The notes under the pieces: generated by a model | What the model saw: the letters and a program-made list of their open reading frames with translations, nothing else | Databases searched by the model: none | Told to the model about the DNA's origin: nothing | Assembly (NCBI GenBank): GCA_012520095.1 | Contig: JAAYOV010000009.1 | Location: 1 to 55,300, forward strand | Source of the DNA: Tissierellia bacterium | GTDB lineage: Bacteria; Bacillota; Clostridia; Peptostreptococcales; Acidaminobacteraceae | Direction: 5' to 3' | DNA length: 55,300 nt | Program-made: the position numbers and the translations under genes | In this document: positions 1-55,300 of the stretch, in pieces | Position numbering within the stretch: the stretch's first letter is position 1 | How the letters are laid out: each line of letters starts with the position of its first letter

Positions 1-23
1 ATTTCGTGTATAATTGTATTCAT
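1..23 (-). CDS. 5' end of an unidentified gene, cut by the window edge
   Basis: An ATG on the minus strand at 23-21 follows an AAAGGAGG-type ribosome site (about 31-38) at normal spacing. The reading frame stays open to the window edge, giving only seven residues (MNTIIHE). The product cannot be identified. The strong ribosome site is the main reason to believe the start. A 10-bp inverted repeat (24-33 and 82-91) flanks the upstream region. Confidence 0.45.
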
Positions 24-116
24 AAGAATAGCCTCCTTTATTATGATTTTTGTTTTTTGACACTTCTATCATAACATATGGGGCTATTCTTTTTTGTATT
101 TTTCCCTACAATTATT

Positions 117-524
117 TTACACTAACTGAAGATGAGATGCCACGTAATACACGCGCTCGCCTTCTCCGGGTGCGGATGTGTCAATAAAGTGCGGCTCATC
201 GACTTTCCCCAAATAAACTTGCTGTCCGTCTTCAATAGAAAAGACAGTATAATAGGAAATTTCCGACTCATTCTCCCACGTAAGAGAAATGCCTTCTTTT
301 CCTCTTCCTTCCACTTCAACAGAATGTGCTGCCGGCAGATCTCCCACGGAAAACAGCATCTCTCTTCCGTCAAGACCCATGGGTACACGCCACATGAGGA
401 GTTCCCCGTCGGCGTACACAGAGGCATCGCCTAAAAGAGAGAAGGCTTCTGCCTCTGAAAGAGAAAAGACGGGCAAAGGAAGAAGAAAGAGAACAAACAA
501 GGCAACAAGCCATTTATGCTTCAT
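117..524 (-). CDS. small secreted protein, possible fibronectin type III-like domain
   Basis: This 135-residue protein starts with a clear export signal: MKHK, then a hydrophobic run of about 15 residues ending near residue 22. The mature part has alternating hydrophobic residues. Its second half (about residues 68-132) reads like a fibronectin type III fold, with a SLTW strand, a YYTVF strand and a YYVAS strand near the end. That fold call is inference from pattern only. The start overlaps the end of the upstream mscS gene by 11 bases, so the two are probably translated together. I see no catalytic motif. It may be an extracytoplasmic protein, but nothing shows its partner. Confidence 0.6.
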   Translation of the reverse strand: MKHKWLVALFVLFLLPLPVFSLSEAEAFSLLGDASVYADGELLMWRVPMGLDGREMLFSVGDLPAAHSVEVEGRGKEGISLTWENESEISYYTVFSIEDGQQVYLGKVDEPHFIDTSAPGEGERVYYVASHLQLV

Positions 525-1347
525 CTTGTGCTCCCTCTGCTTTCAGGCGCATGCTGGGCACGAAATAACGGATGCCTTCTGCGCGAAGCGTTTTCTTCAC
601 ATCTTCGAGCGTCCTCCAATATGTCTGCCAATAGTCTTCCGTATTGACCCAAAAGCGAAGGGTCATACTGAGCGACGCATCATTGTTCTGGCTGAAAACG
701 ACATCAATCGGACGATCTGAGAGCGTCTGCGGCTGCACTCCGGCGACCCGAATGAGAACTTCTCTTGCCGCCTCAGGATCGCTGTCTTCTTGGAGACAGA
801 CACCGATCTCAACGCGCCTTTGAGGAAATGCCGTAACATTGACTAACGTCCTTGAAGAGATGTGGGCATTTGGCACAAGGACGAGTTTGTTGTCCGGAGT
901 GACGAGCGATGTCGTTAAAAGATCGATCTTCTGCACGCTGCCCTCCGCCTCTACACTGATGACATAGTCGCCTACCTTAAAAGGCTGAAAGAGGACTAAG
1001 ATAATGCCTCCTGCAAGATTGGAAAGACTTCCCTGCAGTGCAAGACCGACCGACAGGCCGGCGGCTCCGATGAGTGCGGTGATCGATGCCATCGGCACCT
1101 GCAGGGCCGCAAGAGCGATGACGACGACGAGAATCTTCAGCCCCGCTCCGAGGAGCGAGTAGATAAATCCGATCGCCGTCTCGTCAACTTGGCGTTTCTT
1201 CAGCCGGTTTCTAAAAAACAACAGGAATTTTTTAACAGCGTAATTTCCCACGACATACACCAAGATAGCGATCATTATATTCTTCAGTAAATTTGTCCCG
1301 TCTTGCAAAAGGGAAACCCAAAGGGGGGATTGAAGAAGCTTGTCCAT
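514..1347 (-). CDS. MscS-family mechanosensitive channel
   Basis: The 277-residue product has the build of a short MscS-type channel: three hydrophobic segments at about residues 20-40, 62-84 and 88-115, followed by a soluble beta-rich domain. The third segment is rich in Gly and Ala (LIGAAGLSVGLALQGSL), as expected for the pore-lining helix. It is followed by the family signature FKVGDYV at the start of the beta domain. Such channels open under membrane tension and release solutes during osmotic downshock. The ATG follows an AGGAGA site. The gene lies 8 bases after walJ and overlaps the small secreted gene downstream, so all three are probably one transcript. Confidence 0.9.
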   Translation of the reverse strand: MDKLLQSPLWVSLLQDGTNLLKNIMIAILVYVVGNYAVKKFLLFFRNRLKKRQVDETAIGFIYSLLGAGLKILVVVIALAALQVPMASITALIGAAGLSVGLALQGSLSNLAGGIILVLFQPFKVGDYVISVEAEGSVQKIDLLTTSLVTPDNKLVLVPNAHISSRTLVNVTAFPQRRVEIGVCLQEDSDPEAAREVLIRVAGVQPQTLSDRPIDVVFSQNNDASLSMTLRFWVNTEDYWQTYWRTLEDVKKTLRAEGIRYFVPSMRLKAEGAQDEA

Positions 1348-1355
1348 ATTTTCTC

Positions 1356-2150
1356 CTATAATAATCGATATACTCCCGAAGGATTCTTTCTGGGAGCCAC
1401 TTCCACCTGAAGATCTCTGCCCGCATGGATTTTATGTTCCTTTAGGTGGGCATGCGTTGTCATATACGCAAGATCCGGATAATTGTTTTGTTCGCTGAGG
1501 TGGGCAAGAAGAACAAAGCGAAGCTTGCCTTCCTGCTCATAGATTGTGCGGATGCTCTGCGCCGCTCGAGCATTGCTGAGATGGCCGAGTTCACCTAATA
1601 TGCGCTGCTTGAGCCTATAGGGATAAGGACCCATTCGCACCATATTTTCATCGTGATTGCTCTCCAGAACTAAAAAATCGGAGGAAATAAGCGCTTTTAA
1701 CGCTTTGTCTTCCATCTCTCCAAGGTCGGTGGCAAGACCGAGCGTCTTTTTGCCGTCGGTAAACCGAAATCCGAAGGTCTTGAATGCATCGTGTGGAACT
1801 TGAAAAGCCTCCACTTCCATATCTTGCACAATCATTCTTCCCTCTTCAAAAAAAGTAAAACGATCGATAGGGAGCTCTTCGAGACGGGGAAGAAGATATT
1901 CATACGTGGTGCGATGAATATAAATGGGAACCGAGGTGCGCTTTGCCAGCACCTTTAGCCCCCTCACATGATCTATGTGGCCATGGGTAATGACGATGGC
2001 ATTTATATCATCGAGATGCACGCCTACGCTTCCAAGTGCCTCCCGTATATATTTCGCGCTCATTCCGACATCTACGAGTATCTTCGTCTTTTTCGAAGCG
2101 AGATAATGAGCGTTTCCGCTCGATCCGCTGGCAAGTGAACAGTATTCCAT
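1356..2150 (-). CDS. walJ: WalJ/YycJ-type metallo-beta-lactamase-fold hydrolase
   Basis: The 264-residue protein carries the metal-binding motif THGHIDH (HxHxDH) about 70 residues in, and begins with SLASGSSGN, the typical N terminus of the WalJ/YycJ family. Family members are two-metal hydrolases related to RNase J-type enzymes, and in Bacillus walJ lies beside the WalRK cell-wall regulators. No walRK genes lie beside it here. I chose ATG 2150 because it has an AAAGGA site six bases upstream and gives the family N terminus. A longer frame from 2195 would add 15 residues that do not look like the family and would run over the promoter at 2170. Confidence 0.85.
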   Translation of the reverse strand: MEYCSLASGSSGNAHYLASKKTKILVDVGMSAKYIREALGSVGVHLDDINAIVITHGHIDHVRGLKVLAKRTSVPIYIHRTTYEYLLPRLEELPIDRFTFFEEGRMIVQDMEVEAFQVPHDAFKTFGFRFTDGKKTLGLATDLGEMEDKALKALISSDFLVLESNHDENMVRMGPYPYRLKQRILGELGHLSNARAAQSIRTIYEQEGKLRFVLLAHLSEQNNYPDLAYMTTHAHLKEHKIHAGRDLQVEVAPRKNPSGVYRLL

Positions 2151-2169
2151 AGTTTTCCTTTCAACAATG

Positions 2170-2178
2170 ATTGTACCA
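2170..2178 (-). promoter_or_regulatory. extended -10 promoter element of walJ operon
   Basis: On the minus strand the bases read TGGTACAAT, an extended -10 element about 20 bases before the walJ ATG at 2150. The -35 region is poor, which fits an extended -10 promoter. The same TGG plus TAtAAT arrangement occurs before the genes at 12506-13969 and 21228-22346. Confidence 0.5.
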
Positions 2179-2270
2179 CAGCACCCGGCCGGCAAAACCT
2201 ATAAGAAAAATTACCTGTATTGGACATTTGGGTTTCTTCATAAGCTATAATGAGTAAAGGAGGTACTGCT

Positions 2271-3170
2271 TTGCCAATCTATCTACAACCGGAAAGTTTT
2301 GATTTTTCCACGATTCAACTGGAAAGTCTCTTCATCGAGGAATTTGTCCCGCATGCGCCGCTTCTGCCCCTGAAGGTATATCTCTTGGGCTTACAGCTCC
2401 TGCAAAAAGGACAAAATCCCGATCTGTCCGTTCTGGCTTCTCGCCTCGGGGTCGAAAGCAAGGATGTCCGGGAAGCCTATGAGTACTGGCGAAATCTGGG
2501 GCTTGTCCGCTTCAGCGCTTCTGCAAGATCGGGAGAAGATGATATCCACTATCTGAGCGTGCGAGATCTCTATCTTAACAATAATTATCGGTTGAAAAAA
2601 CCGCTCTCTTCGCTTGACCGCGGCGAGCTGTACAATGACCTCTTCCGCTATGTCAATGAGATTTTGGTCTCTCCCGCCACTGAGATTGAACGCGCCCACG
2701 TCATCGACTATCTGCGAGATAAAGATGTGCCCAAGGAGCTCGTTCGCGAAGCTTTCAGGGACCATTCCATGCAGTATGCCAGAGGAAAAAAAGTCGTCAA
2801 CACCCTGCGCTACTGGAATGACAACGGCATTCAATCTCTGGAAGACTTAGAGGCCTTCAAAGAGCGGTTCAATCTCCGCCAACTCAATTACAAGCAAGTG
2901 CTAACGGCTCTCGGATATCCTTATACCGCGCCTACGCAGGCAGATAAAGATTGTGTCGACACCTGGCTCGATGAGTACCAATTCAGCATGGAGCAGATTC
3001 TTGAAAAAATCAAGGAAATTACGATGAATAAGCGCAATCCCTCCATGAACTATCTGCACGCGGCATTTCGCAACGAATATGATGGAATATCCAAGAAGGC
3101 GGAAGCAAAGGAAGACGTGAGCGAACTCAGCGACGATGAACTCCTCGCTCGCTATGGTATTAAAAGATGA
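2271..3170 (+). CDS. DnaD/DnaB-like replication initiation protein
   Basis: This 299-residue protein resembles DnaD-domain proteins that help load the replicative helicase in Gram-positive bacteria. The N-terminal part (about residues 1-110) looks like a winged helix, with KVYLLGLQLLQKG followed by a paired VLASRLGV segment. The C-terminal half contains a DnaB_2-like helical region, with a segment near RYWNDNGIQSLEDL and another that includes YKQVLTALGYP. The end SDDELLARYGIKR is a tail common to this type. I prefer TTG 2271 to the in-frame ATG 2250, because an AAAGGAGG site (2256-2263) lies seven bases before the TTG and downstream of the ATG. The stop overlaps the next start as ATGA, so it is coupled to the DnaI-like loader. 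Confidence 0.8.
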   Translation: MPIYLQPESFDFSTIQLESLFIEEFVPHAPLLPLKVYLLGLQLLQKGQNPDLSVLASRLGVESKDVREAYEYWRNLGLVRFSASARSGEDDIHYLSVRDLYLNNNYRLKKPLSSLDRGELYNDLFRYVNEILVSPATEIERAHVIDYLRDKDVPKELVREAFRDHSMQYARGKKVVNTLRYWNDNGIQSLEDLEAFKERFNLRQLNYKQVLTALGYPYTAPTQADKDCVDTWLDEYQFSMEQILEKIKEITMNKRNPSMNYLHAAFRNEYDGISKKAEAKEDVSELSDDELLARYGIKR

Positions 3171-4129
3171 TCGAAGATATCCGGCGCGAATTACTCAGGG
3201 AATATGAAGAAAGACGATTTCTCCGAGATCTTGAAGTTCGCAGAAAACAAAGACAATTATACGAAGAAATACCTGAATTGCAGGCTCTTGAACAGAAATA
3301 CAAAGAAATGGAGCTTGAGATTTTGCGCGCCGTATTTTCCTCTCCCTCATACGCAAAAAGCGCTGCACAAGAGCAGGAAAAGCTTTACGCAAGGCTGGAG
3401 GAGGACAGAGAAGACCTTCTCAGACGCCGCGACATCGACCCGGATTCACTTCTTCCATCCTATGAATGTCCACATTGCAGAGATCGGGCTTTTCTTGACG
3501 ACGGAAGCTATTGTCCGTGTTTCAACAGACGGCTCGCCAAGAGAATCTATCAGATGAGCGGTTCTATCGCAAAAGAAGACAGGGATTTGAGCAGCTACAC
3601 ACTCGATATCTTTAACGATCCCGAGCAACGAGCAAACATGGGCAAAATCTATTCTGCCATGAAAGAGGAGGCTCGCTTCTTTACCCCCGGCTCCGGGAAA
3701 AACTATCTTTTCAGCGGTCCGGTCAGCCAAGGAAAGACTTTCCTCATGGAGAGTTTTGCCGGCGAACTCCTAAAGGAAGGCATCATCATCTTCCACATGA
3801 CGGCGCCTGCGATGGTGGACTTTCTTAGAAGATATCGCTTTCAAGGAAGACCGGAGGAAAACGACGAACAAGTCTATCAACTTCTAATGGAAAGCGATCT
3901 GCTGCTCCTTGATGACCTGGGCAAAGAAAACGTGACCGACTTCGTAGTAACGGAGTTTTTCCATCTCGTTAATCATCGGTATTTGAACAAAAAAAGTCTG
4001 TTTATCAGCACCAACCTAAACATTAAAGAGTTGTTTGCCACCTATGACGAAGCGGCAATGGATCGGCTTCTCGCTCACGCCTATGTCCCCAAGTTCTTTG
4101 GACCCCCTCTGAAACGGGGCACTCCATGA
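3167..4129 (+). CDS. dnaI: DnaI/DnaC-type helicase loader ATPase
   Basis: A 320-residue AAA+ protein of the DnaC/DnaI type, which would load the DnaB helicase onto DNA. The N terminus is highly charged and helical. It is followed by a Cys cluster near residue 101 (CPHC) and residue 120 (CPC) that could bind zinc, as in Bacillus DnaI. The ATPase core has a Walker A motif GPVSQGKT (about residues 184-191), a Walker B motif LLLLDD (about 245) and a sensor region ISTNLN near residue 283. The gene overlaps both neighbours by four bases. The pairing with a DnaD-like protein supports the replication role. The last 15 residues (FGPPLKRGTP) differ from the usual ending of the family. Confidence 0.85.
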   Translation: MIEDIRRELLREYEERRFLRDLEVRRKQRQLYEEIPELQALEQKYKEMELEILRAVFSSPSYAKSAAQEQEKLYARLEEDREDLLRRRDIDPDSLLPSYECPHCRDRAFLDDGSYCPCFNRRLAKRIYQMSGSIAKEDRDLSSYTLDIFNDPEQRANMGKIYSAMKEEARFFTPGSGKNYLFSGPVSQGKTFLMESFAGELLKEGIIIFHMTAPAMVDFLRRYRFQGRPEENDEQVYQLLMESDLLLLDDLGKENVTDFVVTEFFHLVNHRYLNKKSLFISTNLNIKELFATYDEAAMDRLLAHAYVPKFFGPPLKRGTP

Positions 4130-5001
4130 ATCGAAATATCGACAGAATCATTCCCGCTCCCTCCCCGCACTGGGTCGGAAACGGATTTCGCGTTCGACAA
4201 TTTTTTGCAAAAGAAAATGAAAGCCGGCGCGCGTTCTTCAGTCCGTTTCTTCTGATGGATTATCATGAGCCGTATTTTTATGAGGCGACGCCGATTGATA
4301 CCGGAGTCGGCCCGCATGCCCACAGAGGTTTTTCCACCCTCACTCTCAGCCTGGCAGGCCGCCTCACGCATGAAGACAACGTCGGAAACAGAGGTGTGAT
4401 CGATTCCGGAGGCGTCCACTGGCTGCATGCCGGAAAAGGCATTTTACACAGAGAAATTCATGAAAGCCGTTGGAGCAAGACCCCTCGAATACTCCACAGT
4501 GTTCAACTGTGGATTGACTCGCCAAAAGAGCATAAATTTGATGAGCCCGCCTATCGCCGCTTTGCAAAAAAAGATCTCGGCCATAGAGAATTCTTTGATG
4601 AAACGCAGCTCACCGTCATCGCCGGCGAAGCGTATGGCGTAAGAGGTCCGGTTCCCACATTTTCCCCCATCACTCTCTACCGGCTGCGCCTGACAAGCAT
4701 CTCATCTTTTGAAATCATCGAACCGCCTGAGCATAATCTCGGGATCCTCATATTAGATGGGAAAGTCCGAATCAATGGTGAGCAAGACGGAATACAGGGC
4801 GACTTCTTTTCTTTCCGCCGTGAAGAAGGCACTCTCAACCTCCAGGCGCCCTCACATGCGGAAGTGCTGGTTCTAAGCGGCAAACCTCTCGATCAAGAGG
4901 TGCATATGAACGGACCGTTTGCCATGGCAACGCGGGACGATCTCTACCAGGCTCTCTCGGATCTCCAGCTTGGCAAGTTCGGAAACATGGATCTTGTATA
5001 A
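4126..5001 (+). CDS. pirin-family cupin protein
   Basis: This 291-residue protein has the two-cupin pirin build. The N-terminal cupin holds the metal-site motif PHAHRGFSTLTL near residue 64 and further metal-ligand candidates in the stretch VHWLHAGKGILHREI at about residues 99-113. The C-terminal cupin (about 185-275) is less conserved. Pirins bind a metal ion; some act as quercetin dioxygenases or redox-sensitive regulators, but the substrate cannot be read from sequence. It overlaps the helicase-loader gene by four bases (ATGA), an odd functional partner that probably reflects shared transcription only. A strong terminator follows directly. Confidence 0.88.
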   Translation: MNRNIDRIIPAPSPHWVGNGFRVRQFFAKENESRRAFFSPFLLMDYHEPYFYEATPIDTGVGPHAHRGFSTLTLSLAGRLTHEDNVGNRGVIDSGGVHWLHAGKGILHREIHESRWSKTPRILHSVQLWIDSPKEHKFDEPAYRRFAKKDLGHREFFDETQLTVIAGEAYGVRGPVPTFSPITLYRLRLTSISSFEIIEPPEHNLGILILDGKVRINGEQDGIQGDFFSFRREEGTLNLQAPSHAEVLVLSGKPLDQEVHMNGPFAMATRDDLYQALSDLQLGKFGNMDLV

Positions 5002-5006
5002 AAAGT

Positions 5007-5045
5007 AAAACCCCTTCCGGAGTTTTTCTTTGGAAGGGGTTTTTT
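5007..5045. terminator. intrinsic terminator, probably bidirectional
   Basis: A 12-bp stem (AAAACCCCTTCC with GGAAGGGGTTTT) and a 13-base loop are followed by a T run on the plus strand. On the minus strand the stem is followed by T residues as well. It ends the dnaD-dnaI-pirin operon and probably also transcripts from the minus-strand gene at 5132-7225. Confidence 0.85.
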
Positions 5046-5131
5046 ATGTCATCTGTTGATCCGAACCGGTCTTTTATAAACGTTCAAGTCCGTCTTGTGA
5101 AGCCGCCTTTATCAATTAATAAGCGGTATTG

Positions 5132-7225
5132 TCAGGGTTGCGCCGGACTCTCCGTCGGCGTCTCTGTTTCAGGGGGCTCCATTCCCAGGAGTTCATGTAC
5201 ATATTCGGGATATGCCCGCTGAAGCGGAAGCTGGTCTTTATCCTCCAGATACTGATAGTAGTCTTTGTCGAGTATCAATCCGGAATACATGAACATCCTT
5301 CGTATGCGCTCAGACATATCGTATTGAAACTCTCCCGTTGGAGTCGCGCCAATAAATTCGTCGGTCCAGGAATTGTATTTGAACTCATTGGTGATATAAC
5401 TGCGGTTGAGGAAGACGACGAGCGGACTCGTGTCGCTGAAGACATCGATCCCCATGAGGAGGCGGGAGTCATAATTCAGACCCATCAAGTTGTGGATCGT
5501 CGGGATGATATCAAGCGAACACGCCGGACGCTCAATGACTTCTCTTTCCATCCCCTGCTCATACATGATAAGGGCGTTTCGATAGAGTTCGAAGTTTCTC
5601 TCCACCTCATGGCCGGCAAGCTCATTGAGACCGGCATCGGTGAGCCCGTAGGGATAGTGGTCGGCGCTGATGACGATAAGCGTTCGCTCCGCCACTCCCA
5701 CTTCATTGAGGCGCTTGAGCAAATATTCCATGGCGCGGTCGAGCTCAATGTTGCAGGCGAGATATGCCTTGACCTCATCGCTGTAATCGAGATGCTCGAC
5801 CAGGTGGCGATTCTTCTTGCTCATGGCATTGCCCATGAAATTGTATTCGAGATGCCCGCTGACCGTCATATAATATGCGTGAAACGGTTCATCGTGAATA
5901 TACTCATCGACAGAAGCTTCCATCATATCGAGATCGCTCTGAGGCCATCTCACGGGAATATCTAAGCCGTTATACAGTCCTTTATACTCATAACCCAAAT
6001 TCGGATGGGATTTATCACGATCATAATAATCATATGTGTGATTGTGGTAGGCCATCGTCAAATAGCCTTCTCTTCTTAGAGTATTGCCCATGGTAAAAGG
6101 CAGATAGTTGTCTGCGCTTCTTGCAAGGGACCAGACGCCCGAGCGGGGGAGCAGTCCCGTCGTTGCGACGTATTCTCCGTCCGATGTGCTGACTTCCCAT
6201 ATGGGAGTGTAGAATTCAGGAAATACATATCCCTCATTTGCCATCATATATAAAGTAGGGGTGAGTTCCTCATCGAGCACAAGGTGCGAGAAACCCTCCG
6301 CCGTGATCAGGATCAGGTTGTGGCCGGCAAAGCGGCCTGTGTGGTCATTTTTTCTTGTGGGAGCTCGCATGCCGAAGTATTCATGCATCCAGCCCATCAC
6401 TTCTTCCGTCTCTTCGTCCAGCAATTTCTTAAAATCGATGTCGAGGACGTTGAGGCCTCTGGCCGTCTGCGCAGGTGCTTCTCCCTCAGGCGGTTCTGCC
6501 CCCACCGGATATCGTCTCTTTTGCGGTCCATAAGAGGGAATATCTCCCGTTTCCGACGGAGGAAGAATCTCCATCTGCGCATCCGAGGATCCGAAGACAT
6601 ATCCCTTTAAGTCATTACTGATGGTCATCAGGAGTCCCACATTATAGACGGACTGATCCATCGGGCCGCGCGCAAAGAGCATGTCAAAACTCGAGCCTTT
6701 TCCTATTTTTCCGATTGAGCACGCAAAACTTGTGATCGTCGCGCTGAGAAGCACCGCTAAGAACAGAAAGACAAAAAGAGATCTTCGCCTCCAGTTCCAA
6801 GTCCACTTGGGAATCGTCTTGCGTAAGATAAAGAGGACGACAGCGGGCACAAACATCGCAAGGGCATGGAAGAAGTTTTGGAATATCGTCTGAAAGATGA
6901 CGCCCGTAAAGCCCAAAGCATCTTTTCCGTGAAGCGCACTGTAGATTGTGTAGAACGTGCGAAATATCTTCGTGTAAATAAGCTGCGAAGAAAAGTAAAG
7001 GCCGAAGAAAGCAAGCAGCCCTATCAAAACTCCTCTGCGGATGTTCTCCGGAAACAGACTGACAAGGAGCATCATTACCACGGCAAATAGCAGGCTCAAT
7101 AAAAACAGCAGGAACAGCCCGCTGAAAAACGGTTTCGGACTTGCAAGCCGCAGAAGGACCTCCATCCAAAAGAAACTGAATGTCAAAAATATCAACAGCG
7201 GCAATGATTTCTTAAGCTCTCTCAT
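5132..7225 (-). CDS. LtaS-like membrane sulfatase-fold transferase (lipoteichoic acid synthase family)
   Basis: The 697-residue protein has five or so N-terminal membrane segments (to about residue 185) and a large outer alkaline-phosphatase/sulfatase domain. The active-site pattern of LtaS is present: a metal-ligand Glu in TAEGF (about 309), the nucleophile Thr in STSDGE (about 345), and the DH pair in SADHYPYG (about 520). LtaS enzymes move glycerol phosphate from phosphatidylglycerol onto lipoteichoic acid; related enzymes modify other polymers, so the exact product is open. The C-terminal tail is rich in Pro, Glu and Thr. The ATG follows an AAGAGGAT site. It is flanked by a terminator downstream and its own promoter upstream, so it is probably monocistronic. 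Confidence 0.85.
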   Translation of the reverse strand: MRELKKSLPLLIFLTFSFFWMEVLLRLASPKPFFSGLFLLFLLSLLFAVVMMLLVSLFPENIRRGVLIGLLAFFGLYFSSQLIYTKIFRTFYTIYSALHGKDALGFTGVIFQTIFQNFFHALAMFVPAVVLFILRKTIPKWTWNWRRRSLFVFLFLAVLLSATITSFACSIGKIGKGSSFDMLFARGPMDQSVYNVGLLMTISNDLKGYVFGSSDAQMEILPPSETGDIPSYGPQKRRYPVGAEPPEGEAPAQTARGLNVLDIDFKKLLDEETEEVMGWMHEYFGMRAPTRKNDHTGRFAGHNLILITAEGFSHLVLDEELTPTLYMMANEGYVFPEFYTPIWEVSTSDGEYVATTGLLPRSGVWSLARSADNYLPFTMGNTLRREGYLTMAYHNHTYDYYDRDKSHPNLGYEYKGLYNGLDIPVRWPQSDLDMMEASVDEYIHDEPFHAYYMTVSGHLEYNFMGNAMSKKNRHLVEHLDYSDEVKAYLACNIELDRAMEYLLKRLNEVGVAERTLIVISADHYPYGLTDAGLNELAGHEVERNFELYRNALIMYEQGMEREVIERPACSLDIIPTIHNLMGLNYDSRLLMGIDVFSDTSPLVVFLNRSYITNEFKYNSWTDEFIGATPTGEFQYDMSERIRRMFMYSGLILDKDYYQYLEDKDQLPLQRAYPEYVHELLGMEPPETETPTESPAQP

Positions 7226-7254
7226 ATTAATATCCTCTTGACAACAACAGAACT

Positions 7255-7283
7255 ATCTTAACGCACAAATACGGAAAATACAA
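7255..7283 (-). promoter_or_regulatory. promoter of the LtaS-like gene
   Basis: On the minus strand TTGTAT (7283-7278), a 17-base spacer and TAAGAT (7260-7255) form a sigma-70-type promoter about 30 bases before the start codon at 7225. Confidence 0.45.
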
Positions 7284-7396
7284 AATCTTTTCATATAATT
7301 TATTATTTTATGGGTTTCTTTATTTATCCCGAATTATCGACAATAAAATAAGCACAGCGAAAAATACTTTTTCAACTGCCCTTATTGCAACAGAAT

Positions 7397-7762
7397 CTAT
7401 TGAATCGGGTCGGGGTCTCGATAGGTCAGATAGTCCAAATAATCTCGAGTCCTGATCTCCATATCGCCAAGCTCACGCATCCATCTTCGGTGAAGTTCTT
7501 TGTCTCTGCGAATTCTCCTCTCAAGAATATGTGATTCGGGAACCGTCCCAATCTGCTCCTCAACCTTTGCATAGCGGTGCCAGAGAATTTCTCCCACTCT
7601 CATACAGAGCTGAATCTGCGCATGAAGATCAAAGGGATCGTCCTCTACGGAGCGCTCCCGCACCCTTCGCTTTAAAGCCGTTGCCGTCTCTTTCCACTTG
7701 CGAAAGCGGTAATGATAGGCAAACCACAGTTTTAGTGTTTCCGAATCAAATTCTCGAGTCAT
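7397..7762 (-). CDS. hypothetical protein, charged and alpha-helical
   Basis: A 121-residue protein that I do not recognise. It is rich in Arg, Glu and Trp, has no signal peptide or membrane segment, and reads as mainly helical, with segments such as WFAYHYRFRKWKETATALKR and a long Arg/Glu-rich helix near residues 75-105. An AGGAGAGG-type ribosome site stands just before the ATG, which supports real translation. It lies between dnaB (79 bases upstream in transcription order) and the LtaS-like gene, so it could be the last gene of the rpsR-to-dnaB gene train. Function unknown. Confidence 0.55.
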   Translation of the reverse strand: MTREFDSETLKLWFAYHYRFRKWKETATALKRRVRERSVEDDPFDLHAQIQLCMRVGEILWHRYAKVEEQIGTVPESHILERRIRRDKELHRRWMRELGDMEIRTRDYLDYLTYRDPDPIQ

Positions 7763-7841
7763 GCCTCTCCTGCTTGCATATCCTAAAAAGACATCGTCAC
7801 CGGACGACCAACTTTAGGCATGTCTATTATGAATAGCTACC

Positions 7842-9179
7842 TCACCGGTTTGCCGCTGTATCATCACGCGAGTACGCTTTCGAGCCAAACTTTGTATAAG
7901 GACCCATCCACGTCAGTTTGACCATTCCCGTCTCTCCGTTTCTCTGTTTGGCGATATGGATCTCAGAGACATTTTTCTCCAGAGAATCCTTATTATAATA
8001 GTCATCGCGATAGATGAACATGACAAGGTCGGCGTCTTGCTCAATGGCTCCGGATTCACGCAGATCCGAGAGCATGGGGCGCTTGTCCTTTCTCATTTCC
8101 GGACTCCTTGAGAGCTGAGAGATGGCAATGAGAGGACAGTTCATCTCCCTTGCGATCGCCTTTAAGCCTCTTGAAATCTGCGCAATCTCCACCTGGCGGT
8201 TTTCTCCGCCTCCTCCGTCCATCAGTTGGAGATAGTCGACAACGATCAAGTCAATCGGCCCTTCCTCCAAGCGATGGCGACGCAACTTCGACCTGAGTTC
8301 CATGAGAGTAATCCCGGCTGTATCGTCGATAAAGAGCTTTGCTTTGTCAAGCTGCTCAATCCCATGAGTAAAGCGAAGCTGATCTTCCCTTGTCAGATGA
8401 TAGGTCAGAAGATTCGTCAGGGGAATCATATACTCAGAGGCAATGATGCGAAGAAGCAGCTGCATCCTGCTCATCTCCAAGCTGAAAAAGCATACATTCT
8501 TCCCCTCATGGAAAGCAGCGTGCTGGGCGATGTTCATCCCAAGAGAAGACTTGCCCATGGAAGGGCGTGCGGCGATGAGGATCAGATCGCTCTTTTGAAG
8601 CCCGTTCGTCTTTGTGTCGATTTCAATAAACCCCGTTGGAATTCCCCGAAGCTTGTCGGGGTCTTTGCTGAATTCCTCTATCTGCGCATACAGTTCCGGC
8701 AACATGCTCCTGAGAGGCATCAGTTGCTGGCTTTCTCCCAGCTGAGAAATTTCAAACAGCTTTTTCTCCGTCTGTTCAAGGAGTTTTTGCCCTTCCGGAT
8801 TATCCAGAGCTTCTTTTGCGAGCTCTTTTCCCACATGAATGAGCTTGCGGCGAAGACTTTTCTCGCGCAAAATATCGACATATTCTTTTGCATGATATGT
8901 CAAGACACCTTCACTCGTCAGCGCGTTCAGATAGTCTCTTCCGCCCACTCCCTGGAGCTTTCCGTTGTCTTCGAGATAGCTGGCGAGCGTGATGATATCG
9001 AGATCTTCACGTTCTCGCGACAAATTCTGCAGCGCTTTAAAGATGACGCGATGCGTATCATAGTGGAAATCTTCCGAAGCAAGTCCGTTGATTCCTTCAG
9101 CCAGCGCCGATTTGTTCAGTATCATGGCTCCGAGCATGGAGCGCTCTACACTGATATCATGTGGAAGATCCTGCGGCAT
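7842..9179 (-). CDS. dnaB: replicative DNA helicase DnaB
   Basis: A 445-residue DnaB-family helicase (DnaC in Bacillus naming). The N-terminal domain starts with the family pattern ERSMLGAMIL. The RecA-like domain has a Walker A motif ARPSMGKSS near residue 206, a Walker B region LIVVDYLQL near residue 310, and the later motifs AISQLSR and LRESGAIEQDAD. It unwinds the parental strands at the fork as a hexamer, working with the loader genes at 2271-4129. The start is two bases after the L9 stop, with a GAGGAG site inside the end of rplI. The rplI-dnaB pairing is a conserved Gram-positive order. Confidence 0.97.
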   Translation of the reverse strand: MPQDLPHDISVERSMLGAMILNKSALAEGINGLASEDFHYDTHRVIFKALQNLSREREDLDIITLASYLEDNGKLQGVGGRDYLNALTSEGVLTYHAKEYVDILREKSLRRKLIHVGKELAKEALDNPEGQKLLEQTEKKLFEISQLGESQQLMPLRSMLPELYAQIEEFSKDPDKLRGIPTGFIEIDTKTNGLQKSDLILIAARPSMGKSSLGMNIAQHAAFHEGKNVCFFSLEMSRMQLLLRIIASEYMIPLTNLLTYHLTREDQLRFTHGIEQLDKAKLFIDDTAGITLMELRSKLRRHRLEEGPIDLIVVDYLQLMDGGGGENRQVEIAQISRGLKAIAREMNCPLIAISQLSRSPEMRKDKRPMLSDLRESGAIEQDADLVMFIYRDDYYNKDSLEKNVSEIHIAKQRNGETGMVKLTWMGPYTKFGSKAYSRDDTAANR

Positions 9180-9181
9180 AT

Positions 9182-9625
9182 CTACTCCTCGACGACGTCA
9201 ACTTTGATTCGGGCGCTCACCTCTGAATGGAGACGCAATTCCACCACATGCATGCCGACATCTTTGATGGGTGCCTGCATGAGGATGTCTTTTCTGTCGA
9301 CTTCATAGCCTGCATCCTTGAGTGCGCCGGCGATGTCCATATTGGTGACAGAGCCGAATATTCTTCCCTTTTCCCCTGCTTTTACCGCAAGAGTGAACGT
9401 CTCCTGCTCGATTTTTTCCTTCAATTCTTTTGATGCCTGCAGATGCATTGTATCGCGGATTGCACGAGATTTCTCTCTGTGCTTTGCCTCGCGAACAGCG
9501 CTCTCGGTGGCGATGGCGGCATAGCCTTTCGGTATGAGAAAGTTGCGGGCATAGCCGTCTTTTGCCTCGACGATGTCTCCTTTTCGCCCTATTCCTCTGA
9601 CATCTTGTAAAAGTATGACTTTCAT
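9182..9625 (-). CDS. rplI: 50S ribosomal protein L9
   Basis: The 147-residue product matches L9 in length and pattern: [20 protein letters not shown] and the [10 protein letters not shown] motif in the N-terminal RNA-binding domain, a long connecting helix, then the C-terminal domain from about residue 80. L9 binds 23S rRNA near the L1 stalk. The ATG follows directly after the TAG of gdpP (no gap), so translation is probably coupled. Confidence 0.97.
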
Positions 9626-11593
9626 CTACCCAATCCTTTCTTCGATCGCTCCGAGGAGTTTTTCTTTGGCCTCCTCCAAGCTGAGTCCTGTCAACTGAGC
9701 CCCGGCCGTTTCAAGATGGCCTCCGCCTCCAAGTTTTTCAAGAATTACCTGCACATTGACGACTCCTGTACTCCTAGCGGAGATAAAGATCGTCCCTTGA
9801 GGGTCAAATCCCATGACAAAGGCGGTGCTGATGCCTCGGATATCGATGAGTTCATCTGCGCTTTGACTGATGATCTTTTTAATATTTACTGAAGGCAAGT
9901 CCGTATAAGACAATGCGATCTCCGGCTGCACGAGAGTGGCGGTGCTGATGAGGGAGCTCTTGATGATCGTATCGTGCAGCTCATCTTGGAAGAACTCGCG
10001 AACTTGGCGCATATTGGCGCCGTGTCTTCGAAGATAGGCCGCCGCATCAAATGTGCGCACTCCGGTGTTGAAGATGAAACTCTTGGTGTCAAGCATGATG
10101 CCCGCCATGAGAGCATTGGCTTCCTGTACACTGAGAGTGACATCTTGCCCCAGATATTGAAGAAGCTCCGTCACCATCTCGCAGGCGCTGGAAGCATAGG
10201 GCTCCAAATAGAGAAGAGAGAGATTTTCGACGATCTCCGTCCCTCGTCTGTGATGGTCGATGACCACTCTCCTCGGCGTACGTTCAATCAGCTCGGGCGC
10301 CTCGGTGAAATTTGGTCTATGCGTGTCGGCAATAATGAGCAAATCTTCCGGAGTCATCTTATTCTTTGCCTCTTCCGGTCGAATAAAATGATAATCCGGA
10401 TTCGGTCCGAAGTCTTGATAGACCATGGAAATCGCATCGGTAGCCTCCTCCAGCACGATGGAGGCGGGAACCCCCAGCTCAATCGTGGCTCGATACAGGC
10501 CGATGCAGGCTCCAAAGGCGTCCATGTCGGGATAACTGTGTCCCATTATATATACATGCGGACTTTCATTGATCAAAGTAACCAATGCCTGGGCAACGGT
10601 CCGACTTTTTACGCGACTTTTGCGCTCGACATTTTTACTTCGCCCCCCGTAAAACTCGAAATTGCCACCCTGCTTGATGACGGCCTGATCACCCCCACGG
10701 CCAAGGGCAAGCTCCAGAGCGTTTTTGCTCGCCTCATCTCTTTGTGAAAGCGTGTCGCCGTCAACGGAAAGCCCGATGCTCAGGGTAAGAGCCATACGGG
10801 TTCCGGTGTTGATCTTTCGAACCTCATCGAGGATGACGAACCGGCGCATCTCAATGTTTTCCATATGATGTTTTTCTATGAGCAGGATGAACTCATCGTC
10901 ATCGACGCGATGAATAATGGCGGAGTTTCTGATCGCCCATTTCTGTATCAATGCATAGATCTCGCTGATGAGAAAAGGCCTTCTTGCATCGTCGATTTCT
11001 GTGATGACTTCATCAAAATTGTCGACCTGAATATAGGCGAACAAGAGTTTTTCATCATCATACGCCTTTTGCAAGCGGACGTTTTCCGTATCATCGAGCC
11101 AATAAAATGTATAGATCTCTCCATTCGGAGAATCGCTTGCCGTATAAAAGACTTTGTAAAACGTATCGCGGATGCGCTGTTTAAAGAATATATCTTCCTT
11201 GTCTCTCATCTCTTCCCAATTCCACCCCGGAAAGATCGACCGCAGATTCATCCCTACCAGTTGCTCCTCACGATTTAATCGATCGCGCATCTTCGAGTTG
11301 TACCAGAGAATAATCCCCTTGTCATCAGCCACTAAGAGGGGCAGCGGCATCGCCAGATAATTTCCGCCTTGGGAAATAGCCACCGTTTCTCGCATCCGCT
11401 CCAGATACCCGTCTACCCATGCGCGCGAACGAAGGGTTTTATAAATCGTATAGACAATGAGGACAAAGAAAATCGCCAATCCTACATAGGCCCACTCGGG
11501 ACGCAGCAAAAACAGCGCCACAATCAGCGCCGCAATGACGGCCAGATAATAATACACATTGATGTGAGATTCCGTCAGAATTTTTTTCTGCAT
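9626..11593 (-). CDS. gdpP: cyclic-di-AMP phosphodiesterase GdpP
   Basis: The 655-residue protein has the complete GdpP/YybT plan: two N-terminal membrane helices (about residues 10-55), a PAS-like domain (about 80-170), a degenerate GGDEF domain (about 180-310, with GRGGDQ in place of an active GGDEF) and a DHH-DHHA1 phosphodiesterase. Catalytic motifs are MGHSYPDMDAFG (about 348-359), ADTHRP, VIDHHRRG (about 446) and GGGGHLETAG (about 625). It breaks down c-di-AMP and so affects cell-wall and osmotic homeostasis. The ATG used here has a ribosome site only two bases away. An in-frame CTG at 11611 has a perfect AGGAGG five bases upstream and would add six residues, so the true start may be that codon. 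Confidence 0.95.
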   Translation of the reverse strand: MQKKILTESHINVYYYLAVIAALIVALFLLRPEWAYVGLAIFFVLIVYTIYKTLRSRAWVDGYLERMRETVAISQGGNYLAMPLPLLVADDKGIILWYNSKMRDRLNREEQLVGMNLRSIFPGWNWEEMRDKEDIFFKQRIRDTFYKVFYTASDSPNGEIYTFYWLDDTENVRLQKAYDDEKLLFAYIQVDNFDEVITEIDDARRPFLISEIYALIQKWAIRNSAIIHRVDDDEFILLIEKHHMENIEMRRFVILDEVRKINTGTRMALTLSIGLSVDGDTLSQRDEASKNALELALGRGGDQAVIKQGGNFEFYGGRSKNVERKSRVKSRTVAQALVTLINESPHVYIMGHSYPDMDAFGACIGLYRATIELGVPASIVLEEATDAISMVYQDFGPNPDYHFIRPEEAKNKMTPEDLLIIADTHRPNFTEAPELIERTPRRVVIDHHRRGTEIVENLSLLYLEPYASSACEMVTELLQYLGQDVTLSVQEANALMAGIMLDTKSFIFNTGVRTFDAAAYLRRHGANMRQVREFFQDELHDTIIKSSLISTATLVQPEIALSYTDLPSVNIKKIISQSADELIDIRGISTAFVMGFDPQGTIFISARSTGVVNVQVILEKLGGGGHLETAGAQLTGLSLEEAKEKLLGAIEERIG

Positions 11594-11612
11594 ATCCTTC
11601 TGCTTGTCCAGT

Positions 11613-12506
11613 TTATCCTCCTATCCTGCGCATATGCGTCATATTTTCAATAAAGCCCAGAAAGCCAAGGCTGAGCTGTCCCATGGGGATGAGAAACAAC
11701 AAAGGCGCCAGCGCATAGAAAATGCGATTGGACTTGCCTCTCTTTGCTCTCCACCAGGCAAGAAAACTGATCCCCTGAAGAAAGAACAGAAAAAGCAGGA
11801 TGAAGATCAACACCACCGCCATCTGCCCAAAGTTTCCTCCCATCAGATTCGTTAAAAGATAGAGGAGCAGAAACAGCGTTGCGACCGGAATCATGGTCAG
11901 CTCCGTCAATCTATAGTTGAGAAAACTCGGCACAAGGACGGGAATTCCGCGAGAAGCGGCAAGTCGAGCCCCAAAGTAGAGAGCCCACAGCGCCATTAAG
12001 CCTCCTACAAAAAACATCCCGCTAAGGCTCAGGGCAGACATCTGCTCAAACAAGTCTGAGACATTGATGCCCATTGACGATAATTCCGCACCAAAACTCT
12101 GTATCAAGTTTATCTTTATGGCCGCATATACGTCCAGGCCGAGCAGATCTCTTGCGATCATCATATATGCCGTGTACAGGGCACTCATATACGTCCCCAT
12201 CGCCACAACGACCACCTCGATGCGCTTCGCCTTATAACTCAAAACATAGACGACCAAACCGAATATGCCGCCTGACAGCGTGTAAAGAGCTGCATGAAGG
12301 GGATCCAAAAGGAGCACGAGAGCCGCTCCAGAGAGGAGGGTAGAGGCGATTGTGACCCTTCTCGGAAAAGAAAAGGCGAGAAAACACGCATAGAGAGGGG
12401 GCAGCATAAGGAAAACCGTCATCTGCAGATTCATGGCAAGCACGATGCTTAAAGTCATCAGAAAAGCGCCGACAATCATCGCCAGCACATGTGTGTGGCG
12501 CGCCAT
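11613..12506 (-). CDS. YybS family (DUF2232) membrane protein
   Basis: A 297-residue membrane protein with about eight hydrophobic segments and a short polar tail. Its place directly before gdpP-rplI-dnaB matches the conserved yybS position in Bacillota. The role of YybS is not established. I chose the ATG at 12506, whose A is shared with the stop codon of the upstream gene (TAATG), rather than the longer frame from 12557, which would add 17 charged residues inside the upstream gene. The TAA stop lies inside the ribosome-site region of gdpP, showing tight coupling. Confidence 0.85.
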   Translation of the reverse strand: MARHTHVLAMIVGAFLMTLSIVLAMNLQMTVFLMLPPLYACFLAFSFPRRVTIASTLLSGAALVLLLDPLHAALYTLSGGIFGLVVYVLSYKAKRIEVVVVAMGTYMSALYTAYMMIARDLLGLDVYAAIKINLIQSFGAELSSMGINVSDLFEQMSALSLSGMFFVGGLMALWALYFGARLAASRGIPVLVPSFLNYRLTELTMIPVATLFLLLYLLTNLMGGNFGQMAVVLIFILLFLFFLQGISFLAWWRAKRGKSNRIFYALAPLLFLIPMGQLSLGFLGFIENMTHMRRIGG

Positions 12507-13969
12507 TACTTCACTCTGTCCGCATGCCCTGTCAGCATATCGTTCTTCACTTTCCACAGAGGCAATGATAGGTCCACAAAGTACTTATGCGGATGGACGA
12601 TTCGCTTGACGCCGTCCCATAGGCGCGCTTCCTCTTCCTCTCGATAGGCGCGGATCTCTTCAATGGTCTTCTTAGGATAGACACGCTTGCCTCCTTTGAA
12701 AATAGGCACTAAGAGGGGCTTGGCTTCAAATTCCTCGATGACGGTTTTCTTCCATGTATAGACAGGGTCAAAGAGCTCGTACGGCTGAGAGGTATCGATC
12801 TTCTCTCCATGGATCGTCATCAAATCCGCCAATGCCTTTCCGGTTTTTTTGTCGTATAGGCGATAGAGGTCTTTAAAGTGGGGATTGGTTATCTTCTCTA
12901 CATTTTCACTGATCTTAATCTTCGGCTCGATCGTGCCGTCTTCATGCTCTACGGCCACCAGTTTGTAGACGCCGCCGAATACGGCATCGCTACTGGCGGT
13001 GATCAGTTTTTCTCCTATGCCGAAGATGTCAATCTCTGCATCTTGGTCTCGAAGAGCTTTGATCGTCTCCTCTTCAATGGCATTGGACGCCATGATCTTC
13101 ACATCTTCATACCCGGCTTCGTCCAACATGACTCTTGCTTTTTTGGACAGATAGGCGAGGTCTCCCGAATCCAGCCGAATCGACAGCGGACGATGTCCCG
13201 ACGGAACCACCACCTCATCAAAGACGCGAATGGCATTGGGAATTCCGCTTTGAAGCGTATTATAGGTATCGACAAGCAAAGCCGTGGATGCAGGATACGA
13301 CGTGGCATATGCCTTAAACGCCTCGTATTCATCGTCAAAGAGCTGAATCCAGCTGTGCGCCATCGTGCCGAACACCGGCACGCCGAAATCACGGCCCGCC
13401 ATGAGATTGCTCGTTCCGGCGCATCCTCCTATATAAGCGGCGCGAGCTCCCAGGTAAGCGGCGTCGGCTCCCTGAGCTCTCCTCGCGCCAAATTCCACGA
13501 TCGGAATATCCTGTGCGGCGCGCACAAGGCGATTGCTCTTTGTGGCGATCAGACTCTGATGATTGATGAGCACCAGCAATGTCGTCTCAATGAGCTGCGC
13601 TTCAATGACATTGGCACGAACGGTAACCAGCGGCTCGCGGGGAAATACAGGCGTTCCTTCTTCGACGGCCCAGATATCACCTTTAAATTGGAAGTTTCGG
13701 ACATAGTCTAAAAACTTCTCATCGTGGATTCCGACACTGCGAAGGTAGTCTATATCGCTCTCTTCAAATTTCATGTTTTCAATAAATTCAATCAGTTGTT
13801 CCAATCCGGCGGCGATCGCCATTGCGCCCCCGTCCGGCGTTCTCCTGAAGAACATATCAAAATAAACGATTTGATCTGCCATTCCGGATTGAAAATAGCC
13901 CATGGACATCGTCATCTCATACAAATCCATCAGCATCGTCATATCTCGAACGGCATTGTTGTTTTTCAT
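12506..13969 (-). CDS. pncB: nicotinate phosphoribosyltransferase
   Basis: This 487-residue enzyme joins nicotinate to PRPP to give nicotinate mononucleotide in the NAD salvage route. Family features include LMDLYEMTMSMGYF near the N terminus, FEFGAR-type motif EFGARRAQG followed by GGCAGTSN (about residues 155-185), and SIRLDSGDLAYLS (about 265). I chose ATG 13969 because of the AGGAGGG site six bases upstream; a longer frame from 14098 adds non-family sequence. Promoter bases lie at 13997-14005. The gene sits between the conserved rpsR and yybS positions, so it is an insertion relative to the usual order. Confidence 0.93.
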   Translation of the reverse strand: MKNNNAVRDMTMLMDLYEMTMSMGYFQSGMADQIVYFDMFFRRTPDGGAMAIAAGLEQLIEFIENMKFEESDIDYLRSVGIHDEKFLDYVRNFQFKGDIWAVEEGTPVFPREPLVTVRANVIEAQLIETTLLVLINHQSLIATKSNRLVRAAQDIPIVEFGARRAQGADAAYLGARAAYIGGCAGTSNLMAGRDFGVPVFGTMAHSWIQLFDDEYEAFKAYATSYPASTALLVDTYNTLQSGIPNAIRVFDEVVVPSGHRPLSIRLDSGDLAYLSKKARVMLDEAGYEDVKIMASNAIEEETIKALRDQDAEIDIFGIGEKLITASSDAVFGGVYKLVAVEHEDGTIEPKIKISENVEKITNPHFKDLYRLYDKKTGKALADLMTIHGEKIDTSQPYELFDPVYTWKKTVIEEFEAKPLLVPIFKGGKRVYPKKTIEEIRAYREEEEARLWDGVKRIVHPHKYFVDLSLPLWKVKNDMLTGHADRVK

Positions 13970-13996
13970 CTGTTCCCTCCTGCGGGTGATAAAGTT

Positions 13997-14005
13997 ATTA
14001 TACCA
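13997..14005 (-). promoter_or_regulatory. extended -10 promoter of pncB
   Basis: The minus strand reads TGGTATAAT, a perfect -10 hexamer with the TG extension, 28 bases before the pncB start codon. The -35 region is weak. It makes pncB-yybS-gdpP-rplI-dnaB a transcription unit separate from the genes upstream. Confidence 0.6.
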
Positions 14006-14110
14006 CAGGCAATATCTGAAACTTCGCCAAATCAACCGATAATCAATGCCAAGTCCGTGCTTCCGGCAGCCAATGACGCATTTATCCCTGTAATGCACAC
14101 AAACCTCAGG

Positions 14111-14145
14111 AAAAGAAGCCCACCTCTAAGAGGTGAGCTTCTTGT
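14111..14145 (-). terminator. intrinsic terminator overlapping the end of the DUF3021 gene
   Basis: Inverted arms AGAAGCCCACCTCT (14114-14127) and AGGTGAGCTTCT (14131-14142) form a stem of about 12 bp around a three-base loop. On the minus strand a short T run (TTCTTTTCC) follows. The stop codon of the DUF3021 gene lies inside the hairpin. Confidence 0.75.
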
Positions 14146-14575
14146 TGATTTCCTTGATTTTCGTTCTCCAGACTATGTACTGAATACCCCATACGACGAC
14201 GAAAAGGAGAAGAAAGATGAGAAAGTACTTGATAAAGCCCTGCAGAGAATGTTCCATCCAGTGAGTGAGATAGGCGATCGGCATCATGACAAAACAGGCG
14301 AGAAGAAAGTAAATTCCGGTCTGTTTTGCAATGCTCCAGCGCTCCATCTCCCATATGAGAGAGATCATGGCAAATGCGGATCCGAGTATCCCCGAAAAAA
14401 GAGTCTGCCATATCACCGCATTTAATTCACTTCCCGCCACATCGATTAAGGCAGGTACTACCGCCAAATATTTTCCCTTTGCAAAAAACAAAGAGATGCA
14501 TATTGTAATCAACTGGCTAATCATCACGCCTATCGGGAATCCAATTCCCCCTCGAATCAGGCATTGTTTTTTCAT
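14126..14575 (-). CDS. DUF3021 family membrane protein
   Basis: A 149-residue protein with four hydrophobic segments (about residues 9-28, 48-70, 80-103 and 110-133) and a Lys-rich end. DUF3021 proteins are commonly encoded right after a LytTR DNA-binding protein, as here (8 bases apart), and in studied pairs the membrane protein controls the regulator. The ATG follows an AGGAGG site. A terminator overlaps its stop codon, so the pair is a closed two-gene unit inserted between rpsR and pncB. Confidence 0.8.
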   Translation of the reverse strand: MKKQCLIRGGIGFPIGVMISQLITICISLFFAKGKYLAVVPALIDVAGSELNAVIWQTLFSGILGSAFAMISLIWEMERWSIAKQTGIYFLLACFVMMPIAYLTHWMEHSLQGFIKYFLIFLLLFVVVWGIQYIVWRTKIKEINKKLTS

Positions 14576-14583
14576 TTTTCCTC

Positions 14584-15024
14584 CTATATCCCCAGAATCT
14601 TCTTAATTTTTCCGACATATCTGCGAGAGACCCAAGCAGAAGATCCGTCGGAGAGCTCTACATGAATCGTCCCTGTGTACCCGAAGTCGAAATGTCGTGT
14701 CTTTCTGATATTGATGATCTCCGAATGGGAGATGCGGACAAAATCATTTCTGTCAAGCCGCTCTTCGGCTTCATAGAGTCGGAGCCGCAACGTATACTTC
14801 CCGTCTTCGGTCTGTGCGTATACTTTCCCGGTGTCTGCATAGACGCGAATGATCTTGTCTTGATCAAGAACGGTCAGTTTCTCGTGTAAAAAACCGGTAA
14901 TCATATGCATCGACTGCTCGGAGAGTTTGTCGATGAGAAGTTGGATTTCCTCGCTCATCCGAGCCGTATATATCACGATTTTATTTTCCTTGCGGCCTGG
15001 ATCGATCTTTACTTCGATTTCCAA
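14584..15024 (-). CDS. LytTR-domain DNA-binding regulator
   Basis: A 146-residue protein with no receiver domain. The C-terminal two thirds match the LytTR fold, with FVRISHSEIINIRKTRHF (about 95-112) and the end VSRRYVGKIKKILG. The N-terminal 45 residues are a helical extension. The start codon is TTG at 15024-15022, six bases after an AGGAGG site; no better ATG is present. Stand-alone LytTR proteins paired with a DUF3021 membrane protein are known as membrane-inhibited regulators that often activate their own operon. The targets here are unknown. Confidence 0.87.
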   Translation of the reverse strand: MEIEVKIDPGRKENKIVIYTARMSEEIQLLIDKLSEQSMHMITGFLHEKLTVLDQDKIIRVYADTGKVYAQTEDGKYTLRLRLYEAEERLDRNDFVRISHSEIINIRKTRHFDFGYTGTIHVELSDGSSAWVSRRYVGKIKKILGI

Positions 15025-15128
15025 TATTCTCCTCCTTTCACAGCCATAATAATAAAAGCAAGCTTCGCCATTCCACTGTTTTTACATAAACGGCGAATAT
15101 TCACACATAAACGGTCATTTCTGCAAAC

Positions 15129-15162
15129 AAAAACTCCCTTCGATCATTCGAAAGGGAGTTTG
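15129..15162 (-). terminator. terminator of the rpsF-ssb-rpsR operon
   Basis: Arms AAACTCCCTT (15131-15140) and AAAGGGAGTT (15151-15160) form a stem extended by CG pairs around a short loop. On the minus strand it is followed by TTTTTGTTT. It lies 10 bases after the rpsR stop. Confidence 0.85.
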
Positions 15163-15168
15163 TGATGC

Positions 15169-15390
15169 TTATCTGGAAACATAGGGCATCAGGGCAACCG
15201 CTCGAGCGCGTTTAACCGCTGCGGTAATCTTTCTCTGATGCTTGGCGCACGCTCCACTCACTCTGCGCGGAAGTATTTTTCCACGCTCGGATACGTAGCG
15301 GTTGAGGGTGCGTACATCTTTATAGTCGATCTCATCTATGTGATTTGTACAGAAATAGCATACTTTTCTTCTTCTTGGTCTAAAACCCAT
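15169..15390 (-). CDS. rpsR: 30S ribosomal protein S18, zinc-binding form
   Basis: The 73-residue protein matches S18, with the conserved segments [20 protein letters not shown] and [16 protein letters not shown]. Cys 11, Cys 14, Cys 48 and His 51 form a CxxC...CxxH set, so this is the zinc-binding (C+) version. S18 pairs with S6 on the platform of the small subunit, which fits the operon with rpsF. The ATG follows TAGGAGG at good spacing. Confidence 0.97.
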
Positions 15391-15402
15391 GGTCGATTCC
15401 TC

Positions 15403-15813
15403 CTAAAACGGAATGTCTTCGTCGTCCACTCCCGGAAAATCCATCTCCCGCTCATCTATCGGCGCGGAGGGAGAATAGGAACTGTCTACATCTCTTTGGC
15501 CTGATGGCGATCCCAGGAATTCCACATAATTGGCGACGATATCTGTTGAATATCGGGTGTTGCCGTCGCGATCCTGATACTGCTCAATCTGAATGGAGCC
15601 TTCCACGGCACATTGGGAACCGGTTTTTAGGTACTTCGCAACGTTTTCTGCCTGTTTTCCCCAGACAACAACGCGAAAGAAGTCCGCTTTTCTCTCTTTT
15701 GAGAAAGGCCGGTTGACGGCAAGTCGAAAATTAGTGACGGCTCGTCCTGTGCTGGCAGCATATCTCAGCTCCGGATCGGCCGCTAAACGCCCAATGAGTA
15801 TGACGTGATTCAC
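15403..15813 (-). CDS. ssb: single-stranded DNA-binding protein
   Basis: A 136-residue SSB with an OB fold beginning NHVILIGRLAADPELRY and containing FFRVVVWGKQAENVAKYL, then a flexible linker and the acidic tip DDEDIPF used to dock partner proteins. The start is GTG at 15813, eight bases after the rpsF stop, with a GGGGGAG site close by. It protects single strands in replication and repair. Confidence 0.96.
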   Translation of the reverse strand: MNHVILIGRLAADPELRYAASTGRAVTNFRLAVNRPFSKERKADFFRVVVWGKQAENVAKYLKTGSQCAVEGSIQIEQYQDRDGNTRYSTDIVANYVEFLGSPSGQRDVDSSYSPSAPIDEREMDFPGVDDEDIPF

Positions 15814-15821
15814 AGCTCCCC

Positions 15822-16106
15822 CTATTTATCTTTGCGAATGACGTTGTATCGCAGAACCTGATCGGAAATCTTGTAATTTCTTTCCAATTCCACCGGCAAG
15901 TCATGGCTGGCTTCAAAGTTCAGCAAATAGTAATAACCATCGCTGATTTTTTGAATGTCATATGCCAGCTTCTTGATTCCCCAGTCCTCTACAGATGTGA
16001 TCGTGCCGTAGCGCTCGATGACACCCTTGAATCTCTCAAGAAGTTCTTCGCGCGCGGCATCTTCCATATCCGGACGGAAAACGACTATGCTCTCATACTT
16101 ATTCAT
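15822..16106 (-). CDS. rpsF: 30S ribosomal protein S6
   Basis: The 94-residue product has the S6 pattern: MNKYESIVVFRPD at the start, EDWGIKKLAYDIQK in the middle and YYLLNFEA, ending without a long acidic tail. It forms the S6-S18 pair on 16S rRNA. It is the first gene of rpsF-ssb-rpsR, with a promoter about 75 bases upstream and a leader of about 60 bases that could hold the S6:S18 autoregulatory RNA. Confidence 0.96.
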   Translation of the reverse strand: MNKYESIVVFRPDMEDAAREELLERFKGVIERYGTITSVEDWGIKKLAYDIQKISDGYYYLLNFEASHDLPVELERNYKISDQVLRYNVIRKDK

Positions 16107-16176
16107 ATGTCCTCCCTTTGGTCTTCTGGCCCCCGTCTACTGCGGGAGCAGAGAGTCGTGTAATTGCTGCCCGACT

Positions 16177-16204
16177 ATTGTATCATACTAATCCTCTGAG
16201 GCAA
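16177..16204 (-). promoter_or_regulatory. promoter of rpsF-ssb-rpsR
   Basis: On the minus strand TTGCCT (16204-16199), a 16-base spacer and TACAAT (16182-16177) make a good sigma-70-type promoter. The predicted transcript start near 16170 leaves a leader of about 60 bases before rpsF. Confidence 0.6.
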
Positions 16205-16230
16205 GCAGAAAAATCAGCCATTGCGATATT

Positions 16231-17094
16231 TTACAGAAATTCCTCTTCCAATTTTTTTGCCGCAGGCGTGGCGGCAATGCCTCCCAGAGCCGTCTCGCGA
16301 AGAGCTTCGGGCATCAGTTTTCCCACCTGATACATGGCGCTGACAACTTCATCGAATGGGACAAGCGAAACCACTCCCGCCTTTGCCATGTCTGCGCTGA
16401 TAAATGCATTGACGATCCCGGAGGCGTTTCTCAAAGAACATGGGAATTCCACAAATCCTGCAATCGGATCACACACCAGCCCCATCACATGAATCAAAGC
16501 AAAACCGGCTGCATGGAAACACTCTTCCGGCGTCCCTCCGAGGATCTCCGTCAGCCCCGCCGCCGCCATTGCCGCCGCCGTCCCGCATTCTGCCTGACAT
16601 CCGCCGTCAGCTCCGCTGATCGTGGCTTCCTGAGCAATGATCTTCCCGATGGCACCTGCCGTGTAGAGCCCCGGAAGAAGCTCCTGCGCCTCCAGTTCCC
16701 ATTTATCCTGTGCGGCCAAAAGCGCCGCCGGTAAAATTCCCGCGGCTCCTGCTGTCGGGGCTGCAACGATCTTTCCCATCGAAGCGTTGACCTCGGAGAC
16801 AGACAGAGCCTTTGCCACAGAACCCAGGACAAATTCACCCAGGAAGCTATTTTCTTTCCGGTGATTCCAGACTTTGGTCGAAAATCCCCCGCTCATTCCC
16901 GAAAGAGAAAACAGGGGCGTCTCCAACGCCTTGTTTGCCGACTCTTTCATCACCTGTAAAATTTCAAGCATTCTTTGATCGAGTGCCTCTTGCGAAATTC
17001 CGGCACCATCCGCCTCATACTCTCTAAAAAAAGCAGAAACAGGCAGGTTTTTCTGCCTGCACATATCTAAAACAAACTCTGCGCTAAAGTGCAT
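16231..17094 (-). CDS. sdaAA: L-serine dehydratase, iron-sulfur alpha subunit
   Basis: A 287-residue alpha subunit of the two-subunit, iron-sulfur L-serine dehydratase, which turns serine into pyruvate and ammonia. The expected Cys residues are present in GGCQAECGTA and in GLVCDPIAGFVEFPC. The first 90 residues are helical and lead into SGMSGG. It overlaps the start region of sdaAB by 11 bases, with a GGAAGA site inside the upstream gene. Together with serine T-box control of serS in this window it points to active serine use, typical of amino-acid-fermenting anaerobes. Confidence 0.95.
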   Translation of the reverse strand: MHFSAEFVLDMCRQKNLPVSAFFREYEADGAGISQEALDQRMLEILQVMKESANKALETPLFSLSGMSGGFSTKVWNHRKENSFLGEFVLGSVAKALSVSEVNASMGKIVAAPTAGAAGILPAALLAAQDKWELEAQELLPGLYTAGAIGKIIAQEATISGADGGCQAECGTAAAMAAAGLTEILGGTPEECFHAAGFALIHVMGLVCDPIAGFVEFPCSLRNASGIVNAFISADMAKAGVVSLVPFDEVVSAMYQVGKLMPEALRETALGGIAATPAAKKLEEEFL

Positions 17095-17761
17095 TTTCTT
17101 CCTCCACCGCGTCTATTTCCGAAATATGTAAAAAATGCGAATCGGACTTCAGCTCATCAAATACCCTCTGTTCTATCTTTGCGTCGAGTTCGAGCACCAT
17201 CGTCGCCATCTTCCTTGCCCTTGTAACCTTCATCGCGGCAATATTAACTCCGGCAGAGGATATGGCTGCACTGATGCGGCTGATGACACCCGGTCGGTCG
17301 TTATATTCAAAAATCATCGTCGGATAGTCACCGCTAAGAGAGACCGATGTATCATTGATGCGAATCACTTCAATCCTTCCACCGCCTAGGCTGGAACCGA
17401 TGACACTGACTTCCGGCTGATCTCCCCTCATGACAATGCGAACCGTGTTAGGATGAACAAGCCCCAGATCCGCTTCGCGAAAAGAAAATCGGACTCCCTG
17501 CTCTTTTGCCATCTCCAGTGCATAGGGAAGGCGCTCATCGTCCGTATCCATTCCCAAAAGACCCGCCACCAACGCTATGTCGGTGCCATGCCCTTTATAC
17601 GTCTTTGCAAAAGAACCGTGAAGATAGTAATCGACCTCCTTCACGAATGCACCGTAAATCTTTGCTGCGACATTTCCCAAGCGCACGGCTCCTGCGGTAT
17701 GCGAGCTGCTGGGACCGATCATAATCGGACCTAAAATATCAAAAATATCTGTTTCACGCAT
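17084..17761 (-). CDS. sdaAB: L-serine dehydratase, beta subunit
   Basis: A 225-residue beta subunit. It begins with the family motif FDILGPIMIGPSSSHTAGA. A C-terminal ACT domain (about residues 148-215, PGVISRISAAISSAGVNIA) is likely to sense serine, as in related enzymes. The subunit overlaps the MBL-fold gene upstream by eight bases and sdaAA downstream, so all three are translated from one message. Confidence 0.95.
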   Translation of the reverse strand: MRETDIFDILGPIMIGPSSSHTAGAVRLGNVAAKIYGAFVKEVDYYLHGSFAKTYKGHGTDIALVAGLLGMDTDDERLPYALEMAKEQGVRFSFREADLGLVHPNTVRIVMRGDQPEVSVIGSSLGGGRIEVIRINDTSVSLSGDYPTMIFEYNDRPGVISRISAAISSAGVNIAAMKVTRARKMATMVLELDAKIEQRVFDELKSDSHFLHISEIDAVEEENAL

Positions 17762-18491
17762 GGAAATTTACCTTTACATGTTCAACATCGCACGATTCTC
17801 CCTCTTCGGGAAAAAAGAGATTGTGTTCAGAGATATCACTCGCATCATAATCCTGGCGATGCGTAATATAAAACATCTTTTCCGGATAAGAGCGCACAAT
17901 AGGAAGAAGCTCCTCTACCGTCATATGTGTAGCAAGCTTTCCGCTTTTTTTCGTTCCCTCGATGACCATGCAATGGGCTTCATCGATCGCTTCAAGAACC
18001 GGTTCGCAGAGTTCCGTGTCTCCGCTGAAGTAGACGCAGACGTTGTCGTCTCGAAAGACATAGCCGAAACTCGTGATGGCATGCCTTCCGAGAACAGGCT
18101 TGACGCTCAAGCCGCAAAGCTCTATCTCCACCTCCGGCTCCACGACATGAAAACGCACCGAATCAAAAATCGGATATTTGACGACGTCGAGTTCACTGAA
18201 CATCGCCTCAAAATACAACCGGATTTTTTCCTCCAGTCCGTCTGGCCCATATATATGAAGCGTCTTCATATTATTATCTACATACTTTTCCAAAAGCAAA
18301 AATGGAAGCCCTCCCAGATGATCGCCATGAAGATGCGTAATGAAGATCGTATCCACTAAAAGAGCGTATCTCCTGAGAAGTGCATTGCAAGCAGGGGGTG
18401 TGTCGATCAAAATATGACCGTTTACCACCGCGCTTGCTCCATGATGCGTCGTCTTGATCGCCGCTCCCACTCCGATGAATTGTAATTTCAT
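17754..18491 (-). CDS. metallo-beta-lactamase-fold hydrolase (RNase Z-like subfamily)
   Basis: A 245-residue single-domain protein with the metal motif HLHGDHLGG (about residues 53-61), a later Asp in FSGDTELCE and a His in ITHRQDYD near the end. It begins MKLQFIGVGAA, as in small RNase Z/ribonuclease-like MBL proteins. It lacks the flexible arm of true RNase Z, so tRNA processing is not assured; the substrate is unknown. The ATG follows GGGGGAG. It sits between a Tim44-like protein and sdaAB with almost no gaps. Confidence 0.85.
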   Translation of the reverse strand: MKLQFIGVGAAIKTTHHGASAVVNGHILIDTPPACNALLRRYALLVDTIFITHLHGDHLGGLPFLLLEKYVDNNMKTLHIYGPDGLEEKIRLYFEAMFSELDVVKYPIFDSVRFHVVEPEVEIELCGLSVKPVLGRHAITSFGYVFRDDNVCVYFSGDTELCEPVLEAIDEAHCMVIEGTKKSGKLATHMTVEELLPIVRSYPEKMFYITHRQDYDASDISEHNLFFPEEGESCDVEHVKVNFHA

Positions 18492-18499
18492 TGCTCCCC

Positions 18500-19237
18500 C
18501 TACACCAAGCGGAAATCCGTGAGCCTCCAGACATGCATATTGACTTCATGAATCATACTTGAACAATACGGACAGACCTTCGTCCCGAGCGATGTGACGG
18601 GAGCCCCGCACTGCGGGCAAGTCAGTCCCAAGGCTGTCCTGTCTTTTACCTTCGTCGCATCCTGTACGTAAAGATAGTAAGAGGCAAAAATCAGCTGAGA
18701 GCGATAATTGGCGTCTCCCGAAATGACTTTTCCGTCCTTTTCCAATCGGGCAAAAGCCTCGAGAGCCGTCTGAAACGTCAGCCTGACGAGCCCCTGCTCC
18801 TTTTTGTAATCACTGATGACGGTGCGATGTAGCTTGATCTGATCATAATACTGCATCAGCCCCTGCTCTTTAAGCTCTGCGATCCGCGTCATGACGCGTT
18901 GGCGAATATCATCGGGCACCTCCGAAGAGAGGAGATCTACCTTTTGCGAAGAAATCGCCTGAAGAGAGGAGAGGAGGACTCTCTCCGCTTTTCTTTTGAG
19001 TTCATCGACATTGAGCCCGGGGAAGTCTCTTCGGATCGCCGGCATATACACCGGTTCCATCGAATGCAGACTCCTAGGCGTCTTGGAAGCCGTCAATTTT
19101 TCCTGCTGAAGCCCTTCAATCAGATTGTCCGTGCCAAAAAACGTACGGGAAAAATGGCGGATCTTTCGCACACCATAAGCAATGCCGCTTACTGCAATCA
19201 TAAGAGGCACCATCCAAAATAAATAATAGTACGGCAT
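18500..19237 (-). CDS. Tim44-like domain protein with C-terminal zinc ribbon
   Basis: A 245-residue protein with one N-terminal membrane anchor (about residues 4-22), a Tim44-like alpha/beta domain (about 65-200, starting near RRDFPGLNVDELKRKAE) and a zinc ribbon CPQCG...CPYC (about 207-226). Tim44-like domains in bacteria are membrane-bound and of uncertain role. The ribbon suggests metal binding close to the membrane. It has an AGGAG site before its ATG and is followed after 8 bases by the MBL-fold gene. Confidence 0.75.
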   Translation of the reverse strand: MPYYYLFWMVPLMIAVSGIAYGVRKIRHFSRTFFGTDNLIEGLQQEKLTASKTPRSLHSMEPVYMPAIRRDFPGLNVDELKRKAERVLLSSLQAISSQKVDLLSSEVPDDIRQRVMTRIAELKEQGLMQYYDQIKLHRTVISDYKKEQGLVRLTFQTALEAFARLEKDGKVISGDANYRSQLIFASYYLYVQDATKVKDRTALGLTCPQCGAPVTSLGTKVCPYCSSMIHEVNMHVWRLTDFRLV

Positions 19238-19263
19238 AATACTCCTAAATAAAAAGACCGAAA

Positions 19264-19452
19264 CTACAGCGGTCTTTCTCCATTAATCTTTCGAATGCGC
19301 TTTTCCAGTTTGATGCGATCAATCCAGATCTCTTTATTGCAAGTTAAGCACCGCATACGGATGTCCGCACCTTTTCTCGTTATCTCAAACTCCGCTCCAC
19401 CGCATGGATGTTGTTTCTTTGTCTCAATGCGGTCGCCTATTTCCAACTTCAT
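19264..19452 (-). CDS. DUF951 family protein (YyzM-like)
   Basis: A 62-residue protein matching the DUF951 pattern: KLEIGDRIETKKQHPCGG, then EFEITRKGADIRMRCLTC. Cys 17 and the pair C35xxC38 may bind a metal. In Bacillus the yyzM gene lies near rpsF, and it is in the same neighbourhood here. It shares four bases with the end of the CvpA-like gene, so the two are coupled. The function of the family is not known. Confidence 0.85.
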   Translation of the reverse strand: MKLEIGDRIETKKQHPCGGAEFEITRKGADIRMRCLTCNKEIWIDRIKLEKRIRKINGERPL

Positions 19453-20114
19453 CTCGGTGTAAAGAAGTTCGCCAAGATTCCACCGTAATCATAGAAGAAT
19501 TTAGCAAACAGGGATTTATGGTAAATATCATACAAGATGCCGGAGTTGAAAAACATGGCGATATTCTTGGCTGTCACGACGATGACAGCGGCATAGACCA
19601 TGGCCTTCAGAAAAGAGAATACCAGCCCTCCCGCTCGATCTACCGTCGTCAGCCCTGCCATGCGATGTGAGTTTTCAAAGAGAGAGCTGATGAGCCGGAC
19701 GACGATCAGAGTGAAGATGATAAGAAGGATGATTGCCAGGACATTGCTGACAAGCCCCAAACTCAGCTCGCTGAAAACAATTTGATCTTTTTCTTGAAAA
19801 AAGCTTCCCTGCTCAAAGAAGTAATTAAACTCATCGCTCATGTTTAGATTCTTCAGTTCCTGCAAGGTAAACTGCGCCTCTTCATCTAGGGTGTCCAACT
19901 TCGAAAAGAGAGAGTTTCGCAGAAAATCTAAGAGATGGGAGACTCCCGGCATTTTCTCAACACGCACGGCAAACGCGCCAAAATGGCGAAACCCGATATG
20001 GAGCGCCGCCCATAGACTGAGAAAATCAAAAAAGTTTCGAAATAGATTCTTGCGGTACGCCAAAAGCAGGGTCACCGCTGTAATAGCAAGAATAATCAGA
20101 TCCGTTATGTTCAT
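19449..20114 (-). CDS. CvpA-like membrane protein
   Basis: A 221-residue membrane protein with hydrophobic segments at about 4-22, 26-45, 122-145 and 163-185, in the arrangement of CvpA-family proteins. The family pattern DRAGGLVFSFLKA is present near residue 160. A long polar insert (about 55-115) rich in acidic residues separates the two halves. CvpA proteins were linked to colicin V export in E. coli, but their general role is unclear. The ATG follows AGAGGAG. Confidence 0.7.
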   Translation of the reverse strand: MNITDLIILAITAVTLLLAYRKNLFRNFFDFLSLWAALHIGFRHFGAFAVRVEKMPGVSHLLDFLRNSLFSKLDTLDEEAQFTLQELKNLNMSDEFNYFFEQGSFFQEKDQIVFSELSLGLVSNVLAIILLIIFTLIVVRLISSLFENSHRMAGLTTVDRAGGLVFSFLKAMVYAAVIVVTAKNIAMFFNSGILYDIYHKSLFAKFFYDYGGILANFFTPR

Positions 20115-20122
20115 AGTCTCCT

Positions 20123-21280
20123 CTAGTACTGAATTTTCATTATCATAAAACGCTCACCGTCAAACACCGCCAAGCTCTCTTCATCGAGCAAAATGGCTTT
20201 TTTTACGGGAAATTTGAACGTTTCACTCAGGAGCAGCTCTCCCGCTGCGCTGTAGATGTCGAGCACATTTTTATAATAGGCGAGCACAAGCCCCGATCTA
20301 GAATATATATTATCATAGTTTTCTTGGATTTTCACCGAAAACTCTTCCGATTTGCCGCTGAGTGAATACCGTATCAATTCCATTTGCCCGCTTCCCTCAA
20401 TCGGATTGGGATATCCGGAGGTGATGAAAAGGCTCCTGTCTTGTTTTCGCACCGATACCACACGATCAAAATATAAGCGTTCTCCGTCTCGATAGAGGTT
20501 CAAGTCAAGGTTTTGCAGTCCGTCCCGATAGACAAGTACGATGCCGTTATCCCAAAGATATGCGCCGAGCACAAGCCCCGAAAGTTCCACTTCATCCGTG
20601 AAGCGGCCCTCCAACGTATAGAGAAACAGGATGCTCCTGAGTTCTCCGCGAATCTCCCTGAGCGCAAGCACCGCAAGCATATTGTTTTTCAAGGAGTAAT
20701 CTGCACTGGTGATCGTCGCGTTCTCTATCTCGATTAGCTCCGTCGGATACAGATCATTTTCAAAAATTTGAGCTCGTCTATTGTCACTGTAGAAAACCAA
20801 AACACTCCCGTTTGCAAGAAAACTCGCCGATGTGATGGAGTTTCTTCCGAGGATGCTGGCGCGAAGATTGCCATCTTCATCCAATATATAAATATTCCCT
20901 CTTTTTTTCTCCACAACCAGGATCGTCGACTGATGGATATCCAGAAGGATATCTTCGGAAAACTTCTTTTTCCACAATGCCCGTCCGGAGAGATCTTGAA
21001 GAACCAATTCTCCATCGTCAAAATACAAAAGACGATTGTCTTTTGCAAAAATATTGTCCAAACTGTCCGAAGCTCCTCGAGACAGCTTGTAGACCTCTGT
21101 CGTCACCAGCTTCATCTTCGCATCGGAAGGTTCTTCCTGTTCCGGCACAAAGTACTGATACAAATTCATGCCTATCAATCCTGCGATCATCAGTCCGAGG
21201 ATTGCAAAGATGAGCCTGTAGCGAGGTTTAGCGCCGGGCGACGGGTTCGTATTGGTAGAAGTATGTGATGATCTTTCCAT
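20123..21280 (-). CDS. DUF5711-like membrane-anchored protein, likely beta-propeller
   Basis: A protein of about 385 residues with a short polar N terminus, one membrane helix (about residues 25-46) and a large outer domain with repeated beta-strand units (LLYFDDGELVLQD, SILVVEKKRGNIYILDEDG, ITSADYSLKNNMLAVL, GLVLAYYKNVLDIY) that suggest a beta-propeller. It is likely a surface-facing membrane protein; no enzyme motif is visible. The start is uncertain: ATG 21280 is used here, and ATG 21337 is also in frame; both lie inside the methyltransferase gene and neither has a strong ribosome site. A CvpA-like gene follows after 8 bases. Confidence 0.65.
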   Translation of the reverse strand: MERSSHTSTNTNPSPGAKPRYRLIFAILGLMIAGLIGMNLYQYFVPEQEEPSDAKMKLVTTEVYKLSRGASDSLDNIFAKDNRLLYFDDGELVLQDLSGRALWKKKFSEDILLDIHQSTILVVEKKRGNIYILDEDGNLRASILGRNSITSASFLANGSVLVFYSDNRRAQIFENDLYPTELIEIENATITSADYSLKNNMLAVLALREIRGELRSILFLYTLEGRFTDEVELSGLVLGAYLWDNGIVLVYRDGLQNLDLNLYRDGERLYFDRVVSVRKQDRSLFITSGYPNPIEGSGQMELIRYSLSGKSEEFSVKIQENYDNIYSRSGLVLAYYKNVLDIYSAAGELLLSETFKFPVKKAILLDEESLAVFDGERFMIMKIQY

Positions 21281-22346
21281 TATTAAACTTTCTGACTCGG
21301 GTGGGTTTTCTGCTTTTTGCCTGAGAAAAATATGCATCCCCGCTCAACACCCCTAAACGGAATGTGTCGAGCTGCAGTATTTGACGATCAAAGAGGTGAT
21401 TGAGCTCGATCATCTCTTGTCTTGTTCCCATGCGCTCCCCATAGGGCATATTTGTTACGATCGTGCCCCGGCGAAGCGACGTGGAAAACTCTTCAAGATC
21501 GCGGCATTGAAAGTGAATTAAACTGTCGAGGCCGAAACTTGCCGCGTTCTTTCTCGCCTTGCGAATCGCCTTGGGGTCTTTGTCGTAGCCTTGAATAACC
21601 GTATTCGCAGGAGTAATTCGCGAGCGCATGATGTCACGGATCTCCTGTGCTTTCAAGGGATCTAAAATCCCCCATTTTTCAAATAGAAAGTCCCTCTCAA
21701 GTCCCGGCGGACGATTGGTGGCGATCATGGCCGCTTCAATTGCAAGCGTTCCGGATCCGCACATTGGATCGATAAAGGGGCCTTTTCCAAACCAGCGACT
21801 CAAAAGAATGAGCGACGCTCCTATATTTTCCCGAATCGGAGCAATATGTCCGCTCACTCGGTACCCTCTTTTATGCAAGGGCTCCCCGGAAGTATCTAAA
21901 AGAAGCATGGCCTCATCTCGCTCCATTCGAAGCATAAGGGGATAATCGATGCCGTCTTCCGGAAGAATCTTCATTTTATATGCTCTGCCAAGCCGCTCGG
22001 CTACCGCTTTTTTTGTAATGCTTTGAATGTCTCGAAGAGAAAAGAGCTGTGATTTAAAACTCCTTGCATTGACGTGAAAGCGTCCGTTTGAAGGAAGTAC
22101 ATCTTCCAACGGCAAACGCATGATGCCGTCAAAAAGAGCATCAAAACTTTTGGCTTCCCAGCGGCCTAAGACTAAGAAGACGCGCTCCGCGCTTCGAAGA
22201 CTCGCATTTGCCCAAACGAGAGCATCGAGATCTGCGCAAAAAAGACATAATCCCGGAGTTGTGCGCTCCACCTCAAAGCCCAACAGGGTCAATTCATTTT
22301 TCAGCACGCCTTCCATCGCAAAAGAAGTGGTGGCAAGAAATTCCAT
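21228..22346 (-). CDS. THUMP-domain 23S rRNA guanine-N2 methyltransferase (RlmL/YpsC-like)
   Basis: A 372-residue protein with an N-terminal THUMP/ferredoxin-like RNA-binding region (about 1-155) and a class I methyltransferase domain. The SAM motif DPMCGSGTLAIEAA is near residue 190. The catalytic motif reads TNMPYGERMG near residue 302, where Met replaces the first Pro of the usual NPPY. The best-known relatives make m2G2445 in 23S rRNA. The gene has its own extended -10 promoter (22367-22375) and overlaps the start of the DUF5711-like gene. Confidence 0.88.
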   Translation of the reverse strand: MEFLATTSFAMEGVLKNELTLLGFEVERTTPGLCLFCADLDALVWANASLRSAERVFLVLGRWEAKSFDALFDGIMRLPLEDVLPSNGRFHVNARSFKSQLFSLRDIQSITKKAVAERLGRAYKMKILPEDGIDYPLMLRMERDEAMLLLDTSGEPLHKRGYRVSGHIAPIRENIGASLILLSRWFGKGPFIDPMCGSGTLAIEAAMIATNRPPGLERDFLFEKWGILDPLKAQEIRDIMRSRITPANTVIQGYDKDPKAIRKARKNAASFGLDSLIHFQCRDLEEFSTSLRRGTIVTNMPYGERMGTRQEMIELNHLFDRQILQLDTFRLGVLSGDAYFSQAKSRKPTRVRKFNNGKIITYFYQYEPVARR

Positions 22347-22366
22347 CTCATTTACCTCGTCGGCTC

Positions 22367-22375
22367 ATTATACCA
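22367..22375 (-). promoter_or_regulatory. extended -10 promoter of the THUMP methyltransferase gene
   Basis: The minus strand reads TGGTATAAT about 20 bases before the start codon. The -35 region is weak, as at the two other extended -10 promoters in this window. Confidence 0.55.
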
Positions 22376-22491
22376 TAGGAACAAACGTTGTTTCGGTGCT
22401 CAACGCACCAAAAACAAATATTCTATACTCATATACTTCCCGCTCTTTTTCTCAAGACCGTCCGGCATTTATTCCTATCCTACTGCGCATG

Positions 22492-23202
22492 CTATTTTCT
22501 TCCTACATACGATAGAATCTCCCTCCACGCCTTCTTCATAGCCCCCGGAAAGAGGATGCATCCCAGATCCCTCGCAAGAAGAATGCTCTGTTCTTTAAGG
22601 GGAGTCGCTCTCCACGAGGAGCGAAGCACAAACAACTCGGCAGGCAGGTCTTTTCTCTCCCCGGCCAGTTCAAAGAGACTCTCTGTCTTTCCGTCCCAAA
22701 AGAAGAGATGAATCTCCTCGGGATCGCCCTTTTCAAAAGAAAGATGCAGATTTGCCCTCGTCTTCGTCAGTCTCCCCTCAAGAGCGCTTCTTCGAAGAAT
22801 GGCCTCCTCGAGAAACTCTTCCTTCCAGCTTTCTCCTTCATAAGAGTGCACAAAGTCGTTTTCTTTTAAAAGAAACAAGACGAAGCGGACGATCGCCTCC
22901 ATCGGTCCCAACAGATGCAAGACATCCGGCAATAACGGAGGCTCTCGCAGTTTTCCGGTGAAGCGAAGACGCGGATACTCCGAAGAAGAGATACCGGCCG
23001 CCTCTTTCGACGCTCTGTATACCCACTGGCCACGATTCAACGCCTCCAACTTCTCTGTGTTGGATAGATCGTCAATCACATAGATAAAGTCCGCTTCCGG
23101 CGCCTTCTTCCACTTTTGCATGTCGACCAAAAGAAAAGAACTCCCTCCGGGGAGTCTGCGAACCACGCCTTCTATATCCTTGCCGTCATAAATAATCTTC
23201 AT
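22492..23202 (-). CDS. hypothetical protein
   Basis: A 236-residue protein that I do not recognise. It has no signal peptide or clear membrane helix, though FVLFLLKEND near residue 118 is hydrophobic. The first 60 residues alternate strand-like hydrophobics (MKIIYDGKDIEG, SSFLLVDMQKW, FIYVIDDLS), and the rest is mixed and charged. ATG 23202 is preceded by GGAGGAG at good spacing, which argues for real translation and against the longer frame from 23232. It lies 51 bases after thpR and 120 bases before the methyltransferase promoter. No function can be offered. Confidence 0.6.
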   Translation of the reverse strand: MKIIYDGKDIEGVVRRLPGGSSFLLVDMQKWKKAPEADFIYVIDDLSNTEKLEALNRGQWVYRASKEAAGISSSEYPRLRFTGKLREPPLLPDVLHLLGPMEAIVRFVLFLLKENDFVHSYEGESWKEEFLEEAILRRSALEGRLTKTRANLHLSFEKGDPEEIHLFFWDGKTESLFELAGERKDLPAELFVLRSSWRATPLKEQSILLARDLGCILFPGAMKKAWREILSYVGRK

Positions 23203-23253
23203 ATCTCCTCCGAGATCATCGTAAACCTCCAAGGAGTGAATCTCTACACCTTT

Positions 23254-23796
23254 TCAAGATTGATTCAACAAGGAAGAGCTCCGTGATGATTTCTCATATA
23301 TGGATGTATACACCATTTTGCCGGCGATGCGCTCCGATTTCATGAGTTTCACACTTTCAACCGTCTGTCCGAACTTCTCGATCAAACGAGGAGACGCATT
23401 CGTGACAATCTCTCTTCCTAGTGTAATATGCGGACTGAATCTGCGCTTTTCAATTTGAAATCCGGCTTCTCTTAAATTGTCGGTCAATTCTGCGTGCAGC
23501 TGTGTCAACGGTTGGTTCTCGCTCACGCCTGCCCACCAGAGATCGCCTCCTCTTCGCCGAAATCGGTCAATGCGGCCTATGTGGATAGAAAACGGCTTGA
23601 ACTCAACTCTGTCCATAGCGGACTTCGCCTCGCCCAGCTGTTTATCATCACATTCTCCGAGAAAAGCGAGTGTCAAATGTAAATTTTCGGAAGGAGTAAA
23701 ACGCCCTTGCATAGATTCCATGCGCAACTCGTCGCGAAGAGCGACCAATTTCATCCGAAATTCCGCATGGAAGTCAATAGCGATGAACAACCGCAT
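23254..23796 (-). CDS. thpR: RNA 2',3'-cyclic phosphodiesterase (2H family)
   Basis: A 180-residue 2H phosphoesterase with both catalytic HxT motifs: HLTLAFLGE (about residue 45) and PHITLGR (about 129). It opens with RLFIAIDF, typical of ThpR (formerly LigT), which opens RNA 2',3'-cyclic phosphates. The ATG follows a GGAG site. It is the first gene of a small group with the unknown protein at 22492-23202. Confidence 0.93.
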   Translation of the reverse strand: MRLFIAIDFHAEFRMKLVALRDELRMESMQGRFTPSENLHLTLAFLGECDDKQLGEAKSAMDRVEFKPFSIHIGRIDRFRRRGGDLWWAGVSENQPLTQLHAELTDNLREAGFQIEKRRFSPHITLGREIVTNASPRLIEKFGQTVESVKLMKSERIAGKMVYTSIYEKSSRSSSLLNQS

Positions 23797-23978
23797 GTCA
23801 TAGCTCCTTTCATAAGAGTCGCTCTTTGAATAATATAGAATGCATTTCCTATAGCGAAATCATAGCAAAAAATCACTTTTGTAGGCATTTTGGATTTCGG
23901 AAAAGCCCATAAAACAGGGCTTCCAAGCAAGTGTCATTTACTTGACATCAGGAGTGTTATGATTTCAGCAATAACAAG

Positions 23979-24377
23979 CTAATCATGCCATTTCATCTCT
24001 AAAATAGCCTCAATGAATTGTTCAGGTAAGTCGGCATGGATATTGTGGTCGGATTCATAACCTGACATGAGAATACTGCCTTTAATCAAAGACTGCACTT
24101 CCTTCGCATCCTTTTCATCCATTGCAGAAAGCAGAATGCCATTTTCATCATAATAACCGGGCGCGGTCTCTTTTGATGGCGCAACATGCATAATGATTGT
24201 CAGACATTCAATTTCACGTAAAGCTCCTCTTTGGTCAAATCCCTCAAACCAGGAGAAGTCATAAAAGGTATTTCCAAACCTCAGGTCATACATACCTGTC
24301 CTATCCTGCATATTCCGTGTAAGAAAAACCAGCCCGTTCAACCCGATTTCTGGAGGATAGTACCAAACGATGGGCAT
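23979..24377 (-). CDS. hypothetical protein, acidic, possibly immunity-like
   Basis: A 132-residue soluble acidic protein with many aromatic residues (WYYPPEIG, YDFSWFEGFD, EMKWHD). I do not recognise the family. Its composition resembles small acidic cytoplasmic proteins found singly beside accessory genes, but that is only an impression. An AAGGAG site stands about nine bases before the ATG. It lies 60 bases downstream of the AbiE toxin gene, in the same orientation, so it could be a passenger of that unit. A weak hairpin (23903-23922) follows the gene. Confidence 0.5.
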   Translation of the reverse strand: MPIVWYYPPEIGLNGLVFLTRNMQDRTGMYDLRFGNTFYDFSWFEGFDQRGALREIECLTIIMHVAPSKETAPGYYDENGILLSAMDEKDAKEVQSLIKGSILMSGYESDHNIHADLPEQFIEAILEMKWHD

Positions 24378-24437
24378 TTTTTCGCTGTTCTCCTTTTTTC
24401 TTTTTCATTATCCCAAACAGATCGTTTTTTCTTGTTT

Positions 24438-25436
24438 TCATAAATTTTTATTAAGTTCTTTTTCCAGATTCTTCAGTTCTTTAAGCATTTCATCAAAAGC
24501 CGGGTAATCTCCATACATCATCTCTTTCATCGCATCATAATCTTCCTGTATCTTAGTAAAACGATATTCATCAGGTAATAATCTAATTTTTCCTTCAAGA
24601 ACATCTTCGTATTTTGCCCATTTCCTCGGATAAAATTTTATTTTGAAATTCGTAACTTTTTTCATCAATTCTATATCACGGATTGCAGATTCTTTAACGG
24701 GGGAACTTTCCATCTTGTATAAATCGTAATAGTGCCTCGCATATCTGCGGGGCATGCCCGAACTTTTAGGTCTGTTGGCTTCATGGTGCAATATAGTTGC
24801 TTTTTCCCAAAAGGTTCTTTCCGGTGCTACAGTTCTAATTTCAATTTTTTCTTTAAGTGTATTTGGATATACCTCGGAAATCATTGGTTCAATTTTTACT
24901 TTTATAGCAGGTGTCCAAGCTGCAAGGCTTCCAATCTCCAGCCTTATATTCTGCGTCAAGTAAGATGATGAAAAAATTTTAGGATATTCAAAAAGAATAG
25001 TTTGAGGGTTTTTTTTATCAATAGAAAATTTGAGCTCTGATTTCAAAAGTTTTCTGAAGTCTGCTTCTATCTCCGGTAAAAATTCGGTTTTAAGAAATTC
25101 TTCCGTCTTTATATTAATTTTCTTATTAAACTTATCTTGTCCGGTATTTGAACGTTCCTCCCAAGGCTCATCTTTTGCATATCCTAAAACTCTCCAATCT
25201 AATATAAGGTCTATATCCTCAGAAAACCTTTCAATTAATTTAAAGCATTTAGAAAGAGAGGTTCCGCCCTTAAATGTAAATGCATCTTTCCATTTGCTTT
25301 TATGAAATAGATAGTTCAAAACAAAGCAAACCCAGTAATCTTTTTCTATAACCGCTTCTGATAAACCCAAACTCTCAGATGTATTTAGACACAGAATTCG
25401 CAAATCATCGTTAGTTTCCTCAAAAAACTTATTCAT
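24438..25436 (-). CDS. AbiEii/AbiGii-type nucleotidyltransferase toxin
   Basis: A 332-residue protein of the AbiEii toxin family. The nucleotidyltransferase core shows FKGGTSLSK (about 59-67) followed by FSEDIDLIL (about 74-82), the GGT...DxD pattern that binds metal and nucleotide. A later conserved stretch is RTVAPERTFWEKATILHHEA (about 200-220). Such toxins block growth by modifying RNA, in some cases tRNA acceptor ends, and are countered by an upstream antitoxin. ATG 25436 overlaps the antitoxin end by eight bases and has a GAGGG site. The region is visibly more AT-rich than its neighbours, suggesting transfer. Confidence 0.88.
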   Translation of the reverse strand: MNKFFEETNDDLRILCLNTSESLGLSEAVIEKDYWVCFVLNYLFHKSKWKDAFTFKGGTSLSKCFKLIERFSEDIDLILDWRVLGYAKDEPWEERSNTGQDKFNKKINIKTEEFLKTEFLPEIEADFRKLLKSELKFSIDKKNPQTILFEYPKIFSSSYLTQNIRLEIGSLAAWTPAIKVKIEPMISEVYPNTLKEKIEIRTVAPERTFWEKATILHHEANRPKSSGMPRRYARHYYDLYKMESSPVKESAIRDIELMKKVTNFKIKFYPRKWAKYEDVLEGKIRLLPDEYRFTKIQEDYDAMKEMMYGDYPAFDEMLKELKNLEKELNKNL

Positions 25437-26040
25437 CTTTGCCCTCACAAATTTCTCTTATTATTTCATAAATCCACGATGCAACAGCAGTGGAATCTTC
25501 CATGAGTTCGGTTTTTTCTTTTTGGGTCAAATTACTTCTTATTATTTGTATGTCTTTTTTATCGACACCATCCTTGCCTAGGGCCTTAATTGCTTGAATA
25601 ACGGTAGCTGTTTTTAAAGACATATTGGCAATTTCGCCGAGCTTTACTTTCTTAAATACTAAAATACTCTTACCCACCTGATATTCTTTATTCCTTCCGC
25701 TTGAAATATATGTCCATTTGCTTGGAACTTGTGTTGATAAACCCAAAAGATTAAGTGCTGTACCGGCATATGGTGCAATGTTCCAATTGTATTTTCTGGC
25801 AATGGCAATTGCCAACTCGTGCATCGAAGGTGCAGCGTATTCTTTAATTAACTCACTATATTCCGGGTCATGATAAAAACCGCTGATTATCCTGCTAATT
25901 TTTTTATCATTAACCAAACGGTTCAAGGTTTTTCTTACCGTTTCATAAGAAGCTATTTCCAAAAAATCGTTTGCAATAAAAACCTTTCCGGGGTCAGCTT
26001 TACCAATTTTGTTTTTAATTTGTTCAGCATAAGAAATCAT
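25429..26040 (-). CDS. AbiEi-like antitoxin (DUF6088 type)
   Basis: A 203-residue protein with an N-terminal winged-helix region (about 1-75, including IASYETVRKTLNRLVNDKKI) and a C-terminal domain with GTALNLLGLSTQVPSKW (about 98-114). This is the pattern of DUF6088 antitoxins encoded directly before AbiEii toxins. Members bind their own promoter, and here a dyad lies across the promoter at 26053-26086. The ATG follows a GGGGGTGA site. Confidence 0.85.
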   Translation of the reverse strand: MISYAEQIKNKIGKADPGKVFIANDFLEIASYETVRKTLNRLVNDKKISRIISGFYHDPEYSELIKEYAAPSMHELAIAIARKYNWNIAPYAGTALNLLGLSTQVPSKWTYISSGRNKEYQVGKSILVFKKVKLGEIANMSLKTATVIQAIKALGKDGVDKKDIQIIRSNLTQKEKTELMEDSTAVASWIYEIIREICEGKDE

Positions 26041-26052
26041 TTAATCACCCCC

Positions 26053-26093
26053 TTTGTCCCAAATATTGTATAACATTCGGGACAAAACAACAA
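26053..26093 (-). promoter_or_regulatory. promoter and likely operator of the AbiE module
   Basis: On the minus strand TTGTTG (26093-26088), a 17-base spacer and TACAAT (26070-26065) make a promoter. Perfect 8-bp arms TTTGTCCC (26053-26060) and GGGACAAA (26079-26086) with an 18-base gap flank the -10 element, a natural place for the antitoxin to bind and shut off its own transcription. Confidence 0.65.
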
Positions 26094-26349
26094 GTCTTTT
26101 TTACCAAATCACTATAACCTAAATCTAGATCCTCATCTTAAATTACAGAAAAAAAAGATACGTAATAGCTCATTTTTCTTGAAAAATCACCGGCAAAACG
26201 CATCTTTACCATTTTTAATTTGTGTGAAGCCTTAAAACCCTTGCTATAACAAGCTCCGCCGGCTTGTGTGCTTATTATGACATACTCCCCCTAATAGGGA
26301 TTAAAGAATCCATCGCTATAAAACACATTTTCAGCCGTTTACAAATAAA
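26094..26349. other. intergenic region between the AbiE promoter and the phospholipase operon terminator
   Basis: AT-rich sequence with no convincing gene on either strand. It holds the terminator of the operon to its right at its edge, and a short CAAGC...GCTTG hairpin near 26250-26267 without a T run. Together with the AbiE genes it may be the acquired segment. I see no direct repeats or integrase remnants. Confidence 0.5.
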
Positions 26350-26380
26350 AAAGAGATCTCCTCATTCACTGAGATCTCCC
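26343..26380 (-). terminator. terminator of the pepF-glnS-phospholipase operon
   Basis: GAGATCTC at 26353-26360 pairs with GAGATCTC at 26371-26378 around a ten-base loop; on the minus strand the hairpin is followed by TTTTTTATTTG. The hairpin begins inside the end of the phospholipase gene. Confidence 0.8.
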
Positions 26381-27150
26381 TCAAAATTTCGCATGGCGCA
26401 TTCCGGGCCGACTTCAAACAAACGGGTGAACTTATGCCTCCCTTTGTCGTAGGATTGCATGAAATCTTCATACATGTTGGTGTTGAGCACCTTCGGATCG
26501 ACCGTCTCCGGATAAATATACTGAGATACGGGAGCAGAACCCAGTTTTTCAATGAGATTTTGCAGAGACAGCCGGATAAATCCCTTTGGCCTTGTGAGGA
26601 TGAGAAACTCCCGAAAATCGCGATAAGCCGACTGAATCACCCGTTCCGGAAGCACTTCATCATAGATGTCTTTTGCTGCTTTTCTATAGAAATCGACTAC
26701 CTGCTGAGGCAGCTGCTTTCCGACATCGATGATGGCAAGAGAATCCTCTCCCCGAAGAGGTCTTGCCATCCGCTCTTCAAAGAGGAGTGCATCGATAGAG
26801 GCCTCCAAGACTTTATGCTCAATCGGGTCCTGCGCATAATAAAAGACAAAGGGATGCGCAGTTGAATCCAGCGCATAATGAGCGACAAATCCGAGAAGAT
26901 AGTCTCTAAGGATATCATCTGCTTTTTCCAAAAGCGTCAAAACGTAGCTCATCAGCTCCTTTGGCTTTTCTTGATGCATGAGAGTTCCAAAGCGAAAACC
27001 GCTCTTCTTTTTCCACGGTTGAAAATCGAGGTAGAAGAGAAAATCCGGCCCCTGGGCTCCCAGCGAATAAAGACTCTCCCATGATATGGGGAGGTGATTG
27101 TCTTTTTGTACATCCTTTGAAAAAAAGTAATGCGTCCACAAATCGGGCAT
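26362..27150 (-). CDS. zinc-dependent phospholipase C-like protein
   Basis: A 262-residue protein of the zinc-dependent phospholipase C/S1-P1 nuclease-like fold. It starts MPDLWTHYFFS and contains candidate metal ligands in YSLGAQGPDFLFY (Asp, about 40), TLMHQ (about 63) and GFVAHYALDSTAHPF (two His and an Asp, about 95-108), the layout of the family. There is no signal peptide, so it is likely cytoplasmic and the substrate is uncertain. ATG 27150 has an AAAGGAGC site six bases upstream; the longer frame to 27189 is less likely. It is 47 bases after glnS. Confidence 0.75.
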   Translation of the reverse strand: MPDLWTHYFFSKDVQKDNHLPISWESLYSLGAQGPDFLFYLDFQPWKKKSGFRFGTLMHQEKPKELMSYVLTLLEKADDILRDYLLGFVAHYALDSTAHPFVFYYAQDPIEHKVLEASIDALLFEERMARPLRGEDSLAIIDVGKQLPQQVVDFYRKAAKDIYDEVLPERVIQSAYRDFREFLILTRPKGFIRLSLQNLIEKLGSAPVSQYIYPETVDPKVLNTNMYEDFMQSYDKGRHKFTRLFEVGPECAMRNFEGDLSE

Positions 27151-27197
27151 AAAGGCTCCTTTCGGAACCCTTATACCCAAATTTTGCACTCTATTCT

Positions 27198-28832
27198 TCA
27201 GGGACGATAAGAACTTTTCATCGAAACGACCTCATTAAAGGTCAATTCTTCAGTGTGATTGGGATCGACACTGAAATAACCGTGGCGATAAAACTGAAAG
27301 CGGTCAAACGGCTGCACATCTTTTACCACAGGTTCGATGAAGGCTCGAAATTCTTTTACCGACTCCGGATTCACCTGCTCTTCCAGCGGCCGTTCCGAAT
27401 CCAAACTGTCTTCTTTTAGGAGTTGATCATATCGGAGAACCTTTGCTTCTACTGCATGGTTGGCCTCTACCCAGTGGATGGTGCCCTTGGGCTTTCTCCC
27501 TTCAAATCCGCTTCCGCTTTTTGTCTCGGGATCGTATGTGCAATGAATCTCCAAGATATTTCCGTCTTCATCTTTTACGACTTCATTTGCCTTAATAAAG
27601 TACCCGTACTTGAGCCGCACTTCATTTCCCAAAGAAAGTCTTCGGAATCTCTTGGCAGGCACTTCCATGAAGTCCTCGCGCTCAATATAGAGCTCTCTGC
27701 CGAAAGGCATCTCTCTCTCTCCCAGCTGCGGGTTTTCTACATTGTTCTCCGCCGGAAGCCACTCAACGCCCTTGTCCCAGTTTGTGATGACCACCTTGAC
27801 GGGATCGAGCACCGCCATGATTCTGGGTGCTTTCAGTTTGAGATCTTCTCGGATAAAGTGCTCCAACTGATGAAATTCCGTGACGCTGTTTTCCTTTGAG
27901 ACGCCCGTTTCCCGGATGAATGCCTTAATACCCTCCGGCGTATATCCTCTTCGTCGCATACCGCTGACAGTGAGAAGACGAGGGTCATCCCATCCGTCAA
28001 TCAATCCCTTTTCGACAAGCCTGATAATGTGCCTCTTTCCGATGACGGCTCCGGCAATATTGAGCCTGGCAAACTCAAATTGCCTCGGTTTAAATTCGAC
28101 ATCCGTGTTGTCGATGTACCAATCATACAAGGGGCGGTTGTTTTCAAACTCGAGGGAACACAGAGAGTGTGTAATGCGCTCGACATAGTCTTCGAGAGGG
28201 TGGGCAAAGTCATACATGGGATAGATATGCCATTTGCTCCCCGTTCGATAATGCAGTTCATGGAGAATTCGATAGATGACGGGATCTCGAAGATTCATAT
28301 TGGGAGAGGCCATGTCGATTTTTGCCCGAAGGACGACGGATCCTTCCTCAAATTCCCCGGCTCTCATGCGCGCAAACAGATCAAGATTTTCTTCAACAGA
28401 TCGATTCCTTCTGGGGCTTTCCGTTCCGGGCTCTGTCAGCGTTCCACGCTGCGCGCGCATATCCTCGGGACTTGTGTCGTCAACATAAGCGAGACCTTTT
28501 TTGATGAGAATGACGGCTCTTTCGTACATCTCTTCAAAATAGTCCGATGCATAGCGCACCTCTACCGGCTCAAAACCGAGCCATTTGATGTCTTCTTGGA
28601 TGAGCTTGACAAATTGCTCTTCTTCTTTTTCCGGATTGGTGTCATCAAAGCGAAGGTACGTATAGCCTCCAAATTCTTCTGCCAGATCAAAGTTGATGGT
28701 CAGCGCCTTCACATGCCCGATATGCAACAATCCATTGGGCTCGGGCGGAAAACGGGTGACGATGCCGTCTACCACATTGTTGGCTAGGTCGTCTATCATG
28801 ATGTTTCGAATAAAATTAGATGATTCTCTCAT
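27198..28832 (-). CDS. glnS: glutaminyl-tRNA synthetase
   Basis: A 544-residue class I synthetase of the GlnRS type. The HIGH motif is in PEPNGLLHIGHVKA (about 32-45), followed by RFDDTNPEKE. The region of the KMSKS loop reads VIGKRHI before DGWDDPRL, an altered form. A two-beta-barrel anticodon-binding part fills about 340-530. It charges tRNA-Gln directly, whereas many Bacillota use only the GatCAB route. The gene follows pepF by ten bases, with an AGGAGAG site, and both lie behind a T-box whose specifier codon is CAG (glutamine). Confidence 0.95.
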   Translation of the reverse strand: MRESSNFIRNIMIDDLANNVVDGIVTRFPPEPNGLLHIGHVKALTINFDLAEEFGGYTYLRFDDTNPEKEEEQFVKLIQEDIKWLGFEPVEVRYASDYFEEMYERAVILIKKGLAYVDDTSPEDMRAQRGTLTEPGTESPRRNRSVEENLDLFARMRAGEFEEGSVVLRAKIDMASPNMNLRDPVIYRILHELHYRTGSKWHIYPMYDFAHPLEDYVERITHSLCSLEFENNRPLYDWYIDNTDVEFKPRQFEFARLNIAGAVIGKRHIIRLVEKGLIDGWDDPRLLTVSGMRRRGYTPEGIKAFIRETGVSKENSVTEFHQLEHFIREDLKLKAPRIMAVLDPVKVVITNWDKGVEWLPAENNVENPQLGEREMPFGRELYIEREDFMEVPAKRFRRLSLGNEVRLKYGYFIKANEVVKDEDGNILEIHCTYDPETKSGSGFEGRKPKGTIHWVEANHAVEAKVLRYDQLLKEDSLDSERPLEEQVNPESVKEFRAFIEPVVKDVQPFDRFQFYRHGYFSVDPNHTEELTFNEVVSMKSSYRP

Positions 28833-28842
28833 ATTTGCTCTC

Positions 28843-30537
28843 CTACAAATTCATATGCTCAAAGCTCTCCAGACTGCAACGGAGACCTTCTACGGTTCTT
28901 TTTACGACGGCTCCATCAAACGGATTGTCAAATCTGCCGGCTTCAAGAATCGAGAGGAAGGGCATCGTACCTCCCGCCCGGCAGATTCGCAGATAGTCCT
29001 CCCAAAGAGTCGCATCTTCTTCTTGCATGCGAAGGAAAATCTGCATGGCGACGATCTGCGCCAAAGTGTAATCAACATAGTAAAAGGGGATCGAGTAAAT
29101 ATGATGTTGCGCCTGCCAGCGCCCGCCGGCCTCTAAAAAGGCATTGTCCTCATATTTTTTCCACGAGTTGAACTCTTTTTCCAACTCTCTCCACTTGGCT
29201 TTTCTCTCACTCGAAGAGGCCGTAGGGTTTTCGTAGACATAGTGCTGAAACGCATCCACCAGTACTCCATACGGGATGAAGGTAATGGCGGAAGACTGAT
29301 GATCATAGTAGTATTTTTGTGTGTCTTTTCCGAAGAATTTCTCCATCCACGGATACGTCAGAAACTCCATGCCCATCGAGTGGATTTCCGCCGATTCCAT
29401 GCCGGGAAAACGCTGCTCGCTCATCAGATGCTCTCTAGCCATGTACACTTGAAGAGCGTGGCCGAATTCGTGTGTCAGAACACCCACATCCCCCGAAGTT
29501 CCGTTGAAGTTACTGAAGATAAAGGGAACTTTTTCCCCTTCTATAAAATTACAGTAGCCACCCGGTGCCTTTCCTTTTTTCTGCTCCAGATCCATCAACT
29601 CGCGATCCACTAGGAGTCGAAAGAAATCTCTTGTCTCCGGGCTCATCTCATCATACATTTCTATCGCGGAAGCGACGAGTTTGTCTTTTCCTCCTATTGG
29701 AACGGGATTTCCGGAGGGGAAGGAATAACTCAGGTCATAGTATTGTAATTCATCAAGTCCCAGGCGCTCTCTTTGTTTCTCGACGACTTCTTCGGCAAGC
29801 GGCACCAAAAAGTTGTGCACGCCCTTGCGGTAGGCAGCCACATTTTTCGGTCCATAGTCCGTTCTTCCCATGCGATCGTATGCCATCTGCACAAAATTGT
29901 CGTATCCGAGTTTGGTTGCCATGGAGTGCCTGAGAGAAACCAATTGATCATAAATGGAGTCAAATTCCTCCGCATTCTCTTCAAAATACCCCCAGTAGGC
30001 TTCCATGGCAGCTTTTCTCATCGCTCGATCACTCGATTCAAAGAACTTCTGCATCCCGGAGAGCGTTCGCTTTTCCCCCTCAAACTCAATCTGAGCTGCG
30101 GCAAGAAGTTTCTCATACTGAGAGACGAGCATGTTCTCCTGTGCCAGTTCCTCCATAATTTCGGGCGAAAACGTCTTTCCGGCCAGGCGAATCAAATCGA
30201 AGAAATGCGCCCCCAGCTCCTCTTCAAACCGAGGATAAAACGGAGACTCCAGCAACATGTCATAAAAAGCCATGTTGAGAGCTTCAAGCGCAGGCCTGTT
30301 TGTATCAAAAAAAGTGTTTTCCGCCTCATAAAACGGGTCGAGAGTATTTACCGTATGGCGGATACTCACAAGCACCATTGCCGTAAACAGCTCTTTTCTG
30401 AGCTCGTTGATATCAAGCATGATCTTCCACTGCTCTTCAAAAGTCTTTGCGGAAGAAAATGCCTCTTGCCAAGCGAGCATCTTGCCTTCAGCTTCCTCTA
30501 CCGACGGCCTTTTATAAGGAATGTCATTGAACTTCAT
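28843..30537 (-). CDS. M3-family oligoendopeptidase
   Basis: A 564-residue zinc peptidase of the PepF/M3 family. The metal site HEFGHA lies near residue 356, with a Glu ligand candidate about 25 residues later in ESAEIHSMGMEF. The N-terminal 150 residues are helical. These cytoplasmic enzymes cut short peptides into smaller ones. It stands first in an operon with glnS behind a glutamine-type T-box, so its level should rise when tRNA-Gln is uncharged. A ribosome site AGGGAG directly after the terminator T run precedes the ATG. Confidence 0.92.
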   Translation of the reverse strand: MKFNDIPYKRPSVEEAEGKMLAWQEAFSSAKTFEEQWKIMLDINELRKELFTAMVLVSIRHTVNTLDPFYEAENTFFDTNRPALEALNMAFYDMLLESPFYPRFEEELGAHFFDLIRLAGKTFSPEIMEELAQENMLVSQYEKLLAAAQIEFEGEKRTLSGMQKFFESSDRAMRKAAMEAYWGYFEENAEEFDSIYDQLVSLRHSMATKLGYDNFVQMAYDRMGRTDYGPKNVAAYRKGVHNFLVPLAEEVVEKQRERLGLDELQYYDLSYSFPSGNPVPIGGKDKLVASAIEMYDEMSPETRDFFRLLVDRELMDLEQKKGKAPGGYCNFIEGEKVPFIFSNFNGTSGDVGVLTHEFGHALQVYMAREHLMSEQRFPGMESAEIHSMGMEFLTYPWMEKFFGKDTQKYYYDHQSSAITFIPYGVLVDAFQHYVYENPTASSSERKAKWRELEKEFNSWKKYEDNAFLEAGGRWQAQHHIYSIPFYYVDYTLAQIVAMQIFLRMQEEDATLWEDYLRICRAGGTMPFLSILEAGRFDNPFDGAVVKRTVEGLRCSLESFEHMNL

Positions 30538-30546
30538 ATTATCTCC

Positions 30547-30735
30547 CTAAAAAAAGGGAGCGCTCATCCTCAAGGGACGAGATCACTCCCGCGTTGCCAC
30601 CCTAATTGACAAATGTCCACTCATTGTATCACTGCTCCAAGCCTGTTCATCGGACTGACCGCTTCCTCACACCCACCGGAAACTCTCTGAAGATACCCTC
30701 ACGATTACTATTCTCTTCCTCGCAGTATGAAACTG
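30547..30735 (-). ncRNA. T-box leader, glutamine specifier, upstream of pepF-glnS
   Basis: On the minus strand the leader has the T-box layout. Stem I base ACTGC (30726-30722) pairs with GCAGT (30635-30631). An AGTA loop-E strand faces GAA, and the codon directly after GAA is CAG (30645-30643), read by tRNA-Gln. An AGAGAG segment lies between. The T-box sequence AGGGTGGCAACGCGGG lies at 30588-30603, followed by a terminator with GGGAG and CTCCC arms and a T run (30548-30554). Uncharged tRNA-Gln would favour the antiterminator and read-through into pepF and glnS. Confidence 0.92.
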
Positions 30736-30740
30736 GATTC

Positions 30741-30769
30741 ATTCTATCAGATGAAAGGCGATGTTTCAA
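30741..30769 (-). promoter_or_regulatory. promoter of the glutamine T-box operon
   Basis: On the minus strand TTGAAA (30769-30764), a 17-base spacer and TAGAAT (30746-30741) form a near-consensus promoter directly after the serS stop. The leader would start near 30735. Confidence 0.75.
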
Positions 30770-30774
30770 TATCT

Positions 30775-32043
30775 TTAGATCTCTTCTAGTCCTCCCATAT
30801 AAGGGACGAGAACCTTTGGAATTCTGACTTTCCCGTTTTCTTGCTGATTGTTTTCAAGGATCGCCGCCAGCGTCCTTCCTGTTGGAATGCCTGAGCCGTT
30901 TAGCGTGTGCATGAACTGCACTTTTCCATTGGAGTCTCTGTAGCGAAGCCCCGCCCTTCTGGCCTGGAAGTCGTGGAAATTGCTGATGGAGGAGATTTCG
31001 CGATAGCCGCCATTACTTGGAAACCAAACTTCGATATCATACGTCTTTGAAGAGGAGAAGCCCAGATCTCCCGTACAAAGGAGCACGACTTGATAGGGAA
31101 GCTCCAAGCTTTGAAGAAGTCTTTCAACGTCGCTCACCATATCCTGATGCTCCGCTTCACTCTCCTCGGGGAGGACATATTTTACAAGCTCAACTTTACC
31201 GAATTCGTGTTGACGGATAATGCCTCGGGTGTCTCTCCCGGCAGAACCGGCCTCTCTTCGGAAGCAGCGCGTGTACGATGTCATATAGATAGGTAAGTCC
31301 TCATGCGAATAGATCTCATCTTTGAGATAGTTGGTAAGCGTCACTTCCGCTGTGGGGATCAGGAATAGATCGTCTGAGGCAATATGATACATATCTTCTT
31401 CAAACTTCGGCAATTGGCCGGTTCCTGTCATGCTATCTCGGTTTGCCAGCACAGGTGTGTTCATCTCCATGTATTTTCCGCTATCGGTATGAAAGTCAAG
31501 AAAATAGTTGAACAGGGCACGCTCTAGGCGAGCAGCCTTTCCCTTGACGAAGGTAAAGCGCGAACCGGTCACTTTGGCTCCCCGTTCAAAATCAAGGAAA
31601 TCTCTTTCCACGCCGAGCTCCCAATGCGCCTTCGGCTCAAAATCAAATCTCGTCGGCTCTCCCCATTTACGCAAAACTTTATTATCAGCATCATCGTTTC
31701 CAACAGGCACTTCTTCTTGTGGAATATTGGGCACAAAGAAGAGCAGTTCGTTCATCTCTTCTTCTACTTCTTTGAGAAGCGTTTCTTCAGTTGAAATCTG
31801 TGTCGACAAATCTTTCAGATACTCTAAAAGCTCAGTGACATCCTCTCCCGCTCTTTTCTTTACAGGAATCTCTCTGGAGAAACTGTTCTGTCTGGCTCTT
31901 TTTTCCTCGAGATCGATCAAAATCCCTCGGCGTTTTTCTTCCAGCTCCTTGATGCGAAGAAGGCCGAAGTCTCCGCCGCCCCGTCGCTGAACTCCTTTGA
32001 GCACTTCGTCAAAATCTCTTCGTATGCGTTTGATATCGTACAT
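30775..32043 (-). CDS. serS: seryl-tRNA synthetase
   Basis: A 422-residue class II synthetase. The N-terminal coiled-coil arm (about residues 28-100) carries long charged helices, and the catalytic core has TSYTRCFRREAGSAGRDTRGIIRQHEFGKVEL (motif 2) and the motif 3 region GSGIPTGRTLAAILENNQ near the end. It charges tRNA-Ser (and tRNA-Sec). ATG 32043 is five bases after AGGAGG; a GTG six bases upstream is also in frame but lies inside that spacing. A serine T-box precedes it. Confidence 0.97.
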   Translation of the reverse strand: MYDIKRIRRDFDEVLKGVQRRGGGDFGLLRIKELEEKRRGILIDLEEKRARQNSFSREIPVKKRAGEDVTELLEYLKDLSTQISTEETLLKEVEEEMNELLFFVPNIPQEEVPVGNDDADNKVLRKWGEPTRFDFEPKAHWELGVERDFLDFERGAKVTGSRFTFVKGKAARLERALFNYFLDFHTDSGKYMEMNTPVLANRDSMTGTGQLPKFEEDMYHIASDDLFLIPTAEVTLTNYLKDEIYSHEDLPIYMTSYTRCFRREAGSAGRDTRGIIRQHEFGKVELVKYVLPEESEAEHQDMVSDVERLLQSLELPYQVVLLCTGDLGFSSSKTYDIEVWFPSNGGYREISSISNFHDFQARRAGLRYRDSNGKVQFMHTLNGSGIPTGRTLAAILENNQQENGKVRIPKVLVPYMGGLEEI

Positions 32044-32055
32044 CTCCACCTCCTA

Positions 32056-32256
32056 AAAAATAAAAACCCGTCCCCAAGGGACGAGTTATCACCCGCGTTG
32101 CCACCCTGCTTGATTCAAAAGAATCCGCTCATATTCATACTGCTCTTAGGTAGATTCAAAGGTTCCTCTGTCCCTTCTCAGCAACCAGGGACTCTCTGAA
32201 AGAGGGTTCGCCTCCTACTATGTCTCGTCGACGCAGTTATTCACTTCATTTGCAAG
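32056..32256 (-). ncRNA. T-box leader, serine specifier, upstream of serS
   Basis: On the minus strand ACTGC (32237-32233) pairs with a downstream GCAGT as the stem I base. The AGTA loop-E strand faces GAA followed by the specifier TCT (32154-32152), a serine codon. The T-box sequence AGGGTGGCAACGCGGG lies near 32092-32107. The terminator ACTCGTCCC/GGGACGGGT with a T run ends near 32056. The layout predicts read-through into serS when tRNA-Ser is uncharged. A likely -10 element TATTAT lies at 32268-32263; its -35 is weak. Confidence 0.93.
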
Positions 32257-32307
32257 TGTACCATAATAGAGTCGTTTATGACAACTAAGTAACCCACCTG
32301 ATCACAT

Positions 32308-32946
32308 TTACTTCGTGCCGAACAAGCGGTCTCCCGCATCTCCAAGCCCCGGCACGATATAGGCGTCTTTATTGAGAACTTCATCGACTGCCGCACAGAA
32401 TATCGCCACATCCGGATGCGCCTTGTGAAGCACTTCAATGCCGACTTTCGAAGCTATGATGCACACCCATTTGATGTTTTTTGCCCCGCGCTTCTTCAGG
32501 AAATCAACAGCGGCCACTCCGCTTCCGCCGGTTGCAAGCATCGGATCCAAAAGGATAACTTCGCTCTCCGAAATATCCTCCGGCAGCTTGCAATAATATT
32601 CAACCGGCTCATGGGAGTCGTGATCGCGGTAGAGCCCGATGTGGCCAACCCTTGCATGGGGAAGAAGTTTCTGCATCCCGCTGACCATCCCCAATCCCGC
32701 TCTCAAAATAGGCACCAGGGAAATCTTCTGATCTGCCAGCTTCTTTGCTTTTGTAGGACAAATAGGGGTCTCGATATCCACCTCTTTTAAAGGCAAATTT
32801 CGTGTCACTTCATATGCCATCAGCATGGAGAGCTCTTCAGTCAATTCCCGAAATTCCTTGCTGGTCGTCTCAATATCGCGAAGGAGAGTCACTTTATGTT
32901 GGATCAAGGGATGGTTAAAAATAAAAACATTGTTGTCTTGTTGCAT
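32308..32946 (-). CDS. upp: uracil phosphoribosyltransferase
   Basis: A 212-residue enzyme that makes UMP from uracil and PRPP. Typical features are [12 protein letters not shown] (about 70-80), the PRPP motif [11 protein letters not shown] (about 130-140) and [13 protein letters not shown] at the C terminus. ATG 32946 has a TAGGAAG site; a longer frame would add 23 residues that are not part of the family. It follows a small HTH-like gene by seven bases. Confidence 0.96.
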
Positions 32947-32953
32947 ATGCTTC

Positions 32954-33256
32954 CTACAGGGCCTCTTCAGGCTCTGCTTCTCCTTTCCTCTCGTCGTCAG
33001 ATTGCCTGTCCCCAAAGAGCACGATCTGTTCGATCTCCTCTTCCTTTAACAGGCGAAACAGGCGCCCTTTTGCCTTATCCAAAGCTGCTGAGAGTTTTTT
33101 TCCTCGCTTTCCCACTGCTTTTGAAAGTTCTTTTTCACTCAGAGGCGCTTCCAAAGAGATGCCATAATAATAACGAAGCAAACGAGCTTCCTCCTCTCGA
33201 AAAGACTCGGTCAATATTCTCTCAATCCGCTCCCAGTTCAGGCTTGTGTTTTCCAA
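32954..33256 (-). CDS. small HTH-like protein upstream of upp, hypothetical
   Basis: A 100-residue charged protein. The middle section ([20 protein letters not shown], about 41-62, then [12 protein letters not shown]) resembles a helix-turn-helix of the sigma-factor region 4 type, but this is a pattern impression. The last 20 residues are acidic. The start is TTG at 33256, five bases after GAGGAG, and a TATAAT element lies at 33282-33277 on the same strand. It is followed after seven bases by upp. No function can be assigned; a regulatory role for uracil salvage would be a guess. Confidence 0.55.
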
Positions 33257-33426
33257 GACATCTCCTCTCTTTAGCCATTATAGAACAATTTCTTAAAAGC
33301 GTGCACCTTTTTCCGCTCGAATCCCTTCTTAAAAAGAAACCCTCTTGCAAATCGAAGTCGTCAATTTCTATTCAACTTGGGACAAACTTCATCCTCTTGT
33401 GTTACACTTTTTTCATGGCGAGGTGA

Positions 33427-34095
33427 GTGTTGAAAAAAGATTTTCTTCTGCGTTTTTCGCAGCTTCAGCTTGGTCTTTTTCTCTATGGACTGGGCATCGT
33501 ATTTTGTATTCAAGCCAATATCGGCTATGCTCCCTGGGATATTTTTCACGTGGGAATATCGAAGATGACGGGGATCAGTGTGGGCGCGGCCTCCATCAGC
33601 GTCGGTTTTGTGGTGCTTGCCATCGTCTTTTTCTTGCGAGAACCCATGGGAATCGGAACCGTTTTCAATATGATCATGATAGGGCTCTGGCTTGATATCA
33701 TTGCCGGTTTGAACCTGATCCCCATTTCGCACCATTTCATCAGCGGCCTTGTGATGCTCTTGATCGGTCTGACCATTATCAGCGTGGCAATGGTTTATTA
33801 CATTAAAAGTGGCTTCGGCGCAGGACCGAGAGATTCCGCCATGGTTGCCTTTCATAAAAAGACAGGTTTTTCTATTGCCATCACGAAGGGAATCATCGAG
33901 ACAACCGTCGCTTTCGCCGGCTGGCGCATGGGTGGAATGCTGGGCATCGGCACACTCATCAGCGCGTTCTTCTCCGGCTTCATCACTCAGTTCGTATTTA
34001 AGTTGTTCCGCTTTGATGTAAAAACCGTTCGGCACGAAAATCTCAAGGAGACATTTGAAAATCTTCGTCAAATAATCAAACCGGATCGTCCATGA
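33427..34095 (+). CDS. YczE/YyaS-like membrane protein
   Basis: A 222-residue membrane protein with five or six hydrophobic segments. The N-terminal pattern FLYGLGIVFCIQANIGYAPWD and the middle SGFGAGPRDS match the YczE/YitT-like group of membrane proteins of unknown transport role. The start is GTG 33427 or the adjacent TTG 33430, right after a GAGGTGA site. It stands alone between the divergent upp unit and the AT-rich DUF1016 region. Confidence 0.78.
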   Translation: MLKKDFLLRFSQLQLGLFLYGLGIVFCIQANIGYAPWDIFHVGISKMTGISVGAASISVGFVVLAIVFFLREPMGIGTVFNMIMIGLWLDIIAGLNLIPISHHFISGLVMLLIGLTIISVAMVYYIKSGFGAGPRDSAMVAFHKKTGFSIAITKGIIETTVAFAGWRMGGMLGIGTLISAFFSGFITQFVFKLFRFDVKTVRHENLKETFENLRQIIKPDRP

Positions 34096-34324
34096 TCCCA
34101 CAACTGTATCGAGATATGCCTTGTCGCGATACCGTTTTTTCCGACCCGTCCATCTGTCGTATTTGCCGCATCAAAAATCCGCAGACTTTGCCTGCGGATC
34201 TCGTGTCATAATTATGATAACGGCAGATAGTAACGATAAGGACGGGCTTTTGAGCCTAATACTAAAGAAAAAGACAAGGTTTAATTAATAATTAAAACTA
34301 GTATAAAAATAGAGAGGAGACACA

Positions 34325-35356
34325 ATGACTGATTTAACGAAGCAAGAATTTGTTTCTGTCTATAAAAACATAAAAGAAATCATGCTCAGATCTAGGCAAG
34401 AAGTAGCACAGACTATAAATACCACCTTAGTTAAGACTTACTGGGAGATTGGCCGAACAATTGTCGAGGATGAGCAAAATCATGCTGAACGAGCCGAATA
34501 CGGTCAAGGCTTGATTAAAGAACTTTCAAAGCAGCTTACTAAAGAGTTTGGAAGAGGGTTTTCGAAGTCTAACCTTTTTAACATGAGAAACTTTTATCTC
34601 GCTTATCCAAAATTCCAGACAGTGTCTGGAAAATTGTCCTGGTCGCATTACTCAGAGCTGCTCGGTGTTTCTGATCCAAACAAAAGAAGCTTTTATGAGA
34701 AAGAAAGTATAAACGCAAAATGGTCAGTTAGAGAGCTTAAGCGACAAATGAATACTTCTCTCTATGAAAGATTGTTGTTATCCCAGGGAAAGCATAACAA
34801 GGAGAAGGTTCTAGATTTAGCTTTACGAGGAAACGAGATTGCAAAAGCAGAGGATATCGTCAAGGATCCTTATGTTTTTGAGTTTTTAGGTATTCCTGAA
34901 AATAAGCCAATATTAGAGAGCGATTTAGAAAAAGCCTTAATAGAACATATTGAAAAATTCTTATTAGAGCTGGGGAAAGGCTTTATGTATGTAGGATCAC
35001 AGCAAAGAGTGACCTTAGCTAATAATCACTATTATGTTGATATGGTGTTTTATAATAAGATTTTACGCTCTTACGTTCTAATTGAATTGAAGACAGGAAA
35101 ACTTATGCCCGAGGCAGTGGGCCAACTTAATATGTATTTAAACTATTATCACACTGAAGTTAATGACGAATATGATCAAGCACCTATTGGTATCATATTA
35201 TGTGCTGATAAGGATCAGATACAAGCAGAGTACGCTTTGGGCGGATTATCTAACCAGATTTTTGCCTCCCAATATACGCTATATATTCCAGACAAGGAAG
35301 ATCTGGCAGATGAGGTTGAGAAAGTAATTAAGTCCTATCGAGCGTTAAGCGAATGA
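34325..35356 (+). CDS. DUF1016 (YhcG-like) protein with PDDEXK nuclease domain
   Basis: A 343-residue protein. The N-terminal domain (about 10-170) matches DUF1016, with TYWEIGRTIVEDEQ, YGQGLIKELSKQLTKEFGRGFSKSNL and SWSHYSELL. The C-terminal domain has a PDDEXK-type site: Asp in VDMVFYN (about 238) and ELK in LIELKTGKL (about 250-258). Such proteins are found alone or beside restriction-modification genes and are thought to be nucleases. No methylase or specificity gene is next to it. The gene is more AT-rich than the flanking DNA, pointing to transfer. Confidence 0.87.
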   Translation: MTDLTKQEFVSVYKNIKEIMLRSRQEVAQTINTTLVKTYWEIGRTIVEDEQNHAERAEYGQGLIKELSKQLTKEFGRGFSKSNLFNMRNFYLAYPKFQTVSGKLSWSHYSELLGVSDPNKRSFYEKESINAKWSVRELKRQMNTSLYERLLLSQGKHNKEKVLDLALRGNEIAKAEDIVKDPYVFEFLGIPENKPILESDLEKALIEHIEKFLLELGKGFMYVGSQQRVTLANNHYYVDMVFYNKILRSYVLIELKTGKLMPEAVGQLNMYLNYYHTEVNDEYDQAPIGIILCADKDQIQAEYALGGLSNQIFASQYTLYIPDKEDLADEVEKVIKSYRALSE

Positions 35357-35418
35357 AAGAAATTGCTCCAAAAGCAATATAAGTAAAAAGATAAATTGGA
35401 ATTTGCAGGAGAAGAACG

Positions 35419-35893
35419 ATGGAATATAATTGTGGCTTTACAGATGGAGATAAGTGGTTTAGATATAGAGCAGCAATTATTGTAGAAGAAGGATCCGTGT
35501 TATTCGCAAGAAATGAACTTGATGATTATTTCTATTCCATAGGCGGTGCTGTTCATATGGGTGAAACTGCAGAAGATGCTGTTTGAAAAGAGGTGTTTGA
35601 AGAAATAGGCGTAGCTTATGAGGTAGATTATTTAGCAGTCATACATGAGAACTTCTTTAATAAAAACAAAAACTCGCTAAATGGCAAGAAATGTCACGAA
35701 ATTGCACTATATTACTTTATGAAACCCAGAGGAACTAAAATGCTCAACAGCACTAGCTACACATTAGGAGTCAAGGAAATATGCATTGAATACCGATTAG
35801 TGAACTAAATCGGTACAAGGCATTCCCCTCTTTTATGAAATCATATCTCCAATCAGACCAATTGAGCATATCATTACGGATGAAAGAGTTTGA
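35419..35893 (+). pseudogene. decayed NUDIX hydrolase gene
   Basis: The first 55 codons from ATG 35419 (after a GGAGAAG site) give a NUDIX N terminus ending in the Nudix box GAVHMGETAEDAV. A TGA at 35584 breaks the box. The frame then continues KEVFEEIGV, with HENFFNKNKNSL and MKPRGTKMLNS. Near 35780 a shift is needed to reach MH-stop-IPISELNRYKAFPSFM, where a TGA stands at an expected Trp; near 35845 a second shift leads to IEHIITDERV and the final stop at 35893. Two nonsense changes and two frameshifts make it non-functional. Confidence 0.85.
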
Positions 35894-35995
35894 CAAATCA
35901 CAGTTTGTAAGGTTAACAATCTACCGGAATCAATAAAAATAAAAAGTTAGAACCATTGTTATAGCTATATGATTTCTCTTCAGGATCAATTGCGA

Positions 35996-36400
35996 TTATT
36001 TTTTTCCGGACTGCGCTTCGTAATTGCGCTTTCCCATGGCTCTGAGCGGATGCATCCCCATATCTTTATAAAACGACACCAAATCCTCGTTACAGACAAG
36101 ATCAATCATATATAAATCGCGGAGTTCGTGGAGGATCTTCTCCATGAGCTTGCGACCGACGCCTCTGCCTCTATAAGAAGGCAGCACTTCCAAAAGCGGG
36201 ATATAGGCGGCATGCACACCGTCGCTTATGGCATTGACAAAGCCGATCACCTGTCCTGTTTCATCGTCAATGGCGACAATCGCTAAAGCACTGTTTTCCA
36301 GTATTTTCTCATGTGTCTCTTTGTCAGGAGGATGAGGCCAGCCTTCAAAAAAGCCATCCCCCAATTCCATGCCTTTTTCAAATCTTCTGAATTGAATCAT
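35996..36400 (-). CDS. GNAT-family N-acetyltransferase
   Basis: A 134-residue GNAT protein. The acetyl-CoA loop is PSYRGRGVGRKLM (about 75-87), preceded by the beta strand AAYIPLLEVL. The C terminus has SFYKDMGMHPL, a common GNAT ending. The substrate is unknown. Its ATG overlaps the stop of the second acetyltransferase gene (ATGA), so the two form a pair. Confidence 0.88.
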   Translation of the reverse strand: MIQFRRFEKGMELGDGFFEGWPHPPDKETHEKILENSALAIVAIDDETGQVIGFVNAISDGVHAAYIPLLEVLPSYRGRGVGRKLMEKILHELRDLYMIDLVCNEDLVSFYKDMGMHPLRAMGKRNYEAQSGKK

Positions 36401-36837
36401 TTGCGGGTTTTCATTAGAAGCACCGACTCGACTTCTCTAAAGCCATTGTGCAGATAAAAATAGTGAGCGGGGAAATTGCGCTGCGTATTGAGGAGAATGC
36501 TATCAATTCCCATACTCTCGATCCGGTCAAACAACAGATCGAGCATGCGGCTTCCATACCCTTCTCGATGCTTCTGCGGATGAATTAAGAAGTCCTCCAG
36601 TCGAAGATAGTTGCCCTCAGGATTTGGGACAATGATTCCCAGCGCCATCCCCACCGGCTCATCATCTTCGCGAAGGACAAAGCACATTCTGCCTCCGTCG
36701 CGCAAAAAAGCTTCGATGTATGCCATCACATCCGGAAAATCATACTTCTCATGCCAGGGCGCTTGTTCATACGCTAACAGGTAGATCTCGGCATATGATT
36801 CTATTTCGTCTAAAACTCCCCTCACTAAGTCTGTCAT
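36397..36837 (-). CDS. GNAT-family N-acetyltransferase
   Basis: A 146-residue GNAT protein with the acetyl-CoA loop PQKHREGYGSRMLDLL (about 93-108) and the ending HYFYLHNGFREVES. It has a GAGGAG site before the ATG and is translated with the downstream GNAT gene. Being next to another GNAT of similar size, it may derive from an old duplication, but the two sequences are clearly different. Confidence 0.88.
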   Translation of the reverse strand: MTDLVRGVLDEIESYAEIYLLAYEQAPWHEKYDFPDVMAYIEAFLRDGGRMCFVLREDDEPVGMALGIIVPNPEGNYLRLEDFLIHPQKHREGYGSRMLDLLFDRIESMGIDSILLNTQRNFPAHYFYLHNGFREVESVLLMKTRK

Positions 36838-36942
36838 GACCGGCTCCTCAGTATTATTGTCTCTATTAATCAGTGTAACACATTATCAGGAGATTGAATC
36901 ACTCCCCGGGATCGGACCGAATGAGCCGACGAGCATCTTCCT

Positions 36943-37674
36943 CTACAAAATCCATTTTTTATGAATATTTTTGAGGGAAATGATAAACAACCCAATTGCA
37001 AATGCTGACAACGCCCCAAAACTCAGCATTGGAGAAAGCACATTTGCCCCAATAAAAGCTCCCTTTATTACATCCGTTCCGTAAGTGAGCGGTATGCAGT
37101 ATGCAATGGGTTGCAAGAATCTCGGCAGATCTTTTATAGGAATGAATAATCCGCTGAGAAAAAGCATAGGAAAGCGAAAAAGGTTGGAAAATGTCTGCGC
37201 CTCAAAGACTTGTTTTGCCGTTACCGCAATCAAAAGTCCAAGAAGTGTAGAAGTGACGGCTATCATCAAAACCGCAGGCAACACAAGTTTCCAATCAACC
37301 TCGTGCAAATGGACGAAAAACGAAGCAAAAAACACCGGAACAAAGGCATTTAAAATCCCAAATACAATGGCTCCCGAGATTTTTGCCAATACCATTGTAT
37401 GCAGACTGATAGGCGCCAGGAGCAGCCGTTCAAATGATCGGTCGCTTCGCTCAAAGGTAATGGTCACAGCGAGCATAGAGGTGGTGCCAAACAAGACACT
37501 CATCGAAATCAGGCCGGGAAGCAGCTCCAAAATGCTCCCTCCGGGAGAGCGGATCAGCTGCATCAGTGTCCATGACAGAGGAAAGATAATGCCCCAACTA
37601 ATATTCGGCGGTTTCAAATAATAGTATTTCACATCTTTTTTCAATATGTTCCAGTATGCGATCAGGCTTGTCAT
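36943..37674 (-). CDS. ABC-2 type exporter permease
   Basis: A 243-residue membrane protein with six hydrophobic segments and the ABC-2 feature TFERSDRSFERLLLAPIS (about 73-90) followed by ILNAFVPVFFASF and LFLSGLFIPIKDLPRF (about 172-190). It forms an exporter with the ATPase encoded directly upstream, whose stop it overlaps by four bases. The cargo may be a drug, peptide or lipid; nothing in sequence decides. Confidence 0.9.
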   Translation of the reverse strand: MTSLIAYWNILKKDVKYYYLKPPNISWGIIFPLSWTLMQLIRSPGGSILELLPGLISMSVLFGTTSMLAVTITFERSDRSFERLLLAPISLHTMVLAKISGAIVFGILNAFVPVFFASFFVHLHEVDWKLVLPAVLMIAVTSTLLGLLIAVTAKQVFEAQTFSNLFRFPMLFLSGLFIPIKDLPRFLQPIAYCIPLTYGTDVIKGAFIGANVLSPMLSFGALSAFAIGLFIISLKNIHKKWIL

Positions 37675-38633
37675 TTCCCACCTCCTTTCTCCTTTTTCAG
37701 GATAGAGGATTCAATGCCTGTCAAACGGACGAATACGTCTTCCAAAGAAGGACGCAGCTCCTTTGCTTCATATACGGCGACTCCATGGTGATGAAAAAAC
37801 TCCATGACGGGAAACAATTCCAAGCGTTCCTGCAAACGCATAACTAGAGAATGATCGGATTTCCTCTCCACTTGACTGCCTTCAAAGTTTTTTTGCAGTT
37901 CAAAAGCGAATTCATCGTCCTGAATTCCTGTGACAAAGTGAATGGCGCGATCGAGAGAAATGCGTTGCATAAGTTCTGCAACCGTGCCGGAAGCTACGAT
38001 TTGCCCTTTTGCAATAAAAGCGATTCGATCACAGATGCGTTCGGCTTCCTCAATGTGATGAGTGGTGAGAAAAACGGTCGTGCCTTGCTCCTTCAATTTC
38101 ACGATCATTTCTCGAATCTGGCGAGAGCTCTCCACATCGATTCCCGTTGTCGGCTCATCTAAAAACAAAATGCGAGGCGAGTGAATCAGCGCTGCTGCGA
38201 TCGTCAGCTTTCGGCGCATTCCCTTTGAATATGCTTTAAAAGGCCTTCTGCCGGCTTCTTTGAGTCGAAATTGTTCTAAGAGCTGACGAGCTCTAAGCTC
38301 CCTTTCTTCTTTTCGCATCCCATAAAGAGCGGCACAAAAACAGAGATTTTCAAACCCGTCCATATCTTTGTACAGATTGCTCTCATCCGCAACGATTCCC
38401 ATGATCGCCTGTGCTTGTTTTGGCTTTCTTCTAACATCAATCCCGTCGATCACCACATCACCCGCCGTCGGGCGAGACAAACCGATCATCATATTGACGG
38501 TAGACGTCTTTCCTGCGCCGTTCGGGCCCAAGAATCCAAATATTTCTCCTTTCTGAATGTCAAAAGAAATGTCGTCAACAGCCGTAACATCACCATATGT
38601 TTTTTTAAGATTTGAAACACGGACGAACGCCAT
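37671..38633 (-). CDS. ABC exporter ATPase
   Basis: A 320-residue ATP-binding subunit with Walker A GPNGAGKTS (about 37-45), signature YSKGMRRKL (about 138-146) and Walker B RILFLDEPTTG (about 157-167). The C-terminal 100 residues form an extra domain common in DrrA-type exporters. It starts seven bases after the ArsR gene and shares four bases with the permease gene, making a regulator-ATPase-permease operon. Expression should follow the ArsR regulator. Confidence 0.95.
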   Translation of the reverse strand: MAFVRVSNLKKTYGDVTAVDDISFDIQKGEIFGFLGPNGAGKTSTVNMMIGLSRPTAGDVVIDGIDVRRKPKQAQAIMGIVADESNLYKDMDGFENLCFCAALYGMRKEERELRARQLLEQFRLKEAGRRPFKAYSKGMRRKLTIAAALIHSPRILFLDEPTTGIDVESSRQIREMIVKLKEQGTTVFLTTHHIEEAERICDRIAFIAKGQIVASGTVAELMQRISLDRAIHFVTGIQDDEFAFELQKNFEGSQVERKSDHSLVMRLQERLELFPVMEFFHHHGVAVYEAKELRPSLEDVFVRLTGIESSILKKEKGGGK

Positions 38634-38640
38634 GATTCGC

Positions 38641-39033
38641 CTACTCCCTGTCTGCCTCTTTGCCGTGGCAGAACTCGATCGTCTCCTCGTCGCACGTGCC
38701 TTTCTTATGGCATGAGGGCTTCAGCTCGACGGGACAATCGGATCGCAACTTCGGATGGCAGCCTTCCCGCTCTATACCCGCCAATGCCTCGATCTCCCTT
38801 GCCAGTTCGATGAGCGCCGTTTTCTCCACATCATAGTGCATGAAATAACCGCGTTTTTCTCCAATGAGAAGCCCCGCCTCCCGCAAAATTTTTAGATGTT
38901 GAGATATGGTCGCTTCACTAAAATCCAATTCATTTGCCAGTGCGCGCACACAGTAATTGTGACGAAGAAGCAAAGTCAAAATTTCCATACGTGTTTCATT
39001 TGCCATCGCTTTTAATACTTGCATCGTGTTCAT
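38641..39033 (-). CDS. ArsR-family regulator with Cys/His-rich C-terminal tail
   Basis: A 130-residue winged-helix repressor. The DNA-binding helix-turn-helix lies at about residues 27-58 (CVRALANELDFSEATISQHLKIL). From residue 91 there is a tail with Cys at 92, 100, 108, 114 and 122, three of them in CH pairs (92-93, 108-109, 122-123), plus Cys 28 near the DNA-binding part. This spacing is regular and suggests metal or redox sensing. It heads the ABC exporter operon and is preceded by two matching dyad operators (39049-39113). The ATG follows AAGGAGG. Confidence 0.9.
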   Translation of the reverse strand: MNTMQVLKAMANETRMEILTLLLRHNYCVRALANELDFSEATISQHLKILREAGLLIGEKRGYFMHYDVEKTALIELAREIEALAGIEREGCHPKLRSDCPVELKPSCHKKGTCDEETIEFCHGKEADRE

Positions 39034-39048
39034 GCCGTCCTCCTTATG

Positions 39049-39074
39049 TTTAATTAGGTATATGTTAAATTAAA
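39049..39074. promoter_or_regulatory. operator 1 of the ArsR-ABC operon
   Basis: A 26-bp dyad with arms TTTAATTA and TAAATTAAA. It lies just downstream of the -10 element (its edge touches bases 39073-39074). Operator 2 has almost the same sequence. Confidence 0.7.
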
Positions 39075-39101
39075 TCTATCACGCCTATTTAATTAGGTCA
39101 A
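39073..39101 (-). promoter_or_regulatory. promoter of the ArsR-ABC operon
   Basis: On the minus strand TTGACC (39101-39096), a 17-base spacer and TAGATT (39078-39073) make a near-consensus promoter. Operator 2 covers the -35 box and operator 1 begins at the -10 box, so repressor binding should block polymerase. Confidence 0.75.
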
Positions 39102-39113
39102 TACTTAATTAAA
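39088..39113. promoter_or_regulatory. operator 2 of the ArsR-ABC operon
   Basis: A 26-bp dyad with arms TTTAATTA and TTAATTAAA. It matches operator 1 at most positions and starts 39 bases from it, close to four helical turns, which would place two dimers on nearly the same face of the DNA. Confidence 0.7.
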
Positions 39114-39146
39114 TGTCTTCTTTCATCTATAACACTCTTGCCGAAA

Positions 39147-39175
39147 CAAAAAAAGCGCAGCCACAATCTGCGCTC
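39147..39175 (-). terminator. terminator of the MFS transporter gene
   Basis: AGCGCAG (39154-39160) pairs with CTGCGCT (39168-39174); on the minus strand a run of seven T follows. It lies 22 bases after the MFS stop. Confidence 0.85.
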
Positions 39176-39197
39176 TTATATAATTTGTCATTGTATA

Positions 39198-40445
39198 TCA
39201 GTCGTCCGGAATAATATTTTCGAGTTTCGGAGTCGGTTTCGAGTCGCCGTGTCTGACCTGGCTCATCGTTGCCATCGCCACAAGAGCAAAGAAGAGCGAG
39301 TAGGGAAAAAGTGTGCGATAGGAGACGTGCTCCAGAAGAAATCCTGATAGAATCGGCGTAATGATCTGCGCCGCCATAGAAGCGGTGTAGTAGTATCCGG
39401 TGTATTTTCCGATATCTCGTACGCGGCTCATCTCAACGACCATTGGAAAGCTGTTGACATTGATGGCCGCCCAGCCGACCCCCTTGATCATGAAGACAAT
39501 GTAGACAAGCGGAGAGAAAGATTGGAAGAGAAATCCCCAGGCATAGCTGGTGGCGATCATGACGATGCCGACCATAATTGTCTTTTTTCTTCCCACCTTT
39601 CCGGAAAGAATTCCAATTGGGATGAAGGCGATCATAGCTGCCCCAAAGGCAACCAGCTGCGCGGAGGCAAACCCTCCTCCGACAAAATTCCAAACCTTAA
39701 TAGCGTATCGGCTAAAGGCGGTGATGATCGCATTATAGGCTAAGAACCAGAAAAAAACAGATGCGAGAAGAAAGCGAAAAGATCGACGTGTGTCCGTGTC
39801 CATATCACCTTCATACGTCTCCCCTTCATCCTCTTCATCGTCCTGAATTCTCAGTTTGTTCTCCCGTATGGTCAAAAGCAGGATGATGAGCGCTGCAGCC
39901 ATAAAAGCCGCCACACCGTAGAAAACGTTTGAGTAATCCGGATTGTCGACCTTGGGGACCAAAATTATGATCAGCACCAAAGAGAGCATGCCTCCGATGG
40001 AACCCATCAGATTGATGATGGCGTTTCCCATGCTGCGAAGGGGCTTCGGCGTCACATCCGGCATCAGAGCAACGGCCGGACTTCTATAGATACTCATACT
40101 CAAAAGAACTCCGCCAAGCGCTATGAAAAAGAAGATAAAATTCTCCTGACGCACAGATAGTGGAATCAAAAGCATGAAGAAAATGGCAAGGACCGTACCT
40201 GTCAGAATAAACGGGGTTCTTCTGCCCAGACGCGTCTGTGTCCTATCCGAGAGATGGCCGAAAATCGGGAGCAAAAACAGCGCCAGAACATTGTCGATTG
40301 CCATTATCGCTCCCGTCCACGTCTCTCCAATATGAAACGTATTCTGCAAGATCAGCGGAATCAAGTTGTCGTACATCTGCCAGAACGAAGAAATCGACAT
40401 AAACGCCAAGCCGACAAAGATGGTTCGCTTTACATTGAGTTTCAT
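39198..40445 (-). CDS. MFS transporter, SLC45/GPH-like
   Basis: A 415-residue protein with 12 hydrophobic segments. The conserved loop after the second helix reads GHLSDRTQTRLGRRTPFI (about 61-78), typical of the SLC45-like sugar/cation symporters of the major facilitator superfamily. An acidic loop (DDEEDEGETYEGDMDTD, about 200-216) lies between the two halves. The substrate is unknown, with sugars the best guess. The ATG follows AAAGGAGG. Confidence 0.9.
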   Translation of the reverse strand: MKLNVKRTIFVGLAFMSISSFWQMYDNLIPLILQNTFHIGETWTGAIMAIDNVLALFLLPIFGHLSDRTQTRLGRRTPFILTGTVLAIFFMLLIPLSVRQENFIFFFIALGGVLLSMSIYRSPAVALMPDVTPKPLRSMGNAIINLMGSIGGMLSLVLIIILVPKVDNPDYSNVFYGVAAFMAAALIILLLTIRENKLRIQDDEEDEGETYEGDMDTDTRRSFRFLLASVFFWFLAYNAIITAFSRYAIKVWNFVGGGFASAQLVAFGAAMIAFIPIGILSGKVGRKKTIMVGIVMIATSYAWGFLFQSFSPLVYIVFMIKGVGWAAINVNSFPMVVEMSRVRDIGKYTGYYYTASMAAQIITPILSGFLLEHVSYRTLFPYSLFFALVAMATMSQVRHGDSKPTPKLENIIPDD

Positions 40446-40525
40446 GGGCCACCTCCTTTTTATACAACTTCATTCTACACTATGACAGAGATATTTTGAG
40501 ATGTTATTTCTATTAGATATCGGGG

Positions 40526-40616
40526 TATAATTTGTATGATAACCTTTATACTGGCTTGTCGAAGTCCATTCATGTTCATAGTAACCGGCGAGGTTGATCC
40601 GTCCGGTTTTTTTTGT
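40526..40616 (+). promoter_or_regulatory. intergenic stretch before rpoZ, possible small RNA with terminator
   Basis: A perfect TATAAT (40526-40531) without a good -35 is followed about 55 bases later by a hairpin (AACCGG 40583-40588 with CCGGTT 40603-40608) and a T run to 40614. This could be a short untranslated transcript of about 75 bases. No open reading frame with a ribosome site is visible in it. Confidence 0.3.
40583..40614 (+). terminator. intrinsic terminator directly before rpoZ
   Basis: A six-bp GC-rich stem (AACCGG/CCGGTT) with a 14-base loop is followed by eight T. The rpoZ promoter -35 box lies inside the loop and the -10 box begins three bases after the T run. Confidence 0.65.
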
Positions 40617-40622
40617 TAGAAT
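40594..40622 (+). promoter_or_regulatory. promoter of rpoZ
   Basis: TTGATC (40594-40599), a 17-base spacer and TAGAAT (40617-40622) lie 17 bases before the rpoZ start codon, leaving a very short leader. Confidence 0.6.
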
Positions 40623-40639
40623 ACTGCGAGAGGTGTTAT

Positions 40640-40837
40640 ATGAAAGATTATTCTATTGATGCATTGATGAAAAAAACAAAGAATAAATATGTTTTGAGCC
40701 AAGTCATTGCGAAAAGAGCCAGAGAAATCCGCTCTGAAGAGGGGGTTATTTTAGGTTATTTGGCTATCGAGCAAGCTGCACAAGAATTGATGGACGATCA
40801 GTTCAGCTACTCATTTGAAGATCATCTGCACAAGTAA
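40640..40837 (+). CDS. rpoZ: RNA polymerase omega subunit
   Basis: A 65-residue protein with the omega pattern: SIDALMKKTKNKYVLSQVIAKRAREI, then AIEQAAQELMDDQFSY. Omega helps RNA polymerase assemble around the beta-prime subunit. I chose ATG 40640, which has a GAGAGG site; an in-frame ATG at 40613 would overlap the promoter. In many relatives rpoZ sits with gmk and coaBC; here it stands alone with its own promoter and a strong terminator. Confidence 0.88.
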   Translation: MKDYSIDALMKKTKNKYVLSQVIAKRAREIRSEEGVILGYLAIEQAAQELMDDQFSYSFEDHLHK

Positions 40838-40843
40838 AGACAG

Positions 40844-40868
40844 AAGAGGGGTGACCCTCTTTTTTTTA
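40844..40868 (+). terminator. terminator of rpoZ
   Basis: AAGAGGG (40844-40850) and CCCTCTT (40855-40861) form a perfect stem with a GTGA tetraloop, followed by a T run. Confidence 0.9.
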
Positions 40869-40899
40869 TAATTCATTTCCAAACACCGATTGACAAACA

Positions 40900-40931
40900 C
40901 AAAAGGCAGAGAGTCCGGCTCCCTGCCTTTT
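40900..40931 (-). terminator. terminator of the lipoprotein esterase gene
   Basis: AAAGGCAG (40902-40909) pairs with CTGCCTTT (40923-40930); on the minus strand TTTTGTG follows. It ends the transcript that finishes at 40943. Confidence 0.7.
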
Positions 40932-40942
40932 CTAATTCTGCA

Positions 40943-42238
40943 TCAATGCGAGTGGATCCACTCAGCAATATCGTCAAGAACTTCCGGCTCGACATGACCC
41001 GGAATATTGTAATCTTCTACCGGATCGTCATAGATTTTTTTCATAAAAAGGTGATTGAGTCCTTCATAAAGCTTGTAAGTGATGTTATCCCTGTCTTTTA
41101 GAAGTTCCTTCCAAGCTCGATAGTCCCTGTCGGCAAATATTTGTTGATCTGCACTTCCCTGAAGAATCAACATCGGCTGTGTGATGCGCTCAACAACAAC
41201 CGGAGCATACACTTGATGTAAGCTTTCCCAATAAGAATACGGAGCGCCAAACGGTGACGAAGCCCAATCCTGCTCTCGAATGGAGGCCATATTCTTTTCC
41301 AGTACGGCAAGCTGAGACTCCTTTTCCTCCGCTGTCATCTCAGTGGCCGCTTCTATCTGTGCGATCATTTGCTCTTCCATAATATCTTCGAGCTTTCTGG
41401 GGCTTCCCGCTAAAGAGATGATGCCTTTCACCTGCGAGTGCCGGGCCGCAATATCGGGCACCAACATCCCTCCCAGACTGTGGCCGAGCACAAAGAGTTT
41501 GGAAGAATCAACTCCTTGATACGATTCAATATGTTCAATGATCCAATCCACATCGTCGAGAACTTCATCACCAATGGTAAGTTGCGGTTTTTGAGCAGCC
41601 AATTGTGGGTCCGAGTAGAAACGCTTGTCATAGCGAATCGTGGCGATGCCTCTGTCTTGGAGCCCGAGAGCGAGATCTCGAAGCGGTGCATTGCCCGCAG
41701 CTCCAATAATCTCATCCATTCCGTGAGAACCGCTTCCGGCAATCAAAATCACAATCGGCGCCCCGTCATGATCCGGAAGCATCAGTCTGCCTGCCAGTTC
41801 GTGCTCTCCCACTTTTATCTCTTCCTCTCCCGGAAGAAGCGCAGGTGTCAGGGGAGAATTGCTGAAATAAATTCCCGCTATTTTTCCGTCTGTTGTATAG
41901 GAAATGCGTGTATTGATCTTGCTCGACGTCATCTCGCTCAGCACATCTACGACAATATATTGATCGATCAATTGTGAAGAAACTTCCAGAGTCTGTACAT
42001 ATTGATTCATGATAGAAAACTGGAGAGATTGATTTACAAGAGTCTCCAAGGGAATCTGCCTCGCCAGCGTATCGGTAAACTCAGGGTATAGTTTCTCTGC
42101 CTCGCCTGTCAGAAAAAGCTTTGCGTCGGTCTCCGCTTTTTCTTCATAAGGAGCTCTGTCTATGTTCTCATCGATCTTTGCGGCGCATCCTGTGAAAATG
42201 ACCATCAAAACTAAAAGAATAATCATATGTTTTTTCAT
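40943..42238 (-). CDS. alpha/beta hydrolase lipoprotein with N-terminal DUF3887-like domain
   Basis: A 431-residue lipoprotein. The signal ends in a lipobox FTGC (Cys about 18). Residues about 35-130 look like DUF3887, and the rest is an alpha/beta hydrolase with oxyanion region AGSGSHGMDE (about 170), nucleophile motif GHSLGGM (about 255), an Asp in QGSADQQ and a His in GLNHLF near the end. It is likely a surface-exposed esterase or peptidase-like enzyme. ATG 42238 follows an AGAGAGG site; a longer frame starts 30 bases upstream but lacks the signal at its beginning. It appears monocistronic. Confidence 0.88.
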   Translation of the reverse strand: MKKHMIILLVLMVIFTGCAAKIDENIDRAPYEEKAETDAKLFLTGEAEKLYPEFTDTLARQIPLETLVNQSLQFSIMNQYVQTLEVSSQLIDQYIVVDVLSEMTSSKINTRISYTTDGKIAGIYFSNSPLTPALLPGEEEIKVGEHELAGRLMLPDHDGAPIVILIAGSGSHGMDEIIGAAGNAPLRDLALGLQDRGIATIRYDKRFYSDPQLAAQKPQLTIGDEVLDDVDWIIEHIESYQGVDSSKLFVLGHSLGGMLVPDIAARHSQVKGIISLAGSPRKLEDIMEEQMIAQIEAATEMTAEEKESQLAVLEKNMASIREQDWASSPFGAPYSYWESLHQVYAPVVVERITQPMLILQGSADQQIFADRDYRAWKELLKDRDNITYKLYEGLNHLFMKKIYDDPVEDYNIPGHVEPEVLDDIAEWIHSH

Positions 42239-42324
42239 GGATTCCTCTCTTTTGATCGTAGAATTCAACTTACTAGTTCATTTTATCATGATTTCCTTAC
42301 TATCATAAAATACATTATTTGGTG

Positions 42325-42330
42325 TATAAT
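42325..42330 (+). promoter_or_regulatory. -10 element of the ppdK promoter
   Basis: A perfect TATAAT lies 62 bases before the ppdK start. The -35 region is poor. The flanking bases GGTGTATAATG also occur at the ppk2 gene (46007-46017). Confidence 0.45.
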
Positions 42331-42391
42331 GATGGGTATTAAAGATTTCTGGCAAATCATGCGACGACTGGAGTTTTAGAAAGGAGTCTCT

Positions 42392-45043
42392 ATGTCTAAA
42401 AAATATGTCTATTCCTTTTTAGAGGGCAATCGCGACATGCGCGATCTTCTTGGGGGAAAAGGTGCCAATCTCGCCGAGATGACCCACATCGGGCTACCCG
42501 TTCCGCAGGGATTTACGGTCACAACGGAAGCTTGCAATGAATATTATCACCAGGGAAAAGTCATCTGGAAAGAACTTCGCGACGAAATATTTGAACATAT
42601 GCGTTTGCTTGAGAAAGAGACCGGAAAGACATTTGGCGGTGCATCCAATCCGCTCCTCGTCTCTGTCCGCTCCGGTGCAAAATTCTCGATGCCGGGCATG
42701 ATGGATACGGTCTTAAATCTCGGATTGAACGATCAAGTTTTGGAAACGCTGATCAAAGAAAGCGGAAATGCTCGATTTGTCTACGACAGTTATCGCCGAT
42801 TTATTCAGATGTTCTCCGATGTCGTCATGGAAATCCCCAAATCCTACTTTGATCGTAAATTCGATGAAGTAAAGGAAGAAAAAGGAGTCAAGGCGGATAC
42901 GGATCTCAGTGCCGAAGATCTAAAAGAAGTCGTTGCCCTCTTTAAAAATATCTACAAAGAAGCGGAAGGAGCCGACTTTCCGCAAGATCCCCATGAGCAA
43001 CTGATTGAAGCGGTGACGGCAGTGTTTAGAAGCTGGGACAATCCGCGCGCCAATCTGTATCGAAACGAAAACCACATTCCTCATGACTTAGGCACGGCCG
43101 TCAATGTCCAGTCCATGGTCTATGGAAATATGGGAGATGACTGCGGCACCGGCGTCGCCTTTACACGCGACCCGGCAACCGGAGAGAACAATCTCTTCGG
43201 CGAATTCCTCATGAATGCACAGGGAGAGGACGTTGTCGCGGGCATCCGCACCCCCATGTCCATCGATCAATTGAAAGAAATTAACGAGGATATCTACAAG
43301 CAATTTGAAGATGTCTGCCATATTCTGGAAGAACATTACAAAGATATGCAGGACATCGAATTCACGATTGAAAAAGGGAAACTGTATATCCTGCAGACCC
43401 GCAACGGCAAGAGAACCGCACAGGCTGCTCTTCGCGTAGCGGTGGAACTGGTAGAAGAAGGAAAAATCAGCAAGGAAGAAGCCGTCCTTCGTATGGAGCC
43501 CAATCAGCTTGATCATCTGCTCCATCCGGCATTTGACGAAAAAGCGTTGGCGGAAGCAGAAGTCATCGCCCATGGCCTTAACGCTTCTCCGGGAGCAGCC
43601 AGCGGAAAAGTCTACTTTACGGCAGACAGTGCTACGGAAGCCGCTAAAAGAGGAGAGAAAGTCATTCTGGTGCGCACGGAGACATCGCCTGAAGATCTCG
43701 AGGGCATGATCAGCGCGGAAGGAATCCTCACCGCCAGAGGCGGAAGAACTTCCCATGCGGCAGTTGTCGCGCGCGGAATGGGCAAATGCTGTGTCGCCGG
43801 AGCCGGCGGCATCAATGTGCGAGAAGAAGATCGCTTCTTTATTGCCAACGGAAAACAATATCCGGAAGGGTCCGTCATATCTCTTGACGGCTCAACAGGC
43901 TATGTATATGAAGGAGAAGTCGGAACAAGGCCTCCGGAACTGAGCGGCCACTTCGCCACTCTTATGGAGTGGGCGGACAGCTATCGAAAACTGGAAATTA
44001 GAACCAACGCCGACACGCCTAGAGATGCGCTGCAGGCTGTAGCTTTTGGCGCTCAGGGCATCGGACTCACCCGCACAGAGCATATGTTCTTTGAGGGACC
44101 GCGCATTAAAGCCATGCGCGAGATGATTCTCTCCTCGACAACAGAAGAGCGCAAAGCGGCGCTGGAAAAACTCCTGCCCTATCAACGAGAAGACTTCGTC
44201 GGCATCTTCCGCGCCATGAAGGAAATGCCCGTAACTATCCGCCTTCTTGACCCGCCCCTGCATGAATTCCTGCCTCATACCGACAGAGAGATCGAGGAAT
44301 TGGCAAAAGAGATGAATTTATCTCCTGAAACCCTCAAGGCACATGCCGAGTCTTTGCATGAATTTAACCCCATGCTTGGTCACCGCGGCTGCCGCTTGGC
44401 AATCACCTATCCGGAAATTGCCGTCATGCAGACCCGGGCCATTATCGAAGCGGCCATTCAGGTAAAAAAAGAAGACGGCATCAATGTCCATCCGGAGATC
44501 ATGATCCCGCTCATCGGCGAATTAAAGGAGCTCACATATCTTGAGCCCATCGTCAGAGGCACCGCCGACAAACTGATCGAAGAAGCCGGAGTGCAACTCG
44601 ACTACCTGTACGGCACGATGATCGAGGTTCCCAGAAGCTGCCTGATCGCCGACGATGTAGCGGAAGTGGCGGAGTTCTTCAGCTTCGGCACCAATGACCT
44701 GACGCAGATGGCCTATGGATTCAGCCGTGACGATGCGCAGAAATTCATTAACGACTATCTGGAAAAAGGCGTCTTTGAGCGAGATCCCTTTGTCACCATT
44801 GACCAAACCGGCGTCGGATCTCTCATGGATATGGCGGTCAAGCTCGGAAAGAAAGTGCGTCCGGATCTTGAGCTGGGCATCTGCGGAGAACACGGCGGAG
44901 ATCCTGAGAGCGTGAAGTTCTGCCACCGCGTAGGACTCGACTATGTCTCCTGCTCACCCTATCGTGTGCCGATTGCAAGACTTGCCGCTGCACAGGCTGC
45001 CATCGAAGAAGAACACGGCAAAACTGACCATAGCAGTAAATAA
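42392..45043 (+). CDS. ppdK: pyruvate, phosphate dikinase
   Basis: An 883-residue enzyme that interconverts pyruvate, ATP and phosphate with phosphoenolpyruvate, AMP and pyrophosphate. It has the N-terminal nucleotide-binding domain (GGKGANLAEM near residue 22), the phosphohistidine domain GGRTSHAAVVARGMGKCCV (His near 454) and the PEP/pyruvate barrel with GICGEHGGDPES near residue 829. The usual family length is about 870-880. In anaerobes it often works in the glycolytic direction with pyrophosphate. An AAAGGAG site precedes the ATG. A strong terminator follows. Confidence 0.97.
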   Translation: MSKKYVYSFLEGNRDMRDLLGGKGANLAEMTHIGLPVPQGFTVTTEACNEYYHQGKVIWKELRDEIFEHMRLLEKETGKTFGGASNPLLVSVRSGAKFSMPGMMDTVLNLGLNDQVLETLIKESGNARFVYDSYRRFIQMFSDVVMEIPKSYFDRKFDEVKEEKGVKADTDLSAEDLKEVVALFKNIYKEAEGADFPQDPHEQLIEAVTAVFRSWDNPRANLYRNENHIPHDLGTAVNVQSMVYGNMGDDCGTGVAFTRDPATGENNLFGEFLMNAQGEDVVAGIRTPMSIDQLKEINEDIYKQFEDVCHILEEHYKDMQDIEFTIEKGKLYILQTRNGKRTAQAALRVAVELVEEGKISKEEAVLRMEPNQLDHLLHPAFDEKALAEAEVIAHGLNASPGAASGKVYFTADSATEAAKRGEKVILVRTETSPEDLEGMISAEGILTARGGRTSHAAVVARGMGKCCVAGAGGINVREEDRFFIANGKQYPEGSVISLDGSTGYVYEGEVGTRPPELSGHFATLMEWADSYRKLEIRTNADTPRDALQAVAFGAQGIGLTRTEHMFFEGPRIKAMREMILSSTTEERKAALEKLLPYQREDFVGIFRAMKEMPVTIRLLDPPLHEFLPHTDREIEELAKEMNLSPETLKAHAESLHEFNPMLGHRGCRLAITYPEIAVMQTRAIIEAAIQVKKEDGINVHPEIMIPLIGELKELTYLEPIVRGTADKLIEEAGVQLDYLYGTMIEVPRSCLIADDVAEVAEFFSFGTNDLTQMAYGFSRDDAQKFINDYLEKGVFERDPFVTIDQTGVGSLMDMAVKLGKKVRPDLELGICGEHGGDPESVKFCHRVGLDYVSCSPYRVPIARLAAAQAAIEEEHGKTDHSSK

Positions 45044-45087
45044 GGGTTCTTTACCTCTTTAGTATTCCATAGAAAGATTAAGACACC

Positions 45088-45124
45088 AAGGAGGTTTAGC
45101 TTATTGAGCTAAACCTCCTTTATT
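45088..45124. terminator. terminator after ppdK
   Basis: A 14-bp perfect stem (AAGGAGGTTTAGCT with AGCTAAACCTCCTT) and a five-base loop, followed by TATTAT. The preceding A-rich bases on the other strand are limited, so it probably serves the plus strand. Confidence 0.85.
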
Positions 45125-45265
45125 ATCAGCATTGTCAATCTTTTTTCCCACACTTTTATGTCGAAAAAAAGGTGTCGGTTTATTCAAGCAGCACCAAAAA
45201 AAGTGCGAATGGACCTTTCCAACGAATGATTTGGGCACATATTGTTGCGATAGCCATCATCCCAT

Positions 45266-45913
45266 CTATCGGCTATTTTCGTTTCGAATAAAATTCATCG
45301 CCTGCTTCGGAACTTTTTGCGGAGGTGCTTCTTTTCCGTCTTTCAGGTTCTTCATGATCCACGCCATATTTCTGGCGATCTCTTTTAAGACAGCCATTCC
45401 TTCTGTATCCTGAAGGACCTCGCCGGGTGCGGCTCCGTAAATCACCGGCCAATAGCTGCCTGTGGCAATGACCATTTCTGCATAGGTGAGATAGTTCATA
45501 AGCGACTGAAAAGCCGGGAGTCCCCCCGCTCTTCTGACACAGACGAAGGCCGATGCTGTTTTATGGCGAAGAGGATTGACAGGGGCTCTTGAAGACGCAT
45601 AAAACACTCGATCCAAAAATGATTTCATCGTCCCCGATATTCCCGAGTAGTGAACGGGGGAGGCGAGAATAAGCCCGTCAGATTCAGCAATCTTCTTAAT
45701 TCCCTCATTGACCAGATCGTCATTATATAGACATAGACCTTTTTTTATTCTCGCGCAATGATTACATGCTGCGCAACTTCGCACGATATTGAGACCCAGA
45801 TCAAATCTCTCAAGTTCAACCCCATGAAGGACAAGTTCTTCTTTGACGACTTCTATGGCTGCTGCCGTGTTGCCGTTGACACGGGGGCTGCCGTTAATGG
45901 CAAGTACTTTCAT
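45266..45913 (-). CDS. flavodoxin-like FMN reductase family protein with Cys cluster
   Basis: A 215-residue flavoprotein. It starts MKVLAINGSPRVNGNTAAAIE, the FMN phosphate-binding loop of NADPH-dependent FMN reductases. A Cys group CAACNHCARIKKGLC at about residues 47-61 resembles the site of iron-sulfur flavoproteins from anaerobes. GLILASPVHYSGISGTMKSF follows. It may carry FMN and possibly a cluster and act in electron transfer. ATG 45913 has AAGGAG upstream, better than the longer frame to 45946. Confidence 0.87.
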   Translation of the reverse strand: MKVLAINGSPRVNGNTAAAIEVVKEELVLHGVELERFDLGLNIVRSCAACNHCARIKKGLCLYNDDLVNEGIKKIAESDGLILASPVHYSGISGTMKSFLDRVFYASSRAPVNPLRHKTASAFVCVRRAGGLPAFQSLMNYLTYAEMVIATGSYWPVIYGAAPGEVLQDTEGMAVLKEIARNMAWIMKNLKDGKEAPPQKVPKQAMNFIRNENSR

Positions 45914-46010
45914 TTTCTTCTCCTTACATTTTTTTAATAATAACACACAAAACTTCGGAGATGTTCATCGCGGAGTTTCTTCCGGATGTCTTTTGTTTCT
46001 CTCTTGGGTG

Positions 46011-46016
46011 TATAAT
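46011..46016 (+). promoter_or_regulatory. -10 element upstream of the two-domain PPK2 gene
   Basis: TATAAT in the context GGGTGTATAATG, 30 bases before the start codon. No good -35 box is visible. Confidence 0.4.
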
Positions 46017-46046
46017 GTAAAGTAACCTTAAGCTGTGGAGTTGCAA

Positions 46047-47474
46047 ATGAATCCAAAAGATATGTCGCGAAAAGAGCTTTGTAAAGACCTTGCCAGATTG
46101 CAACGGGCCATTCGAAGCAAAGGAATTCCCGTCCTCGTCATCCTCGAGGGTTGGGAGAACGCCGGAAAAGGGCGAATGATCCAAGAGTTGATACGGGATA
46201 TGGATCCCAGGAGTTTTAAGGTACAGGTGTTTGATACGCCCACGGATGAGGAAAAAAGAAAACCTTTCCTCTGGCGTTTTTGGAATCGCTTTCCCAAAAG
46301 GGGAGACTTCGCCTTCTTCGACCGCTCCTACTATCAGATATTTATGGAGACCCATCTTCTCAAAAAAGGCTTGAAACAAGATAATTTGAAAGACATTTAC
46401 GACCTGGAGCAGTCTCTTACACAAGACGGCATGTTGATCCTTAAATTCTTTCTTGTCGTCGGCAAAGAAGAGCTGATAAAGCGACATAATGAAGTGGCTT
46501 TCAACCCCGCCACCGCTTTTCGCATCACACAGAGAGACTTAGACCAAATTGGGCATTATGACGCGTTTGCCTCTCTATTTAAGCAGTTGCTTAAAAACAC
46601 GACTTTTGACTTTGCCCCCTGGCATATCGTGGAGACGAGCGACGAAAAAAAAGCGGCCGTTGATATTTTGCGAATCGTACATTCATCGCTGACAGCCGCC
46701 TTGGAAGCAGAACCGGTTCCCGCTCCTGCTCGAGAAGAGATCGATGTTCCCGATCTTTTAAGTAACATAGATTTAAGCCTGAGCATAGAACGGGAAGAGT
46801 ATGACAGAAGAATTGATGATCTTCAGGAACAAGCCAAGGATCTCGCCTATATTCTCTATACGCGCAAGATCCCGACCATCCTCGTCTTTGAAGGTTGGGA
46901 TGCCGCCGGCAAGGGGGGAGCTATCAAACGGCTGACTCGAGAGATGGATCCCAGGGGCTATGAAGTGGTGCCTATTGCCGCTCCTACACCTATAGAGCAT
47001 CAATATCACTATCTCTGGCGCTTTTTCGTCCATCTTCCTAAAACAGGCCATATGACCATCTTTGATCGAAGTTGGTACGGAAGGCTGATGGTCGAGCGAG
47101 TCGAGGGTTTTGCCAGGCCCGACGAGTGGGAAAGGGCCTATGAGGAAATCAATGAATTTGAAGAACATCTCAATAACTGGGGAGCCATTGTTCTCAAGTT
47201 TTTCATCCACATCGATTCAGACACTCAACTTGAGCGCTTTGAGTCTCGGGAAGAAAATGAAGACAAGCAGTATAAGATCACCGATGAAGACTGGAGAAAT
47301 CGTGAAAAATGGTCTGAGTACGAGGAGGCCATAAACGAAATGCTCTGGCGCACAGACATGTCCCGATCTCCTTGGATCATCGTAGAAGGCAATCAAAAGG
47401 AATACGCACGCATTAAAGTGTTGGAGACGTTTATCGAAGCTGTAAAAAAGAGATTGAAAGAGGAAGATAGCTGA
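46047..47474 (+). CDS. two-domain polyphosphate kinase 2 (polyphosphate:AMP/ADP phosphotransferase)
   Basis: A 475-residue protein with two fused PPK2 domains. Domain 1 has the P-loop motif GWENAGKG near residue 36 and FFDRSYY near 92; domain 2 has GWDAAGKGG near residue 284 and IFDRSWYGR near 340. Two-domain PPK2 proteins usually make ADP from AMP with polyphosphate, with only the second domain active; here both P-loops keep Gly-Lys-Gly. ATG 46047 follows a GGAG; GTG 46035 and TTG 46041 are also in frame. A very short gene begins in its stop codon. Confidence 0.92.
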   Translation: MNPKDMSRKELCKDLARLQRAIRSKGIPVLVILEGWENAGKGRMIQELIRDMDPRSFKVQVFDTPTDEEKRKPFLWRFWNRFPKRGDFAFFDRSYYQIFMETHLLKKGLKQDNLKDIYDLEQSLTQDGMLILKFFLVVGKEELIKRHNEVAFNPATAFRITQRDLDQIGHYDAFASLFKQLLKNTTFDFAPWHIVETSDEKKAAVDILRIVHSSLTAALEAEPVPAPAREEIDVPDLLSNIDLSLSIEREEYDRRIDDLQEQAKDLAYILYTRKIPTILVFEGWDAAGKGGAIKRLTREMDPRGYEVVPIAAPTPIEHQYHYLWRFFVHLPKTGHMTIFDRSWYGRLMVERVEGFARPDEWERAYEEINEFEEHLNNWGAIVLKFFIHIDSDTQLERFESREENEDKQYKITDEDWRNREKWSEYEEAINEMLWRTDMSRSPWIIVEGNQKEYARIKVLETFIEAVKKRLKEEDS

Positions 47475-47575
47475 TGAGCGCCACATATTTTCACAGTAGC
47501 GATTTCGAGCAGCTCAAAAAAGGCTATTTGACGACTGATTCTTTAGTGTTCGATACATCAATCTATTTATGGTAA
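47474..47575 (+). CDS. 33-residue open frame coupled to ppk2, possibly gene remnant
   Basis: The ATG shares its A with the ppk2 stop (TGATG), and the frame encodes MSATYFHSSDFEQLKKGYLT and 13 more residues ending SIYLW. It reads like the beginning of a longer protein that has been cut short; no continuation in another frame is convincing up to 47676. Real translation is possible through coupling, but there is no proof. Confidence 0.35.
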   Translation: MSATYFHSSDFEQLKKGYLTTDSLVFDTSIYLW

Positions 47576-47675
47576 GTACATTTGTTTTTCACTACTACAT
47601 ACAGTATTAGGAAGAAATAGCAACCGGATGGTGTCAAGCGCTATGGCGTTGACATCGCTGATCAAGGAGGAAAAA

Positions 47676-48491
47676 ATGACGACTTTTATGACTCGCGGAG
47701 GCCATCGCATCCGCTATGTTGACAAGGGGGAGGGGGAGCCTGTTGTCCTCATCCACGGTTGGAGCGGAAGCAGTGAAAACTTTGTCTTTCTAAAAAAGGA
47801 TCTGTTAGAAAATCATTATCGTGTCATCGCCGTCGATCTCAGAGGACACGGCGAATCGGATGTCCCCGAAACACCTCCTCTCATTGAAGATCTCGCAGAT
47901 GATGTGCATGAATTGATTCAACATCTTCGTCTCAGTGAATTCTCCCTTTTGGGATACTCAATGGGCGTCTTTGTCTCTTTTGAATATATCCTGAAATATA
48001 ATCCGAATAATATCAAGCATCTAATTCTCGTCGACATGACACCAAAACTTATCGCTGATAAAAAAGAAGCGACCGGTCTCTATCATGCAGGCGTTGTAGA
48101 GGAGGAGGTTCCCGCTTTTCTCGATGAGATGCGAGACGACTTCACAAAATGGTGGTTCGGTTTCTTTGAAAAAGTATCTCTGCTCCCTATGACGCCGGAA
48201 AACGAGAAAATCGCAACCGAGGCCCTTGGGGACTACGACCTCGATGTGCTCGTCACCCTCTTTCAAGATATGTTTGCCAAAGACTATCGCCAAAAGCTCA
48301 AAGATGTCAAGGTACCCACCACACTGATTTATGCCGAGCCCGGCAGTCTATACAGCATCAACGATGCCTTGGCTATGAAGAGAGCTCTGCCTCAACTCAA
48401 GCTCGTGCCGATAGCCAATTCCACTCATCTTCTTGTTCTCACGCATCCTGAGCCCTTTGCAAAAGCGGTGCTCGACGCATTGAAGATATAG
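47676..48491 (+). CDS. alpha/beta-fold hydrolase
   Basis: A 271-residue alpha/beta hydrolase without signal peptide. It has an oxyanion motif HGWSGSS (about 28-34), a nucleophile elbow GYSMGV (Ser about 95), an Asp/Glu region YAEPGS and a His in NSTHLL near the end. The class covers esterases and haloperoxidase-like proteins; the substrate is open. I chose ATG 47676 for its AAGGAGG site seven bases upstream, over the frame from 47628. A terminator follows immediately. Confidence 0.9.
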   Translation: MTTFMTRGGHRIRYVDKGEGEPVVLIHGWSGSSENFVFLKKDLLENHYRVIAVDLRGHGESDVPETPPLIEDLADDVHELIQHLRLSEFSLLGYSMGVFVSFEYILKYNPNNIKHLILVDMTPKLIADKKEATGLYHAGVVEEEVPAFLDEMRDDFTKWWFGFFEKVSLLPMTPENEKIATEALGDYDLDVLVTLFQDMFAKDYRQKLKDVKVPTTLIYAEPGSLYSINDALAMKRALPQLKLVPIANSTHLLVLTHPEPFAKAVLDALKI

Positions 48492-48497
48492 CTTTTT

Positions 48498-48525
48498 ACT
48501 CCCTCGCAACCGAGGGAGTTCTTTT
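48498..48525 (+). terminator. terminator of the alpha/beta hydrolase gene
   Basis: ACTCCCTCG and CGAGGGAGT form a nine-bp stem with a four-base loop, followed by TCTTTTT. Confidence 0.85.
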
Positions 48526-48599
48526 TACCCCTTTACGTCTAGAAAAAAAATGATTTTCTTCGTACAATGGAGGAGATCATTCAAAACGGGAGGTATCAA

Positions 48600-49628
48600 A
48601 TGAATGCAGCCAAAACAATCGGAGCTATTGGGCTCTGCGCTCTTCTGCTGGTGTTTATGAGCGGTTGTGTAAAAGGCGGTGATCAGGAGATGCCCGGAGG
48701 AAAGAAAAGCACAAATATCCGAACACCGACTGTCTCCGAAAAGGACGGCCTTATCAAGCACTTCTATCTGGAAACACTAGGCAGTACTGAATTCATCGAC
48801 GGCCATGTCGAACTCCACATCGACCGCTTTGACCCGAAAGACTCTTCAATCGTAAAGCGCGCGGGAGAGAATACAAACCCCTTTGAAGAAGAGGGGTACA
48901 TCTTCTACATGTCATCCTCCCGTGATGAATGCGTATTTCCGGTAAATAAAAACTTTATGGAAAAATTGACGAAAATGGTCAGCGAAAGTCGATTGTATAC
49001 CTACAGCGGAACGGCAAGTTGGACATCGGGCCTGCCCGAGGATACCGGCATATCTATGCTGAGCGTAGAATACGAATCCGGCAATACCCTTTCCCATTCA
49101 GAAAACGGAACGATTCCGCTCGTCGCACAGGATATGATAGAGAGAATGTATCCCCTTCTCGTTGAAACGATGGAAGCCAACGGCACATCCTTCATTTCAC
49201 TTAGCAATATCTATCACGCTATCGCCACTCCGACGGAGTGGATACATGCGGTATCAATGGGCATGTGGAGCGAAGACGGAGCCGAATTGTTTTTTTATCA
49301 CGTCATATTTGACGATTCTTCATTCCACTATCTGAACGACGAAGGCATACCTTGCAAAGACAGTGTCATCATTGAAAAAGAAGATGCGCAGACGCTCCTG
49401 CGGCTTTTAAGTAAATCACGCTTTTTCTATAAACCGTTTCACGCAGAAGTAGATGAATATGACGATTTCTCTTATCTGGTCGATTTTCGCTCAGGATCTA
49501 AAAATAGCTCCGCCACCAAGCGCTATGGAGCGCAGTTCCATTTCAGCACAGATGAAGATATCAGGGAGGAACTCCATCTTTTCTTTTTTCATCTAATCAA
49601 CAAATATTTTCGATCGGAAGAAGGATAG
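48600..49628 (+). CDS. lipoprotein of unknown function
   Basis: A 342-residue protein with a lipoprotein signal: a hydrophobic stretch and lipobox MSGC (Cys about 23). The mature part is mixed alpha/beta, with two similar sections beginning IKHFYLETLGS and WIHAVSMGMWS that may be an internal duplication. No catalytic motif is visible. ATG 48600 follows a GGGAGG site. It lies just before the corrinoid adenosyltransferase gene, with three bases between them, so both are likely one transcript. Confidence 0.7.
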   Translation: MNAAKTIGAIGLCALLLVFMSGCVKGGDQEMPGGKKSTNIRTPTVSEKDGLIKHFYLETLGSTEFIDGHVELHIDRFDPKDSSIVKRAGENTNPFEEEGYIFYMSSSRDECVFPVNKNFMEKLTKMVSESRLYTYSGTASWTSGLPEDTGISMLSVEYESGNTLSHSENGTIPLVAQDMIERMYPLLVETMEANGTSFISLSNIYHAIATPTEWIHAVSMGMWSEDGAELFFYHVIFDDSSFHYLNDEGIPCKDSVIIEKEDAQTLLRLLSKSRFFYKPFHAEVDEYDDFSYLVDFRSGSKNSSATKRYGAQFHFSTDEDIREELHLFFFHLINKYFRSEEG

Positions 49629-49631
49629 AAA

Positions 49632-50159
49632 ATGACTGCTTCTGAAAATAAAGGATATATTCAGCTTTATACAGGGAACGGCAAAGGAAAGACAAGCGCC
49701 GCTTTCGGCATGGCCATTCGCGCCGCCATGACGGGGAAAAAGGTATATATTGCCCAATTTGTCAAGAGCATGAAGTACTCGGAAACTCGGATTGAAGAAT
49801 ACGTCGACAATATCACCATCCATCAATTCGGGCGGGGATGCTATCTACTGCGAGATGTAGAAGAAGAAGATAAACTGGCAGCTCAGAGAGGCCTGCAGGA
49901 ATGTCGTATAGCGCTAAATTCAGGCGACTGGGACATGGTCATCCTTGATGAGGTGACAATCGCGCTATATTTTCGGCTGTTTTCCATAGATGATCTCTTG
50001 CTTGTATTAAACGAAAAAGCAGAGCATACTGAAGTCATCATGACCGGACGCTCCGCTCCGCAACAGCTTGTCGAACGGGCAGATCTCGTCACTGAAATGA
50101 CGGAAGTGAAGCATTACTATGAACAGGGAGTCCTCTCCCGCCCGGGCTTTGACTGCTGA
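49632..50159 (+). CDS. CobA/CobO-type corrinoid adenosyltransferase
   Basis: A 175-residue protein with the P-loop GNGKGKTSAAFG (about 13-24), the stretch AQFVKSMKYSET and DEVTIALYFRL (Walker B region, about 105-115). It adds the adenosyl group of ATP to corrinoids in vitamin B12 assembly or salvage. No cobalamin riboswitch or other B12 gene lies nearby. It sits behind an unknown lipoprotein and ends at a symmetric hairpin. Confidence 0.9.
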   Translation: MTASENKGYIQLYTGNGKGKTSAAFGMAIRAAMTGKKVYIAQFVKSMKYSETRIEEYVDNITIHQFGRGCYLLRDVEEEDKLAAQRGLQECRIALNSGDWDMVILDEVTIALYFRLFSIDDLLLVLNEKAEHTEVIMTGRSAPQQLVERADLVTEMTEVKHYYEQGVLSRPGFDC

Positions 50160-50170
50160 ATTCTGATAGC

Positions 50171-50206
50171 AAAAATGAGTAAATCGAACGCGATCACTCA
50201 TTTTTC
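50171..50206. terminator. terminator between cobO-like gene and yhaN
   Basis: AAAAATGAGT (50171-50180) and ACTCATTTTT (50196-50205) form a 10-bp stem with A and T runs on both sides, so it can stop transcription from either strand. The 15-base loop is rather long. Confidence 0.75.
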
Positions 50207-50261
50207 ATGTCTACCGGCATTTTTCATCGCATCGGCTTCATCGGGTATTTTTTTCGTATTT

Positions 50262-53231
50262 TTAGTTGTCCAAAAGCGGCTCTCGGCTGCTGTTGCAAGT
50301 CATATATATGATCTGATGCTCTTTACTGAGTTCTTTTAAGAGACGAAGCGCTCTCTTTGTATTGTCATCATCAAAATTGATGAACGGATCATCCAAGATG
50401 ACAAACGGCTTTTTGTCTCCAAATAGTGCATCGACGAGGGCAAAGCGCATGCATATCATGACGATATCTGTCTGTCCGGCGCTAAAATATGCCAAATCTC
50501 TCGCAGCTCCTCTTCGCTCCATCTGCACATCCAGATCCTGATCGATAAAAATATTCTCTTCTTCCTCTCCCATGAGGCGCTTCATATATTTCGTAAAGCT
50601 CTGATAGATCGAACCCAGATAGCTCCTGGATAGGGCATCCTTGGATTCCTGCAGATAATGAATCGTCTGATCGAGAAGCTCCGCTTTCTTTATATCTTCT
50701 TGTCGCTTTTCACTCCACTCCGACAGATCATCCTGAAGAGAAGAAATCGTATCTGTCTGCTCTTGAATCACGCGCAGTCTCTGATGATGGTGAACCAGCG
50801 TCTCGTTGATTTGACTGAGTTCCGTTACAAAACGCTCTTCTTCTTTCTTCAGTTCATCGAGCCCGCGCACATGAACATCGGAAATGGGAGCCGCCAATTC
50901 CTTTTCATGTTTCTTTGAAAATTCCTCCAGCTCCTGCTTTGCCTCCTGCATATTTTTCTTTAGGATGGCGCTCTCTTTCACCTCATCGCGCATGCGAAGC
51001 GCCTCTTGCCTGTCTTCTAAGGACAGGCTGCAAGAATACGTTTCAGAAAAAATGTGTAGTTTTTGCCGGTATTGAGAAAGTATCTCTTCTCTCTTTTCTT
51101 TTTGTTTCTTGCGCCGCTCAATATTATCTTTTGCTCTTAAATAATCAGCCGATTCTTTCCGGAAAAGAGAGAGCTGCACAGCGAAGTCTTTCGGCTCCAC
51201 AAGCTCATAATAAGGCTGGAGAAATGCACTCACCTCTTCATCGACAACAGCTATATCCGCCCGCGTTTTCTCTGCCGTCTCCTCCAGTTCTTTCACTTTT
51301 TTATTCAGCTCCGACATCTGCGAAAGACCTGTGTGAATCTCTACCAGCATGTCATGAAAAGAGAGATTTTTGTCGAGTGGAAAACGAGACAATTCGGCCT
51401 GAAGCACATTGGTAAGCTCTTTAATATTATTTTCAAGAAGGCGGCCTTGCTCTTCCAGTTGCTTCTCTTTCTTATTGAGATACATGTACTGATTGTATTT
51501 TGTCTCGATCTCTGAGAGTTTAGAAGAAAGAGAGCGCTCGTCTGAAATGTAAGAAGCAACAAAGTGGAGCACATCTTTTTCCAGGGCCGCCGCTTCCTCC
51601 TCGCTTTTTCGGATGATCTGTCTTTCTTGGCTGCTGATTGCTCTACGATCTCCTCTTGAGATCATCTGTGTGAGCCTGAAATACGCTGCCAGAATTAGAA
51701 GCGCGAGGCCTGAAGCGAGAAATCCTCCTCCAAAGAGAAAGTTTTGCCGGACAAAAAAGAACACGCCCGCCCCTAAGAAAATAAGTCCGATGATGAAAAG
51801 AGCGATAGATAGCGCTGCTTTCTTATCTTTTGCAGGCGCAGCCTGCTCCTCGAAGCTTTCTTCGACGGCAGCCGCTATTTTCAAGTTCTGCAGTCGCAGC
51901 TCTTTTGCCTGCTCAAGCTTTCTTTGTTTTTGTGAAAGATCGTCTCTTTCGGGAATTCCCGGAGCAAAAAATATCTTCAAATGCTGGAGCTGAATTTCTT
52001 CCTCCGGAGCAAGTGCCAGATCGCTCAGGCGATTTTTATGTATCTTGAGCTCATCTTCTTTTGCTTCCCACGTGTCTATGACTTCTTCTTGCGGAACTCC
52101 ACCGGAGTAGAATGCATTGAGTTCTTCTAATTTCTTCTTTTCGTTATCGCTTAAGTCTGCATGCTCTAAGGAGCTGACCAGTGAAATACGGCGATTGAGC
52201 AAGTTTTGAAAATATTCAAACGTCTCTTCATCCGGGATTCCCTGTTCAAATCGTTCCTTATTCTCGCCAACAAACGCTTCTTCCTCTTGCTCAGCTTCTG
52301 TCATCTGCGGAGCATCTCCAAGCTGAGCCGCTTTGTCATACATGGCAAGAAGCTCATCCATTTCCGATTCCGAGGGCATCGCAAAGGGATATGCCTCTAA
52401 AATCTTCCTCTGCTGCTCATTCAGTTTTTCAACACGGCTGCGAAGAGCTTGATATTGTGCCTCCAACGTCCTTCTGGAAGCCGCTTCAGCAGAAAGTGTG
52501 ATTTCCTCTCGGGTAGATGTGAGAGCGGAAAGGATTTCTTCTTTTCTATTTTCGAGCGCGTCCATCTCTTTTTGCAACACATCTAGTTCGGGAAACAGAC
52601 TTTGCGCCTCTTCAAGCCGTTGATGAAGATATGTAATCTTCTTTTGAGCCTCGCCAACCGACCCGCTTGAACCGCGAAACGCAATAAGAGAGCTCCTTTT
52701 ATTTCTCAGCGCTTGAAGAGCTTTGTCAAAATTGTTGATGTCATTGGTATCTTGAACAAGATCGCCTAATTTTGCCTGAATACCGGAGGAAGAAAGAGAG
52801 TCGATGATTCGGGTTTGCGGAAGATACGTGCTTCTTTCAAAAGAATCGGCATCCAGCTCAAAGAGCTCAAGTCCGATATTTTCTGAAAAACGATTGCTCC
52901 TCTTATTTTTATCGACATTATATAGACGGAAACTATCCTGTCTGGGGATGGATCCAAAAGTCCTCTCAATTCGATACATCGTTCCTTCATATTCAAAGAC
53001 GAGATTTCCACCATATGTACCGCCCTGCCAGGGAAGGTTCTTTTTTCGGCTGTTTTTATCCAGTGATCTGCCGGCTCTCTCGAAACCGTAAAACATCGCT
53101 CGAATAAATTCAGCCAGCGTCGTTTTCCCGAAACCGTTCTCTTCATATATGACGGTGAGGGCAGGGTCAAAGACGAGAGAATAATCCGAGAGATTGCCGA
53201 AGTTTTCAATTTTTAAACTGATCAATCTCAT
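50262..53231 (-). CDS. yhaN: YhaN/SbcC-like coiled-coil AAA ATPase with membrane hairpin
   Basis: A 989-residue SMC-type ATPase. The N terminus MRLISLKIENFGNLSDYSL leads to Walker A ENGFGKTT (about 34-41). Long coiled coils flank a central pair of hydrophobic segments (about 467-512). Near the C terminus are the signature FSAGQTDIVM (about 914) and Walker B FVILDDPFINFDDDN (about 942). It acts with the YhaO nuclease encoded upstream, and YhaN of Bacillus has the same membrane hairpin. ATG 53231 lies in the stop of yhaO (TGATG); a GTG at 53234 is also in frame. Confidence 0.9.
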   Translation of the reverse strand: MRLISLKIENFGNLSDYSLVFDPALTVIYEENGFGKTTLAEFIRAMFYGFERAGRSLDKNSRKKNLPWQGGTYGGNLVFEYEGTMYRIERTFGSIPRQDSFRLYNVDKNKRSNRFSENIGLELFELDADSFERSTYLPQTRIIDSLSSSGIQAKLGDLVQDTNDINNFDKALQALRNKRSSLIAFRGSSGSVGEAQKKITYLHQRLEEAQSLFPELDVLQKEMDALENRKEEILSALTSTREEITLSAEAASRRTLEAQYQALRSRVEKLNEQQRKILEAYPFAMPSESEMDELLAMYDKAAQLGDAPQMTEAEQEEEAFVGENKERFEQGIPDEETFEYFQNLLNRRISLVSSLEHADLSDNEKKKLEELNAFYSGGVPQEEVIDTWEAKEDELKIHKNRLSDLALAPEEEIQLQHLKIFFAPGIPERDDLSQKQRKLEQAKELRLQNLKIAAAVEESFEEQAAPAKDKKAALSIALFIIGLIFLGAGVFFFVRQNFLFGGGFLASGLALLILAAYFRLTQMISRGDRRAISSQERQIIRKSEEEAAALEKDVLHFVASYISDERSLSSKLSEIETKYNQYMYLNKKEKQLEEQGRLLENNIKELTNVLQAELSRFPLDKNLSFHDMLVEIHTGLSQMSELNKKVKELEETAEKTRADIAVVDEEVSAFLQPYYELVEPKDFAVQLSLFRKESADYLRAKDNIERRKKQKEKREEILSQYRQKLHIFSETYSCSLSLEDRQEALRMRDEVKESAILKKNMQEAKQELEEFSKKHEKELAAPISDVHVRGLDELKKEEERFVTELSQINETLVHHHQRLRVIQEQTDTISSLQDDLSEWSEKRQEDIKKAELLDQTIHYLQESKDALSRSYLGSIYQSFTKYMKRLMGEEEENIFIDQDLDVQMERRGAARDLAYFSAGQTDIVMICMRFALVDALFGDKKPFVILDDPFINFDDDNTKRALRLLKELSKEHQIIYMTCNSSREPLLDN

Positions 53232-54301
53232 CACTCAATCTCCTCTCCGCTAAGCGCCCGGATACCGTAACCGATAATGATATCTTTGTCCTCATCCTTC
53301 AGCTCAGAAGCCAGTACTGTTCGAATAAACTCTCCTTTCAGAGAAATATCATGTTCATATGTTTCTTTTTCAAGCGCCAGTTGACTCTCGTCTTTGATCT
53401 TTGCAAAATAAAACTCATCATTTAGAAGCTGGGTGAGAAAGCGAAAGTCTTTCTGTGTTTCAAGCGTGTAACTGCCTGTAAGAGTAAACTTAACGAGACT
53501 TTCCTTCGATATGTCCGAAGAAGCCCGCTTCATCGCGCGATGCATCTGATTGACTGTCGTTAAAGAGGTAATATCGACGGGGATATCATAGAGCGTGCGG
53601 CGAGCAAAGGGAATAAACTCCGACTTGATCCGATGTTCCTTTAAATGCAAAAAGACAAAACCTTTCTCTCCGCATTCATCAAAACCACGGCCTTCAAGGC
53701 AACCGCTATAGCAATAAACACCTTCTGTATCGAGTTTTTCCTTTTTATAGCTGTGGATATGACCCAGTGCCAAGTAATGAATGTGTTTTGATTGCAGAGC
53801 CGGCAGACAGACATTGTTTTCTCCAAATTGGGTTGACTCCTGGCCATGCATCATGACGATGTTTGTCGTCTCAGGGGTGAGTTGCAAGTCATCGTAGATA
53901 GATCGATAATTGTCTCTGTTCAACTCTACGCCGGCGATGACGACATTGTCATATGAATAATATGTCCATTCATCATTGAAAAACTTAAGATTCTCAGGCG
54001 TTTTTTTTCCGGCAAAGGCTCTTCTACTGCCGTCATGATTGCCTCTTAAAAACATAAAATCAATATCAGGAGCTTCTCTGACCGTATCAAGGAAATAGTC
54101 AGCCGTCTTTGAGGTTATTCTCTGCGCATCAAATATATCGCCCGCCATCAAAATGACTTCCACCTCTTTTTCCATCGCAAAAGACACCATCTTTGAAAAA
54201 GTGGTGAGCAGTTCATTGTTTCGCTCCTGCGCCTTGCGAAACGGTAAATTTGTTTCCATCTTTGAATCGAAATGAAGATCAGAGCAGTGGATTATTTTCA
54301 T
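53231..54301 (-). CDS. yhaO: YhaO/SbcD-like metallophosphoesterase exonuclease
   Basis: A 356-residue calcineurin-type nuclease with all phosphoesterase motifs: DLHFD (about 8-12), GDIFD (about 54-58), RGNHDG (about 85-90), MHGQ (about 151) and GHIHS (about 176). The remaining 100 residues are the cap region. Paired with YhaN it should form an SbcCD-like complex that works on DNA ends and hairpins at the membrane. The start is ATG 54301 with no strong ribosome site. Confidence 0.92.
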   Translation of the reverse strand: MKIIHCSDLHFDSKMETNLPFRKAQERNNELLTTFSKMVSFAMEKEVEVILMAGDIFDAQRITSKTADYFLDTVREAPDIDFMFLRGNHDGSRRAFAGKKTPENLKFFNDEWTYYSYDNVVIAGVELNRDNYRSIYDDLQLTPETTNIVMMHGQESTQFGENNVCLPALQSKHIHYLALGHIHSYKKEKLDTEGVYCYSGCLEGRGFDECGEKGFVFLHLKEHRIKSEFIPFARRTLYDIPVDITSLTTVNQMHRAMKRASSDISKESLVKFTLTGSYTLETQKDFRFLTQLLNDEFYFAKIKDESQLALEKETYEHDISLKGEFIRTVLASELKDEDKDIIIGYGIRALSGEEIE

Positions 54302-54443
54302 ACTTTACCCTTAAAATAGAACGACCGAGTTTTTGCGCTAAATTCATTTTATATCAGTTATCGCATCCGCTCAAGGCTGCCACCCGCCATAGACATAAGA
54401 GATGTTCTCTGTTATTAGGGTATGATAGATAAAAGGAGGAATC

Positions 54444-55300
54444 ATGAAAACAATTGCAAAAGACAAAATCATCTATGCTTTTAACAAAGAAAATACGCCC
54501 GTGGAGACAATTGCTTCAGGCGATACCATTCGCTTTGAAACGTGTGACTGCTTTACTGAGACGATACGTTCCGAACAAGACCTGATGGCGGATTTGGATT
54601 TTTCCAAAGTCAACCCCGCAACAGGACCGGTATTTATAGAGGGAGCCATGCCGGGAGATGTTCTTCAAGTGGACATCCTAAAGATCGAAGTAGAACCGCG
54701 AGGAATTATGGCCGTAGCTGAGGGAGAAGGGCTGTTAGGTGAACACGTTCCCTTTGCACAGACAAAGATTTTTCCCGTAAAAGAAGACAGCATCGAAATG
54801 TTCGGTATGACTCTTCCCCTTAAAAAAATGATCGGTGTCATCGGCACCGCTCCCGCAGGAGAAGCTGTGTCAAACGGCACACCGGGAGAACACGGCGGAA
54901 ATATGGATTGCACCATTATCAAAGAAGGTTCCGTCCTTTACCTTCCGGTCGGTGTAGAAGGCGCACTTCTTGCCATGGGAGATCTTCACGCAATGATGGC
55001 AGATGGTGAAATCAGCGTCTCCGGAGTGGAGTCTTCCGGAGCGGTTGAGGTTAAAGTCACCGTGTTAAAAAACAGTTTTATTCCGACTCCTTCGGTATTG
55101 ACAGAAAACTCCTATGCCACTCTTTTCTCTGCAGAGACGATGGAAGAAGCTTCAAAGGGTGCATCAAAAAAAATGATCGATTTTCTGACTGCGCAATCCG
55201 AGCTTTCCTTTAACGAGGCATATATGCTGCTTTCCGCTGCCGGGACTCTCGCCGTATGCCAAGTCGTCGATCCTCTTATGACGATGCGCATGGAACTGAG
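54444..55300 (+). CDS. acetamidase/formamidase family protein, 3' end cut by window
   Basis: An open frame from ATG 54444 (AAAAGGAGG site directly before) to the window edge, 285 codons without stop. Family features are MPGDVLQVDIL (about 72-82), IGTAPAGEA and NGTPGEHGGNMD (about 152-163), VEGALLAMGDLHAMMADGE (about 173-191), and the late stretch AYMLLSAAGTLAVCQVVDP. Family members hydrolyse formamide or acetamide to ammonia and the acid. A TATGAT -10-like element lies about 20 bases before the start. The missing C terminus should be short, given a usual family length near 300. Confidence 0.9.
   Translation, partial: MKTIAKDKIIYAFNKENTPVETIASGDTIRFETCDCFTETIRSEQDLMADLDFSKVNPATGPVFIEGAMPGDVLQVDILKIEVEPRGIMAVAEGEGLLGEHVPFAQTKIFPVKEDSIEMFGMTLPLKKMIGVIGTAPAGEAVSNGTPGEHGGNMDCTIIKEGSVLYLPVGVEGALLAMGDLHAMMADGEISVSGVESSGAVEVKVTVLKNSFIPTPSVLTENSYATLFSAETMEEASKGASKKMIDFLTAQSELSFNEAYMLLSAAGTLAVCQVVDPLMTMRMEL

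Follow-up and report, generated by a model that had tools for sequence, protein, structure and literature searches.

The serS to glnS locus and its two leaders

The window, the whole stretch of 55,300 nucleotides analysed here (Tissierellia bacterium, GenBank assembly GCA_012520095.1, contig JAAYOV010000009.1, positions 1 to 55,300), carries a group of genes on its minus strand that begins with serS, encoding serine--tRNA ligase (30775..32043; TIGR00414, 515.9 bits; we chose an ATG start, the mechanical ORF running from 32049). A T-box leader with the specifier UCU precedes it (32074..32240, minus). Downstream of serS lie, on the same strand, a gene for an M3 family oligoendopeptidase (28843..30537) and glnS, encoding glutamine--tRNA ligase (27198..28832; TIGR00440, 670.9 bits). 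A zinc-dependent phospholipase C-like gene (26362..27189, minus; PF00882) starts 8 nt after glnS and is the probable third gene of the unit that begins with the peptidase; a relative of it adjoins glnS in G001, G002, G016, G021 and G032. The first-pass annotation had called the peptidase pepF, a name that we do not retain: the protein reaches 93 bits against the pepF model (cut-off 490) and 626 bits against TIGR02289, "M3_not_pepF" (cut-off 442), and its HEFGH motif is invariant among the compared relatives. Also on the minus strand, 24438-26040 holds a toxin gene for a nucleotidyltransferase of the AbiEii type, preceded by a DUF6088 / weak AbiEi-like partner.

The element under study (30735-30547, minus) occupies the gap between serS and the peptidase gene. 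Its core, comprising stem I, stem III and the antiterminator (30570..30729, minus), matched RF00230 over model positions 1-219 of 219 with 80.0 bits (E 3.3e-17, for a search space of 2,001 bases), and this covariance search confirmed the T-box that had been proposed at 30547-30735 from the letters alone. The score lies beneath the curated gathering cut-off of RF00230, 93 bits, and for this reason an Rfam scan of the window at the default gathering threshold returned zero T-box matches. The host genome (G000) contains 17 T-boxes at E <= 0.001, with 3 above the Rfam cut-off and 14 below it, so default Rfam annotation would miss most of them.

The AGUA and GAA elements and the UGGN bulge are present in the leader. 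Between stems I and III, where stem II and IIA/B would lie, 40 positions of RF00230 are left without aligned residues. Stem II and the IIA/B pseudoknot are missing from some known T-boxes, such as the glycine leaders, and are not considered essential to a T-box. The specifier codon, CAG for glutamine (30643..30645, minus), directly follows a GAA, and the T-box bulge reads UGGC (30596..30599, minus). An intrinsic terminator hairpin at 30556..30590 (minus; -21.9 kcal/mol, z -2.99 against shuffles) overlaps the 3' arm of the antiterminator and is directly followed by a tract of 7 U (30549..30555, minus). Terminator and antiterminator have the arm CUCGUCC in common and are thus mutually exclusive hairpins. 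Taken whole, the 192-nt leader is as stable as its shuffles (z 0.10), and the evidence for the fold is therefore the covariance match and its conservation, not energy.

Codon, bulge, terminator and promoter are retained in all three genomes of the genus (G000, G001 and G002), as is the core itself. The three agree exactly in the specifier, the bulge and both promoter boxes, while the promoter spacer and the loops vary and the terminator hairpin differs at single positions only. The putative promoter, TTGAAA-17 nt-TAGAAT with a TG before the -10 box (30741..30769, minus), lies just after the serS stop codon and matches at 10 of 12 positions, with 1 match found against 0.6 expected in shuffles. 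Matches of this kind are common, 6 being found in 7.1 kb where 7.5 were expected, and what speaks for this promoter is its conservation.

An operon older than the glutamine leader

The order serS-M3-glnS was found in 13 genomes of the host's family, the 3 of the host's genus and 10 others (G004, G005, G016, G018, G021, G024, G028, G030, G032 and G036). In all ten of the latter serS abuts the peptidase gene (by tblastn, from about -8 to about +18 nt) and no T-box lies between them, whereas all three genus genomes have a gap of ~240 nt that holds the Gln leader; in G002 the unit is divided over two contigs. The gene-order survey of M3-glnS thus returned a Gln leader throughout the genus and in none of the ten other serS-M3-glnS operons.

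A T-box stands upstream of serS in nine of the ten non-genus operons, the tenth, in G032, ending at a contig edge; in G021 a MurG-like gene, recognised by eye, stands between the T-box and serS. All nine leaders that were read specify serine, with UCA in G016, G021, G024, G028 and G036 and UCU in G004, G005, G018 and G030. With the undivided operons under a serine leader in all nine cases read, the comparison indicates that the pairing of the peptidase with glnS predates the Gln leader. The suggestion that the leader couples glutamine shortage to peptide breakdown loses much of its force here, since the M3-glnS pair already sat inside the serS-M3-glnS operon before the Gln leader appeared, and for the same reason the peptidase may have come along passively.

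Relatives of the peptidase were also surveyed more widely. Among the matches listed there were 80 named genome loci; at least four carry serS-M3-glnS, all within the family set, and at none of the 80 was a T-box core found within 450 nt upstream of the M3 gene. Near the M3 peptidase gene of two g21 genomes we observed matches to the glycine riboswitch model RF03166 (L090 3133-3325 and L091 2058-2250, both minus) at 91-95 bits, short of the model's cut-off (110). A pattern search of 60 glnS upstream regions from the order's other families (about one per genus; most 2.6 kb, several shortened by contig ends) detected a T-box adjoining glnS in one, L135 (G145), where a CAA T-box lies ~120 nt upstream of glnS.

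It had been remarked that many Bacillota lack GlnRS. This agrees with the survey by Wels et al. (2008; PMC2494555), but does not describe the host's order, where GlnRS was found in 260 of the 297 genomes searched; within the host's family it was found in 27 of 41. A search that detected GatB in 12 of 14 controls found it in none of the three genus genomes, and Gln-tRNA-Gln is therefore probably made by GlnRS alone in the genus.

To place the Gln leader among T-boxes, we compared the Gln leaders of the three genus genomes with a pool of 60 T-boxes from four genomes (16 from G000, 18 from G002, 12 from G016 and 14 from G021). Whichever Gln leader was the query, the serS-operon leaders of the four genomes took the top four places by raw score, and by this measure the serS leader is the closest within G000; Gln and serS-operon leaders are all short and have the same layout. 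With the G000 Gln leader as query, the z-score of the aspS leader (11.6) comes near those of the serS-operon leaders (12.0 to 16.4), and when the Gln leader of G002 is used instead, aspS stands above the own serS leader. In a tree of 29 T-box leaders 1 of 26 inner branches is well supported, and because of this poor resolution the case for a serS origin is made by similarity ranks.

At the specifier, the Gln leader UGAA-CAGGCUCGGAGCA (G001) aligns with the serS leaders UGAAUCAGACUCGGAGUA (G021, g20) and UGAAUCAAGCUCGGAGCA (G036, g15) and has one U fewer than these relatives. In the SerRS tree the genus groups with g15 and g20 (100/100) and is sister to g20 (88/78), and the serS leaders read in the g15/g20 clade are UCAA or UCAG. 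Most likely, then, the serine leader of the serS-M3-glnS operon was copied in the ancestor of the genus into the gap before the peptidase gene, and the loss of one U in the copy would have turned a serine specifier (UCA followed by A or G) into one for glutamine.

Acquisition of the Gln leader from some other T-box, independently of the serS leader, seems unlikely to us. Gln T-boxes on glnS did arise elsewhere, with CAA in three g16 genomes and in G145, and the poorly resolved tree leaves room for such an origin; against it stand the short layout that both kinds share and the raw scores, by which all four serS-operon leaders head the list of 60 T-boxes whichever Gln leader is compared. The g16 cases, L073 (G061), L075 (G029) and L077 (G017), are independent Gln leaders within the family, and in G029 and G017 the glnS with the CAA T-box is a second copy of the gene.

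Predicted control by tRNA-Gln

Taking into consideration the features of the leader and the history of the operon, we are confident, though short of certain, that we are dealing with a T-box riboswitch that is specific for tRNA-Gln, acts by transcription attenuation, has a promoter of its own and controls the peptidase gene, glnS and probably the phospholipase C-like gene, and which most likely arose as a copy of the serS leader changed from Ser to Gln. The response to tRNA-Gln is what we infer from the sequence. While tRNA-Gln is mostly charged, RNA polymerase would halt at the 30590-30556 hairpin. When uncharged tRNA-Gln accumulates, its anticodon would pair with CAG and its GCCA end with UGGC; with the tRNA bound, the antiterminator would form and the peptidase gene, glnS and the probable third gene would be transcribed. 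The gene order bears out the prediction that the leader acts on the peptidase first and on glnS second, both genes lying directly downstream on the same strand. We detected no terminator after serS and before the Gln leader, so transcripts reading through from serS would also have to pass the terminator of the Gln leader.

This last point bears on whether the leader matters at all. The peptidase gene and glnS could be transcribed mainly from the serS promoter, with the internal T-box a relic or a secondary brake, as the missing terminator after serS and the contiguity of the three genes in ten relatives might suggest. We regard this as improbable, because the specifier, the bulge and the promoter boxes have stayed identical in the three genomes while spacer and loops differ, because the terminator hairpin changes at single positions only, and because any read-through from serS would still meet that terminator. 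Control at the level of translation was considered and set aside: the Shine-Dalgarno sequence AGGGAG of the peptidase gene is able to pair with the terminator's 3' arm (30543-30560, minus; -9.8 kcal/mol, z -1.99), but G001 and G002 have a different ribosome-binding site and the pairing is therefore probably due to chance.

For the specifier, the first-pass annotation took the codon right after GAA and checked this reading on the serS leader. The codon so obtained, CAG, is the right one and the serS leader does read GAA-UCU; the rule itself, however, is unreliable. Among the 15 other G000 T-boxes whose gene names an amino acid (the TrpX-like L003 being left out), the fitting codon stands directly after GAA in 2 only, serS (UCU) and leuS (CUC). 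It is shifted from GAA by 1 in three (valS, metS and lysC) and by 2 in two (aspS and asnA), and in the remaining 8 GAA is missing just before it.

A better rule is a codon, then one purine, then the lower helix of stem I. It gives CAG in the Gln leader, where a G follows the codon and then the helix, in which GAG pairs with CUU in G000 and with CUC in G001 and G002. A purine likewise follows the specifier in 15 of 15 other testable G000 T-boxes; as the serS leader of G005 reads UCU-C and one leader of the host's order UCC-C, the purine is not absolute. The rule agrees with that of TBDB, where the specifier is placed 2-4 nt before the bulge end (PMC7778990).

The tRNA genes of G000 fit this reading. 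There are two for glutamine, UUG and CUG (L182), both with G73, so that the GCCA end of either can pair with the UGGC bulge. The anticodon of tRNA-Gln(CUG) is exactly complementary to the specifier, and tRNA-Gln(UUG) can also read CAG, by wobble. Across the 14 other G000 T-boxes with a cognate tRNA found (the ileS and TrpX-like L003 leaders being left out), the UGGN bulge and the cognate discriminator form a Watson-Crick pair in 11, among them serS, scored as a match because three of the four tRNA-Ser genes have G73, and a G-U pair in 3 (trpS, trpX and asnA); a G-U pair for Trp is reported for TBDB as well (PMC7778990). It speaks against the reading that CAG is rare as a glutamine specifier, its share among Gln T-boxes being 0.05 (TBDB Table 1, PMC7778990). 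Glutamine specificity, as first proposed, is thus upheld by the codon with its following purine, the fit of UGGC to G73, the presence of tRNA-Gln(CUG), conservation in the three genus genomes and glnS downstream.

It is very improbable that the specifier is read one base further upstream, as ACA (Thr), or one base further downstream, as AGG (Arg), even though the offset from GAA ranges from 0 to 2 in G000 and a tRNA-Arg(CCU) with G73 is present, which leaves Arg compatible with the UGGC bulge. We rejected ACA because UGGC does not suit Thr: T73 was found in all three tRNA-Thr that were read, and UGGA in the two Thr T-boxes. AGG is disfavoured by the C that follows it where a purine follows in all 15 testable G000 T-boxes, a rule with the two exceptions named above, and the unit contains glnS and neither an arginine nor a threonine gene.

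Two oddities were seen among the T-boxes and tRNAs of G000. The fourth tRNA-Ser gene, tRNA-Ser(GGA) (L184, contig 119), the natural reader of UCU/UCC, has T73 where the other three have G73; it mismatches the UGGC of the serS leader and may be either an error in the sequence or genuinely unusual. L003 (contig 115), a T-box upstream of the gene for another TrpX-like substrate-binding protein, the second in the genome, lacks a UGG specifier, its GAAG-UUC-A suggesting Phe.

Known T-boxes and the overlapping serine and glutamine codons

The Gln leader resembles transcription-attenuating T-boxes of RF00230 in its stem I specifier, its AGUA and GAA elements, stem III, the UGGN bulge, the competition of terminator and antiterminator and the synthetase gene downstream. 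It departs from the typical member in being short, in having neither stem II nor IIA/B, in scoring below the Rfam cut-off and in its rare CAG. T-boxes, Gln T-boxes and copies with changed specificity are already known, and Gln leaders on glnS occur in other relatives too. In Wels et al. (2008; PMC2494555), duplication followed by divergence to a new amino acid is one of four modes of T-box evolution, exemplified by a Tyr T-box turned Phe, and synthetase genes that stand second in an operon under the T-box of another amino acid are tabulated. Compared with those cases, the change here would be from Ser to Gln, with the copy inside the operon and splitting it, and it fits a one-base deletion by way of an overlapping codon. 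We found no description of a change from a serS to a Gln T-box, and a search combining T-box, glutamine, glnS and specifier returned zero papers, in a literature search whose reach took in few subscription papers. The interest of the locus lies in the split operon and in a possible two-codon ancestor: it illustrates how duplication of a riboswitch can divide one operon into separate units answering different tRNAs, here with a clear candidate base change.

The overlap lies in the serS leaders of the relatives, where UCAA or UCAG contains the serine codon UCA and, one base on, the glutamine codon CAA or CAG, in an operon that holds both synthetases. We entertain, as a tentative reading that is probably not the correct one, that such a leader senses tRNA-Ser by UCA and tRNA-Gln by CAA/CAG, and that the genus copied it and split the task into UCU before serS and CAG before the peptidase and glnS.

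UCA was found in 5 of the 9 leaders read from undivided serS-M3-glnS operons, in 0 of 13 read serS leaders of the family without linked glnS, in 0 of 33 read serS leaders from other families of the order (UCC 32, UCU 1) and in 0 of 3 serS leaders of the host's genus, where Gln has its own leader (the serS leader of G001 reads UCU). Pooling the 13 family and 33 order leaders, and with leaders from units with their own Gln leader excluded, the contrast is 5/9 against 0/46. A Fisher test of 5/9 against 0/45 gave p about 4e-5, and one by genus within the family, 3/5 against 0/8, gave p 0.035, both on genomes that are related. For the order, 60 serS regions were fetched and 34 had a T-box core, of which L342, which is cut, was dropped, leaving 33; L375 is a false core. 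The specifier counts exclude G032, because of its contig end, as well as G007, G006 and G026, where no T-box core was found within 420 nt of serS; the serS-operon leader of G021 lies beyond the 420 nt searched and was read separately.

A purine follows both frames in all five UCA leaders, and tRNA-Ser(UGA) and tRNA-Gln of G000 both have G73. UCA is rare as a serine specifier, with a share of 0.06 in TBDB Table 1 (PMC7778990). Speaking against the reading, four undivided operons use UCU, and the SerRS tree suggests that UCA was likely gained independently only twice.

A T-box with two codons, for Asn and Glu, overlapping in one specifier loop, has been tested in Clostridium acetobutylicum (Saad et al. 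2013, as described in PMC4052509). The serS leaders of g15, g20 and G024 resemble it in their overlapping codons, with a Ser + Gln layout; unlike the tested case, theirs is known from sequence alone, and unlike it the serS and Gln leaders of the window read one codon each. Should the two-codon ancestor be real, the window would represent a later stage with one leader per tRNA, the use of the rare codon CAG would be explained, and the relatives would hold a second natural two-codon T-box, the job of one RNA sensor having been divided between two copies.
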